Positions 1 to 64,000 of a DNA stretch of 64,000 bases are shown piece after piece. The DNA lies in NCBI GenBank assembly GCA_019096195.1, contig JAGTXK010000139.1, forward strand, positions 62,001 through 126,000. The letters run 5' to 3'. The notes under the pieces were generated by a model, which was given only the letters and a program-made list of their open reading frames with translations, was not told the DNA's origin and searched no databases. This stretch comes from Boletus sp. NGJ. Its lineage: Eukaryota; Basidiomycota; Agaricomycetes; Boletales; Boletaceae. Within the stretch, counting starts at the first letter, position 1. Each line of letters begins with the position of its first letter. Made by a program: the position numbers and the translations under genes.

Positions 1-801
1 CCATGGGGGTGGATCCTGATTCACCTCATCTTGAGGCCCAACCGGCGCATCTTTATCATCATGAAGCTCCGATACGATTGCAAACGAGGCTTCGTCTGTA
101 ACATAGTTGGCATAAATCGCTTGAATTGACAGCGCAAGGCAAGTACCTTGGGATTCAAGCGCGCCCAGCTGAGACTCGATCATACTTAGTTTGACTAAAA
201 ATGCGCGGAAATATCGACTGAGAGTCGCGGACGACATCGCTTCTTGGACACTTACATGAAGCAAGGGTCAACTCAATCCATGGGATACTGGTCTGTCTTA
301 CCTGACGTCCCTGTTGTAAGCCTCGACCTCTATCATGTTTTGTACAGAAAAAATGAATCGTTCAAGGGCAACTTGGTCCTTGTCTTTTATCACGACTACC
401 ACTTTTTGGATGTTCCCCTGCGCAGGGAAGTCCAGAGCCGCTCTGCTATCGACGGGGTTTACGTTGCTGACTCACCAAAGCGAGCTCGTCGGCGATGGCC
501 TTGACTGCGCCGGAGATGTATTCATTAAGAGCAGGGTGACGCGACTGAAACACTGGCATATCATACTTCTTTCTTCTCACAAATAGATCTGGTGGGTATA
601 TCTGGCGAACGTATAGGATAGTATGGATAGCGACTTCAACTGAGGGTGGATAAGGAACCAACACGAAGGTGAAGCTTTTGTAGGCTCACGGAACTCGGTA
701 ATCCCTTGGACGGCTTCTAGCTTATGATTTCAGCAGATTGCATTCTTTTCGCGGTTGTGGGACGGGTGCGTACGGTTAAAGCTGAGCGAGATGTCTAGCA
801 T
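1..801 (-). CDS. REV7: REV7/MAD2L2-like HORMA protein, cut by the window edge
   Basis: HORMA-domain subunit of translesion DNA polymerase zeta. Six exons can be placed on the minus strand: 774-801, 690-716, 476-639, 302-417, 147-250 and 1-95; the 3' end lies outside the window. Exon 2 is only 27 nt. The spliced protein reads MLDISLSFNQAVQ then EFLEVAIHTILYVRQIYPP, YISGAVKAIADEL, KVVVVIKDKDQVALERFIFS and RYFRAFLVKLSMIESQL, which follows human MAD2L2 (EFLEVAVHLILYVREVYP, VEKVVVVILDKE, LLRAFILKISV) block by block. The family's role is to bind REV3 and act in mutagenic bypass of DNA lesions in the nucleus. Its start codon is 237 bp from that of glycogenin, so the two genes share a divergent promoter region. 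Identification is firm; only the C-terminus is missing. Confidence 0.9.
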
Positions 802-1038
802 GGAGATTACCTCTGAGGTGTCCTTGGAACTGAAGCAGGTGTGCACGTTGGACTGAAATTGGCGGCGATAAACTTGATTTGGTATGTCAACCTCAGTTGA
901 CGCATGTTTGCTCGACTGATAGAATATGTTTTATGTTTTGGGTTGGACATGACCATCGCTGGCAGCGTTTCTCTCTTGCTCGTCTTTATTCTAACTTATA
1001 TCTCTTTACAGGTCGCGCCTTAGCCCTCCCCACTCACC

Positions 1039-3884
1039 ATGTCCATTCGTTATGCTTTCGTCACGCTGCTCACCTCCGACGCCTACCTGCCAGGCGCACT
1101 CACCATCGCTGGCGCACTGAAGGATGTTCATCGTCTCCTCCCATCAGATCAAACGATAGAATACGAGACCGTTTGTCTTGTTACACCAGAGACGGTCGAT
1201 GTCACCACCATCAGGGTCCTCAGGAGGGCATTCGACGTGGTTGTCGGTGTCGAAATAATCGTTCCACCTGATACCGAATCCCTGACTTTACTTGGTGCGT
1301 GTTCTTCCCTTGCATTTTATACATCACGAGTCCACACGCAGGGGCGTCATCGGATCACTTCCGCGTGGTACAATCAATTCAATCGTCCACGTGTGTCTGC
1401 CTGCTTCCAACCCACATCCGGAGCATGCATTCATGCAACGTTGTTTCCTGCCGTTTTATCACACTCTCGACATTTCTTTCAACCTGACATTGCTTTTCTG
1501 GTTCTTTAGGGCGCCCAGACCTAGATACGGCTCTGACAAAATTGCACGTCTTCCGTCTCACGCAATACTCCAAGGTAATATTTCTGGATGCGGACGTACT
1601 TCCTCTCCACCCTCTATCCCACCTCTTCCATCTCGATCATGAGTTCTCTGCCGTCCCGGATGTTGGATGGCCAGATATATTCAACTCCGGTGTGATGGTG
1701 TTATCACCCGGCACGGACAAGTTCGAAGAGCTTCGCGAACTCTTAAACACCAAAGGTACCTGGGATGGGGCAGATCAGGGTCTCCTGAACGAGTGGAGAG
1801 GCAACAATTGGAACAGACTCAGTTTCACGTACAACACCACGCCAACAGCCATCTATACGTCAGTCGTATCGGCCTTGCTGTTTTAATGGTCATCTGACTG
1901 TATCGATTTTAGCTATGCCCCGGCATATCAGCGCTTTGGATCTCAAATATCAGTCATCCACTTCATAGGCCCTCATAAACCTTGGCACTCGATCCCTGAC
2001 CGTGCGCTGAGTTCTTCTGCACAGTCCACCGACATGGTCGTGGAGTCTTCCACTGAAATTCCTGCTACCCAGCAGCATACATATAACTACGGTTCACTTG
2101 TTGACCGTTGGTACAGCGTATACGATCGGCATTACCGGTCCCAGACTACCGAACCTGTTTTTCAACCTACCAGATATACTTCTGCATGGAATGAATGGGG
2201 CCATCGTCGTGCCGTAATCGCAGGCGGAGCACTGGGACTTGAAGAGCTACGTCGCGCGGCACTTGAAGGTATGGGGGCGTCGGGAATATCGGCGCCTCGG
2301 GCCCACGGTGAAGGGGAATATCGGACCATGCCCCTTGAGGGGCGTTTTGATTTGATCCGTCCTCAAACGCGTGCGGAAAGGAAGCAGGTGCAGGCGCCGA
2401 TAGGCAGCACGGAAACACCCGATTCTACCCAGGTCCCAGCGGAACACCGCACAACCACACCAGAGCCATCTACGCCTCCCGGACAAATTCTGACACTACC
2501 ACCAGGCTCTCCTGTCAGATGGACGACGCTACCTACTCCAGGAGTCAACGATATTCCACCTGCTCCCCATGCACGGTTTGTATCTCTTCCTCCGACACCT
2601 CTCCGTTATGTCTCTGCTCCATATAAGCCTCATCGCAACACTCGAGAAGCGGGGGCTCAGACTCTTCCCATTCATTCACAACAGCGAGAATCAGGAAGGG
2701 AAGACTTGTCTATAATGCCTCTGATGCGGAACTCTGCTGTCGAGACGCCTCCCAATGTTGTTACACCCGTCCCAATGGACACCTACTTTCCCAAAGTATG
2801 GGACGTCGACCAAAATTGGTCATCGATCTCACCTTCGTCTTCTGAAACATCGTTGAGTACGATGGAGCCCAGCCCCTCCAAGCCACAGCCGACTCCAAAT
2901 GCATTTTTCACACCGTCTCTTGTGCCTGCTACTCCCGAGATGCTGCGCCCTCAAGGGCAATATCGCAACATCATCGGAGAGGAAAATGGGTCTCCCACTC
3001 CGGATCCCATAAAGGTGAAGCGCATTTTTCCGTGGGAGGAACGAGCGCGTCACGCTCCGGGGCGGGTGTTTCCCGATGAGGGGTTACCAATGACCGCTCC
3101 CTCTCATCTTCCTGCTTCTGCTACCCCCGAAAAGAAGGCTATTTTCCGTTCCCCGATCCCATCCCCCTTAGTCGGCTTTCCACCATCACTCCAGTCACAT
3201 TACCCATCGGATGGCCCTCTCATACGGAGATATGCTGGCAAGATTCCGTGGTCCGTGCCCTCTTCAAGCCCCCTTGGTCCTGAGAGTGAATCAAGCCGGG
3301 TAGAGACCAGTAGCCGAGATGGAGATGTTGAGGATGAGGTGGACTCCGAGGAAGAAACAGTGATGAGATTGCGAACGCGGAGTTCTAGCATCGGGATGGC
3401 GAGACGCACTCTGAAGTATCGTTCGGTCGGCGTGCAAACGGATCCTAGGGAAGTGCGTGAGGAGGGTATCCAAGTCACGACATTCGTACCCGTGACCGAG
3501 ATTGCGGAAAAGTTGATCTTGATGAACAAACGCTTGAGGCGTAACTGGTCAACATCTACTGGCACTACCAGTCCCCCCACTGTTACGGCAGCACATGTTT
3601 TGACTCCGTCGTTATCTCCGCCCACGCTCGATTCTTATCATTCGCTGTTGCCTTCTAACTCGCGCGACCCCAGAGCACCAACCATGTTGGCATCAAAAGC
3701 AGCCGGCGACCCAGACCCTTCCTCCGCATCCTCACCTGTTGTCTCATCCGTGGTTCTACCCTCACGTATCCGCCAAGGAGCCCGCGTATGGGATCCAGCT
3801 CGTGGTGTTGAAGCCTTTAAGCGAGGATCCGAAGAGGTTCTTACAAAGTTTATGAATATAGGTTCTCGGGGAGAACGGGCGTGA
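1039..3884 (+). CDS. GLGEN: Glycogenin, GT8 glucosyltransferase with long disordered tail
   Basis: Self-glucosylating primer of glycogen synthesis. Exons are 1039-1294, 1510-1858 and 1913-3884, giving 858 residues. The N-terminal third is a GT8 domain starting SIRYAFVTLLTSDAYLPGAL; the nucleotide-sugar/manganese DxD motif is seen as FLDADVLPL at residues 110-118, followed by DIFNSGVMVLSP and YAPAYQRFGSQISVIHFIG. After about residue 270 the chain is rich in Pro, Ser and Thr and looks disordered. The last 35 residues hold WDPARGVEAFKRGSEEVL, a conserved patch resembling the glycogen-synthase binding tail of the family. Glycogenin (GLGEN) is a known neighbour of the HD mating-type locus in Agaricomycetes, and here it lies next to the beta-flanking gene. 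Intron 1 (215 nt) is longer than most in this window. Confidence 0.93.
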
Positions 3885-4806
3885 ATCGCGCTGTGTTATG
3901 TTTACATGTACTCTAGCTCCTGGACGTCTTGTGTCTGTTTTCTTGATCTCTATCTGCATGATGGCACAATACCAACCTCATCGTCGTTTTCAAGAACATT
4001 TTCCTTTGTAATTTTCACTGTTCTCCAGCGCATTTCTGTCGCAAACGTCGTCATGGACTTGTTTCCCCAGAACTTGATCGATCTCCAAAGCCTTTCTAGA
4101 ACAACCAGCGCATTTAGTCGTCAACAGTGAAGCCTACAAGCCCGCCTACAAGCCCTGTTGACGACTTGATATGATACGATTCCACGAGATCACGAATAAG
4201 TCAAACGATTTTGATCGTCACACTAACATCGTAAACCTCTGTATTCAACGCCTAGGAGGATAAGTTGCTAGTTCCGATGGACTTGTCCACAACTAACCTG
4301 ATTTTCTGGTTCCTACCAGGCGGCTGCCCCTGCCGTAGTCGAAGCACCAATGTTCTGAACCGCGTGGGCTACAGGTAGAAGAACTACCAAAAAGCCACAG
4401 AGAAAGCGGGTCAAGTGGTTCAGGTACGTAACTTGCATGGGGAGAAAAGTCCCAAATTGCTACGCCGATTCTTTCAGAAAGTTGGGGATCATCCAGAACG
4501 ATCTCGCACACTCTCTTTTCAACTACCAGTGGAGGGACACACAAGAGTGGTGTCTGACCTTGTCTGCTGGGTTCCTGCTTTATGGCACCGCTTGAAAAGT
4601 CCTTTCTGCCACGTCGGATATTTGAACGTGCGCTGAGTGGATGTACAATACACTACATGAGAGTGGCTTGAGCGCTATTCGGCTAGTCCATATCAGCTGT
4701 CAGCCCGTCTTGTCACCCCAGAATGGAATATCATGATGCAGTGCGCTCTGGGCACTATAATAGCGGGATGTCATGACAATGTTCGGTTGCTGATAGTGAT
4801 ACTACC
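3885..4806. other. Intergenic, glycogenin to beta-flanking gene
   Basis: About 920 bp with no convincing gene. It holds the glycogenin 3' region, a small tandem repeat (4132-4155) and an AT-rich ctataatag at about 4755-4763, some 45-50 bp upstream of the beta-flanking start codon, which could serve as a TATA element. Confidence 0.4.
4132..4155. repeat. Two-copy 12 bp tandem repeat
   Basis: The 12-mer GCCTACAAGCCC occurs twice in direct succession with no mismatch. It lies in the spacer between glycogenin and the beta-flanking gene. No function is evident. Confidence 0.7.
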
Positions 4807-5717
4807 ATGGTGGGTCGAAACGCACATCCGCTTCTCGCTTGTTAACTCGTGTCTAGTCGTCCCTTTTCGGTCTCGCTGAGCAAGTCCTCTCTGTTGCTAC
4901 GGGTGGAGATTCTTCAGAGTCCCAGCCTCAGCGTAAGTCCCTGCTTATAATTGCCTCGGCTGATCGATCATCTGCGATCAGATACCGTTCACAAGACTGG
5001 CGGACAGGAATACAATACACCTCACCACAGGCAGCAACCACAGGGCGGTTGTGAGTAGTCCCTTTCACCTCAAGGATCACAGCCGATAACAACGATACTC
5101 ATAGTCAACACACAAGAGGTGCTGTCCCACGCAGGTGACGTCGACGAAGAGGACCAAGGATACATTGCAAACGCTATCCGGCACGTCCACAGTAATCCCG
5201 TGCGGACGCCGATTTCTTATCTGACACGAGGCTGATCTGAACGCATCGGAACTCCCACAGCAACAACATCACGAGGAGGTGGATGAGGGTGATTTGTCCA
5301 AGTATGGCCCCATGGTCCTCAGCGTACTGCAACAAATATTGTTCCATGACTTTAGCTAAAGTGTTGAATAGGCTCTCTCTTCTGTCAGCTCGAAATCTGG
5401 AATTGACGTCGGCTCCCTCATGTCGGGTGGCCTGGGGGAAGGTGGAGGAAACCAGCTCATGGGTCTGGTCATGAAAAAAGCGGGGAATGCCTTTGTCGGG
5501 GGAAGTGGCGGGGACAAACAAAGCGCTATGAATGGCGCTGCGATGACTCTTGCGAAGCTCGTGGCTCAGAAGCAACTTTCCGCATTCATTGGGGGATCGA
5601 ACAGCGGAGGACTTAGTATGATGGAAGTCGGGAAAACGGTGAGCGTGTACCGCCTTTTTTTTTGCGTCCCTCACGTTGATGGATTCCGTATAGTTGATCA
5701 AGAGCCGATTCGCGTGA
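4807..5717 (+). CDS. beta-fg: Beta-flanking protein of the HD mating locus
   Basis: Conserved fungal protein of unknown biochemical function that marks one border of the agaricomycete A (HD) mating locus. Seven exons give a continuous 198-residue frame: 4807-4809, 4857-4932, 4982-5050, 5105-5199, 5261-5323, 5372-5638 and 5694-5717. The first exon is just the ATG. The protein begins MSSLFGLAEQVLSVATGG, has an acidic middle (HEEVDEGDLSKYG) and ends in the family's hallmark Gly/Ala/Ser-rich block with NGAAMTLAKLVAQKQ and GGSNSGGLS. Use of the acceptor at 5371, not the more pyrimidine-rich one at 5388, is needed to keep frame. All introns are GT-AG. Identification rests on the C-terminal block and on position: it separates glycogenin from the HD2 and HD1 genes, as in other Agaricomycetes. 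Confidence 0.85.
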
Positions 5718-6214
5718 CATGGACATGTTCTGATATTTCTGCTTTCTTTGTGAAGTGAACCAGTAGTAGGAATTAAGCAAATTACAAGCTAGATCTGGCC
5801 CTTGAAATTGAAATCGAGATGCCACATTCGAAGTAAGCTCGATCGCACGCCAATTAAAATGACAGTACAAGTTCTTCCGTGATGGAAAGTGGTAGAAATC
5901 AAGAGTGTCGCCGTGCATCATCAACATTGAGAGTTGGTAAATGACACAAAGTTTGTCTCGGCTGTTGTGCATACTATGGCAGTACCGAGCCTATGTAATT
6001 GCAGCGAAACGTGGCAAATGGGAACTCTAGTAGCGATGCAGCCCAGAGAAGGTCGAAACGAGGCCTAAGTCAGCGAAAAAATTGTACAAGCCGACAGAAG
6101 TAGCCAGATGGATGTCCTGAGCAATGTATCACCGCGATTTTCCGCGAGTGACATAGGCCAGCTCTGGGTCCCGTACCGGGGATCGAGAATCATAAAGACT
6201 GGCCTGAATAGAGT
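5718..6214. other. Intergenic, beta-flanking gene to HD2-a
   Basis: About 500 bp between the 3' ends of the beta-flanking gene (plus) and HD2-a (minus), so convergent 3' regions. No coding signal, RNA gene or repeat is evident; the open frames here are short and show no family resemblance. Confidence 0.4.
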
Positions 6215-7876
6215 CTATGGCCTTGAAGGGAGTTCCTGAATAGCTGGACAGGGTGGTTGTGGTGACAATGAATGAGAGGTGAGTGAGCCAGGGCATGGCA
6301 CTGGAGATAATGCCTCTCTTCCGTGATCGAAAGAATCCGACAAGGAACGCAAGGAAGAGCAAGGAGACGGTGTGGAAGACGATACATCCGACGTAGCTGG
6401 TGTCACATTGCGACATGTGAGAGATCGACGAGGATGCCGTTTGGGCAGAGGAGAAACCTTCCGCCGATAAGAGACGTCGTTTTCTGAGTGGGGGGGCGGT
6501 GAAGTAGGAATGGATGATCCCGTAGACTTGATGAAAACTTGTGAAGTCGGCTGCGATGCCCGAACTATGGGGAACGGCGACCGACGCGCGAAAAAAGACA
6601 CGTCTTTGGTCGGCTTAACCAAGGCTGGATGTGGTGCCGGAGGAGGCGAGACAGCAACGAAGCACGTGGCAGAAACTGAGTCCTGAATTCCCCCACGATT
6701 TCTTCGAGATCGCTTGGAGTATATGTCTCTCACGCTAAGGAGAGCAAACCGATCCACTAAATCGTTGATGTCGGTCTTGGCAGTTTGCAAGGAGGTATTG
6801 TGATTCGGATGCCTCTTCCATTGAAATGCCGGAAATTTTTGATCACGCGATTCGAGAGGGAATGGTTGATAAGCGCAAGCTGGAGGGTATGGAGACGGGA
6901 AGGCATGTAGTGGTGCAGTACACCTATCAAGTACGTTATTATCTTCTGTTGAGGAAGTCATGCAATCCAACACTGTTTCGGAAGAACATTTCTATGGAAT
7001 CTTTGAGTGTGTGGGACTTGGACTAAATGGAGTTGCGTACCATCGACATTGACTGACGATCATCGGAGTGGTTCGATCGAGAAGCTTCATGAGGCGGAGA
7101 AGAGTTTTGTTCAGTGCGAACAGTATACTTTCCCATGCGCTCGCGTAGGCTATCAAGCGGGAGAGTTGCGCCTTCACAGGCGGGTTTTTTTCTCCAAGTT
7201 CCGTTCGGTTTCTTTGTACGATTCCTCCGGTTCTGGAACTGCGGGACATGAGTATAAATTCCTCAATCAACATCACGCATACCCAAACATGGATCTGTCG
7301 GTATGTCATGCCAGACTTCTTCGCGAGAAAGACTTTGTCCGCATGAGTAGGAAACTGGTTTTCGTTAAAGAAGTGTTCCAGAAAGGGAACATAATCCTAT
7401 GTTGACATCCTTGAGCCTTAGCACAACGGAATAAAGATGGGACAAACTGTGTTGAAAGCTGGTCGGAGGTTAGTACTCCTTGAAGCATGATCATTGCTAG
7501 CCACCTGTTTCGCTGGCTTCTGGCGACTTTGATATGCAGCCACACCATCTTCTATCCATGACTTGACTTTCGTCAAGTACAGACTTGCAAATTTGTCCAA
7601 GATCCGCTTCTCCACATCGTGAGGGAAAGTGAAATCATTGAGTGCAACAAAAGCATTGTTAATGGAGCTTTCGTAGTATGACCGAAGTTCCAGAGCACGA
7701 GCATTGTAAGCACGATCCATTTCTTTCGCAACCATTTTTTCTGCTCCGATAGCAATAAGAGAGGGGTATAGAGAGGGGGGATCTGGTAAGCAAACTCGTG
7801 GTAGTTGTACACTGGCATGTTGGAAAGTATCGCGAACAATGTTTCCTAATGTTGGAAGGTCGGCAGCGATAGCCAT
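6215..7876 (-). CDS. HD2 mating-type homeodomain protein, copy a
   Basis: Homeodomain transcription factor of the HD2 class; in this fungal class it pairs with HD1 from a different mating type to switch on dikaryon development. Exons on the minus strand are 7448-7876, 7283-7396, 7041-7238 and 6215-6991, giving 505 residues. The homeodomain spans about residues 140-200 and reads AFNTDYVPFLEHFF, THADKVFLAKKSGM and YRQIHVW|FQNRRNRTKK, with an intron splitting the recognition helix after Trp. It is a standard-spacing homeodomain with the WFQNRR signature of HD2 (HD1 has WFANARR). The N-terminal 140 residues carry the family's dimerisation region (LPDPPSLYPSLI, ARALELRSYYES). The C-terminal half is Ser/Pro-rich. 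It is divergent to HD1, with a DNA element 117 bp upstream of its start. No breaks are visible. Confidence 0.92.
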
Positions 7877-7993
7877 GGCGTTGGATGTAGAGAAGGTTTG
7901 TGAAACAAAGCTGCCCTGTACTGAGCGCTGTGACTATTTTGATGTGTTTGCCGGCAAAATGTTACCATTGTGCTTAGTCATCCTCACTGAAAA

Positions 7994-8021
7994 TACTGTA
8001 GCCGTCTGTATGGAAGCAACC
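7994..8021 (+). repeat. Left terminal inverted repeat
   Basis: A 28 bp sequence that is the exact reverse complement of 8816-8843. It begins 117 bp upstream of the HD2-a start codon. Confidence 0.9.
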
Positions 8022-8076
8022 GGGTGGGAGTGCGTTACGCTTACCCCTGACTCCGTGCTTAGCAACCGGACCCCCA

Positions 8077-8106
8077 TTATGCGTTATGTTGCCATTGTTA
8101 GCAACC
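8077..8106 (+). repeat. Subterminal repeat, left copy
   Basis: A 30 bp unit matching 8690-8719 at 27 of 30 positions in direct orientation. Its second half, GTTGCCATTGTTAGCAAC, is a near-palindrome that could form a small stem-loop. Confidence 0.85.
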
Positions 8107-8689
8107 TGGTGGCCGGTGCTGGCGTTATGGGGGAACCTTTAGCAACCAGACTCAGACTTGGACTCGGAGTAACAGTATATGGTTATATAGGAATGGACAT
8201 TCTATGTCATTATTGTAAACAGAATGATAGTACAGCCATGAGCGAAATTTTCAGAAAATTTGTACCAGCACTTCGTACTGCTATGGACTTGTAGCTCAAC
8301 TATGACCTCTCCGACTCACAAAGGCCCATCCTCAGAACTCATCTCACGGATCCATCATCTACAGAGTTTGCTTGAACACCTTCCGAATATCGCACTCACT
8401 CCACACTCCACAAAGAGATCGAAGATCGGATGGGTGTTGTCCATGGACTCAACGACTCTGTGGACTGTGATGATGACGATGATGACGCCAATGTCCCATC
8501 GAGTGCGGTGATTCACGATGCCCTTGGCTTAGATGTGGCTCAGATTCCTGCCGAGGTGGACAGTGCCCCACTTTGTGTTCAAAGCACAGTAAAAGGTCCT
8601 AACAATTCATTGGAGGCTGCAGGGGAGTACAAGGACATCTGGGCTTTTATTAACTTCAATGAATGCTTGTAACTACCTTTTATCCACTG

Positions 8690-8719
8690 TTATGCGTTAC
8701 GTTGCTATCGTTAGCAACC
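8690..8719 (+). repeat. Subterminal repeat, right copy
   Basis: Second copy of the 30 bp unit. Here the palindromic half is better: GTTGCTA and TAGCAAC flank a short loop (8701-8718). Repeated subterminal motifs of this kind are commonly transposase-binding sites; that role is inference here. Confidence 0.85.
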
Positions 8720-8815
8720 AAGCTGGCCAAGTTGCGTGACGCCAGAAAATTTTAGCAACCAGCACACCGTTATGCGTTATTTTTAGCGACGCAACCACCT
8801 AGCGTTACGCGTTAC

Positions 8816-8843
8816 GGTTGCTTCCATACAGACGGCTACAGTA
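8816..8843 (-). repeat. Right terminal inverted repeat
   Basis: A 28 bp sequence that is the exact reverse complement of 7994-8021. It ends 258 bp upstream of the HD1 start codon. Confidence 0.9.
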
Positions 8844-9101
8844 GCACGTAAACAGAGAAAAGTTAATCGTTACAGTACGTCGTATAATGCTACAGAGGTT
8901 GAGTCAAGTAATTGGCTTTTCGTCGACGTATGAGTTCGTCCAAGTGGCACTGTGACAGTCTTTGAAAGGTATTTAGATCCACGGATTCTCCTGTTGCCCT
9001 GACTAAGCACTGAAGTAGATGGTTTTGAGGTCCGCATTGTCTTCGAGCGCTACAGCAGTAACTTAGTGACTCGTGCACCTTTCAACTGTGCTCTCACAAT
9101 C

Positions 9102-10929
9102 ATGGACGCCAAACTACTTGGAAAACTCTCTCGCGCCGAAGAAGATCTCGTATCTGCAATGCTGACCGGAGACGTGGGGCTTGTGGCTTATGATATCGCC
9201 TGGACATCACTTTTGGACGAGATCTCTCAAGCATCAGCTTCCGGAGAGATCAACAGTACTACACTTGCTGTCGCGGACGACGTAGTGGCTCGGGTCTCAA
9301 CACTCGTAGAGTGTTGCCTCACGTTATATTCCGTACCTCCTCCCTCACTCCCCATCCTCAACCTAAATACATGCTCACCCTCACTCTTCCACTCCGCCTC
9401 TTTCATCCCTGATGCGTATTCTTGGCTCCTGGAGAACGTCGCAAATCCCTATCCGTCATCGGAGTTCAAAGTATCTCTAGCTCAACGATACAACACCCCC
9501 GTCTCCGCGGTCAGCTCATGGTTCGCTAATGCACGACGGCGAATTGGCTGGACAACGTTGTGTCGCGATTTCTTCCGTAATTGCCGAGCGGATGCTGTGG
9601 ATGCTGCGTACCGCGTGCTAGTGATGGGAGATCCAAATCACCAGGGCCCCGAAATTACTCATGCTTTTGTGGCCATGAAAGTCACGGCAGAAGAGCTCTA
9701 TGCGACTTCTACGAAGAGTGCTCTTGCTGGCGATATCGATACTGTTCTGAAGGACATGCTACCTGAAGACAAAGCATTTGCAGGGGACGGCGGGCGCGGT
9801 GGGATCAGAAAAATAGTGTGTTTGAAGACGCGAAAGCATTCAACACCCACGCTGGACATATCGTCACAGAAAAACTTGGCGAGGCAAAATCCCCCATCCG
9901 ACCTCTCGTATGCTTCAGTGCCAGTACCCGGTTTCGATGACTTTCTCACAGACGAGAATGAGGATGAAGAAGATACATCGCCCCCATTATTAGCTAGTCG
10001 CAAACGGCGTTTGTCGCTTTTTGAGCCAGTGAGCGTCGCTAGTTACGGGGTAGCCACAGGATCCGTGAAGCGTCCGCGGTACGTCGCTGTCCTCATTGTC
10101 TTTGCGTTCCCTAACCATTTTGCCCATCCTACCCTAGCCTCTCTTCGTCACCCAACGCTTGTCTACCATCCACATCGACAAGCACAGAGGATCCATTAGA
10201 AAATGGCTCCCAAGGTCAGATATCGCGGTCTGTTCCAATCACCGAGGATTTGACAAATCCCAATACGCACAAACGACGCCTATCCAATGTAGACGCGATT
10301 GGGTTGCCAAAACACCCGCGAGGTTCGACGGCTGGACCACGCTCTCATGCCGTTTCGGATCCTCTTCCACTTTCCACCCTGGAAAGTGAAATTTCTATCG
10401 ACGAATGGTTTAAAACCAATTTTGATGCTCTATTCACCCTCCCACCGCCAGTTGACGTCGCCGAACCTGACCTTTCGACGCAGTGGGAAGTTGAGTTATT
10501 TAATAACTACAGTATACCTGAAAACCCACAGAAGGTTCTTACCCCTCGTGAGTCCGTGTCTTCCTTTCTGGGATGCTGTAGCCAACGTTTGACATCTTGC
10601 TAGCTATCGAAGACAATCAACTATCGTCGTCTACTGATTTGACTGCACTTGACGACCTTTTACAATCTCTTGAAAGGGGTGGATTTGTCGCACCTCCAGA
10701 GATAATGCAACCGCCCACAATGGCTTCAGTCTCTGACCCTGTGTCCCAAAGCATGCCGCTACTGCTGGATCTTTCGCAGACCATAGATTGGACTGCATTC
10801 CTCAACGAAGACCCTCCTCAACCTACCCGCGATCCCATATTTCCTCAATCCTATGTCAACTCTGCGCTTCCGGACATTGATCTCTCTGTTCTACATCCTC
10901 CTCATGTTTGGACTACGGTCAGTTCGTGA
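9102..10929 (+). CDS. HD1 mating-type homeodomain protein (TALE type)
   Basis: Partner class of HD2 in mating-type control. Exons are 9102-10078, 10138-10547 and 10604-10929, giving 570 residues; both introns are GT-AG and keep frame. Translation starts at the ATG at 9102 (MDAKLLGKLSRAEEDLVSAM); the N-terminal 90 residues resemble the HD1 dimerisation region. The TALE-type homeodomain, about residues 100-150, shows NPYPSSEFKVSLAQRYN and SSWFANARRRIGW, and is followed by CRADAVDAAY, typical of HD1. Basic clusters (SRKRRLSLF, SVKRPR, THKRRLSN) could be nuclear localisation signals; HD1 is usually the partner that supplies these. The C-terminal region has acidic-hydrophobic stretches (IDEWFKTNFDALF, IDWTAFLNEDPP) that may be activating. 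It is divergent from HD2-a and tail-to-tail with HD2-b. It is the only HD1 in the window. Confidence 0.93.
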
Positions 10930-11527
10930 GCCACATCAGGGCGTTATTACTGGGGCATTGAAACTGTGTCAGTGTCACGTGTTTAATTTTGCAACAGACA
11001 GACGAACATTATCCTGTATCATATATCTTTATTGCTATACCTATTTCGCTCATCACACGCTTGTACTCTATCATGATCACATTGCGTTGGCTTGGAGATT
11101 CTGTCATTGATGTCGTGCTGATACTGAGCGTCCTGTCAATTACAAAATACTTAAACAAGTTTCACGGAGGATACACATCGGCATGATGAGGCATAAAAAG
11201 CATAATGCCCATTATCAAAAAAATAAAATACAGCTCAGGCGGATATCATGTACGCCATGACACAGAGCGCTCAAGTGGGCGACACCCGAGTCCTACTTCC
11301 ATGTGCTGCCACGGATCGCTCGCCAAACTGGGGCCACGGCAGGGAGCAACCATCGTGGACGGTTCACAGTTCAGTTTTCGCGTTTCCGGTCAACTTCGCG
11401 TGCCGTGTGTGACCCCCGTGTTTCAGTCTCCTTATGTAACCGGACCTGAGGGGGGTGGTAACCGGGAACACAAGTGCGAGGCATTTACCACGCTGGGAAT
11501 CGACAGAAAAGAGCTATCGCGTGCTGG
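10930..11527. other. Intergenic, HD1 to HD2-b
   Basis: About 600 bp between the convergent 3' ends of HD1 and HD2-b. It is AT-rich near 10980-11220. No coding remnant of another HD gene could be recognised in either strand. Confidence 0.4.
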
Positions 11528-13253
11528 TCACGAAACGGACGAGGAGATTGCAACCATATCTCCCAGACCACGGAGATGAATTGGACTGTCAGAAGGCGAG
11601 CGACATGGAGACCCGAATGACTGCGGTAGTTCCTGAATGCTTGCTACGTCTGATGGCGTGGACAATGAACTGACACTTGAAAGAGAACAGCTACTACTTT
11701 CAGGGTTCGTAGAGAACAAGCAAGGCGAGGAGGAAGACGTCGAGGAGCTATCTGACGGTGTGGCATCTCGGCGACTGTTCCGCACTCGGCCGGGAAAGCG
11801 TTGCGGTAACGGAGCAGTCTTCCGCTTCCTAACGAGCTCGCTCCTGTTGGGTGGGACCAAGAGGGGTATCAATGTAACAGGTTTCAAGGTAGGGCTGGGA
11901 CTTTGGAATCCTTTCGAACAGGAGATAGGTGCGCGGACTAATGGGTGAAGGTGAACGATATTCGTTGGTTGGATATACTTGCGGACTATCAGGGACGGAT
12001 GAGGTGCACGAGACGGTATAACAGTAATTGCGACTGTCGCAGCATGTGATTGCAGCTTGGGAGATCCCCTAGAGCGTGTTTCATCTCGAACATTTAAATG
12101 AGAAAACGCCTCGGCTAGGTCGTCGATGCTGGTCGGGTGAGAAAGTGGGGATTTCCCGCACGACACGCGCCTCCATTCTGGCTTGCTGAAACGAACAGGG
12201 CCACTTTTACAGGGGAATGGATCGTAATGGCAGGTAGGTGGATAAGACGACGGAAATGCGTGGGATGGCGAAGATGATGTAAAGGCACCCTCCGACACGT
12301 TAATCCGCGCGGTTTCTATCTACCGGGAAATGAGAACACAGATTTGTAGGGTAGATGAGACAGAGCATACCCCAGTTGCTCCCTCCGATGAACCCCCTTT
12401 GGAGGGTTTTGAAACTTGAGAATTAGAGTCGACCATGTAACCTTTCATGCGATCGCGGAGTTTGTCCAGGGGTTTCGTTGCCCCCTCGTATACCGGTTTC
12501 TTTCTCATCGTTTTGCCCTCCTTTTTGGAGCGACTACGGCGATTCTGAAACTAAATAGAAACATTATTAATTAAGGACATGAACGACATTTAAACGAGAC
12601 ACTCACCCATACATGAATTTGCCTATATTCCATGTTCGACTTCTTAGCGAGGAATACTTTGTCTGCGTGTGTCGGAAAAGGGTTTTCTTCAAAGAAGTGC
12701 TCCAACAGTGGAATATACTCCTGTCGAATGTTGTCAGAAAATGCAGTAACAGAATGATCGTAGCGTTTACTTGGTTAAAGGAACGGGAACTCTTTGGAGC
12801 TGTCTTAGTAGGTGTCTTCGGCGCTTGCTTGACGCGCTGAATGACCTCTTCTCTCCACAGTGCAAGACGGCGGAGATATATTTCCGTGAACGTGGATACC
12901 ACCTTGCTCACTAGCGGGTCTGGTGATGAAACCGATGCACCAGGGAACGGTGCCATCTGGAGACACGCTGTGGTGACAGTCTGTTCAATATGTTGTTTAA
13001 ACTCTCCCGCACGTTGCTGATATATTTTATTAGCTGCAGTTGCGATTTCATGACTAACGCCTGCCTCGAGAAGTGAGGGCAGTAGCGGATGTGGGCTTGG
13101 CAAGCTGATCGAGTCGACTATGGTGAGAGGGTCACTGGATGTAATGGTTTGATGGCAGGATGAGTATGATGCGGTCGCCTTTTTCAATTCGTTCGCTATG
13201 CGCAAGATAGATTGCACATGAGCAACCGCTACGTTGTTCGAGTTGTGATCCAT
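11528..13253 (-). CDS. HD2 mating-type homeodomain protein, copy b
   Basis: Second HD2-class homeodomain protein. Exons on the minus strand are 12771-13253, 12607-12720, 12371-12550 and 11528-12319, giving 522 residues. The homeodomain, about residues 158-215, reads SFNQEYIPLLEHFF, THADKVFLAKKSNM, YRQIHVW|FQNRRSRSKKEGK. The 38-residue second exon matches that of HD2-a at 31 positions, and all three intron positions and phases are the same, so the two genes are paralogues. Shared C-terminal pieces include HAFPS.YPP and a Ser-rich tail with IQELP. The start chosen (MDHNSNNVAVAHVQS) is the first ATG of the frame close to the homology. It lacks an adjacent HD1 partner: its upstream neighbour, 231 bp away, is the 3' end of MIP on the same strand. 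No breaks are visible. Confidence 0.92.
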
Positions 13254-13484
13254 ATTCGGGGTGTGGGTGTGAGTAGTAGGTGAACAGAATCTAACAAAGG
13301 CGAGGATATGCATCTCAGGCTTCAGACTCCATTGTGCTTATGTAACAAAATATTTCGATGTCCGACCTGTGCCCTACTCAAGATACTTTTGGTCTCTGTT
13401 ACGCTACTAGTAGTATTTTTTCAATGAAGCCAACAATATTAATATGTCGTTCATGAAGAAAGGTGTCTACTCAGCATGACGCCC

Positions 13485-15998
13485 CTAGTGTCTTTCTGAT
13501 ACAGGCCCATCCTCTACTCGCCATCTCCCAACCTCTCGCATCGCCTCCTCGTCGCCCACCTGAAGACGTGGTGCGTTTAACAATGCACCAAGCATCTGCC
13601 AAGGGTCCTTGCCACCACCGTATCGTAGAATTTCTGCTTTATACTTTTCTCCCAGTTCGCGATTCAGCGGTTCGGCCGAAAAAACCTTTCGCCAGACACG
13701 CGATGCGATCGCGCGGTCAAACAAATATGAGTAGTACGTTGCCCCGTACCCGTACAAGTGACCAAATTGGGTCTGGAAGGATGTTCCTGCGGCGTGAGGG
13801 ATGAGGCCGCGCGTGTTGCACAGGTTCGCCAGGGCAGCCGTTGAATCGAACCCTGGTTCGAGAACGGCGGGGGAGTGATACATCTGATCTAGTACAGAGA
13901 GCAAGATAGTGCCATGCGTGTCGATAAACGTGCACGGATCTTCGTGGTGGTTGCCAGTCTGACTTGAGATCGAGGAACCGTCCGCTTCGAAGAGGGAGAG
14001 GACTTTGGGCGAATTGAGAAAGTATTCCATGAGGATAGATGGCAACTCCACAAAATCAGTCGCGCAGCGGGTGCCGGCAACGTTGTGATACTCTGTTCGA
14101 CCGATCATAGCTACGGCGTCATCATCAGCGCCACCGATGAGAGCTATGTGACGAAAATGACTCACAATGCATGGCGTGGCCCATTTCGTGAAATAGGGTC
14201 TGCACCTCGTGCCATTCTAGAAATGTGGGCCCCCGGGCGATCGTGGGGCGAGTGAATTCACACAAGAGGACGACCAAAGGAAGCTGGTACTCTCCACGCA
14301 CACCGCGGAGCTTGTGCCGTTTGATAGCCTCGAAACTTTGTGAAGGAGCAAGAAAGTCCTCGGACCCTTCGACAGTGAGATCACCGCTTTCGTCGTCGTC
14401 GTCGGTCCGCCGGGAACAGCGGACTGTGTAGTGGGCTGCGCCGCACGACTTCCCGTTCCGAGCGAAAAGGTCCGCATATACCCATCCAATGACGCCAGAG
14501 TCCTCGTCCACTACTTCAAGCTTGTGGACATCAGAGTGCCAGACCTCGCCAGAGGCTACTTCGGCCGGCCGCAACGATATGCCATAGAGATGCTTGAAGA
14601 GCCGTGACAGCCCCATGAAAACGCGTCCGAGAGAAAGTGGGGGTAATGGTACGGGAGGTTCGGGCGGCTCAGGCGGGCAATAGAAGGATCTATCCCAGGC
14701 TTGTATGATAGGAAGTGTCCGAGTGTGAAGGTGTGATTGTTTTCGTAATCTGAGTGTATGCAAAGCACTGCGAGCATGAATAGCTGTTTGATCTAGGAAT
14801 GTATCCAAAAACTGTCGGACATTCTCTGGGATTCATCAATACGTGTCAGGGAGTGCTACACAAAGTACTCGTCAGAAACTGCTCACCCGGTGTTTTTGCC
14901 ATCTTGTCGTTGAGAGTCATACCGGCATAACTATCCCATCCAACAAGTCGGGCAAGTTCAGCGCGTGCATGTAATAGTCGCTCTAAGCATTCTATTTGTC
15001 GTTGACTACTGGCATGTGCAGCCATATAGAGCTTTTGTCGTGGAGATTCGTTGGGAGCAGATGTCACAATCATATATGCTTGGTGAGAGCCAGGATATAC
15101 AAGAAGACTCTTCTGAGTAGACCATGCCTGCCGACGGAGCCGCGCACCCATCCCCTCGTCCTTCAAACCATCTAATTCCGACGGTTCGATGACGGCTGGG
15201 GGACGCGGGGCAGACGCCTGAGTGACGAACTCGTGGCCAAGGGTGAGAATTTCGGAAGACAAGGAAACAAATCGCTCTCTCTGTTCGGGAGGCAACTTGA
15301 TGGCGGATTTTTCAAAGTCTCTCCAGAAAATCAAGGCTGTCTGAAAAGCCTCCTGACTAAGAGACCGGACGACTTCGGGGTCATGGAGAACCGTGCGCAG
15401 AACCTATGACGACATTAGCAACCACTGGTGAGAGAAGACATCGACTCGCCTCGTAGAGACCAACATGGGTGTTGAGTACATTCATGTACTCGCAGAGTTT
15501 CTCGTAGCTGTTGTTGGCGCACTGAACCCATCGAGGGTCGGGGTGGGCGTTTCGGAGAAGCTCTGCAAGGTCGATAACGCCACACAGCAGGTCGCTGAGC
15601 CTGTCTAGGTTCTTGACCACCTTGAAGAGCTCGCACCGTGATTGGTTGGCGCGTAAGATGCGCTCGGTCAACAGCTGTGCGCGTACGAGGGTAGACTCGG
15701 CTAAGGCGTCGAAGGCTGCAGGGGTGGACAACTCTGGGTGTCGGAAGATGCCTGAGACGGACAGTGGTTGGGACTGCCTGCCGTTCTGAGGTTGATCGAA
15801 AAGAGAGACGAGTTCTGCATCGTCCGACGAGGGAGGGATCGTCAACAAGGTGGTTGCTTGGCGGTGGAGGGACCGAGGACGACCACGAAAGCTGCGAGGC
15901 GGACAGGGTATTTTTCGCAAGACATTTTCAGTGATTCGGGGAATCATCACGGCCGCACACAACCACGCTCGGAAACTCTGCCAACTTCGTCCAATCAC
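13485..15998 (-). CDS. MIP: Mitochondrial intermediate peptidase
   Basis: M3-family zinc metallopeptidase that trims an octapeptide from imported mitochondrial precursors in the matrix. Exons on the minus strand: 15450-15998, 14887-15403, 14166-14825 and 13485-14110, giving 783 residues. The zinc motif HEMGHAMHS spans residues 568-576 and is interrupted by intron 3 within the final Ser codon; it is followed by the family block [20 protein letters not shown]. The first 50 residues are rich in Arg and Ser and fit a mitochondrial presequence; an internal Met 18 codons in could also start the protein. Intron 1 (15404-15449) has a GC donor (GCGAGT) rather than GT. MIP is the classical flanking gene of the HD mating locus, and here it directly follows HD2-b. 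Confidence 0.95.
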
Positions 15999-16193
15999 AG
16001 TGGACCAATTAGGAAAATCCCGCTGGTACTGTGCAAGCCCGTATACAAATATTCAGATCAGATTCGCTGGTACGATATATAAATGCCGACGATAAATGCA
16101 ATGAGTAGACTATGCTGCTTCAACCAAAAATGCTAGTGGGTGGTATGAAATATAAACTGCCATCCTGACAATGTTGAAAATACGACTCATCCA

Positions 16194-18293
16194 TCAATCG
16201 CCGCCAGACTGCAGCGGATGCTGCCCTTGTTCCGTGAATGAAGGCCGAGTTTCATGCACACGTCTATCCACATCCATCCCATCATTGGCTTCGCGCCCCA
16301 AAGGCGGCCAACCGTTACTAGTGCTGTTGTGTCCATGCCCGTTCGTAGTCGCCAGAAATTTGCTACCGAGTATGGATGACCGAGCGGGTCCGGCGATGGG
16401 CTCCACCGCATAGTACCAAAATTTGCTTTTCTTCTTCCCGCGTACTTGTTCCATAGGGATCTCGTTGGGTTTTATTGCGGCAGCGCCTTCGTTTCTAACC
16501 TTTTGCTCTTTCTCTGGTGGTGCTACCTCGGAGCCAGGCAACCCCACGGAACCAGAACTTGTCGTGCTATCCTCCGTCCGCGCACGTTTCGGTGGATGGT
16601 CCAGTTGCATGTCTTCCGAAGCTCCTAGGCGACTCGACCGTCTTTCCCCCCGCCATTCTTGCAGCGATAAATCAGGTGAGCCACGTTTACCTCTCGTGAC
16701 TCTCGTGGATCTCCGTTGGGGAGGTATGCCAGCTGCTCGACGCCTACCCCGCGTCTCCGGGCGGAAATCAAGGAAACCATCTTGGTCAAAAGGGTCATCG
16801 TCATCGTTCTCGTCCTCCATCTTGTATTCATCAGTATCGTCCTTGCGAAGCAAAATCAAATCAGCAATGAGGTTGATATGAACCTAGAACAAAGTGACCA
16901 ACCTCGCCGCTCTCCATGTCATTGTACACGTAGTCTGGACGCCGTGTCTGGCGTCGTGTCCGTGTCTCCCTGATCTCAGCCTGAGCCATGAGGATCTGCT
17001 TTTGCTCAATCTTTCGGCGGACCCTTTGCACGCGCTGCACGCCAAGTCAGCGATCAGGTCACACGTTCCCTTCACTGTCTACCTCCTTCTATCCACGGAG
17101 CGGAAAGGAGGGGCAACTCACCGCTAGTTCGGCGCTTATAGCATCGACTCGACTTTCAAGCGCTTCAATCAATCCCAAGTGAGCCTGTTCTATCTTACTC
17201 TTTTTGTCAGTCCGAGGAGCGGTTGCCTTGAGTGATTCAATGACTCCCAGGTATTCCTCGCGTGTAGAGGAAATGGTCTGGAACGTCGCGGTGATTTTCC
17301 AGGGATTACTCGACACATATATCCGCGGTGAATCTGAGATAGATCAGAACGGGAGTCAGCGGGAATCCATGAAAGACGGCTAATGCCGGATATCAAAGGG
17401 GCCCCAAAAATGCGGCTTCACACCAAATACACGCAAATACGATGTGGGGCGAGGACAACGAAATGAAACACACGGACCATCCGCAATCCAGTAGCGCTTT
17501 CTTGAACTGTCTTGTCCCAGCGGAACGAGTTGCAGCCTTTCTTGGCTCTTGGCATCGGATGCATCTGGTGGGGCATTTACGGGGTCTCTTTTCTTATGCT
17601 TATGTTGCGTCACGCCCCAAGCGCGATCGATAATGTTCTTTACCTCGGTAGAATGCGCGAGCTGCACGTCCACAAGTAAGCGCAGGATTTTGAGCTGTTC
17701 CGACCAAGTGTTACGCGTTCAGGGGGTATTTGGCATGATTACGAGAACAGACCCACTTTCAGGACCCAATCAGCGGCAAAAAAGCCACCTTCCAAGTTGG
17801 CAAAGGGGTCCACGTTCGCCCCGCGTTCATCATCCCAAAAAGCGGTCCTCTCCGAGGTCTTGAAAGTATCCGCAAGGACGCTGGAGAGAGTTGACGATAT
17901 TTGATCCACACTAGCGGAACCCCGGAACGTTATTCACGGTCTGCACAAACTATAAAAGCATACACACCTCAAATTACGCGTTTGCGGACGCAGGTTTAGT
18001 ATAAACTGCTGGAGTATCTTGGAAAGCACAGGGTCCGCTCCTGGCATCAAGAGGGCGTTTTCGAAACTGTCATCGGGTGAAATCGAGAGTTGTGGCAATG
18101 GGAACTTGATACACATTGAGTAAACGGACACTCACTCCATCGGTGTGTCAAACCCCTCGACCTTTGAGCGGAGACCGGTGAACTTGCAAATAAATGAATA
18201 TACGTAGAGAGACTCCCATCTATCTGCTGGATGGTGAGCATCGGGGGATGGGCAGATGTGGCCTTTCTTCTCAGTCAGTTGTGCAACAGACAT
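16194..18293 (-). CDS. DDT-domain chromatin-associated protein
   Basis: Likely nuclear chromatin-remodelling accessory protein. Seven exons on the minus strand (18136-18293, 17968-18066, 17757-17910, 17478-17694, 17122-17333, 16903-17034, 16194-16841) give 539 residues in one frame. The N-terminus is a DDT domain (WESLYVYSFICKFTGLRSKV, DFENALLM). A WHIM/WSD-like element follows around residues 190-220 (LQLVPLGQDSSRKRYWIADD, SPRIYVSSNPWK), of the kind seen in ITC1, RSF1 and ACF1 relatives. Next is a coiled-coil, basic stretch (RVQRVRRKIEQKQILMAQAE) and a TRRPDYVYND motif. The C-terminal 200 residues are acidic then basic and low in complexity, with many RR pairs. Which remodeller it joins cannot be told from sequence. 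It follows MIP on the same strand by about 200 bp. Confidence 0.75.
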
Positions 18294-18580
18294 GGTGCAG
18301 CTGAGTGGAAGGTGAAGGAAAAGGGTCAAGAGAAGTCGCGGACTTATGAGCCGTGCGTCCGTAACTACTTATATCAAAAGGTAGCACAATAAATATTCCA
18401 CAATACATGACCCCTGGAGCTTTCCGAACATTCTACATTCCTTGTCGGATACAGTGCACAAGTACACGAATTCGCGAAGCGAGGATATACCACACAGCAA
18501 CCGCCACAGCTTGGCACAATAAAGCACTGCGGAACCACACGTCTCAGAGGGCTCGGCGCTCGACGCGATTTACGCGGGTT

Positions 18581-19131
18581 TTATCCCGGACCAACCTGCG
18601 GAAATGGCGTGAGAGCCTGCACGGACCACAAATTTCACAAACGGACCTTTGGAATATCATGGTGCTCGCTGAGCAATTCCAGCTTGGCGTTAAATTCATT
18701 GACGCGATCCTTGTGTGTTTTGTGTGCTATCCTGCCTACTTTTCCCAGGAGCTGCGGATGTGGTTAGTGAATGAGGAAGAACATCGGTCTGAAGCTCACT
18801 CTGCGGCGCTGTGCTTCCTCAAACCGCCTCTCGGCATCTGTTTTCCTTTCGTTTCCGTTGGAGGGCGAGGGGGAAGCGCGGTTACTTCCGGATGCGGAAC
18901 CTGGAGTGGAACCGATGTCTTCACTCAACATGAGCTCCTTGACTCGTTCGCGATCCCGTTCCTTTACGTCGTCAAGTTTCGATTTCGACTTTGATTTCTT
19001 CTTCCTGATGAGCTGAGACTCTGTCGGAAAGGACGACCAGCGAGAGGGACATACTTCTTGACGATGCCTCCGTCCGCGACACCCCCCTTGAGCTTGAGCG
19101 AACCTCCGGGACGGAAGTCGTAGTCGGCCAT
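18581..19131 (-). CDS. FAM32A-like nuclear protein
   Basis: Homologue of human FAM32A, a small basic protein found in active spliceosomes. Exons on the minus strand are 19055-19131, 18800-19004, 18647-18751 and 18581-18595, giving 133 residues. It starts MADYDFRPGGSLKLKGG, continues GIVKKKKKSKSKSK, and has the conserved C-terminal block THKDRVNEFNAKLELLSEHHDIPK (compare human THKQRVEDFNRHLDTLTEHYDIPKV). The last exon is 15 nt and encodes only VGPG and the stop, which restores the expected ending of the family. The start codon lies 140 bp from that of the TMEM115-like gene, so the two are divergent. Identification is firm from both ends of the protein. Confidence 0.88.
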
Positions 19132-19271
19132 AAGATGATGACGGAGTGAAAGAGAGAGGGTCAGCTGACGTAACCCAACCCTTGAGCGCTTTGAAACAAA
19201 CACGACCAAACAAGTCATTTGGCCAAGTGAGCTTGCAGCGGTGCCATGACCCATTAGCGCTTTAGCCTCGA

Positions 19272-20578
19272 ATGGCCATTCTATCCACACCACTCCAATA
19301 TCTTACTTCAACTCCCCCAGTCACACGCGGCTTTGCAGCTGCGACCATCTCCGCTACTTCATTGTACTTCTGGATCTGGTGGTCCACAGGATCCGTCTAC
19401 ATACCATGGCTAACCCTCGTGCCAGGCTCTAGTCTCTTCTACCCATGGACCTTTGCCACCTCCGCCTTGGTCGAGCTCACCATCATCGAGGTGTGTTGCT
19501 CTCCACCACCTCGCTTTCCCTACGCGCTTATGCTTGACAGCTACTCGTGACGATGGCTGTCATACCAGCCTCGTTACGTTACTTTGAGCGGTTATGGGGC
19601 ACACTGGAGACGTTCAAGTTTATCGTCGTCTGCGTCACAGTGCCAAATCTCATCGCGTTTGCCTTTAATTGGATCGAGTTCTTCGCCACCAGAAATGCAG
19701 ACTTGTTCCTGTAAGAGATCATGACTACTTCGTTGATCACCCTCTGAGCCTCGTCAGGTATGGCATGCAGTATCATGGCCAAATGGCACTCTTCACCGGC
19801 GTATTGGTTGCATTCACGCAACTGATACCAGAACACCAAGTACAGATCCTCGGTTTTTTAAAAGTGCGCGTCAAGGTATGTATCATTTTCTGTGTTCCAC
19901 GTGCTTCGTTGATCTGTACCCTTCTGTAGACTTTACCAATGGCGTATCTGACTTTCTCCACTATCATGACAATCATTGGTTTCCAGTGTCCGTATATCGT
20001 CATCCAGTTTGGTTGGTTCGTCTCGTGGATATATCTGCGCTTTTATAAGCGCAACGCAGACATTGGCAGTGGCACAACCACCTATGGAGATAGCAGCGAA
20101 ACATTCGCCCTCACGAGTTGGTTCCCACCTTTCCTCCAGTGAGTCTCGAAATCTCTCCAAGGTCGTTGTATGATGACATATCGTCTCTAGTCCCGCTTTA
20201 TCGGCTCTTGGAAATGCCGTCCACAAAATAGCAACGCGATTTCATCTGATTCCAGCGTCTGTACCTCACGATATCGAGTCTGGGTACAGCCAACTTCCTG
20301 GTGGTGCTCGGGCAGAGGCTGAGCGGCGGCGGTATGCACACTGACTGTCAAGGAATGGCAATGTGTCTGATCTAAATCTCAGCGCACTCGCTCTCAAGGC
20401 ACTCGATCAGCGGCTAGCTAACTCGGCTACCAACTCGCCCATCCAAAATGGACCTTCGACTTCGCAATCGTCCCGCACGTCGTCCGCAACGCCAGCGCCA
20501 CCCCCAGTCGACCGAAAACCCAGTCCAGTTGAGATAGATGGCGCAGAAACAGCAAGCATTGAAACAGAGGGAAGATAG
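19272..20578 (+). CDS. TMEM115-like rhomboid-fold membrane protein
   Basis: Polytopic Golgi membrane protein of the TMEM115/DUF1751 family, which has a rhomboid-like fold without protease residues. Six exons (19272-19490, 19541-19710, 19758-19875, 19930-20138, 20191-20331, 20383-20578) give 350 residues. The signature WLTLVPGSSLFYPWTFATSA is present near residue 50. Hydrophobic helices follow: VELTIIELLVTMAVIPASL, FIVVCVTVPNLIAFAFNWIE, MALFTGVLVAFTQLIPEH and LTFSTIMTIIGFQ, with GWFVSWIYLRFYKR close after. The C-terminal 110 residues are polar and Ser/Pro-rich, probably cytosolic. The family is linked to Golgi-to-ER retrograde transport, and the next gene encodes COG1, also a Golgi trafficking factor; no functional link is implied by order alone. 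Confidence 0.87.
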
Positions 20579-20897
20579 TGTATACTTGACGAGAGCGTTG
20601 TTGAGTATCTGCATTGCACTACTTTCACAAAAACCAGCTGCACGGTACAACTCAACTCTCTCATAACACATACCTCTCGGGAGACTTCCAACACACGAAC
20701 CACTAGATGAAACGTAGTGGGAAGTATTGTAGTATGACCTCTCAGTAATCCATGTTCGCTATAAGACGTACAGTACCCTTGAGTCGATATCTTTGGGTGT
20801 AGGTTGACTGTACCCGAAATTCGAGCATTATGTAACCAATACCTCCTTGACTTTAAGTCAGTAACGCTCGTTACAAACGTATCATCTTGAACGTTGC
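20579..20897. other. Intergenic, TMEM115-like to COG1
   Basis: About 320 bp between two plus-strand genes. It should hold the TMEM115-like 3' end and the COG1 promoter. Nothing else is recognisable. Confidence 0.4.
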
Positions 20898-23800
20898 ATG
20901 GCTCGGCGACCGTCGACGGTGTCGGTAGCCTCCTTGGCTTCATCCAGAGTGCCGTTGGAATCCTTACGGTCACCAAGTGCAGCATCCGTTCTTTCTCCAC
21001 CTGCAACCAAATTATCACGAGCGATTTCACAATTCAGCAGTCTTACTTCCAGCAAATCGCAGGACGATATTGTAGACATCGAACCAGATGAGCTCTTTGC
21101 AAAATACACCATATTCGAGGTCAAGGCGAGGCAAGCCCAGCTGAGGTACAACGTGTCTCATTCATACTGGACCTGTTGACCGAATTTGCGACTAGGGCTG
21201 ATGCCGAGGCAAAGCAGGAAGACCTTCGAATCATGGTTGGGTGCGTGGAGGTGTTTTTAACGTGTCCCGTTTCCTGACGGTACTTGGAAAGCGCAGGGAA
21301 CGATACCGTGATCTACTCCAAGCCTCCTCTTCCATCATCTCCATTGCAACGTCTGCGAAGCGCGTACAAGAAGCGCTAAAGGAAACTACAACTGCGATTC
21401 GGTCCCAAAGGGTGCCTAGCATCCAGAATCATGTCTCACAAAGCGGCAAGGACGGTGAGTTAACGCGACCTTCTTCGCTCGCGTGTCTTAACCGCTCTAG
21501 CATCTAGATTCGCACTTGCAGATGCTGCAGGTACTTTCGGCGCATATAAAACTACTTTTGGATGCACCGGAGCATTTATGGCGGTTGATTGAACGTGAAA
21601 AGTACTTTCAAGCTGCTTGGCTGTTTCTTCTCGCGCGCGTCGTTCATCGAGCCTTGATTCGTGACGACGCTCAGGATGATGAAAGCTGGACACAACGCGG
21701 CATTGATGTACTGGTCAGCTACAAACCCAAGTTGCTAAACATTTCTGACAAGTTTTGCCGCAGGAGCGATTCTCTTTAATTCAGCGACAGTGGGAGACCG
21801 TATCCCATTTCCGTACTCAGATCATACATAGGGCAACGTTGTCACTGAGGCAGTATGATAGAACATGCGAAGTTCGTCATCTATTTTTTTCTTGTGTTAT
21901 ATTTATGTAGAATATAACATCCTTTGTTTCAGGAAACCTGTGCTACCCTTCTAACGTTTCATATTCTCGACTCTCGACCACTTACGGAGACTTTGACGAT
22001 TTACCTTTCCCAACGGACACGAACTCTGAATGCTCTACTTGCCAAGGGTCTTGATATTCGCGAACAACTCAGCAACGGCCTGCTGGTGAACGGTGGTCCC
22101 CCAGAAGCTCGGAAGATTTCTGAAAGCGCAACAAATCTTCCTGCGAAGGCCGTTGCGATTGCTGTCAAGAATTTGACAAGAACGACTTTAGAGGCGATCT
22201 CACGCACAATTTACACCGCCCGCGCGGTCTTCGGTACCTCTGCCTCGGCACGCTCTCTGGCTGCAAGTGTGCTCGACAGCATACAGTCCGAACCTTCATC
22301 TGCCCCCTCAGCTACCCTTCCTCCTGAGCTGCTCTTAAACACTCAAGCAGTTTTGAACTCGCTTCCCTCGTCTACTTATGTTTCTCTCCTGCCTGTGAAT
22401 ATCCGAGCATACCGACCCTTTGTTGACCTGTCATCTGTTTCATCTTCACTTCCACAGGATGTGTTGTGTGATAAACTGGGAGGTTGGTTTGATCAATCCA
22501 CAGCAAACCTCCGCGGCGCATTTGACAAGTGGCTTGCATCGCTCGATGTAGTGGGTGCCGTTTGGATGGTCCGATCATCATTGCGGAGGTGGATAGCACA
22601 TTCGGGCCTCGAGGCACCTGAAATAGTCTATCTCACCGAGCTCCTGGATGAAGTATTCGGCACGCGGATCACGGGCATTTGGAAGGCGGTACTTGTGCGT
22701 GCAGAAAAAGAGTTCTTGAAAACACTCGGGTCTCTAGGATCTGACGAGGAGGGTGCGGAAACCATCTAGAACTTGTGGATGACTCTATACTCACGTCGCT
22801 CAGACATGTTCTCGCCCCTTTGCTGCCTGTATCGTTCCCCGCCGGTTATTCAGCCTACGCCCGGAAGTGGAACTTCATCCTTCGACCCTAGCTTTAACAC
22901 GTACAAGGCGGTATTGACGCAGCGCCTCGAGGGGAGGACCCCACGGCTGCACGAAACCTTGCGAACCCTGGAGGATGCTGCTGCTTCGTTGCAGAAGGAT
23001 CTGTCTAGAATAATTGCAGATGGTGATGGTGAAAGCAGCCAGTACGTCGTGATAGTTGTGACTTTGCCATAACTCTCATATTTCCTGTGCTACAGGAGGT
23101 TGGTCGTAGACCTTACTGGAGTGTATCGTCCAGAGGCGCAAGCAATGTGTGCCAGGGTGGTGTCAGCACTTAAAGCCTCTTCTCAGGAGCTCATGGCTAA
23201 TCCTAATCCTGGTAAGTTGGACGTTTTACGACATGCCTTAATCTAAACCCTGCGAAGACATCAATACGAAGATGAACAGATTGGTTTTTTATGCTCACGT
23301 AGCGAAAGAACTCTCTACTTCACCTTTCGTTTGCAATATTGGGTGCGATCAGGCCGTAGTAACCAGTGAGTGGCTGGTATATATTTGCTCTGTGAAGTAT
23401 TCACGCCGTGTCCTCGAGGCTTCCGAGAGGAAATGAACGCGCTGTTTGAACGAATCATGTCACGTTGGGAAGAATATATCGTCTCCAAGTTGGTGTCGTA
23501 TTATGCCCACAACGCAATCATTTGGCAGACACACCCTGGTATGTTACTTGTTCGTCGTTGGATCCCCCGGTATGTTAATTCTTGTATAGGATTCACGTGT
23601 ATGCACCCATCTCCGCCGATGATGGAATGTCTATACTTGCTGTCTTCTTCCATACATAACCTGGGCATGAGTCATCACCAGCCATACCTGATGACTATCC
23701 CTCAAAGGATGATCACCAAGTTTTCAGCCGCATTCGTCCGGAGCATCGGTGACGGAGACTCTCTGGACCTGCTCCAAGTTCTGTATGACGTTTCGTTCCT

Positions 23801-24184
23801 ACGCCACCTTGGCTCCAAGTGGAAAAATGCAGAAGTGGCAACGTTGGAACCCGCAATCGACCGATTACGTTCACACGTGTGTCTGTCTCATTTTGCTCTG
23901 TGGAATGGTCCGCTAATGTCCTAGCGTTGTCATAGTTGACTGATCCTTCTAAATACGACCCGGACGGCAGTGCGTCGGAGTGCCTCTCGAGGACGCAGAT
24001 GCTTATATCGGCTCTCCTGCCACCCGTACCTGAGGCGGCTGAAGTTGTACCCAAAGAGAACGGCGACAAAATGGCTGGGGTGCTGACATATGGTGTGCCT
24101 GTGGTGGATTCCCATTTTGTTCCCGCAGTCGAACTTGCACCGCCATCATCGCGGTTTCCCCTTTTACTCGTTGATGCTCGATGA
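20898..24184 (+). CDS. COG1: Conserved oligomeric Golgi complex subunit 1
   Basis: Subunit of the COG tether, which captures vesicles in retrograde intra-Golgi traffic. The gene has ten or more exons; the early ones are 20898-21145, 21196-21240, 21297-21454, 21508-21713, 21764-21871 and one from 21933. The family core is clear: DELFAKYTIFEVKARQAQLR, then DAEAKQEDLRIMVGERYRDL near residue 100 and LLLDAPEHLWRLIE, which match the COG1 pattern of a short helical motif followed by (E/D)AKQEELR-(M/L)VGERYRDL. A 51 nt GT-AG intron ending at the AG just before 22812 removes an apparent frame break near 22750. The remaining exons run through GRTPRLHETLRTLEDAAA and RLVVDLTGVYRPEA to the end near PLLLVDAR. 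Later exon borders (23.1-23.9 kb) were followed only roughly. Confidence 0.88.
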
Positions 24185-24699
24185 TCGATGAAGAGGAGCA
24201 AATTCATCGTGTACGGCAGCATGTTCCTTCTGTTTATCTTGCTTCGCGCTATCACTCATTTATCTGAGCTTGAAACACCGAATGCACATTCTTGCGGTCG
24301 AATATCCCCCTATTCTAAGGTCAAGCCTCTGTTTATTTCCGGTCAATATGGCTACATCGATGTTGGATCTACGAGGATCTGCGTGGCGACCCGGTGAATT
24401 GATACCAGGCGATATCCTATCAGGGCGAGCCTCCTTCGAGCGCGCTCTTGTGTGGGCCCATCCGGGACTTGACCTTTGCTCTCCATGACACGTCTGCACA
24501 GGGTACTATAACGCGAGACACCGGGTGATCGTAATCCCTTTCCCTGGTCGATGCCATATATTTGCTAGTTCTACCGCTTCGATCTGCTACCCTTGCCTTC
24601 AAGATCCGCTGTCAGTGAAAAATAATGCCAGGTACGCGCTTCCAAGCATCCTGGTTGTATGATCAAGTTATGACAGTTTGAGGCAGACAATCTGTATTC
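24185..24699. other. Intergenic, COG1 to seven-helix gene
   Basis: About 500 bp with no recognised coding exon. A 47-codon frame starting at 24346 could be a first exon of the next gene, but no consistent splice connects it. Confidence 0.3.
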
Positions 24700-25968
24700 G
24701 CCTGATCTCCAGCATTTAACCCCCGTGTATCTTGCTCTGCTCATTAGCGGGGGTCAGGTTGGCCTCCCAATCGTAGTTTTGACTGCTTCGACGTACAGGA
24801 AGGTGTCCTGGCACCCGACCATCATCAATTTTTGCGTCACCTGGATTGTATACTCGATCATCTACTGTCTGTAGTAAGTGACGGGATCACTTGCGCATGC
24901 GACACGACTCATCGCTGCGATAGCCTATATGCTGGGGCCGGTGAAGATGATCACCTCAGAATATGTATGGTACAAGCTAGCATGATCCAGGGTGCGGCCC
25001 CAATGTATGTGGCGTCTTTTGGAGAACAGTGGCAACCTTCTAAGCTTGGGGCACTATTGTCAGGGCAGTTGTCGCTGGACTAGCGGTCGTTCTTCACGTG
25101 AGGCTCCAGTCAACCGCCCCTGCAGTCCACTGATGAGTTGCCTTGCAGACGTGGACGACGTTGCAGTGTTTGGAGTGTACCGTCCTTGACCGCATTCCTC
25201 GAACGCTGTATTTACTTCTGGTATTTGGCGGTTCCTGTGGGAACTTCGCATCATGATTTTGACGACTCGTGCCAGATGTTCGGCACGCCTTACCTGGTCT
25301 TCGTCATCTTTTCGTTGGGCGCTGGGACTGTGAGTGCCAACTTGAATTTTTGGACTGCCCTCATTAAACCTTGATTGGGGACTTAGCTTGTTATGTCACA
25401 GCCGCAGTCGGTGAGTTCAAACGGGCTATATTGTATCATTCGAATCGGGCACCCGTCAGTTGACCCGTGAATCATATAGTGTAGTTCCGTACTGACCGCT
25501 ATTACATGCAGGGCCGTCGTTCCGTCCTTTTGCGCCGCAGTGATGGCCATAATCCTCACTTTGGAAGGTATGATTAATCAATGATAGCACGTTCAAATCA
25601 TTCTCTTCACGGATTATGCAAGGTGTCATAACGGTCCAATACTACCGTCATTGGCAGGTTATCAAGACGTCCTTCCCACTCGCTGCTCGGCCGCCGTCAC
25701 GCTCGCTCTGCTTTCGGGTTGGCCTCTTCTGCCTCTACTCATGCGTTACTTTCACGTAAGTCTGCCTCGCCTCAAGTGCCTGCCCCTAATAAATAGAATC
25801 AAGCTCTGCGATACTTTTCTTGAGCGACATGCAAACAGAGGTGACATATATGCTGCCAGCTGCTCGTAGGGTCCGTTTATCGTCACTCCGCTTGCGCTGC
25901 TCACTTTGATTCCAGTTCCACTAGGCGCGCTCATCGTCTTCGGCTTGCGGGAGGCACGTTGTCCTTGA
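24700..25968 (+). CDS. Seven-helix membrane protein of a fungal family, start unresolved
   Basis: Resembles a large agaricomycete family of predicted seven-helix, receptor-like proteins of unknown function. Visible pieces in order: LTPVYLALLISGGQVGLPIV, then STYRKVSWHPTIINFCVTWI leading into a second helix, ICMVQASMIQGAAPM, AVVAGLAVVLHVRLQ, YLVFVIFSLGAGT, PSFCAAVMAIILTLE and, at the end, FIVTPLALLTLIPVP followed by LIVFGLREARCP. The WHPT.INFC.TW motif is the most family-like part. Introns of about 50 nt separate them (for example 24872-24922). The start codon and two of the middle junctions could not be settled, and the C-terminus is shorter than I would expect, so the gene may be decaying or simply diverged. 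It is not a STE3-type pheromone receptor: no resemblance to that family was seen. Confidence 0.5.
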
Positions 25969-26392
25969 TGAAATGTTATTCATATTCTTAGTACCGTGAT
26001 ACAGGGCGTAACATCTTTATGGACGACCGTTTTGCGCAGGCGAAAGCACTCGAGCTCGTCATTTGATTTGGAGGTACCAAGCGCGAGAGCCGCTTCAAGA
26101 TCTGATCCCGCGCTGTTGCCAATCCAACTCTCCGAGGAAACACCAAGAGCACCCAGCGTGCCAGTGTGACGAGGCTGATTGATGTGCCGCTCCTTTGCTC
26201 GCACAATCAGACACGCATCATTTGTTACACTCATTGACCCACAACACAGACGACGAGCGACATTGCACCACCGAGGCAGGTGCAGAATCAAGCAACAGCG
26301 GTCGTTGTTGACGTAGGGAAGGAGTGAAGTACAAGGGATCGAAGGACTCGGAGTAAGAGGCACGAGATGATATAAGGTGGAGGGGAGATAGA
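25969..26392. other. Intergenic, convergent 3' regions
   Basis: About 420 bp between the seven-helix gene (plus) and SEC61-gamma (minus). Open frames here continue from an unspliced SEC61-gamma reading and are not genes. Nothing else is evident. Confidence 0.4.
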
Positions 26393-26812
26393 CTATGCAC
26401 CACCACTGTCACCATCAACTCAATATGATACAAACGTGGATATTGATAGAGTACGCACACAAGTATGTTGTTTCTGCGAATATTTAAGACCGGCACGAGG
26501 CAAGAGGACAGTGTAGGACTTACATTGGGATGTGAACGAGTTTGACAAAGTAACCAATGAATCCCATAACAGCAAAACCAATTGCGACCGCTCTGCAAAT
26601 CTGGGTGAACTCTGGAAACAAGGCTTGAATAATTGGCTCGGGGAGGGAAGTTAGACCGAATACCTTTTTGCGAAGGCTTTGTGCAACGTGTCAAGAACTA
26701 GATAACCAGTGAGCGAGTGTTTCCTGTAAGCGCAGAGTGCATGACAGACCTGGTTCCCATCCTTGATGAATTGTTGGGGAACTTCAAAGAACTCCTTGAG
26801 TTTTTCAGACAT
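26393..26812 (-). CDS. SSS1: SEC61 gamma subunit of the ER translocon
   Basis: Single-pass tail-anchored subunit of the Sec61 protein-conducting channel in the ER membrane. Five exons on the minus strand (26750-26812, 26664-26697, 26524-26611, 26459-26473, 26393-26405) give a 70-residue protein, the usual family length. It reads [59 protein letters not shown] and INNILVGGA, almost the canonical sequence. The last two exons are 15 and 13 nt; the final one encodes only the end of Val, Gly-Gly-Ala and the stop, and using its AG restores the conserved ending. Reading on without the last intron gives a spurious 70-codon extension. SEC61 is a known syntenic neighbour of agaricomycete HD loci. Confidence 0.93.
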
Positions 26813-27030
26813 GGTGGTGTTTGTGGTCCAGGAAATGTCAAACGAAGCAGACGTGTCCACACGAGCACACCATTTCCCACGAATTCACTCTTTTCCAAGG
26901 TATCTGGCAAGCCTACTCCGAGTCGTAAAGCGCTGGAAGGTATCGTCTCTATTGATCTGGCTATGCGCTTTATCCACTAAAAGATTCGCCAGAGAACTAC
27001 AGGACGCGTAGACGACCTTTGGGCGCATGA

Positions 27031-29322
27031 ATGTCCTTTAGCCGCGCTTCTTCTCAGTTAGAACGGATCGCAATCAACGTTCACCGCTCGGTCAGTCGCC
27101 GCACTACCAAGCAACGGACTGTGGTCACGCCAGACATCAGAAGATGGCTGACCACAACTCATACGAGGTTTACACACTGTTCTGCTACTCCCATCAGCCC
27201 TTCTGGTGATGTATCACGAGCGCCATCGAACAAGCTAACCGCGATTCATTTCCACATCAACCAAGTGCTCAACACTCTACCGGAGAGCTCTACCGACAAG
27301 GCTGCGTTGTCGGCGGATGAAGTTATGCGCATTCTCGGCACGCTCGCCGCCTCTGCTAGGCAACAGGATTTGGCCTTGATCGAAATCATACTTGGCCAGT
27401 TGACGCCTCTATGCGGTCTTCGCGTCGATGCTGACGTTCACAACCATATCCTGCAAGGGTTGATGAAGAACGGTAATGTCCAGACCCTCCTCAACTGGCT
27501 TAGCCAAATGCACGAGAAGCCAGGGAACGTCCGACCTTTTCTCGAGCACTGGCACGCGTTTCTCAACTACTGCGCGGACAGTGGCCAACCCAAAATCATA
27601 CGACATGCCATGTCGAAGATGGCTCACTCGGGACGCAAACCCAATAACAATACCTTTAGGATATTCTTCAGGGCGTTGTTTAACTCGGGCGCTCCCGTCA
27701 GCGAGTTCTACAGTGCTTTCGATCGAATAGAGAACTATTCCTTTCGCTATGACGAAAGCCTCGCAGAAATGCTTTTCGAAGGCTTTATGAAGTTCAACGA
27801 GCCCCAACAAGCCGTCGAGGTGAAGGAAGAGTTCCAGAATCGATTTAGCAAACGCGTCGTCAAATCAAATGCTATCCAAGCGGAATGGGAGGAAAGTTTA
27901 GAAAACGAGGTTGAAAAGTGTGGTATCGAATCAGCGGTCAGGCTATGCGAGGATTTCCGGAGGGAAGGGTACAAGGTTGCATCGCATAGCCTTACCGTAA
28001 TGCTACGCTCCAGTCGCCAGGTCGCCGATCTGGAGTACGCGGAAGCGGCCTTGGGGATGAAAGCTGGTCCATTGCAATGGTCGATTCTGGTCGGCAATGC
28101 CGTCCAGGCAGGTGACCTCCCCGGTGCTGACTCAATCTACCGTCAATTCGGGTTGCGCGGATTGACGCCGGATGCCCCCCTTATCCAACCTCTTGTTGCT
28201 GCTCTTTGCGAATCTGCCTTCCGGAGCCACGACGACGGACCAGTAGACCAAGCACTAGAACTTTATCGGGAACTTTCCCTTGCGAACCCACCATCATCTT
28301 CCAATGCTACCACGACACGACAGTTCGGTCGTCAGCGTTCACTGGGGCCCGATGCCTACATGTACGGGACTCTCCTCCGTGCCATGGCGAACTCGGTCGA
28401 CGTGCAAAAGTATTCCCAACTCGCCGTAGATCTTCTTGCGGATATGGAAGCCAGAGAGATCAAGCCCGATGGCCATGTCGCCGTCGCCTCACTTATCGTC
28501 ATGGCCATGCGCTCTTCGTCCAGTTTTGACGACGCTCTCACGGCGTACAGAAAGGTGATGGGAAATGAAAACCCAAAGAATGTCGGCGTCAAAGGATACC
28601 GGTGGATCCTCTACGTTCTTTCCCGCCTCTCCTTTGACCACGAACATGCCTTCCCGCCCATCTGGCACTACTTTGAGATCGTCAAAGACATGAGTCGGTC
28701 AGGGGTCGAGATTACCCCATACGTCTACGCATCACTTCTAAGGCGGCTCGCCAAGCTCGCAGAAGGCACTTCCGGAGAAGATAGCCGCAGACTCGCTGCG
28801 TCCGTCCGCAGAGTACACGACCACCTCACCCTCGATCCCTCCATTACTCCCGATACCCTACTCTGGAATCAGCTAATGGACGCATACCAGCGCGTCGGTC
28901 TCTTTGTCGAAGCGTACAGAGTCTGGGAGGTACTCCTGATCAGTGAGACGTACGATCACGCGAGCGTCTCGATCATCTTGGATGCATGCGGGTACGCCAA
29001 CGCATGGCCGCTCGCAGAACAAGTGATCAAGAAGCTCTCCGAACGATCCTTTCCCCTCAACCAGGGCAATTGGAACGCATATGTAGAGTGCATGTGTCGG
29101 AATGGGATGTTGAATGATGCTGTCAAGATGGTCTGTCTGGAGATGGGGAAGAACCAAAAAGACGTCAAGCCGAACTCGGCGACTGCTCAGGTACTCCTGA
29201 CATTTGCGACGAGGACGAACCAGCAGGACGAGGTCGCTATGCGCCTACAGCGGTATCTTCCCGAGCTGTGGGAGAGCCTCCCTGCTGATCTTGGAGGGTT
29301 CGTTATCAAGCCAGGGGCGTAG
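27031..29322 (+). CDS. Pentatricopeptide-repeat protein, probably mitochondrial
   Basis: Intronless 763-residue protein, unusual in this intron-rich window. The N-terminus is rich in Arg and Ser (SFSRASSQLERIAINVHRSV) and fits a mitochondrial targeting sequence. From about residue 120 it has repeated helical pairs of the PPR type, for example DADVHNHILQGLMKNGNVQT, KPNNNTFRIFFRALFNSGAP, LGPDAYMYGTLLRAMANS, EITPYVYASLLRRLAKLAEG and PDTLLWNQLMDAYQRVG. PPR proteins bind organellar RNA; the target here is unknown. The start ATG at 27031 is followed at once by the targeting-like sequence; an ATG four bases upstream is out of frame. It lies about 200 bp from SEC61-gamma's start, with which it is divergent. 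Confidence 0.82.
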   Translation: MSFSRASSQLERIAINVHRSVSRRTTKQRTVVTPDIRRWLTTTHTRFTHCSATPISPSGDVSRAPSNKLTAIHFHINQVLNTLPESSTDKAALSADEVMRILGTLAASARQQDLALIEIILGQLTPLCGLRVDADVHNHILQGLMKNGNVQTLLNWLSQMHEKPGNVRPFLEHWHAFLNYCADSGQPKIIRHAMSKMAHSGRKPNNNTFRIFFRALFNSGAPVSEFYSAFDRIENYSFRYDESLAEMLFEGFMKFNEPQQAVEVKEEFQNRFSKRVVKSNAIQAEWEESLENEVEKCGIESAVRLCEDFRREGYKVASHSLTVMLRSSRQVADLEYAEAALGMKAGPLQWSILVGNAVQAGDLPGADSIYRQFGLRGLTPDAPLIQPLVAALCESAFRSHDDGPVDQALELYRELSLANPPSSSNATTTRQFGRQRSLGPDAYMYGTLLRAMANSVDVQKYSQLAVDLLADMEAREIKPDGHVAVASLIVMAMRSSSSFDDALTAYRKVMGNENPKNVGVKGYRWILYVLSRLSFDHEHAFPPIWHYFEIVKDMSRSGVEITPYVYASLLRRLAKLAEGTSGEDSRRLAASVRRVHDHLTLDPSITPDTLLWNQLMDAYQRVGLFVEAYRVWEVLLISETYDHASVSIILDACGYANAWPLAEQVIKKLSERSFPLNQGNWNAYVECMCRNGMLNDAVKMVCLEMGKNQKDVKPNSATAQVLLTFATRTNQQDEVAMRLQRYLPELWESLPADLGGFVIKPGA

Positions 29323-29518
29323 AGTTGGTAGACACGAAAGTAATATAATCATTAAACGTTTGGATGTCATCGGATTGGTTGTGTAGTGGTAGGTACAATA
29401 TTTGCGAGTGATATCATACAGGGCGTGTGGTTGAACATGACGCGTGCGACGACGAGAAACCCACTATAAGACCTAACGCTGTCGTCTAGGATGATGTCTA
29501 AAAAGATAATAAATGTAC

Positions 29519-32500
29519 TCAGGATGATGCTAGTTCTTCCACTGAGGAGCAGTCACACTTGAGGAAAACATCCAATCAGCAATGAAAACTTGACAACACC
29601 GAAACCCTTGAACTTACGACAAGGTTGAGGTCACCGTAAAGCTTCAGCCACATCGATCAGCTCAGAGAACGAGAGTGCGTATTAGGTACCCACCATCATC
29701 AACACGGGAGACCGTCGGCCAGAATTTCTTCTCTCGCAGCCAGGGCATTGGGTAAGCAGCCTCTTCTCGAGAGTATGGACTGCGGCAAGTTATGAACATT
29801 GTTCATCACGGTAAAGAGGCGAAGACCCACCGATTCCATTCCTTGTCGGACAGAACAATAGCGGAGAGCGGATGAGGAGCATTTCTAAGGAGGTTGTTGT
29901 CCCTGGGCTGTTTCCCTGAAATAATGTCATCGACCTCCTTGCGAATTTGAATCATGGCGTCACAAAATCTACGTGAAATAGGCAAGATTATGATTCACGG
30001 ATACGACCTCCAGACGATGCAACCAACCTGTCTATTTCCTCAAGAGTCTCCGACTCGGTAGGTTCAATGAGCATACATGTCGAAATGGGCCACGAGCAAG
30101 TTGGTGGATGGAATCCATAATCCTTTCAACAACATATGATTCAGCTTCATCGTTACACTCAGCAGGTCTGATTTACTCACCTGCAGTCTCTTGGCGAAAT
30201 CTGTGACCTTCAAACCAGCAGCTTTATCAAACTCTGCAAGGTCAATCAACAACTCATGTGCAACATGGCCGTTGGCATTCTTAAACCGAATGGTGTAATG
30301 TGTTGCGAGTCTTTGGGCCATGTAATTTGCATTGAGGAGCGCAACGTTGGTTGATTGAGATAGACCATTGCCGCCTAGCATTTTGATATAGGCCCAGGAG
30401 ATTAAAAGGATGGAAGCGCTTCCAAAGGGCCCGGCGGAGACCGCACTTATTGCATTGTCTCCACCAATTTCGACGAGCGGGTGAGAAGGCAGGAATGGAG
30501 CGAGATGCTCAGCAACGCAGATGGGGCTAAAAAAGGATGTTGAGAGACATTGAGTATTGGTTTGAATGCTGTCACTCACCCGACCCCGGGTCCTCCACCG
30601 CCATGGGGACTGGTGAAATGGTCAGACTCGCCTCTGCAAAGGTGATGATACACGCATACATCGCAAAAGTTTTGTGGAGGTTGAGGTGGCACACATCTCC
30701 ACCGCAAACGGCGGGATTCGTCAACCCAACTTGAGCATTTAGATTTGCACCATCCAAGTACACCTGTCCGCCGTTTTCATGGATGATCTTGCATGCATAT
30801 GCAACGCCATCTTCGAACACACCGAATGTCGAAGGGTACGTGATCTACGGGTCCTCCAGATAAGGCAGGCGGTAGGTGTGGGAAAATAGGACCTACCATG
30901 CATGCGGCCAGGTTATCCTTGTGCTTCTCAGCTTTAGCCTTGAGATCAACGAGATCAAGGTTTCCATCTGCATGGGTTTTGACGGGGACAACTTTTAAAC
31001 CAGCCATGACAGCGGACTACAGCGATAATGTAAGCTTGACAATGCCTTTTTGCACAAGGATCCAACGTACAGCGGGGTTGGTACCATGAGCGCTTAAAGG
31101 GATCAGGCATACATCACGATGACCCTCACCACGCGACCGGTGGTACGCGCGAATGACGGTTAAACCAGTGTACTCGCCAGCAGCACCTGAATTTGGTTGG
31201 ACGGAGCACGAGTGGAATCCGGTGATCTTGCAGAGGTCTGCCTCGAGTTCCTATGCGCACCATCAGTCTCACAAACAACACGTGTCACAGATTTGAAAGT
31301 ACCTTGATGATCTGCCTATACCCCCCCTACCTGGTCAACTGGAGCAAATGGGTGCACACCACCAAATTCTGGCCAAGTCAGAGGGATCATGCTGGAGGTA
31401 CTGTTTAGTTTCATTGTACAGCTGCCGAGGGGAATCATGGTATGGACGAGTGACAGGTCCTTGGATGCAAGATGGAAGATGTAGCGGAGCATCTCGGTCT
31501 CGGAGTGGTGTGAGTTAAACACACGATGGGGAAGGAACTCGGAGGTGCGGACAAACGACGAAGGAATGGCAGCGGTGGTTGGCTCGGGAATGCTGGAAAG
31601 AACTCCTGTAGGTCCCGAGGCGGCCGTAGCAAATATGCTAACTAGGGTTTGAAGGTCTTCATGAACGACGGACTCGTCAAGGGTGATGCCAACGTGTGTA
31701 CTATCCACCCTCCGAAGGTTGATGAACTCGAGAGCAGCTGCAGCGTGGACAACTTCTGCATTCTTGCAGACGGGGGATACGTCGATCGTCAAGGTGTCAA
31801 AGTAGGCGCCATTGATGACTTTGAACCCTAGACGCTCGACGCTGGCATGAAGAAGCTGGGTGAACAGATGAACTTTCTTCGCGATGCGTGTCAGACTGGC
31901 TGGACCGTGATAGATGGCATACATGGCAGCCATGTTTGCGAGAAGGGCCTGGCTAGTACAGATGTTGCTGGTCGCCTTCTCTCGACGGATGTGTTGCTCT
32001 CGGGCTAATTATAAAGGTGAGATTTCATTCAATGTGGGGGTCAAATCACTGACTCTGCAAAGCCAGCCTGTATGCTAGGTTGCCCATCGTATCCTTGCTA
32101 CGCCCAATTAAACGACCGGGCATCTTCCTCTTCAGACTGTCCGTGACGGCAAAGAACGCGCCGTGGGGACCTCCGTAGCCTGCCGGTACACCAAAGCGCG
32201 CCGAATTGCCCAAGACGATGTCAGCACCCCATTCGCCAGGTGGAGTGAGCAAAGTCAAGGCAAGAAGATCGGTGGCGCAGACGACCAGTGCACCGCTGGC
32301 ATGAACCTGGTTTACAAGTTCCCGATGGTCGGAAATTTGGCCATTGACATCAGGGGTATTGAAGGAGGACACCTGCGAGGTCGGCGCGTAGCTCTGGGTC
32401 GTTGATTGCTGTGGTGACATCACCAACGAGGAGACGGATACCGAAGCCCTCGGCGCGAATGCGAAGGACGGCGATGGTCTGGGGAAGAACGGCATTATCG

Positions 32501-33217
32501 ACCAAAAAAGACATGCGCTTCTGGCCGGAATGAACGTAGGCCATGACCATGCCTTCGGCTGCGGCGGTTGCCTCGTCCAAAAGGGAAGCATTTGCAATAT
32601 CCATGGCGGTCAACGACATGATCATCGTCTGATAGTTGACAAGGGACTCGAGACGGCCTGTTGCCGAAATTAGACCTGAGAAGGGAAGGGGTCGCGAGAC
32701 CTGACCTTGTGCTATCTCTGGCTGGTACGGAGTGTATGGAGTATACCAGGCAGGATTTTCCATGACCTGTAGCAGTTTTAGGCAATGTGGAGACGATGTG
32801 CGGAAGACTCACGTTTCGGAGGATGACGGGAGGGACGACGGCATTATGGTAACCCATGCCAATATAGCTCTTGAACTGGCTGTTCTGCTTTCCGAGGGCC
32901 TTTGCGCGGGCGTGGAGTTCAGACTCGCTGAGGGCAGGCATGGAGGCATCGCTGATAGTGGTGGCGGGGATACGGATGGTTGCGGGGACGGTGGCGGACA
33001 AGAAGGCATCGAGGGAATGATAACCGAGCTTGGAGAGCATGAAGGAGGTCTCCTGGTCGTCCGGACCGACGTGCCTGTCGGTGAAGGTGTCGAGGGAGTC
33101 GAAGAGCGAGGAAGGGGACTTGGCCGTCGCGAGACACCGCGCGTGGAGGTGTGTGTGCCTTGGGATGGCGGAGAGGCGGGCAAATCTGAGAGCAGATGCG
33201 GAGCGCAGGGCTGCCAT
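29519..33217 (-). CDS. GCV2: Glycine dehydrogenase (decarboxylating), P protein
   Basis: PLP enzyme of the mitochondrial glycine cleavage system; it decarboxylates glycine and passes the aminomethyl group to H protein. The multi-exon minus-strand gene starts [20 protein letters not shown], a typical presequence, followed by [10 protein letters not shown] and [20 protein letters not shown]. The PLP-lysine block is reconstructed across an intron as [18 protein letters not shown] (near 30.6 kb). The C-terminus reads [27 protein letters not shown], then YGDLNLV|CD and ends SSVEELASS. The junction between VSRVDD (about 29700) and YGDLNLV has no canonical splice that keeps frame, the only such place in the gene that I noted. 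Glycine dehydrogenase is also a known neighbour of HD loci in Agaricomycetes. Identification is certain. Confidence 0.93.
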
Positions 33218-33710
33218 GGGGGGTGAAAAGAGAGAGGGAGAGAAGGGAGGGACCGGGCAAGAGGTAAGATATAGGTGGACGATATTCACCGAGCCAGGTT
33301 CCGACACCGAGTCGATTACGCTTTTGTATCTTTGTGTGTGGTCTGCGAATCACGTCGATATGAAGTGACTCGGCCATGCCCGTCGCTTTGGTCGTGAACG
33401 CGGCGCGTTTCGCAGTTCGTCGTCGTCGTTGTCGACGGTGAGGACGAGGAGGTGAACGAGTCTCAAGATCTTCATCCATGCTCGGGGTCGATGTCGGTGG
33501 ACTATGATAAAACTACGAAAAAATCTTTTTTTATCAGAGACTTCCTTTTATGGTATATCAGTCCTGCCACGCGAGCGACACAAATTTTGATTAGCGTTTA
33601 TCTAAGCTGTGCAGTTGGCGTGTCGTTTGGACAGGCAGATTCATTCATTTCAGAGTCCAACGGGCAAGCCATCCTCTCCTCGAGCTCGGGCGCGACGGGA
33701 AATGCACTCT
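33218..33710. other. Intergenic, ARMH3-like 3' end to GCV2 start
   Basis: About 490 bp holding the GCV2 promoter and the 3' end of the ARMH3-like gene. An overlapping long frame at 33.0-33.5 kb reads through the GCV2 5' end in another frame and has no family features. A short CGTCGT repeat run at about 33419-33433 is the only oddity. Confidence 0.4.
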
Positions 33711-36452
33711 TTAACGCAGCGTACTGAATGAGGCTAACACTGCGGAAGCGGAGTGCCGATGCCATCACATCTGTCCTGCCCTCCCAAATACTGCAAGCCC
33801 AACTTACACGCTCCAGTATCTCGCCTGTTGTCAGGGCATCAGCGCGAGCCCATCGGCGCAACCGTAGCGAATAAATCCGATTACATCCTCCCCCCTGTTC
33901 CTGCTCTCCCACAGGGTCAATGCTGTCTGTGATCTGCTGCTGTCCATTCGACTCACCGCGGGTCTTCCTGTTCATCTCGTTCCTGCACAACCTGCACACC
34001 GTCCTTGTCCACAAGTCGGGCAACAATTTGCAGTGATTCCTTGGCCGTTTGTGCACCGCTCCCCGATATCTGCTCCTCATAGTAGGATATCACAGACAAC
34101 ACACGCTTGAGCGACCTCGACGCAGACTCTGACCGGAGGGACGTCCTCCGGTCCATGGCTGGCTGCGCCAGGGTCTGCAGAATTTCCGTCTGTTTCTGAA
34201 TGACATTGGACGATCGAACCAGCTCGTACTGTTACCGAACCGCATCAGCAAGATTTTTCGAGATAACAAAATTATGACGTACAATAAAAACGTAAATGTC
34301 GTCCGGCGTTGCCAAAAAGATTTCTGCCTTTGATAATGCAAAATCCACCAATCGGAGCGTCTCCGGCCAATATCAGTCTCGGGCGCCGCTTGAATTTGCT
34401 CTCGTGACCCACCTCCTGTATCAAATTCTCGACCCCACCTGTCGTCGTTAGATGGACCAGTTTGCCCGCTAGGAATCCGAGTACAGCAATAATGGCTTTC
34501 CAAAGTTCCAACCACTCGTAGTCTGTGACTCGCCCGTTGTTGACACGTTATACACACTGCGGATTCACTCCTACCTATTCGTATTCGCACCTTTTCCAGG
34601 TACCAGAGGACACGGTAGCACGTCCAGATACACGTTCTGCTCCAATGTCAGACACTATCTCGCCAAACTAACTCGTTAGAAACCACCCACGTATACGTGT
34701 ACACTTCGAGGCGTTTATGGAGATTGTGCCGAAGCCATAGTACACAGCAATCGAGCAGCGCACAAACTGGTGGACATGTCGATTCTGGCGTTGGTAACAA
34801 TGGCAGTCGCTGCATATGCTGAACAAACATGGGAGCTCTTTGCAAGAACAACATACCTGACGACAAAGCCTGATGGCTTGTACAGACTGTCCGCAAAACA
34901 CATCCATCACTCTCGGGTTCTCGGCCATAATTAACAACGTATTCATCGCGAGATTTGCGTACGCCATCGCACGCGGTGACGCAGACGACGTCCCGTGTGT
35001 CAATAGATACGAAGATAATGATAAGATGCTATATGACACAGGTGGAATGCTGGACGTGGTCGTTCCTCCGTTGTCAGTGTGCGCTGTATCCGTGAATACT
35101 CGCGTGAAAAGTGGATTGAAAAAAAGAAATTCAAAAAGCGGAAGAAGGGAGACGCTCGCTTCAATGGGCCTGCAAGCCGCGTTCGCAATCAAAGGTCGTG
35201 ACAAAGGAGTAGTACGCTCACTGGTTTTTGAACATTTCTCGCGGTGGGTCCACAGGTTGCGAGGACAATGCACGATCGGGTCTCAGAGACGTGATCAACG
35301 TCCCCACCGTCTTTGCGAACGTCGGTATCGAATCGTCCGAGATCTCTTGGTATGCCCTGATCGCGAGTAACTTCAGTGTCTGTTCCGCCATGAAAGCAAC
35401 CCCACTGCATACCTAACGGCGGTGTCACAAGCGAAATTCGCAGCCCAACATATCTTCCTCATCAATTCAATGTCGCCAGTGTCCCGGATATGTTGGAGGT
35501 ACGGATTGAGCTTTGCAGCATCTGACCTATGAAAGTTGGCGAGAAAGGAAAGTAAGAGGGTCGCTTCAAACGTATAACGTTCCGTTTCAGGCGATTTAAC
35601 GAGCTATGAAACAAATCAGCGAGTCGTTTTAGCCAGGTTAAATCATCAACGTGCATTCACTAGAGAAGGGAAGAGGTCTCTGCGGAGGAGGTACGCGCCG
35701 GGGCTCTGCTGGTTGATGCTGCTCGTATATACAATGGCTAACTGAAGGACTCGATGCCGTATACTAGCTTCCCTGTACTGTCAGTATCATGACGCGAACT
35801 AGACGTCAAACACAAACGCACCGGGAGCCTTGTCATCCCCCAGAATTTGAGCAATCATTTCGACGAATCCCTGCCAGAACACCCTTGTCAACGTCTCAAT
35901 CACGCGTATACAGCTAATTACAATTCACCATGAATACCTTGTCGCTTTCATTGATGTCACCGGCAAAAACCACCATGACCTCCCATCCTGCTAGGTTCTT
36001 TGCCAGTATGCATCGCAGCACGATTGAGAGCGTCTCGATCGCCTGCAGCCGGACGGTTGAATCCTCTTCGCTCCTAGCTGCAAATTCGACGCATGTTATG
36101 AACAGCGAGTTCAGAACCGACTACTAACGGGACGTCGTCCATAGCTTGTCAGCATACATGACTGCCATTCCAATGGTACGGAAGCTTCGGACCTTGTGTA
36201 CATGTAGACAATCGTCTTTTGGTAGTGAGGTTAAGAACTTGCTCAGGAAGTCGCGGTCAAGATCGAGGGCGAAGAAGGCGCCCCAGAACTGATGTTCCGT
36301 ATCATTGGGTGATACCTGAGCTGGGCTTAGGCCCTGGATTCAAGTCAGAGCTAGAGCGTATTACTCGTTGTAGAGAGGCTTGCCTGGAAGATCTTGGTCA
36401 ACGTTGCAGAATACCTTGAGCTTGGTTTCAACGATATCCGCGGGGTATTCAT
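33711..36452 (-). CDS. ARMH3-like armadillo-helical protein (DUF1741)
   Basis: Homologue of human ARMH3 (C10orf76), a Golgi-associated armadillo-like protein that works with PI4KB. The minus-strand gene starts MNTPRISLKPSS (36450-36452), then QASLQRVIRSSSDLNPGPK and FWGAFFALDLDRDFLSKFL, which corresponds to [20 protein letters not shown] in the human protein. Further blocks are MAYANLAMNTLLIMAENPRV (about 34.9 kb), LWKAIIAVLGFLAGKLV (about 34.5 kb), IYVFIYELVRSSNVIQKQ and RRWARADALTTGEILE; the final exon ends LLASFSTLR, matching the human end LLKEFSTIS. There are ten or more exons, and their borders in 35.3-36.2 kb were not all fixed. Its start codon is 88 bp from that of SEN15, in divergent orientation. 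Confidence 0.78.
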
Positions 36453-36540
36453 GAAGAGAATGTCGTGGTCACTGGGTGGACGTTACTCCCACCGTGACTG
36501 GCACTCAGCCTAAGGCTCACCGCTTCAGCCACAAATTACA

Positions 36541-37172
36541 ATGCAATCTCACTCGTCTGTAAGTACCTCGCCCCAAAGCGTGTCCCAGACCTGCTCAGCA
36601 TAATCCCCAGCATCCCCGTCTCGCGGAGCTCATCAAAAAATATCCAAAGTCTGCCAGCGCACTCTTTCAGACATTCAACGACGTCACGCTGGGTATGTCT
36701 TTCCCCTCGCAAGCCAACGGGATACATCATTATATGCATGTACACAGCACAGAAATGGACAGATATCCAAGTACTCGAACTTCCAAAGTGTGGACGCGGT
36801 GCGATCAAAGGGATTCGGCCGTCACTCGTGCGTACCATTTGCCTTGCGAAAAGCTAGTCCGTACAATTGATCGAGCAACTCCTTACCATCTTTCTTTCGA
36901 TGGTGACAGACTGCGGGCGAGCCACCGTCAACATGTGTCGTCGTGCCATGCGGGCTTACAGAATCCCTCAGCACATCATGGTACGTCCAAACATCCCTCT
37001 GGCGTGGCCTACCCTCCACCACTTTGACTCTCACAGGATTCGTGACGCATTCGATGCGTTAGACAACCAGCTTGCAGATGCGCCGGAAACGCTCTTTGTA
37101 GCGATCTGTTCCGAAGACTCGTCGATCGTGTACTATAAAATCAGCAAAGGCATAACTAAACCTCAAGTTTAA
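36541..37172 (+). CDS. SEN15: tRNA-splicing endonuclease subunit SEN15-like
   Basis: Non-catalytic subunit of the heterotetrameric enzyme that removes introns from pre-tRNA. Five exons (36541-36558, 36599-36692, 36748-36827, 36910-36980, 37037-37172) give 132 residues in one frame. The sequence runs HPRLAELIKKYPKSASALFQ, LAQKWTDIQVLELPKC, CVVVPCGLTESLSTSW and ends LFVAICSEDSSIVYYKISKG then ITKPQV. The SxxIVYYK strand near the C-terminus is the best family mark. Exon 1 is only 18 nt. The short spacing to the ARMH3-like start implies a compact bidirectional promoter. Fungal SEN15 diverges strongly, so the name rests on the size, the SEN15-type fold pattern and the C-terminal motif. Confidence 0.75.
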
Positions 37173-37336
37173 GAGGAAGCAGTTGATTTCCAAGCCATTG
37201 CAATCGGAGGCCTGCCGTTGTTGGTGACGGGGTGGGCATTACTGTCCAAATGCACATCACCTAGAAATAAAAGATGTCCAATTAATGCTGTGGACTTTTA
37301 TGCTAGCACTCCGACTCCCCAGACATCAATGATGTG

Positions 37337-39360
37337 TTACTGCAGCAATCCATCGAATCCTGCGTCGACCATCTCTGCAATCCAACTAGCAAGCGCTTCG
37401 TCCTTCATCCTAACACCTTCCAACATCCTTCGAACTCCTACAAATGCCCTACGACCTTTCCTTTCCCCTTCCTCTCCACCCACATAGTCCTCACTCATGA
37501 CCTCTCCGTCGTCCTCTTCCACCAATCCAGGGAATCCAAACCGCTCGCCATCCGGTCGGGGAGCTAGGTCAGTCGCAACGAACGAAGTGTGAAAGAGGAT
37601 GCGGATTATAAGCAGCGCTGTGAGAGAGCTGGACGGAGGATCAACCACGGGACGAGGGAACTTGACTGATGTAGAACGTGGCGGGGGTGGTGGACGTGAA
37701 GTCGGATTCACCAGTGGGTAGGTGTCCTCCGCGGCAACTGTAATGTTATCATCTTGTGATGGATGTCTAGCAGGAGGCTGCGAGCTTGGCATGTGTGTGA
37801 GGACATGTAGTCTCAAATACGATTTAGGCATTCGTGCAGCAGCACAAGTGGACCAGAGACAAGGTGGGTGACTAGCTTCGAGATCGCTGACATGTTGAAT
37901 CAGGTGATCGTACAATTCACCAACACTGGAGGAAGGAACTGCGCTGCACTGGGATCTGTCCCATTGACATTTGAATCGTTGACTTGCTTGCGTTTCCTTC
38001 CTCCGGGTAACTCCACGGACAACAAATCGTTGTGGTGGACCAGGAAGCACCATAGCCTGGGCTTGCGGGAATACAACATTGACGTTCTTGATCACATCTG
38101 ATGCCACAAGCACCGGGAAATGCTCGACGTGTGGTGTAAACGCGTCCTTGTAAAGGTTCCAAAAGTCGACTTGCGTAAGTTCGCCGTCTGGCTCTGCGAC
38201 GAACATAGCTTTCATCCTGGCACGCGAAGTGAACAGAATGTGCGGAACACAAACAACGGGGACATACCATTCGTAACACCGTGTTGGCTCTGGTATGGGC
38301 AGCAGCCGTTCCAACTCTTCGTTTGTCAGATCATGATCTGGTGTAACAAAGGTCGTGTTGGCAGACACTGTGCGCACTTGACCCGTGATATCTACAGAGG
38401 CCTCTTCTTCCACTTGCTCCACGAGTAGAAGGCTGACGAGAACCCTCAGAGTACTTGGCATGGATGGATGAAGGAGAAATGCCTTTGCCATCGGCGGATG
38501 CGAAAGGTGTGCATACATGTAGCTCAAAGAGGCTTCGACGAGAGGCTTGTCCATGAATAGCGGGAGGTATCGTATTGAGGCTTCGAGGGCTGGCGAGTCG
38601 GCTTCAAGCCGCGACACATTCGAGGGGTACATGAACAGCTGTCCGAGAACTGTGAGAGCCGAAATTATGAGGGTGCGATTCGACGAGTGACCTGCGATCC
38701 TGAGCAAGGTTTGGAGTGGACTGTTAACCACAGAGTTTGGATTGGGGAGAGTGATACGAAAAGAGATGGCTTGCAAAAGCTCGATGATGTTGAGAATAAA
38801 CTCGGTATTGGCATCGGACTCTGGATCGAGGTTGCTGAGAGCATTGAAAATAAGAGGTTGCGTTCGCCGGTAGTCGACGAGCTCGAGCGCATTGGGTTCG
38901 TTTGCCGCCGAGTTACGAAGGACAAAGAGGGATTCGATGGCATGTCTCCGCTTTCTGTCTGCCTCCGGAGACAAGGAGAAGAAAGAATACTTTTCCGACT
39001 CGAGGTAACCTTCCCTGACATACCATTCGGGCCATTCAAACAGCGCGACCGTCAGACCCGGGAGAGACTTTAGAATGAATAGGTCGTTGGTGCATAGCCT
39101 GTGAAGTCTGTCGAGTGCCCATCCAATCTCGGCATGGATTGTGGAACGGAGCGAGAGTACCATGCGATTAGTCGCCGTGGGCTCGGTGTACCATCCTAGG
39201 GCTATTGTCAACACATCGCTGATGGTCTGGGAGAACGCTCACGTTCGTAATCGTCTGTGACATTTGGTCCTGGTCGTTGCGCAGTCTGTGGTTGAGGATA
39301 CGCACGATACGCGGTCGTTCCCGCCGCCGCCCCCGTTCTGACTGGCGTTGTGAGCGCCAT
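37337..39360 (-). CDS. RSC9: RSC9/ARID2-like chromatin-remodelling subunit
   Basis: Subunit of the RSC-type SWI/SNF remodelling complex in the nucleus. Two exons (39243-39360 and 37337-39195) give 658 residues; the intron joins TDDYE to RWYTEPTATNRMVLSLRS, the conserved start of the family. An armadillo-like helical region follows (DRKRRHAIESLFVLRNSAAN, TLIISALTVLGQLFMYPSN). At about residues 340-440 is an RFX-like winged helix (CYEWYVPVVCVPHILFTSRA, GELTQVDFWNLYKDAF). Two C2H2-like zinc fingers come next (FKCQWDRSQCSAV with H-H pairs; PCLWSTCAAARM). A Pro/Ser linker and a C-terminal helical region close the protein. No ARID itself is visible, as is usual for fungal RSC9. Confidence 0.85.
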
Positions 39361-39465
39361 CGAATAGGGTTTGTCACGCCCCTCCTGCGAGGTACGCGCA
39401 TTGTCACGCGTTCGTCACATGTCACTCTCCTGCAGTGTCACATGTCACGCTTGTACTCGACAGCG

Positions 39466-39844
39466 ATGGCATTGATTGAAGTGCGTACTCGCAGCTGGCA
39501 TCGCTCACTTCCCGCTCACCGCTCTGTCTAGGTTATTGCCAACGATCGTTTAGGTCGTAAAGGTCTGCCATTATCTGTTTCCTCGCTCTCTATCTGACCG
39601 TCGAGCAGTTCGTGTCAAGTGCAGCCCCGACGATACTGTCGGCGACCTCAAGCGACTCATCGCTGCGCAGATAGGTACGGATTATAGGAAGATTCAGTTG
39701 AAGAAATGGTGAGCTATCGGTCCTCCCGCCCTGTCATCCTGTCAACCAATCTCTTCATTGTCTCCAAGGTACACAATTTACAAGGATCACATCACTCTCA
39801 GTGACTACGAGATTCACGATGGCATGAGTCTGGAAATGTACTAG
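39466..39844 (+). CDS. HUB1: Ubiquitin-like modifier HUB1/UBL5
   Basis: Ubiquitin-like protein that binds the spliceosome factor SNU66 and affects splice-site choice; it is not conjugated like ubiquitin. Four exons (39466-39480, 39532-39562, 39609-39708, 39769-39844) give 73 residues, the length of human UBL5. It reads [60 protein letters not shown] and [10 protein letters not shown]. Exons 1 and 2 are 15 and 31 nt. The family usually ends in a double tyrosine plus one residue; here the chain stops after a single Tyr. All introns are GT-AG. Start codon distance to RSC9's is about 105 bp, divergent. Confidence 0.95.
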
Positions 39845-40046
39845 GCAGCTCCACTGCATCGTCAACTCAACGCGTTGGGTCTGTCACGCTTTGTTTGCTG
39901 CCCCTTCACCTCACAGCACTCCACCATGTATTTTGAATTCATAGCAGTATGTGTTGCAGTTTGAATGGCCCAGTTCGATGATTCTGCGATCGGTCGCACC
40001 TTTCGCTTCACAGAAATATACAGGATCCCGAACCATAAGAGAGTTA

Positions 40047-42623
40047 TCATCTAACGAGAGTGGTCAACAACTCCGACTTGGACCTGCTCTTCATTCCCTT
40101 TCGGAAATCTTCATCCGTACCAGTCCTTGCCACCAGCATCGAAGCCGCTCGCGTCATATCTGGCTGCCTCCCAACAAAGGGTCTGAAGGTTTCTATGCTC
40201 GCTTTCCCCCTCTCCTGTGTGTGGTGTGGCAACGTGTTCGACCTCCGTGGCGTGCTCTCTTCCTGCGGATTCAAGGGAGTAATTGCCTCCGGCAGTGACG
40301 CAAGACGTGGGCCACGAGGGCCCCGCAGACCAAGCAGGGAGCCCATAGAGCCCGACCCCGTCAGCTGCCCGGCTTCCGAAACAAAATCGTGTATTCGCGA
40401 GTCGGTCCCGATAACACGATCGATCTCGTCCAAAGATGCGGAAACGTTTAGACGCTGTGTGATGGTACCCGTCGAGTCAGAAGGGGGATAGACGGATAAC
40501 GAGTCCCAACTCTCATCTCTCGCGGAGACTCCAGCCTGGGAGGCAACTGACTTTTGGGTCACACTTGACCCAATTTCACCTTCTTGCGCCACTACCGTCA
40601 TATCAGTGCTGGAGTACTTCATTCCAGGCACGGTCTCTTCAGCCGAGTCATTGCATCGGGACTTGCGGTACCATGTCTCACTGCGTGCCACGGGCTGCGG
40701 CTTGGCGCGGAGTCGCCCGTGCAATTGTGAAATGGCGGATGTTGGAGGGGGATCGATGGAGAGGAAGTTGATGATCCTGATCGGCAAAGTGACTTGGACG
40801 TCAGAGGACAGGCTACCTGTGGTAACGTTAACGTTGAGTGTGTATTCCACTTCCAGTAGCCTGACACGAGCCACAGATAAGGCATCAGGCTATCATTCGT
40901 CGATCAGAAGAATCCACGCAGATCCAGCGGCAAACAGACTGACCGGCAAGACGATGTGATGCGCAAAATCAGTCGTATCCCCAGGCCTTACCCCCGTCCA
41001 CCACCCTTTGGCGCTCGCATGCCCTTTGGCGCACTTTTGGCCCATCACAAGCTCGCTCGCGGCGACTACCTTTCTCATCGTCATTGTCTCGCACGCGTCC
41101 GGATCAATATCGGTGTCTCCCTTTCGTCCCCCGAGCGGCTTGAACACAGTTGTAGTTCTCAGAAGGGTAATGGATGCTCCCTTCACCGTCTTCTTTGACT
41201 CGTTGACGACTCGCAGGTGAATTGTACACCGTTGCCCAGCTACCCAATAAAGTCTGTGCATCGTCACACTCAGCCTTACTTTTCCACTCCCTCCCATGAA
41301 TACGGCCTTTGCAGCTTCGCTCACCAATGGACGTGGGGCAGGCGAAAGCTTCGCAGTGAGCGATAGGCGAGGCCAGATCTCGCAAGACCGATAAAAATGT
41401 GCAACGGATTCTGCCGAGGTTTCTGGGTCTTTAAGCCTGAGTGAAGCCATCGCAAAATATCTGAGCGCCACGCCTGAATGAATGTTCAGTGTGCCCTTGG
41501 CAGTCCCATAGGTACCATCTGCGGGGAGAGTCAGCGAGAAGGGTAATACATGAACGCCCTGTTTCGCCTCCGCCCAGCCATCTTCGTTGGGCGGGCATGC
41601 TAAGACGGAATCCCAAGCAGGTGCGACGTGGGACAAAAGCGCTGTACATTGATAGAACGTGCATCGTGTGTTTCCGTATGGGATTGCTTCGTATCCTACG
41701 ACGCGAACCTTTGCTTTGGATAGGAGAATTGGAGTATTTTGCTTCTTGTTGACGTTCTTGCGGACGTGAATTGTGACATGGCCTTTGAGTGCGCTGCCTT
41801 GAACACATGTCTCGCTCTCGAGTACGATATCCACCTCGACGCGGGCGCGTGGTTTCGCCTTTTCTAGAGCAAGCGCGTCGGGGTAGAGATCCTCGTTCTC
41901 TACGGTAGAGAGTGCCCCAGTGCTCATCGCTCTATGAAAGTATGTGGGTGGGATGACGGAGGCATTGCGCTTGAGCCGAAAAGCGGAGTTGCCGAGGAGG
42001 ATGCGTAATTCAGATGTGCTCTTATGGGGAGAGGCGGTGATCTGCAACAAGGTGTCGCTCGTAGACAAGCCCACGCCGTGGGGAGTGAGGTTTATCTCAT
42101 CTTGGGGTTTTCCCTTGCCTTTCGCCGTGCCTCTCCTCCCCCTCCAGGTACCTTTTTGGCTACCTTTACCCTGGGTATCCTCGCGCCAGATTTCCTTGCC
42201 CATCTCGAACGCCGCACCGACCACCGTCGGAACTGTGCTTCCACCTGGTGTGAGATAGCCCTGCTCGATCCTCTGTCCGACACGGTATCCTGAACCACCG
42301 GGCTGTGCATAGACATCGAGCTCTACCATGGAGTCGCCCATCTCGGCGAGAAGAAGACCCCGCATGGAGGATACGGAGCGGAGGGATGGGAGCCAGTTGG
42401 AGGTGACCAGGTCTGAAGGATACTGGTTGGCTGGGCTCGCGGCGGCATCGGAGGAGTTGGGAAGCGTTCCAGAACGATCGACGGGAGGTAAAATGAAAGA
42501 GGAAGTGGTGGTGGACGTAACAAGGGTGGAAGAGGGGATTGTAGACAGGTCCGGTGCGAAGAGGATGGAAGGTCTGATTCCGATTGCAAGATTTTCGCGG
42601 TGCGCTGTTACGGATTGCAACAT
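40047..42623 (-). CDS. Arrestin-like protein
   Basis: Large fungal protein with arrestin N- and C-type beta-sandwich domains, the class that includes ART-type adaptors linking plasma-membrane cargo to ubiquitin ligases. Two exons (40918-42623 and 40047-40860) give 839 residues. The N-terminal 260 residues are low in complexity. Arrestin-type strands follow: ARVEVDIVLESETCVQGSAL, HVTIHVRKN, KAKVRVVGYEAIPYG, then VHVLPFSLTLPADG and, in the C-domain, KVRLSVTMHRLYWVAGQRCT and HLRVVNESKKTVKGASITLL. The intron joins FAAGSA to LLEVEYTLNVNVTTG. The tail is Ser/Thr-rich and acidic-basic mixed. I see no clear PPxY motif, so ligase recruitment is uncertain. The start at 42623 is the first ATG of the frame; an upstream exon is possible. 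Confidence 0.75.
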
Positions 42624-43110
42624 TGGTCGACTACGGTCACCCGTTTGGACAATCGACGATGCTGAGATGCTGTGGGACAAGAACAAGAACAAGAAGCATA
42701 ATTTGTGAACACACGACGGGGTTCATTTGGAAGTGGACCGTTCGTCAGTCAGGAGGCAGAGATCCGTGGTCATCTCGATCCAGTCCAAGGACATGAATCG
42801 GTAAACGGTTTTCCAGGCAAGAAAAAGGCGTCATTGTATGTGGGACCACAAGGCAGAGAGCTGTGTTTGGCAGCGTACCACGAAGGCAACACGAGGCCCG
42901 GCAAGCCATCCTGTAAAATTGTGGAGTCCTCGTTGGATGTTGGAGGGAGAAAAAGAAAAACATGACGATTTGTCTCGCACCGGATCAGCACAGCGCCAAG
43001 TTGCCTCGTGTCTACCACGCGCCCCGCCCCGCTCCTGCCAGCTGCGGTGTCATCGACTCGGATCGCTGGTATATAAACATCCCCACAATCGTCGCATATC
43101 TCATACAACA
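42624..43110. other. Intergenic, divergent arrestin-like and VTA1
   Basis: About 490 bp between divergent starts. It should hold both promoters, including a TATA-like site near VTA1. No other gene is evident. Confidence 0.4.
43070..43077 (+). promoter_or_regulatory. TATA-like element of VTA1
   Basis: The sequence TATATAAA lies 34-41 bp upstream of the VTA1 ATG. Position and sequence fit a core promoter with a very short 5' leader; this is inference. Confidence 0.4.
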
Positions 43111-44704
43111 ATGTCGCTCGGATTACCACCAGTCTCCACCAGTCTCAAGTCCATCGCTCCCTTTCTTCAGCGCGCCGAAGAGCTCGTAGAGCGCGAACCC
43201 ATAGTCGCGTATTGGTGTATGTCCCGCCTCGCTTGCTCCGACACTTGCTGACCGCGACGTGCAGGTGCTTACTATGCCGCGCAGCTTGGCATATCCCTCA
43301 AAGCCCAAGACTCCAATTCCCGCAATCTTCTCTTGAACCTCCTTGATGCCCTCGAGCGTCTCAAGAGGGAGATCGGCCCAAATGACGCCATCGACATCGA
43401 GCCCGCTAGCGCTGCCTACGTCGAAAACTTTGCCTTGAAGGTGTTTCAAATGGCAGACGACGAGGACAGGGCTGGCAACCCATCAAAGTATCTTTTCGCT
43501 TTCCGTCGCACGAGCCAACATCTCACCCATACCCTGCCACAGGTCTACCGCAAGGAAGTTCTTGGCAGCTGCCAACTTCTTCGAAGTCCTTCGAGTTTTC
43601 CCAAAGGCTGACATCTCCGAATCGGTAGGACCCTCTCCAAACCGTCATCCGCACCCATTAACTCCCTTACAGACAGAAAGCAAGCTAAAGTACGCCAAAT
43701 GGAAAGCAGCGGATATTGCCAAAGCCTTCCGCGAAGGCAGACGACCAACTCCTGGGCCTGCAGGGTCTCAACTAAACCCTGACCTGGCATCTTCTCTTCC
43801 TTCATTGGATCAATTTGTATCGGAGCAGCATCCCCCGACACCACCAAAGCCCGTCCCTCGGGAACCATCTCCCACCAAGTCATCTTCTCGCTCCCCGAAG
43901 CGTCAATCCCCACCACCCGCCCTCCCCCCTGCAGATATCGACCGCGCGAACCGTCTCCCCATCCTCCCGGGACCAGGTAATCACGACAATGAAGGCCTTA
44001 GCCCTAGGTGCTGGAGCACTACCGCCACACCCGGGCTTGATTTAGCCAGAACCTCAGGACTCGAAAGTGTAGAGAACGCTGGGGGCAGCTCGGATGGCTT
44101 GAACAACTGGCACGAACATGTTGTCGAGCGAGCCACAGCCGAGGCCGGAAGCAGCGAGCTTAGGACCGCGTGGGTTAGCACCGAGATGGAAGGCGCACGC
44201 AGCGACGTCGAGGCCATCGAGGACACTGGTCTTAATGCGAACAGGGGTCGAGGCAGGGTACGATTCTCCCTCGACACCCCAGGTCAATACTCGCCTCCTA
44301 GATACGCATCTGCGTCCCCGCCATTCCATGCGCCGGACCTGTCCTCACCACCTCCCAGACTTTCTGAACTTCCACCGGGGTTCGTACCCACTGGAACACC
44401 ATCCTATCCACCAGCGGCTAGCTCAGAAACGTTTGGTTCCCCGAGATTAGGTGGTGCTTCATTTGTCGTGCCCCCCCCACCACCTCCTCCACATACGCCG
44501 ATCGTACTGCAGCCCGCGCTTGACTCCATCCATGTACCTGCATATCCACCTCCACCTCCACGAAAAGTAGAGCTCACGCCGAAAGTCATTGCAAAGGCAC
44601 AGAAACATTGTAGGTTCGCAATTTCGGCGCTTGATTACGAAGATACACAGCACGCGATCAGAGAGTTGAAAGCTGCGCTAGAGACTTTGGGCGCGTCAGT
44701 CTGA
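43111..44704 (+). CDS. VTA1: VTA1 (LIP5), VPS4 activator of the ESCRT pathway
   Basis: Cytosolic regulator of the AAA ATPase VPS4 in multivesicular-body sorting. Exons 43111-43216, 43265-43487, 43543-43624 and 43673-44704 give 480 residues. The N-terminal 150 residues form the MIT-type helical domain (LKSIAPFLQRAEELVEREPI, CAYYAAQLGISLK, ARKFLAAANFFEVLRVFPK, SKLKYAKWKAADIAKAFREG). A long Pro/Ser-rich linker follows, with proline runs near 44470-44560. The C-terminal VPS4-binding helices read KVIAKAQKHCRFAISALDYE and TQHAIRELKAALETLG, as in the family. The architecture, two conserved ends joined by a variable linker, is exactly that of VTA1. No anomaly was seen. Confidence 0.93.
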
Positions 44705-44982
44705 GGAGACTCTGCCACTGGTTGGGCTGGCTCCTATCTTAACATCTATATATTTATTTCAATGACCTGCTTCAACATCTGTGATGTGTATGTATGTCTC
44801 TTTGATTATTGACTCCTCCACACCAACGTTGTGTATGTGGGAGCACTACGATACGTGTCACTGTTACTTTTTTTCTCAATAGTCATCCAGTGTATAATTG
44901 ATGTACGATTGGCGGCAGATGCTGCAAAGTGAAATCAGAGTCAAAAGTAGCCGATTGCGAACATGCGGATGCCATTGAGCAT

Positions 44983-46557
44983 TCATCTGCTCAAGATTCG
45001 TGTAGGATTCAAATCAGCCGGACTCTCCACATGGGGGGCCCCCGGTATGATCGTCGGCAAAGCCGCCCGGGGTAAAACAGGGGGGACTATATGTTTAATT
45101 CCAGATGGGTCACTCGAATGTTCCGATGACATGGGAGGCGCCAGAGTCGATATCGGCGGAATAGGCGGAGAGAGAGATACAGTCGGAGGAGTGATTGAGT
45201 AGATAGCTTGGGATGGAGAGATGGACGAAAATGGAGACGATGACCGCCCAGGATACACATGGAGCGGAGCAGGAGAAGATGGCGCTGAAACATTTGATGG
45301 TGCGGACGACATGGTGTTTGTGCGGGACGGGGATATTGCAAGGTCGAATAACGGGGGAGGGAGTGCATGGAATGTTTTCAGAGCCGTCGAGAGGTCGTCG
45401 AGCTGTTTGGTCGGATGGAGAGCTCATGGTCAGGAGGCAAGATTGGGCGATGAACTCCTGGATGTACGAACCTTGTTCATAATACCACCGATGGCTGCCT
45501 TTCGCTGCGCAAACTGCTCCGCGAGTCTAGCAAACTCTTCGTCTCGCCTCTTCTTGCCATACCCGTGGATATCGTCCTCGTCCTCTTCATCATCATCCTC
45601 GTCATCAGAGTGGTCGGTGGAAATCTCGGAGACGGTTCCCCCTGTAGCACCACTTTCTGGTTCATGCTCCTCGGGCTCCTCGTCACCGACCGGCAAGGTT
45701 TGACCCCTTCTCGATCTCTCCCTGGATCCAGCGTTACCGCCTTCAGCCACGTTCACACTCGCAATCCCACCCGCGTGGGTGTTTCCCGAGCCCTTTCCAC
45801 CAACACCCTCCATGTCCGCGTGCATCGCAGCTATTTCAGCCTGAAGCTCCAAGATGCGCTCCAGACTGGTCCATAGGTTGCGGTCGTCTGTCGTAGGAAG
45901 GGGAGTAGCGGAAGACAGCTCCCCCGGGGTGGCTGTAGAAGATGAGATGGGGGTGTGCTCGCCAAGCTTGGCACCCGAAAAAGGGTCGTAGATCGTCAAT
46001 GTGGGACCAGGCCGCACGTTCGGCGAGGGAGCGGTCTGCATCGAGGGAGGCGGAGGCAGTGAGTCGGACGTCATCAGCGACACAGATGGTTGCGGCGCGT
46101 TCGAGGGCAGTGGTGGGGTAGCATGTACGGGGTCAGTCGCAGGTGGAACAGACATGCCAAATACTTGCGTGATGATGGCGTCCTGGGGCGTGAACAGGGT
46201 TCCTTCGGGGCGTTCTGGCGTAGAGACCCGTTTGGTGATCTGGGTGCTGTCAATGTCATGCTTAGCGTCCAGACTGGTTGGGGCGTAAGATGTCCTCGGG
46301 GTTCCTGCCTCCTTTTCTGCGCTACGAATCAGGCTGGGAGTGGGTGCGTAGACACTGGGGTCGTTGATATGTGCATGAACTTCGTCGAGTGGCACGCCGG
46401 ACGCCGAGGTCAAGTTGCGCGGTGTCTGCAAGTGGCTGTCGGTGGACCGGGAGACCGACGAGGCGTGGGCATCGTCGAGGGCTGGCGGTGGATTGGAACG
46501 TGTTTGTCGGGGCTGAGAGCGACGGCTCGACGTGCTACCAAACCACGAGTTCAACAT
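44983..46557 (-). CDS. Protein of unknown function, coiled-coil and acidic
   Basis: Not recognised. Two exons (45472-46557 and 44983-45402) give 501 residues. The first 220 residues are Pro/Ser/Thr-rich and look disordered. Around residue 230-255 is a helical stretch (NLWTSLERILELQAEIAAMH) likely to form a coiled coil. It is followed by a strongly acidic run near residues 310-335 (DHSDDEDDDEEDEDDIHGYG). A second helical stretch spans the intron: EEFARLAEQFAQRKAAIGGI, then MNKLDDLSTALKTFHALPP. The tail is Ser/Pro-rich again. The short conserved-looking helices suggest a scaffold or complex subunit, but no family can be named. It follows GNL1 on the same strand with 78 bp between the GNL1 stop and its start, so it may need its own promoter within GNL1. 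Confidence 0.7.
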
Positions 46558-46635
46558 CGCCTCCCACTAGACAAGAGAGAACAAGATACAACAAGTTTGG
46601 TCAATTCACCCGAGTTTCATTCATCTATTCAATAT

Positions 46636-49185
46636 TCAATGATCATCAATCCTTAGCGCCCCAAACCTTCCAAGATTCCCTCTACGAACAGCAGGCTTCT
46701 CCTCCTCCTCGCCCTCCTCCTCCTCCCCCCTATCCGATTCACCCGATGCAACCCTGATCCCGGTGTCCTCTGCTTCGCTCGACATTTCTTCCATCTCACT
46801 GTCTTGTTCCTCACTACCCTCTTCCTCGTCTCTGTCTTCGTCGATCTCAAGCTCGTCCCATGCGTGTTGCCGCACCCCGTCCCTGAGCCATATACCGTCA
46901 TCACCCGAAGCCAGACTGCCAGGAGGCCAGAATCCCCACGGAATCTTTCCTTCCGCGACCAGCCTCAGTACTGCGCAAATACACATCAGGTTGTCAACAC
47001 GACTCCGACTGGTGGATACCCACTTGCATTCCCAGCTCGATGTATGTCCGGCCTCCCAGCCTTGGCAGTGATCCATCCTTTCTTCTCTGCATAGGCGGTC
47101 ATGATGTCATTCGCTGTCCATCTTGGCGCATTGAACTGCACTTTGGTCTGTTCGAGGGTGCGCTGCCCTGGTCTCCAAGTGCGCTTATCTTCGACCAAAG
47201 TTGCATCGGTGAATGCAGGCTTAGAGGTTGACTTCATCTTCGAGGGAGACTTGCTGGACTGCGGGATTGAACTGTGATCGCTTGGGCGATGCAATCGTAA
47301 CGGTGGTATTGGATGCTGACGTTGCAAAGACAGGTGAAGTAGACAACGAAGGATGTGACAGTTCTAAAATCTGTTCCAGGGGGAGAAGCTGAGCAAGTTG
47401 GTGTACGCAAAAGGGCACTGCAGAGATCCGAGAGATAGGAAGGACGCCTGAAAGGACCTGTTCTTGGATATGCATACGGTGTCACCGGAAACGGAGAATG
47501 GTAGACATACTTGTATATCCATTGGTACGAATGAGGGCATCACGAGTCCCGGGCAGTCAACAAGGCGGACATCGGAGGTCCAAAAGAGAGTCTGAAAATG
47601 TTTTGTCTAGAGGTGGGACGATCAGAAGTGTGTGCACAAATGACAAACAGTGCGACCACACACCTTTCCAGGAGTTCGCGATGCGCGTACTCGTATCGTT
47701 CCAAATATCGCATTCAATAGAGACGATTTCCCTACGTTTGGTTGACCTGTGAAAGCACAAATTGAGTGAATAGCCCTCAATGAAGCGAGGGGTACCGTAT
47801 ACCAACAACTCCAACAGTCAGAAACTCGGGTTCTCTCCATTCGTGGGCGCTGTCCATTTGCTCCTCTTCATTGTCTGAGACCTCGGCATCATATCCTTCG
47901 TCAGACTCTGCTTCTTCTGTTTCATGTTTAGCGTCTTGGCCATTTGGGAGTGCAGCGCCACCGATAGCTTTCCCAACCAGCTTCCCTTTGGCTTTGAGGA
48001 CACCATCCCAGTCGATGACCCTCTTGACTCTAGGTCTCCATTGATCAATCCTCCGTAGTCGTTCTTCCTCACTTTCCCCCGTTCGTGGAGCCGTCACCCA
48101 CTGAGGAGGCTGGAGCAGCTGTTCGTGCGCCTCCCTGAGTGCACGGACCAGTCTTTCCCTGAAAGAACCCGGTAGATGTGGTTCGTACCGAGTGGGTCCT
48201 TGCTCGACTATGAGGGATGGTTTTGGTGCATACGCCTCGACTGGGACAACTGGTACACCGGGATAGTTGGCGTTGAGAAAAGACGTCCAAGACGCAGTAC
48301 GCGCAGGGCCAGAAATGTCCACCTTGGTTAGGACGATGATGATGTGTGGAGCTTTGAAATTTGAGGATTTTTTCGAGCGCGGACCGGGGTCATTCTGCGA
48401 AGACAAAGAGGTGGGAATATTGAGGTATGCGGAGAGTGAAGCAGGGAAATGTAGCGGTGGACAACGGGAGTCAAGCAACATGAGAAGGACCTGGGATATT
48501 TCTGTGACGCGCCAGCTGTTGTGTCCGATGGAGGGATGTATCGTGTTCGGGTATCTCAGTCTCTGGGAGATGAGCAGGGTGGATCAGCTTACAACTGTCT
48601 CCAAACCTCGATGTTTCTTTCAAAGTGAGTGGGCGGGTGGGGCATCGGGCGAGTCTCGGAATCGTTGACGGGATCGCGCGCGGGATCAGCAGAGGGGATC
48701 GTCTGATCAGTCGATGGGGAGGCATTCAATGCGCGTCGCCATTGCTCGACGAGCGCATCCTGCTGGGCGAGCCAGGTGCGGAAGTAAGCCTGTTCGTTTG
48801 CGTCGAGCTCGTCCTTGGACATCTGGTACCTCCACTTGGGCCGGTTTGGCACGGAGAGTGGAGGCAGCTGGGACGCTGGTGCGGTTGGCGTGATCCACTC
48901 GTGCCTAAGCACTGTGAGGTCACTCGAGATGGGTCTGCTGAGGACGATGGACCCGGCCAATGCTCGGGTGTCATCGAGAAAGCTCTTGTCGAGCTTGACA
49001 AACTGGCTCTGGAGGTTGCGTGCGTTCCTTGCGGCCTGGTCCGCTGCGAGTCTGGCGTCTGACGTCTGGCGGGTTCTCTTCTTGCGTTTTTTGGGCTGTT
49101 CTGAGGGCAGAGGGGCATCGCCGCGTTTAATTGCGCGCTTGAGCTTGAGCTGGGCCTTTCGTTGTTTTCCCGAGAGCGGCGGCAT
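46636..49185 (-). CDS. GNL1: GNL1-like circularly permuted GTPase
   Basis: Homologue of human GNL1 (HSR1), a YlqF/YawG-type GTPase with permuted motifs, probably nucleolar or ribosome-linked. Several minus-strand exons; the first runs 48593-49185. In order: a basic N-terminus (KRAIKRGDAPLPSEQPKKRK), KWRYQMSKDELDANEQAYF, HFERNIEVWRQFWRVTEISQ, then the G4 motif LTKVDISGP, later the G1 motif GQPNVGKSSLLNAIFG, switch SRTPGKTKHFQTLFW and the G3 motif DCPGLVMPSF. G4 before G1 and G3 is the expected permutation. The C-terminal part has TAYAEKKGWITAKAGRPD and ends in an acidic tail, as in human GNL1. It is divergent from the AIFM2-like gene, with 134 bp between start codons. Confidence 0.9.
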
Positions 49186-49270
49186 ATGAGTGGACGCTGA
49201 GGAGGATATCCCGGTGGCAGTGGGAATTATTACGAGTCTGTATCAGTCAGGCTGTTGGCAGTTCGCCCAT

Positions 49271-49284
49271 TATAATTATAAAAA
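49271..49284 (+). promoter_or_regulatory. TATA-like region upstream of the AIFM2-like gene
   Basis: An AT-rich run, tataattataaaaa, ends about 35 bp before the ATG at 49320. It lies in the 134 bp spacer shared with GNL1. A core promoter role is inferred from position. Confidence 0.4.
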
Positions 49285-49319
49285 GTCGACATGTCGCCGT
49301 CCTTGAGTCAGTTTAACAA

Positions 49320-50656
49320 ATGTCCTCCAAGAAAAACGTTGTCGTCGTTGGTGCTGGCTACGCCGGAATAGCCGTCGTCACCGCCCTCACCGCCAAGCTT
49401 GACTCGTCCAAGTACCATATCGTCCTCATCAACCCCCTTCCATATGCCATACCCCTCCCTGCAACCCTGCGTCTCGTCGTCAGCGAAGCTGCCAAGCTTG
49501 AACAGACCGCACTTGTCCCTCTCGACAGGCTCTTCAAGAAAGGCAACGGCGAGACCAGAGTCGGCGTCGTCAAGTCTATCGAGCTCAAGGACGCCCAGTC
49601 TGGCGGGCAAGTCGTGCTGGAAAGCGGCGAATGCATCCCATACGAAATCCTCGTCATTGCCTCGGGCTCCAAGTGGAAAGGGCCCATCAACTTCCCTCTG
49701 CAGGAAAGCGATGTATTACCCCATATCCACACCTGGCGCAGCAAGTTTGCCAATGCCAAGCACGTCATCATCGCTGGTGGTGGTGCGGTCGGTATCGGTC
49801 AGTCGCACATGTTTGTCCGCCTTGTTTCCTTGCTTACTCTTTCCCATAGAACTGGCCGGTGAACTCAAAGACGAGTACCCAGTATGTCTCACTTGTTTCT
49901 CACACATATGTCTTCTGATTCGTGTCGTAGGACAAGAAAGTAACCATCGTTCAGGGCGACCGCCAGCTTCTCAACAGTACCTACCCGGCTTCTCTCCGCC
50001 AGGGTCTCGCAACCCGTCTCTTTGTCCGTGGCGTCGAGTTGATTTTCAACGAGCATGTAGACTCTCTTCCCGAGGAAGGCAGCGTTGGCCTTGTCACCCG
50101 CAAAGGAACGAAGATAGCCGATGCGGACCTCGTTGTACGTGTTCCCCGAGTCTTACGCATTGCATCCAGCTGAGCCTTGCACGAATGCAGATCTCGGCTC
50201 GTGGCCCGTCTCCAAACACAGCGTTCGTCGCCTCCCTGGGCTCATCATCGCTGTCTGCGTCTGGCTTCATCAAAGTAAAACCCACCCTCCAGCTGGTCGA
50301 TTACCCCCGTATCTTTGCGGCAGGCGATGTCATTGAGTGGGCCGAGCAGAAACAGGCGGCCAAGGTCGCCTCCCATGCTGGGGTGGTTGTCCAAAACGTA
50401 CTGAATGTGCTCGCGGGCAAGAGTGACGCTTTAATGAACTACCAGGGGAGCGCTGAGATGATCGTCATCACGAACGGCAGGGTGAGCAGACATTGCTGGC
50501 TGCTCTGGGACTTGCTAACACACGGACTGACTCCAGAACGGTGGGATGGGTTATTTCCCATTCATCGGTGGATTTACGCTGGGAGACTTTTGGACGAAGC
50601 TGTTGAAGTCGCGAGGGCTGCTGGTTGGCATGTTTCGGTCGAGTTTGGGATATTAG
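49320..50656 (+). CDS. AIFM2/FSP1-like FAD oxidoreductase
   Basis: Flavoprotein of the AIF-related AMID class; relatives reduce quinones with NAD(P)H. Exon 1 begins MSSKKNVVVVGAGYAGIAVV, the FAD-binding Rossmann motif. The second dinucleotide fold is seen at AKHVIIAGGGAVGIELAGEL, split by an intron of about 50 nt near 49800. Later come LVTRKGTKIADADLV, TAFVASLGSS and the FAD contact FAAGDVIEW, followed by KQAAKVASHAGVVVQNVLNV. The last exon ends GFTLGDFWTKLLKSRGLLVG and FRSSLGY. The protein is about 370 residues, close to family size. The first 20 residues show no mitochondrial presequence. Exon borders between 49.85 and 50.55 kb are short introns and were followed by family match. Confidence 0.85.
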
Positions 50657-50842
50657 GAATGTGTTTGTGTTTCACGGTAGTCAATAATAATAGTAATATC
50701 TTGTTCGCGACCAGGAACACTTTCCGCCGGTTGTCGCCGCCTGTTGACGCTGAAAGCAAGTTCAAGTCGTCTTAGCACCCTTCGCTTCGACGGCCCCATC
50801 CCACGCCGCTGAATCCCTTGGATTCATTTGCTGACGTTTCAT

Positions 50843-53131
50843 ATGAGTCTCGGATTTCTTCCCTTCCACCCATTCCCCCTCATGCCCGTCGTAGCACTTC
50901 CCCGCCCGCTCGATCCCATCTCGGGCGGTCGGCGTGTGCTCCCCAGGAACAAGGATTTCTTGAACAAGCATGGTCATAGGCACCATTCATTTGACCCAGA
51001 AAAGGCCCCATATCCGTTGAGCTACGACAGGCAGGTCCTGGAGCTGTGAGTGAACCTGCTACCACCCTTGTCGAGCAACTCGCTCAGCATATGCCTTTCC
51101 ATCCCTGGCGTTGCAGCGAGAGCATGGACCTCAGCTTCATCTTGCGCATGACAAAATCAGTCTCGTTTGCCTCCTTTTTGGACGGCTCACCACGACGCTC
51201 GCTTGATCTGGGATGTGGTGTATGTTTTTGCTTGCACTCTAGGCGCCCCCCTCCTGTCTTTACCTCACACCTGACGGTATCGTGCCGACCACTCACATCT
51301 CTCTTCTTTCTTTGTAGGGCGGCACGTGGGTTCTCGAGGCTGCCAAAGAATGGCCAGATTGCCACTTCGTACGTAGGATTTTCTGAGATCGTGTCCTGAA
51401 ATTTCATGTGCTATCTTTAGGTTGGATTCGACCTTGTCGATGTGCAAATATCCCTGTCGCTATTAGAACCAGGCATCGCCAGCCGCATAACTTGGGTGCA
51501 CGGTAACTTGTGAGTATCCCTTCGGGGCATGCATTAAACCAGTCCGAGGTTGCCTGACATGTCACAATTCCTTAGTTTGACGACAAAACTGCCCTTTGAC
51601 GACGACGAATTCGACCATGTTCATATGCAAGGTCTAGGTAGGGGCATCCCTGAGAACAAGGTGAGTGTCCCCCACCATTAGGCTCTTGCGTTCGTTTGCG
51701 TTGTGGGGTACCTTCTGACATGGCATTTTTCTGCGTGCCCTGTCTATCCGTAGTGGGGGGTATTACTTGAAGTAAGTTACACGGTACTCTCCCATAGATC
51801 ACGGATGCTCATGAGTCTCGCTAATGATAGGAGGTCAACCGAGTTTTGAGTCCAGGTGGTGTCGTGGAGGTGATTGAACATGGTATGTCTTCCCCTCGTC
51901 CCTAGTGATGCCCAACAATTATCTCCGTTCAGATATCATGTTTCCCACCCTTCCACGTTGGTTCACAGCACCTCTCCGCGTACGCAATAAACGGTCTGAC
52001 TCCATCCACCATCCTAACGGCCACCGGGGAGCAACGCCGCCGCCGCCATTGACCGACTCGAGACCACTACCGCACGATCATGTATTGCTTGAAAGCTTGT
52101 ATTATGGTGTGTTTGAGAATCGATTTATCAATTTACGACCTACTGGTGGGCATCCCCTTTCCTCTGTTGTGACTGGTGTATTAATCAGACACAAGCTATC
52201 CTTCCCATCCACTTTACGTCCAACTTTCGACAAGTGATCTCTGCACCCCTCGTGTATTTCCGTATGCCTGCGATTCCACCCCTACCTGCGCTCCCACAAC
52301 CCTCTACTAGCCAACGCGTTGCTAATGGGCGGAGACGTGGATAAATCAGAGGCAGGCTCCCTGCCGTCAACTTCATCTGACTTGCCGACCCTCCGACCTA
52401 ACTCTGTTTCCTTTTCCTCAACAGAATCAAGACGAACCAGCCACTCCGAATCAACAGAGAAGTCCTCTCTGTTCGACCAGAGCTATTCCATATCGGACGC
52501 GAACACCCAGCTGACGAGTGTTTCTGGTGAACCCCCCTCCCCTAGGTCCCCCAAGACGGTACAGAGCACAAAGTTGCCACTCTATGTTATCGACTGGTCG
52601 TCTGCTGAAAGCACCATGGGCAGTGGCTCCAACTCCCGTTTTCTCATACCATTGCAGGAAGTTGACAAGCTGAACGAGACCTCACTTGCAATGCATCTTT
52701 ACTGGAGCTACCAGAGTGTGCTTGCTTGTCAAGAATCGATGTGGGAAGAACTTGTGGATAGGATGAGAAATCGACCCGACGAGCTGAGGGAATTGGGATG
52801 GGAAAGTGATCTTGAGTTGAATGAGTTGGAGAGTAGGACCAAGTTTGAGGTGTTAGTTGAACGGTATACGCAGTGAGTCTGGGATTCCCTGCGTTGACCT
52901 TGTGGATGCTGAGAGGAATGCAGAGATATGCAAGCGCGGGTGTCGCTCTGGTGTTCGCTGGCAGAGTTGGGGTGGCCAGTACCTCCACGTGAACCACTAT
53001 CAAAGGCTGAACTCGTGGAGGAGGAACGGTTACATCATGCCATGCTCGAGGCGAGACGATATGCAAGCGAAGATGACCTACAAACATATTGTCGCTCCGT
53101 CCGCTCTTTCGTGGGTTCCAAAAGCTGTTGA
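50843..53131 (+). CDS. SAM-dependent methyltransferase, class I
   Basis: Likely class I methyltransferase of a basidiomycete family with unknown substrate. At least eight exons. The N-terminus is polar (PRNKDFLNKHGHRHHSFDPE, SYDRQVLEL). The SAM-binding motif I is rebuilt across an intron as SLDLGCGGGTWVLEAAKEWP, followed by FVGFDLVDVQISL, then LPFDDDEFDHVHMQGLGRGI and EVNRVLSPGGVVEVIEHD, which are the expected motif II/III positions. A Ser-rich insert of about 150 residues (52.35-52.6 kb) precedes a C-terminal helical part (SLAMHLYWSYQSVLACQESM, ARVSLWCSLAELGWPVP). The last intron (from 52875, GT donor) joins RYTQ to DMQARVSL. The start at 50843 is the first ATG of its frame; an upstream exon is possible. 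Confidence 0.72.
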
Positions 53132-53534
53132 TCTGACCCCATCGCATCCGTTCTTTCTATCCGCCGGACACCACCTCCCTGCACCACACTGCGAGTCCTT
53201 TATGCAGGACCACATACCTTGATGACATGATACCTCACCAAACGAAGTGACTTGATCGGGCGCTTTTGGACTGTAGCAATGCATTTTATTCTCTATGTAT
53301 TTCCACGTGTTCTGCTTGCTTGTGCTGTTGTCGTATAGATACGATTCAATGAGACGAATTGAACGCCCTTCTCTGTAAGCAAGCACCGAATGTCTTCGGT
53401 TCTTGCATATGGAGAAGGTGGGTGTATCGATACCAAAAAAAAAGCAGAAAAAAAACATGTCCTGATTTGAACCGTCGGGGAGTGCCGAGTGAGTGGCTGA
53501 TGCATTTTTCGTTGGCGGGGAAGGATTTGGCCAT
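53132..53534. other. Intergenic, methyltransferase to WDR75
   Basis: About 400 bp between two plus-strand genes. It contains A-runs at about 53430-53455 and no coding signal. Confidence 0.4.
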
Positions 53535-56500
53535 ATGCCAGCACGCAAGCCAAAGGCGAGCACGTCCAGCGCCGTTGCTGCAGAGACATCGCAGCATGCA
53601 ACGGACAACACTGCGCACGGACCACCGATGCCCACCAACGAGTCCGGACACCCACCACCCCGACGATGGCGCTGGTCCCCGCTCACTGATTCCAGCACCA
53701 GCTCACGCCCTCCCATATTCACTAGAGACGGCAGGTGCGTCTTCTTTCCGTGCGATATCGACCCGTGTGCGACCCCATCTCTAGCCACTTCTTCTCCATC
53801 GTTGGCTCCGCTATCAAAATCCATTCGACGACTTCCGGAAAGATCATATCTACGCTACCCGGATCCCGGGATGATGGCCACACGGACGTCATCACCTCCG
53901 CAGTCCTGAGCCCTCAGAATGCGTTCCAGCTAATCACTGCATCGTTGGATGGAACTATCAAGATTTGGGACTTCCTTGAAGGCGTGCTTTTGCGAACTAT
54001 TGGCCTTGATCAGTCTATACATCACGTGTGCACCCACGAGAAAATCAAGGACCATCTTTTCGTGGCCGCAGTTAAGAACAAGAACAGTAAAAGTTTATGT
54101 GAGTCTTTCCAAGGGTCTTTTAGCTGGCATTTGTTCATCTTTCTTAGCACAAGACCCCCCACTGGTAGGTCACACCGACAACCCCCAGCACGAGAGCTGC
54201 ATAGTGCTCCGGGTGTCTCTCAAAACCCAAGGTACGAGTAGCCCCGACAAAGCTCAGAAGCCATCCCAAGTCGTACCGATCGGGAAAGCGAGGTCGACAG
54301 CCGGCCTCGCAATCTCTGCCAGTGGTGAACGATTGATCGCCATCGCCGGACACAAAGGCATACGTTGCACAAATCTCAAATCTCAAGTCAGGGTTCACCA
54401 AATTTGTATCCCCGGAGCTTCTCACCTGTCTTGCTGTACACCCGTTCGAAGACTACTTTGCAACTGGCGATGCCAAAGGTGTCGTACGACTATGGTATTG
54501 TCTAGATCCCAAACTTGTCAAGGTAGTGGGTGTGGAAAAGAAATCTCAGACGTCAACACTTCATTGGCACGCTCATGCGGTCTCTTCTGTCGCTTTTACC
54601 ACCAATGGGGCATATCTGCTGAGCGGTAGCGAAGAGTCCGTCCTGGTCATATGGCAGCTGCATTCCGGTAAACGCGAATTCGTCCCTCGAGTTGGTTCTC
54701 CGATAAAAAACATTGTTGTCTCCCCGCCGAGAGTGACGGAGGAAGAGTATCTTTTGGGGCTCGCGGATGCTAGCTATGCATTTGTAAGCTCGTCCACGCT
54801 CAAGCTTTCACGCGTTTTCGCCCGAATAAGATTAGGTATACTTGCATTTTATATATGTCTGAGGTACGACGTCTCACAATATCACAGATCCCTTTGTATC
54901 GAATTCCTGGCCATCCTCATCCTCTGCACCCCTCGCCTTCCATCAGCCCTCAGAAACCCTTATCCTTCCCTCTTCTCACCCTTCCTCTCTCCAAACATAC
55001 TCTCCCTCCAGCTTCACCCTCATAGCTGAACTCGAAGTCTCACCTTCAAATCGCGTCTCCAGACGCGAGGACAAGGTACTCGAACCTTCACGTGTTGAGC
55101 GAGCCGTCATTTCTTCCAACGGCGAATGGATGGCTACGATCGACAGGCGTGAAGGCGATGAATCTTTCCGTGGCGAGATATACCTCAAACTCTGGTTCTG
55201 GGATAAAAAGACAACATTTTGGATATTGAATACAAGGATTGATCGACCGCATGGATTGGCAAAGGTTACCTCCTTGTCGTTTCGTCCAGGTGTGGAGGAT
55301 GTACAGGTTGTGACCACTGGGGAAGACGGGAATGTGAAGGCATGGCGAATACGAAGGACGAAGAACAAGAAGGGGAAGTGAAGAAGGTGAGCATTCTCAT
55401 TGGGCCGCCAAGACTACAAAATAGACCTTGATTACACAACCTGCAGTTTCGTGGACATCAAGATCGAGTTTTAGTCTCAGGTCAGATATCCCTAGACACA
55501 CGTCGTGGTCGCCCGATGGATCTCTCTTGGCTGTTCCAATTGGCAGCTCCGTCGTACTCTACGATCCCAATACCAATGCTACCCAGCAATCATTTGTTAT
55601 CCAAGAGTGCCGTCAACCTTCTGAAGCCCACTTCATCGGCTGGAGTGGGCGGTACTTGGCTGTCATGGGAGGGGTAGACTTGGTTGTTTGGGACGTTGTT
55701 TCTCAGTCAGGTACTTTCCTGTCCAAACCACTGCTGCACGATATTGACAAACCTTCGTCCAAGTAACCTGGCACCTCAAAAATAGACATCGTTACAACAT
55801 GGTTATGTCGCATCCCTATCATGATACCTTCATCACTATTCATTCCACTGCCAGAGATTCAACGTCGTCTTTAGTCACACTGTTTCGTGCCACCTCTCCC
55901 ACTCCGCTAATGGAATACACCCTTCCATTCGGTATTCTCAATATCGCCTTCTTTTACCAACCATCACTCCCATTTTCTAGCGATTTCTCGCTAGTAGCTC
56001 TGACGCACAAATATGGCGTTGTTGTCATGGGGGACGACTTCATGCTCCCCGAAGACCCTGGAGCGTCTGCCAAGGCGCTTCGAAGACATCCTCCCGCACC
56101 CCGAAGATCGTTATTCGAAGAAATGTTCGGTGTTCCTGCCATCGCGGGTCTGTCGAATTCAAATGAACAGACCCGGGAACCAGCGACGGATCTCGGGTCA
56201 GGTGGTGGTGTTGTGGTACCTTGGAGAAGTAGTGACACCACTAGCTTCTTCGATGCGCCCTCGCATCTTATGCCGCCTATAGAGACGTTCTTCGAGCCTC
56301 TGATTGATTCCTTCTTGAGACTGCGAACCACGGATGATGAGATCCCTGCTGCACAGACGGAGGACGGGATTGCTGAAATAGAGGACGATATGCCAGTTGA
56401 TAGTGTTCAGGAGACCGACCCTGTCAACGCGTCAGTGGTGTCTAATGAAGCAGTTCTCGGGGTGTTCGTGCCACTGTTCAAAGAGATGGCAGGTATGTCT

Positions 56501-56751
56501 ATTTGATGCTGTTAGATGCTGCAGTTCTCATTCCCGTTCCAGATGCCCCAGACTACGCCTACGGATCCAACAAAAAGGTTACTCCACCAAAAGCAGTCAA
56601 TGGGTCAGCAGAAAAGCACACGAAGCCCATCTCGCGTGTTCCCACTAAAAATTCCGTCCGCTCAGCTATCCAACTCCTCTCACCAGTTCAAACTACACCT
56701 TTGATAACCACCAAAACTGGTAGAAAACGCAGTAGACCGTCCCTTGATTGA
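53535..56751 (+). CDS. UTP17: WDR75/UTP17-like WD40 ribosome-biogenesis factor
   Basis: WD-repeat subunit of the t-UTP part of the small-subunit processome, acting on nascent pre-rRNA in the nucleolus. The gene starts MPARKPKASTSSAVAAETSQ and has several short introns (the first near 53734-53784). WD-repeat blades can be read as SHFFSIVGSAIKIHSTTSGK, SLDGTIKIWDFLEGVLLRTI, WHAHAVSSVAFTTNGAYLLS, GSEESVLVIWQLHSGKREFV, VTTGEDGNVKAWRIR and HTSWSPDGSLLAVPIGSSVV. The C-terminus has a basic tail with TKTGRKRSRPSLD, likely a nuclear signal. Overall order (N-terminal low-complexity part, two propellers, basic tail) fits WDR75/Nan1. Not every exon border was fixed between 54.0 and 55.8 kb. Confidence 0.8.
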
Positions 56752-56979
56752 TGATGCTTCCAACCACAGGCGCGTAAAAGGGGGCTGAGTTGAAAATATT
56801 GTTGAGCATTTCATATATTTACACTACTGCATGCTCCGCTACTAGCACCTTGTCGCAATGCAACACCCTGGAACCATGTCTCGCCACAAATTGTAGCCTA
56901 GTCTCTTCTACTTGAGCTCAAATGAAGATGGTATGTAGAAAATGGTCTGTCATCTAGATGTAGTTTCAAATCAAACTTG

Positions 56980-57996
56980 CTACGCTCTGTGCCAGGAATG
57001 TTTGAAACTGAGGAGTAGTGATGCACCCCACATCACGTCCTTTGGCGGTCCCACCTGCGTCGAAGACGCCAGGGAGAGCAACGATAATGCCGAATCCATG
57101 CGTGGGTTGTTGGGATCACCATCTTGTATTTCCTCAGATCCAAGTCTAACATACCCTTCTCTGGACAACTTCCGGCGCCTGGCTTGGCGTTCGCAGGCCC
57201 ATTCGAGTGTTCGTATCCTCTTCCACTTGACAGGTCTTTCCTTGGTCTGTTCCTGCTCGGCTATTTGCTCGTGTCTGTCTAACGCGGCCAAAGCGATTGA
57301 GTTTTCCGACTGAGTCCGGGGGCGGTGTGAATCGATATCGATATCCTTGGCGTTCAGCGTCTCGTCCTTTGCTTCCGTGGACCCAGAATGATCTCCTGGC
57401 CGTGACGTCAACGCGTTCAGGGAGTCGAGCAGCGGTTTGATCTTGACGATCGCCTTGGATGCCAGTCCATCTCGCGGACCCTTGCTTTCCGAAGAAACAT
57501 TCGCCGTTGAACCGACCCCCGACGCGTCCAGTGTTGCATTGTGCGACGGAGAGGACACGCTGCGCAGACAAGAGTCCGACCTCGCTCGTTCCGAGCTCCC
57601 ATCCGAACCTTCGACCGGCAGTTGATTCAGACCTCGTTTCGACGTCTGTCGTTTATTCTGGAACCAGATCGTGACGGTCTTGTAGTCCCTATAAGCGACC
57701 CGGACGTTTGACATCGGGGTGTGCTCAGAAGCGCCCACTTCTCGACGAGCGCGAGTGACTTACATTCCCAGCTCGGCTGCGAGGTCCCGCTTTTGCTGGC
57801 GGGACGGGTGTGTCTCTTGCCTGAAGACATCTTCGAGTCGAGCGAGCTCTGTGATTGACACGCGGTGTCGGGCCTTCCTGTTTGACATCGTGGTGACAGT
57901 CCCTCGCTGGGACGGGCCGCGATTTGTCCGGTTCTCCTTGTCAGCCAAGGGTTGAGCAGCGGTGGTGCGACGGGTGCTTCTGGGGGCGGTACGCAT
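56980..57996 (-). CDS. Homeodomain transcription factor (non-mating), first of a pair
   Basis: Two exons (57764-57996 and 56980-57688) give 313 residues. The homeodomain starts near residue 40: KARHRVSITELARLEDVFRQ, THPSRQQKRDLAAELGM, DYKTVTIWFQNKRQTSKR. It has normal 60-residue spacing, so it is neither TALE/HD1 nor HD2-like in its N-terminal context. The intron falls between helices 2 and 3, after GM. A downstream motif, RTLEWACERQARRRKL, is shared in part with the neighbouring homeodomain gene. The rest is polar and Ser-rich. Target genes and role are unknown; fungal factors of this type act in development or the cell cycle. It lies about 44 kb from the mating locus and is not part of it. 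Confidence 0.85.
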
Positions 57997-58316
57997 CTGA
58001 TATCTGTAAAAGAAAGTGGGATAGGCTGTGGAAACTCGCGCTGTGGACAAGTACACTTTCAGAAAACCTCGACGCGCGGCTAACAATATGTTCACGTGAG
58101 TAGAGTCACCGAATGGCGGGCAGGAAAAACAAATAAATTGTGGATTTTCTCATAGTAACAGTCAACATGCAACTGAAAATCGTACCAGTGGTATGCAAAG
58201 GTTGGAACAACAAACAACAGGTGGGTATGAAACTTGCAACAGAATAAAGATGAATAATTACGATGAATACAACAACAGTTACCGATACCGTGCTTGAACG
58301 AGAAAACTGAAGATAA
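57997..58316. other. Intergenic between the two homeodomain genes
   Basis: About 320 bp, head of the first gene to tail of the second (both minus). AT-rich, with no other coding signal. Confidence 0.4.
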
Positions 58317-59154
58317 TTACGAGCGCGTTTTGAAGTCCAGGAGCGTGATGGCCGCCTCCACGTCTTCAAACTTCGGACGAGAGAATAGGGCATTCTCCCT
58401 GTTCGAGGCGTCGCCATGTGGAGAAATGGTGGCGCCGGACACGAGATTAATTGCTTCTGGCTCCGTTGTGTCTCCATCAACATCTCGGCAGCGTGTCAAC
58501 AAGCCGGGACGCGTGGACAACGCGTCCGCCTCTTCTTCGACCCATTTTTTCTGCCTCGCCTTGAGGCAGGCCCACTCCAGGGGGTAAAGTATCATTTCTG
58601 GTGACGATAGAACCGCCAAGCGGGCCTCTTCAGGGTCGGGGGAAGACCGAGGAACGGCTGGGGATGACAGCATGTGCGTCCAGAGCTCCGAAGGGCTGGA
58701 CGGGTCTTTCTGTTGGACGTTACACTTGCGTGGGGTGAGTGGTAAGCGCGGCGGGTTCAATTGCGAAGTCAAGCTGGGGCGCTCGGAGAGGGCAGCGATA
58801 CGATCGAGCGAGATTTTAGAACGATCAAGCGGTGTCTTTGAACGCCGATGCGGTTGGTGAGCGGGACTGTGGGGCAAGCGGGACTTTGTGGGATTGTTTT
58901 CGTTAAAAGAGTGGGACTTTTTCCTAGAAGTTTGACGTCTGTTCTGAAACCAGTTGGTGACAGACTTGAGCTCCCTAGTGTGGGCGTGGGTCAGGTGAGC
59001 GCAGAGGGGGTACAGGGACGTACATGCCAATTTCATTGGCGAGCGCTTGGCGTTGGGCGCGGGTAGGGTGTGGTGTGGTGTCGAACAACTGGTGGAGGGC
59101 ATGTAGCTGGGCAGGTGTGTTGCGGCGCCTGACATATGGGACGATGGTAGTCAT
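58317..59154 (-). CDS. Homeodomain transcription factor (non-mating), second of a pair
   Basis: Two exons (59024-59154 and 58317-58974) give 262 residues. The homeodomain is close to the N-terminus: VRRRNTPAQLHALHQLFDTT, HPTRAQRQALANEIGM, ELKSVTNWFQNRRQTSRKK. The intron splits it at the same place as in the neighbouring gene, after GM, with the same phase. A shared motif, YPLEWACLKARQKKW, again follows in the C-terminal half. The pair therefore looks like an old tandem duplication. The start chosen is MTTIVPYVRRRN; an upstream in-frame Met would only add a poorly conserved leader. The F-box gene ends about 120 bp upstream on the same strand. Confidence 0.85.
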
Positions 59155-59275
59155 TGTGTTCGAAAACAACATATGGACCCATAGCCGATCATTCACTGTC
59201 GCGGTCATGTGACTCTCAGACTCGATCACGTGCAAATGCTATTAGATCTATTAAACTACTAGATATACTCGTCCG

Positions 59276-60997
59276 TCATGTGTCCCACTCTTCCGCTAGT
59301 AACATGTTCTCCTCCTCCGTATTTGCTCCCACAGGGGCAATATAGATTGTTGCTTCCTGCTGCAGCAGCTTGAGATGTTCATGTGTTAAACTCTCCGCCC
59401 ACGGTGTGTTCAAGTACATCTTCTTCATCGGTACCCCTACACCCTTCCTCAAGCGGCAGAACTCCGCAATCGTCGCAGCTGGTATGGCTTGGACTTCCAT
59501 ACATTGGAATTTCGGACAAAGAACGTGACGAGTAAGGGTGCCCGCCGACCTGCCTTCCAAGGGTATGCGGTAGTTCACAGGGCTCTCCGCAAACATGTTG
59601 AGGACCTCTGGTTTTATCCGAGCCAGTCGCGCATACCCGATCTCGGGCATCGTGTCCAGCCATCGGACAAACGTCCGTTTTCCCCCCGCGTTCATCTCCA
59701 GTTGGATGTTGTACAGCGTCAAGATCCGCACTTGCATGAATTGCCGTGTCAACATTGCGATCAATGGCACATAGTCATTGCCAGTCATAGTCATTAGGGT
59801 CAAGTCACGAACGCGAGGGGCGTGGACCTGCGAAACGATGAAGCACGCGAATGAGAGGTTGAAAGACCCAAGGGTAAAGGTCTTTAGCTTCGGGAGCTCG
59901 ACAGGGGCGTGGTCGAACCACTTCTCTTCTGGCTGAGGACCACACCCATCCAGTGTGAGCTTGTCTAAATTGGGACAATCCTGAAGAATTTCTCTAAAGC
60001 GCATGAGTGTTGGAGACGAGTCTATCGTAATATGTCGAAGGTCGAGCGTCGTCAGATTGGACAGCGGCGTGTCGTTGAAGTCTATATGAATACCCGATAA
60101 ACAAAGGTACTGTAGGTGGCGGGTCTGGCCACCAAACAAAACGGCAGGGTCGCGATGGCCTTGGGTATCAAACCCAGGCCCGATCCAAACATAGGGCATG
60201 CCTGAGCGGTGAATCTCGAGGCGCTCGATATTGATGGGTGTCCCTGCATTTCCGGCGGTTTGCAGTTTCTGAAGGACGGTAAGTGCGGGAGGCCAGTTGT
60301 CGACGATGATAACGAGCATACGAATCTGAGAGAGTTTGGTGAAGAGTTTGTCGAGCATGTCAGACATCTGTTCAGCCGTGAATTGTGGAAAGTCTCGTAC
60401 ACCGTTCCGTTTGGAACCAGCTTCATTGATTCGAATATCCAGGCGAGCGGACCCCGCTCGTTTGAACCACTCCCATGATCTCTCGTAAGGAGGAGTGTCA
60501 TGGAACCAAATGGCGTTCCAGATCATCGGGTCCTCGGTCATTAAGCGACGCCATGCTTTGCAAACCCACGTGAGATGTAAGCGCTGCTTTACGCCTTCCG
60601 AGGGATGGTTTGCGGACCACACGACGAGGTGAAAGATATTGGAAATGATTTCTGGTGGTAGGTCCATGAAACGGAACATGCGCCAGTATATGAACGTTCG
60701 GTTGAACTGGAATTGGAGGGTTTTCCGGAGAAGTTCAAAGTTGACTCGAGGACCATGTCTTGCAATTTGAGCCTCACCGTACGCTATGGCGTGCGACCAT
60801 CTTTCGATGAGTTCTTTCATCCTCGGGTGCATTTCCCTCCTCCCGGTTGTGGGATCAGGCATGGCTGCGAGGGTCTCCTTCATGACCTGTAGCTGAAGAT
60901 TCGCGTAACCCTTCGATCCGGGGATTGGGGAGAGTGGTACATGGGGGCGATGAGGAACGGGGGCAGGGGGTTGTGCAGGTGGAGGGTCGGTGGACAT
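59276..60997 (-). CDS. F-box protein with LRR-like repeats
   Basis: Single-exon, 573-residue protein of the large F-box family expanded in mushrooms; such proteins link substrates to SCF ubiquitin ligases. The first 70 residues are Pro-rich then helical. The F-box reads FMDLPPEIISNIFHLVVWSA, then LHLTWVCKAWRRLMTEDPMI and WNAIWF, near residues 110-175. Leucine-rich repeat-like units follow: HLQYLCLSGIHIDFNDTPLS, NLTTLDLRHITID, NLDKLTLDGCG and LPKLKTFTLGSFNLSF. The substrate is unknown. A TATA-like stretch on the minus strand (about 61100-61107) lies about 105 bp upstream of the start. Confidence 0.88.
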   Translation of the reverse strand: MSTDPPPAQPPAPVPHRPHVPLSPIPGSKGYANLQLQVMKETLAAMPDPTTGRREMHPRMKELIERWSHAIAYGEAQIARHGPRVNFELLRKTLQFQFNRTFIYWRMFRFMDLPPEIISNIFHLVVWSANHPSEGVKQRLHLTWVCKAWRRLMTEDPMIWNAIWFHDTPPYERSWEWFKRAGSARLDIRINEAGSKRNGVRDFPQFTAEQMSDMLDKLFTKLSQIRMLVIIVDNWPPALTVLQKLQTAGNAGTPINIERLEIHRSGMPYVWIGPGFDTQGHRDPAVLFGGQTRHLQYLCLSGIHIDFNDTPLSNLTTLDLRHITIDSSPTLMRFREILQDCPNLDKLTLDGCGPQPEEKWFDHAPVELPKLKTFTLGSFNLSFACFIVSQVHAPRVRDLTLMTMTGNDYVPLIAMLTRQFMQVRILTLYNIQLEMNAGGKRTFVRWLDTMPEIGYARLARIKPEVLNMFAESPVNYRIPLEGRSAGTLTRHVLCPKFQCMEVQAIPAATIAEFCRLRKGVGVPMKKMYLNTPWAESLTHEHLKLLQQEATIYIAPVGANTEEENMLLAEEWDT

Positions 60998-63159
60998 GAC
61001 GTGCTAGCGCTGGGCGGGTATGGGGTATGGGGGCAAGATGGGGGACGCGGTCTGAGAAGGTGGGTGGATGAGAATGAGTTGAGAGAACGGTGGGCTGGGG
61101 AGCTTTATAGAGAGAGTCCACAAAGGCAGCTTGTACTCTTGTGATCATTTGTGATCGATATGTGGCACACTGCCAAAGCGTGCTTGTTTGTCCTTGTGGG
61201 CGCTATAATTCTAAATCCTTTATTTGTTGGCTGGGAAACCCACACCTCCTTCTTTCAGCTATCAAAGCGAGCAATCCATCACTTGCCTCGTCGTGTGCTC
61301 CACCAGCAAGTCCATAATGCTCGCTGGTACGCGTGTGTTTGCCATCGAGGTGCCCTACATCGTCTTCCAGAGCCACCGGCTTCCATCCATACGTGCTCCT
61401 ACGACGGCTTTGGCAGGCACATTGTTTCTCTCGAAACCATTTGTGCAACATGGGCCACCGCCGGAGCGCGCCTTCGTGACCATATCAAGGCAGGTAGGTC
61501 TCTCTGAAACCTCCAGAAGATAACCACTCGGAAGATTGCGTCCGGTCGAGCGGATACAAGCGAGTATAGCGACAGGGCACGGAGGCGGGGAAAGCCGTTG
61601 GTGCTAAATCGACGATGGTCGGCATGAAAAACACACAGTGAGCAGGCCCGAAAGGTGCAAGAGTTGCCAATGGCTTGGAAGACGACAATGCACAAGGGCC
61701 GGACCAGATGGTAGGGTAGTGCCCGAAAAGAAAACACGGGATCGTGAAAGCGAAATCCGGGAAGCTGCGAACATGATCCGAAAAAGTGCGTTGTCCTGTG
61801 CGTTTGTCGACTGCAGTAAAGCGTGCGTATTGCTGGCAGGGTACATTCAGATACTGACCAAGTAGGACCACGTACCCTGGAGGGTTTACGACGCGGGGGG
61901 TGAAATGTCTTGACCCAGTGTGTACCAAATGCTGAATTATGAGGGTCTTCCCGCCAACGAGTCTTTTGGCATGCAGACTAAATCGTAAGTGTGATAAACT
62001 GCACGGCAGAAGTGAAGTAAAAGTTGCGCCACTTGGTAGGATGCGGGTAAAAGCCCGACGGGTGTTTGACAAAGGTACGGTTGTGATAAACAGATGGATC
62101 TCTCACGATCTCTCACATTTCAGTTTAACACGACGCCTGAAGATCAACTTCAGCACTCTCCAGGGTAATAACGATGTCGTGTCCGAAGAAAATGGCTTTG
62201 GAAGTGCGGTTGCGAGTGTCTTGAATCGGTGTAGATTCGGCAGAGCGCGATTCGCATCAGGCTGATGCGGCTGGTTCGCAATCATCATGGCATATACGCG
62301 CTACAGCTCTGATATTCCTTGGGGGGTCAGAATCCGGTAGGAGGCGGCGGTTACTTCTGCTTTGTTGAGGTCCGATGTCAAGGGCGAAAATCACCGTACG
62401 TGCTTTGTGCGGGTGGGCTTATAAAGTACAGTATCGACTTGCTGGTTGAGCAAGTCTTGCATTGTCCCCATCTCTGCAAACAATGCAAACAGGCCGGCAC
62501 CGCAATATTCGGTGGATAATGTACATGTTCATAGGATGGCGGCAACGCGGAATTCCACTGCGCATTGTTCCACACATTCCACACGTATAATGGACTTTTT
62601 GTTTTTGTTTCGACAACCATGTGCTTGTTAGTACTTTTGGGCTCTCGTAACGCCACGGGGTCTTCCATGTCAGTGCCATGAATGGTTTTCCTTTGGAAAC
62701 ACAGCCTGGTAGTAGAGAGTCTGACTCGTTAGGAGTAACCAGCGTCTGGTATTTTGTTAAAACTAAGCGGCAGACAGCAAGGACTGCCGTTTTTGGAGAA
62801 TAACACCAGGGGTTGCCGCCTCTCCACGAGGCAGCTAATTTAATGCACTTACAACCGCTAGAAGTTAGTCAAATGCTACATAATGGTAGCTTGTATCATA
62901 TTATACTCCATGGCAATATTGTTGATTCTGGATGATGATGATGATGTCACACAGCTGTCACGCTGACTAAGATCGTACAAAGTTTGTCGCCGACTCACAT
63001 TCAATTCACTCGCTGTCAGGCTTGTTAGGCAAAACCCAATTTCTGATCGATTGTAACAAAATACATGGTTTCATCAGCTTACAACACAACCAAAGTAGCT
63101 ACATGCCATCGGATCCTACAGATAACAAGAACATTTACAAGACATACAAATAATGCACC
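60998..63159. other. Gene-poor stretch
   Basis: About 2.2 kb without a gene I can support. Frames of up to 195 codons exist on both strands near 61.2-62.3 kb but overlap each other, show no family resemblance and have no matching splice structure. A plus-strand frame at 61151-61507 begins with a hydrophobic stretch (ACLFVLVGAIILNPLFVGW) and is the least unlikely. A (GAT)n run of five units lies at about 62931-62946. The unusually long gap could hide a fast-evolving or non-coding gene. Confidence 0.35.
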
Positions 63160-64000
63160 TTAATGCCAGGCCCCTGGGATGCCTCCAGATCCACCTGCTT
63201 GCGCGCCGCCACCACTGGGGATGAGTTCCTCAATCATATTGGTGACAATATCTTCTTCGGCGTCTTTGGTGACAGGTGGATGCGCGAGCAGTTGGTCCAT
63301 AACCTTGCCAGTCAAGTTGGGGTAAGTACCTTCTGTGAACCCCATCTACAACGTCAAATTTCAGTTGCAGCGCAGTCGCACACAGACAACACGTACGTCT
63401 GACAACTTCCGCATGATTCGGTTGAAAGGACGGTTCTCCTTGTTCTCGTGAACTTGTCCACGGTACATGTGACCCATGGCATGACTGCGCCTAGGGACGC
63501 TAAACATCTCGAGTTGTGGGTAGGGACCACGTGCGTTGCTGACAATGTGAACCTCCGAGGCAGCTGCGGTGGACTCGGGAACCTGGTGTTCCGGAGTCGG
63601 AGTGGGGATAACGGTAGGTCCATCATTGTCCGATGTAACTTGTGTTGGATTATCAGAGGTCTGTCTCGAAATACTGTGACTGAATAAGGGTCAGTGAATT
63701 GAAAAGGATGTGCAATGCTGAGCCAACCTCTCAATCGTAGACGTCTGGTCATGACGCCTCTGCTCCGCCATCTTCTTGATGGCCTTCACTTGACGATACC
63801 TTTCTTTGCGCGCCTTGTAGTCTGCTTTCGCTTTCTCGACCTCAGCACGAAGCTCTTCAGGTGCAACTTTTGGAGCTGATGACGGCTGATCAGCAGTGCT
63901 TTCGGCACGCTCTCCGGCTGCCCGCGCTCGAGTTTCAGCGGCTGTTCCAAGAACTTCTGCCGCGGCGGCCCTTGCATCATGGCTATTGACAGCAGACTCG
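63160..64000 (-). CDS. C-terminal part of an NBR1-like protein, cut by the window edge
   Basis: Only the last part of a minus-strand gene is present. Visible exons: from the edge to about 63727 (basic coiled coil: EELRAEVEKAKADYKARKER, RQVKAIKKMAEQRRHDQ), then about 63398-63671 (SQVTSDNDGPTVIP-like Pro/Ser linker, RSHAMGHMYRGQVHENKENR, PFNRIMRKLSD) and 63160-63346 (MGFTEGTYPNLTGKVMDQLL, DAEEDIVTNMIEELIPSG). The end looks like the UBA-type C-terminus of fungal NBR1/ZZ-domain autophagy receptors (LxxMGFTxxxYPxL). The ZZ and PB1 parts that would prove this lie outside. A different UBA-bearing protein is possible. Confidence 0.55.

What the first reader, a model, noticed from the sequence alone, without database searches (positions are those of the whole stretch)
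4807..15998. HD mating-type locus with two HD2 genes and one HD1
The window holds a whole HD mating locus between the beta-flanking gene and MIP. Its make-up is unbalanced: HD2-a and HD1 form a divergent pair, but HD2-b has no HD1 beside it. Either an HD1 partner was lost, or HD2 was duplicated and moved to the MIP side. Both HD2 genes keep intact frames and homeodomains, so both could be active. If both serve the same HD1, they should differ in specificity, or self-compatible dimers would form.
Basis: partly seen in the sequence, partly recalled or inferred. Interest (0 to 1): 0.85.

Follow-up and report, generated by a model that had tools for sequence, protein, structure and literature searches.

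The report
Mushroom mating locus missing one partner
This is a real mushroom mating-type locus in which one of two gene pairs has lost half of itself; what looks like the other version of the locus, in the same genome assembly, still has the missing gene, and the same kind of loss has been published for other mushrooms.

Summary
Between a flanking gene (beta-fg by position) and MIP lie HD2-a (6215-7876, minus), HD1 (9102-10929, plus) and HD2-b (11528-13253, minus), all with open spliced frames and homeodomains. HD2-b starts 231 bp from the MIP stop, with no HD1 trace found between.

An 11,939-bp contig (C132) of the same assembly matches both flanks of the locus at 98%, so it is most likely the other haplotype. 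There the allele of HD2-b (HD2z) stands in a divergent pair with an HD1 (HD1z) next to MIP. So HD2-b's partner was most simply lost from the window haplotype. HD2-a is a distant paralogue (24% N-terminal identity), not a recent duplicate. C132 mirrors the window: a lone HD1 at the beta-fg side, a decayed middle pair, a whole pair at the MIP side.

Best reading: two paralogous HD pairs; each haplotype keeps one whole pair and an orphan. The same reciprocal state is published for Agaricus bisporus; lone HD genes are described in Flammulina, Trichaptum and Hypsizygus. Known kind, new example. Extra details: a very recent 850-bp transposon-like insert in the HD2-a/HD1 promoter, and a mosaic-looking HD2-b.

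The parts
1488..1886 (+). exon of a glycosyltransferase-8 (glycogenin-like) gene, outer neighbour of the locus
   Evidence: Pfam PF01501 E 2.9e-11
5372..5718 (+). last exons of the flanking gene, called beta-fg by position; C132 matches 5279-5721 at 98%
   Evidence: no Pfam match; end of gene read by eye
6215..7876 (-). HD2-a, 4 exons (7448-7876, 7283-7396, 7041-7238, 6215-6991), 505 aa
7994..8843 (.). 850-bp transposon-like insert with perfect 29-nt terminal inverted repeats, in the shared HD2-a/HD1 promoter
9102..10929 (+). HD1 (HD1a here), 3 exons (9102-10078, 10138-10547, 10604-10929), 570 aa
11528..13253 (-). HD2-b, 4 exons (12771-13253, 12607-12720, 12371-12550, 11528-12319), 522 aa; no HD1 beside it
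13254..13484 (.). 231-bp gap between HD2-b and MIP, where the other haplotype has HD1z; no HD1 remnant found
13485..15947 (-). MIP, mitochondrial intermediate peptidase-like (peptidase M3); C132 matches 13485-13654 at 98%

Best explanation
One haplotype of an ordinary Agaricomycete HD (A) mating-type locus built from two paralogous HD1-HD2 pairs. The beta-fg-side pair is whole (HD2-a/HD1a); the MIP-side pair has lost its HD1 and keeps HD2-b as an orphan. The other haplotype (contig C132) has the mirror state: a lone HD1 at the beta-fg side (HD1x), a decayed middle pair, and a whole MIP-side pair (HD2z/HD1z). Shown: gene content, open frames, near-identical flanks on both sides, no HD1 beside HD2-b. 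Inferred: C132 is the allele; the HD1 was lost rather than gained; after mating HD2-b pairs with the other nucleus's HD1z and HD2-a with HD1x; inside one haplotype HD1a pairs neither with HD2-a (same allele) nor with HD2-b (other pair). The dimer would then switch on the dikaryotic programme as in other mushrooms.
For: C132 ends match the locus flanks at 98% over 443 and 170 bp, same order and orientation, with exact matches of 75 and 148 bp at its two ends. Inside it HD2z is the closest relative of HD2-b in the C-terminus (79%) at the corresponding place and stands divergent to HD1z next to MIP. HD2-b N-terminus differs from HD2z (44%) as alleles of different specificity do. HD2-a is far from the other three HD2 (N-terminus 24-27%, C-terminus 37-40%). 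Homeobox_KN search of the whole assembly gave 11 matches: 3 on C130, 6 on C132, 1 each on C35 and C3. The same reciprocal make-up is published for Agaricus bisporus (section 3.3 read).
Against: Allelism is inferred from flanks: no reads, no segregation. The grouping of HD1 genes is weak (C-termini 51, 49 and 48% alike; homeodomain 70, 60, 56%). HD2y is of the HD2-b group but lies on the beta-fg side of the middle relic, so the history is not a clean two-pair scheme. HD1z is open only if one extra 55-nt intron is assumed; otherwise it stops after 290 aa. No clear second pheromone-receptor haplotype was found, which a mated tetrapolar dikaryon should show. A published survey that included Boletales found single HD pairs except in C. 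cinerea.
Confidence: 0.75

Rival explanations
1. Gain, not loss: HD2-b beside MIP without an HD1 is the old state, and the C132 haplotype gained HD1z.
For: Two haplotypes alone cannot polarise the change; no HD1 remnant is left beside HD2-b.
Against: An HD1 directly beside MIP, in an HD1/HD2 couple, is stated to be the rule in most known basidiomycetes (PMC3140503, passages). HD1z is a diverged gene, 46% like HD1a and HD1x, not a fresh copy.
Confidence: 0.08
2. Recent duplication of HD2: HD2-b is a copy of HD2-a moved to the MIP side and serves the same HD1.
For: Both are HD2 genes with the same four-exon layout.
Against: Identity 24% N-terminal, 39% C-terminal; synonymous sites saturated or near so in all four parts (pS 0.69-0.90). 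HD2-b is far nearer to HD2z and HD2y.
Confidence: 0.02
3. Phase switch in the assembly: the true haplotypes are HD2a-HD1a-HD2z-HD1z and HD1x-HD2y-relic-HD2b, so the count of two HD2 and one HD1 in one nucleus is an artefact, though HD2-b is alone at MIP either way.
For: In the 91% stretch after HD1a the two versions share exact matches up to 73 bp, enough to mislead a short-word assembler.
Against: 73 bp is short for an assembly with contigs of about a megabase; the assembly method is unknown to me.
Confidence: 0.1
4. C132 is not an allele: both versions sit in one nucleus (a duplicated locus, or a self-fertile strain).
For: No read depth was available; no clear second pheromone-receptor haplotype was found.
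Against: C132 is a 12-kb contig that ends on both sides inside the near-identical flanks, as the second arm of a heterozygous site would; a linked or dispersed duplicate should carry some other neighbouring sequence.
Confidence: 0.07

Closest known systems
Agaricus bisporus MAT locus, H97 and JB137-S8 (PMC8305134, section 3.3 read; other passages)
   Same: Two paralogous HD pairs; one haplotype has a whole pair plus a lone HD2, the other a lone HD1 plus a whole pair; sharp fall of identity at the flanking genes; an N-terminally truncated HD2 in the second haplotype; a transposable element with inverted repeats in the first.
   Different: There the whole pair of H97 is on the mip1 side; here it is on the beta-fg side and the orphan HD2 sits at MIP. 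There the haplotypes come from two varieties; here from one assembly.
Flammulina velutipes matA3 (PMC3140503, section 19 read; passages)
   Same: One HD1 and two HD2 genes; the lone HD2 lies 201 bp from MIP with no HD1 there (231 bp here).
   Different: In Flammulina the two parts are 73 kb apart and no beta-fg was found near the HD genes; here all is within 8 kb.
Trichaptum MATA (PMC8970355, section 7 read; passages)
   Same: Absence of one of two bHD genes, an extra truncated HD2 in six strains, same flanks (bfg, glycogenin, MIP1).
   Different: Inversions of bHD2 are common there; none is seen here.
Hypsizygus marmoreus MAT-A (PMC8686365, section 12 read; passages)
   Same: Three to five HD genes between Mip and Bfg, with presence/absence differences among haplotypes.
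   Different: The smallest type there has two HD1 and one HD2; the window haplotype has two HD2 and one HD1.
Schizophyllum commune A-beta (PMC12193891, passages)
   Same: Several linked HD1-HD2 pairs; only head-to-head partners work together.
   Different: Both pairs are whole in the strains described there.

Membership tests
Agaricomycete HD (A) mating-type locus | HD1 gene with TALE-like homeodomain and HD1 C-terminal domain | tested here: met
   Homeobox_KN E 5.6e-14, Mating_C E 2.6e-21
Agaricomycete HD (A) mating-type locus | HD2 gene(s) with homeodomain split by an intron | tested here: met
   second intron lies in the homeodomain, before FQNRR, in HD2-a and HD2-b; Homeodomain E 3.1e-13 and 9e-14
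Agaricomycete HD (A) mating-type locus | MIP on one flank | tested here: met
   Peptidase_M3 on three of four pieces tested
Agaricomycete HD (A) mating-type locus | beta-flanking gene on the other flank | tested here: inconclusive
   gene present at the right place, no Pfam match; name rests on position
Agaricomycete HD (A) mating-type locus | alleles strongly diverged inside, near-identical at the flanks | tested here: met
   98% at both flanks, HD2b-HD2z N-terminus 44%, if C132 is the allele
Agaricomycete HD (A) mating-type locus | HD1-HD2 dimer of different alleles triggers sexual development | not testable with these tools
   no bench data
Two-pair HD locus with reciprocal loss (Agaricus bisporus type) | one haplotype has a whole pair and the lone HD2 of the other pair | tested here: met
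   window: HD2a/HD1a and HD2b
Two-pair HD locus with reciprocal loss (Agaricus bisporus type) | other haplotype has the lone HD1 of the first pair and a whole second pair | tested here: inconclusive
   C132 has HD1x and HD2z/HD1z, but HD1x's membership of the HD1a pair is only weakly supported (homeodomain 70% against 60 and 56%; C-termini 51, 49, 48%), and a decayed HD2y/HD1 relic is there too

The most novel reading that the evidence does not exclude
Reciprocal loss has left a one-way division of labour: in this dikaryon each within-pair HD dimer must take its HD1 from one nucleus (C132: HD1x, HD1z) and its HD2 from the other (window: HD2a, HD2b), so the two nuclei have fixed, unequal roles. 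Since the same state is described in Agaricus, one-way haplotypes may be a repeated or stable end point of HD-locus decay.
Probability: 0.3. Interest if true: 0.5.

Novelty: new member of a known kind. Interest (0 to 1): 0.32.

Why it matters
Both versions of an HD locus, most likely from one dikaryon, show how such loci lose genes: one has a clean loss of an HD1, the other shows the wreckage of rearrangement (HD2 and HD1 pieces fused). The case predicts which nucleus supplies which partner, which can be tested. It does not change the known picture of mushroom mating loci.

Tried and rejected
Recent HD2 duplication: rejected on identities. HD1 remnant beside HD2-b: looked for, not found; a 17-nt, 88% inverted repeat between HD2-b's second intron and the gap before MIP was put down to chance without a test. 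A missing HD1 elsewhere: the genome-wide Homeobox_KN search (13 candidates, 13 scored, 11 matches at E up to 1) gave C130, C132 and one homeobox gene each on C35 and C3; the best matches of those two to the seven HD proteins lie in the homeodomain (L010 E 0.005; L001 E 1e-5), so I do not take them for mating HD genes. This search goes exon by exon and scores only the best candidates.

Species: the one 5.8S hit is a decayed copy. Its spacer looked bolete-like from memory only, so Phlebopus portentosus was checked in two papers (passages) and dropped: its assemblies have 12, 62 or 108 contigs, and one HD1 and one HD2 per haplotype are described. The species stays unknown. A paper search for a 32.8-Mb bolete assembly found nothing.

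Pheromone-receptor locus: 24 STE3 matches on C56, C102, C73, C16 and C59; C16 (60.8 kb) holds a receptor piece 77% like one on C56 amid sequence also found on other contigs; a simple CaaX scan of C56:98000-115000 gave one odd short frame that overlaps a receptor. No clear second haplotype, nothing concluded.

Not done: trees with other species (no fungal sequence collection is held that I could scan), expression, complex prediction. I do not claim that anything here is unpublished.
Full report
What is there. The window is G000:C130:62001-126000 of a 32.8-Mb, 141-contig assembly. Between a flanking gene, which ends at 5718 (read by eye), and MIP (13485-15947) lie three homeodomain genes. HD2-a (minus, 6215-7876) has four exons and 505 aa; HD1a (plus, 9102-10929) three exons and 570 aa; HD2-b (minus, 11528-13253) four exons and 522 aa; none has an inner stop. 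Splice sites were placed by hand on the frames and are not backed by transcripts. Pfam finds Homeodomain in the two HD2 proteins (E 3.1e-13 and 9e-14, first three exons given) and Homeobox_KN plus Mating_C in whole HD1a (E 5.6e-14 and 2.6e-21). Three exons in HD1 and four in HD2 is also what is reported for Trichaptum (PMC8970355, section 7 read). MIP pieces match Peptidase_M3 in three of four pieces tested. The left flank has no Pfam match and is called beta-flanking gene by position; beyond it is a glycosyltransferase-8 gene (E 2.9e-11), in line with bfg and glycogenin flanking MATA in Trichaptum (passages).

HD2-a and HD1a diverge from a 1225-bp gap; HD2-b's start is 231 bp from the MIP stop. 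tblastn of the seven HD proteins and blastn of the other version find no HD1 remnant in 13200-13520; the only hits are HD2-b's own start and MIP's end.

The other version. A genome-wide search for Homeobox_KN gave 11 matches: three on C130 (the three genes here), six on an 11,939-bp contig C132, and one each on C35 and C3. C132 matches the window at both ends: its 11497-11939 to window 5279-5721 and its 1-170 to window 13485-13654, both at 98%, in the same order and orientation. Exact matches of 75 and 148 bp run to its two ends. No other contig among the 69 matches covers these flanks, though that search scores only the best candidates. I take C132 as the other allele, kept apart by the assembler because the inside is too diverged. 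A 12-kb piece to the right of the locus has no near-identical second copy, only two matches at 77% and 73% on C22, so the rest seems collapsed.

Read in the window's orientation, C132 holds: the flank; HD1x (plus, 570-2322, 550 aa, open); HD2y (minus, 3144-4636); a relic in which a 213-bp HD2 3' end (4859-5071, 83% to window 11474-11694) is fused to a broken HD1 piece (5072 to about 5900, with stops and frame shifts), itself fused to the 3' half of an HD1 91% identical to window 9924-11080 (5902-7078); HD2z (minus, 7553-9257, 515 aa, open); HD1z (plus, 9432-11494); MIP. HD1z is open (633 aa) only with one extra 55-nt GT-AG intron, which holds a CTAAC branch-like motif (consensus recalled); without it the frame stops after 290 aa. 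HD2y lacks a proper start: upstream of its first in-frame ATG the match to HD2-b goes on but with indels and stops, so about 45 N-terminal residues are missing.

Who is whose allele. Amino-acid identities by region: HD2b-HD2z 44% N-terminal, 84% homeodomain, 79% C-terminal; HD2b-HD2y 63, 93, 59; HD2y-HD2z 48, 89, 60; HD2a with the other three 24-27, 80-84, 37-40. So HD2-b, HD2z and HD2y form one group and HD2-a stands apart. HD1a, HD1x and HD1z are 46-51% alike overall. HD1a-HD1x is somewhat closer in the homeodomain (70% against 60 and 56%) and at synonymous C-terminal sites (pS 0.56 against 0.74 and 0.76), but not in C-terminal protein identity (51, 49, 48%); HD1z has a longer C-terminus and the extra intron. 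The broken HD1 piece is nearest HD1x (78% of 67 residues, against 63% for HD1a and 66% for HD1z). This suggests two ancestral pairs: a beta-fg-side pair (HD2a with HD1a/HD1x) and a MIP-side pair (HD2b/HD2z with HD1z). Against a clean scheme: HD2y is of the MIP-side group but lies further left, and the HD1 grouping is weak.

HD2-b is not a recent copy of HD2-a, and its likely allele has a divergent HD1 partner next to MIP. An HD1 next to MIP is described as the usual order (PMC3140503, passages). Loss of HD1 in this haplotype is the simplest reading; gain in the other is not excluded.

Are both HD2 genes alive? The frames are open, and changes in the homeodomain are mostly silent (HD2b-HD2z pN 0.068, pS 0.735; HD2a-HD2b pN 0.115, pS 0.904; 45 codons each). 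That shows constraint in the past, not expression now. The 850-bp insert (7994-8843) with perfect 29-nt terminal repeats sits in the HD2-a/HD1a promoter, 117 bp from HD2-a's ATG and 258 bp from HD1a's. It has ten more full-length or nearly full-length copies among the matches (nine at 98-100%, one at 88%); of seven compared base by base without gaps, three are identical at 850 of 850, three at 838-840, and one (opposite in part, 849 bp) could not be compared that way. Whether it disturbs the pair is unknown.

Mosaic HD2-b. At sites where one of HD2b, HD2y, HD2z differs, HD2-b agrees with HD2y at 57 N-terminal sites and with HD2z at 38; in exon 4 the counts are 35 and 168 (Fisher p 3.7e-13 for the contrast). 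The N-terminal preference by itself is modest, and sites are not independent. HD2b-HD2z synonymous divergence is 1.13 in the N-terminus and 0.24 in exon 4. Either old specificity regions are kept while the C-terminal part is exchanged between alleles, or N-termini were swapped between related genes.

How it likely works. In mushroom loci HD1 and HD2 of the same allele do not pair, and a dimer forms after mating from different alleles (stated in PMC10598064, passages). In Schizophyllum A-beta only the head-to-head partners R-S and V-Q worked although structure prediction allowed four combinations (PMC12193891, passages). If the grouping above holds, the window nucleus gives HD2a and HD2b and the C132 nucleus gives HD1x and HD1z, so each pair makes one working dimer, always HD1 from one nucleus and HD2 from the other; HD1a and HD2z would have no within-pair partner across. 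This last step is inference.

What is known. [quoted passage not shown] Flammulina matA3 has one HD1 and two HD2, the lone HD2 201 bp from MIP (PMC3140503, section 19 and passages). In Trichaptum absence of one bHD gene is reported among strains, and in Hypsizygus 52 complete loci fall into types with three to five HD genes (PMC8686365, section 12 read). By contrast, a comparison including Boletales found single pairs except in C. cinerea, which had two pairs and an extra HD1 (PMC5473757, section 13 read). So this is a new, well-preserved example of a known kind.

Caveats. Phase within the locus is unproven: in the 91% stretch the versions share up to 73 identical bases, and a switch there would exchange the right halves. 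HD2-b would still be alone at MIP, but the counts per haplotype would change. The species, the strain's nuclear state and expression are unknown, and no clear second pheromone-receptor haplotype was found.

Noticed in passing
7994-8843: 850-bp element with perfect 29-nt terminal inverted repeats (ends TACTGTAG...CTACAGTA, perhaps with TA target duplication), identical at 850 of 850 positions to 3 of 7 genomic copies compared: a very recent insertion in the HD2-a/HD1 promoter.
   Followed up: partly
11528-13253 (HD2-b) against HD2y and HD2z of C132: HD2-b looks mosaic: N-terminus nearer HD2y, C-terminus nearer its positional allele HD2z.
   Followed up: partly
C132, reverse complement 4859-7078 (L022/L023): Fusion of an HD2 3' end, a broken HD1 piece and the 3' half of an HD1 91% like the window's: a rearrangement scar inside the other version of the locus.
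   Followed up: partly
G000:C56:100502-111683: Cluster of several STE3-like pheromone receptor genes; no clear second haplotype elsewhere, which could mean a bipolar species, a collapsed assembly or missing sequence.
   Followed up: partly
G000:C81:1729574-1729740 (L026): The only 5.8S rRNA match listed is a copy decayed by what look like C-to-T and G-to-A changes, as from repeat-induced mutation or methylation.
   Followed up: no
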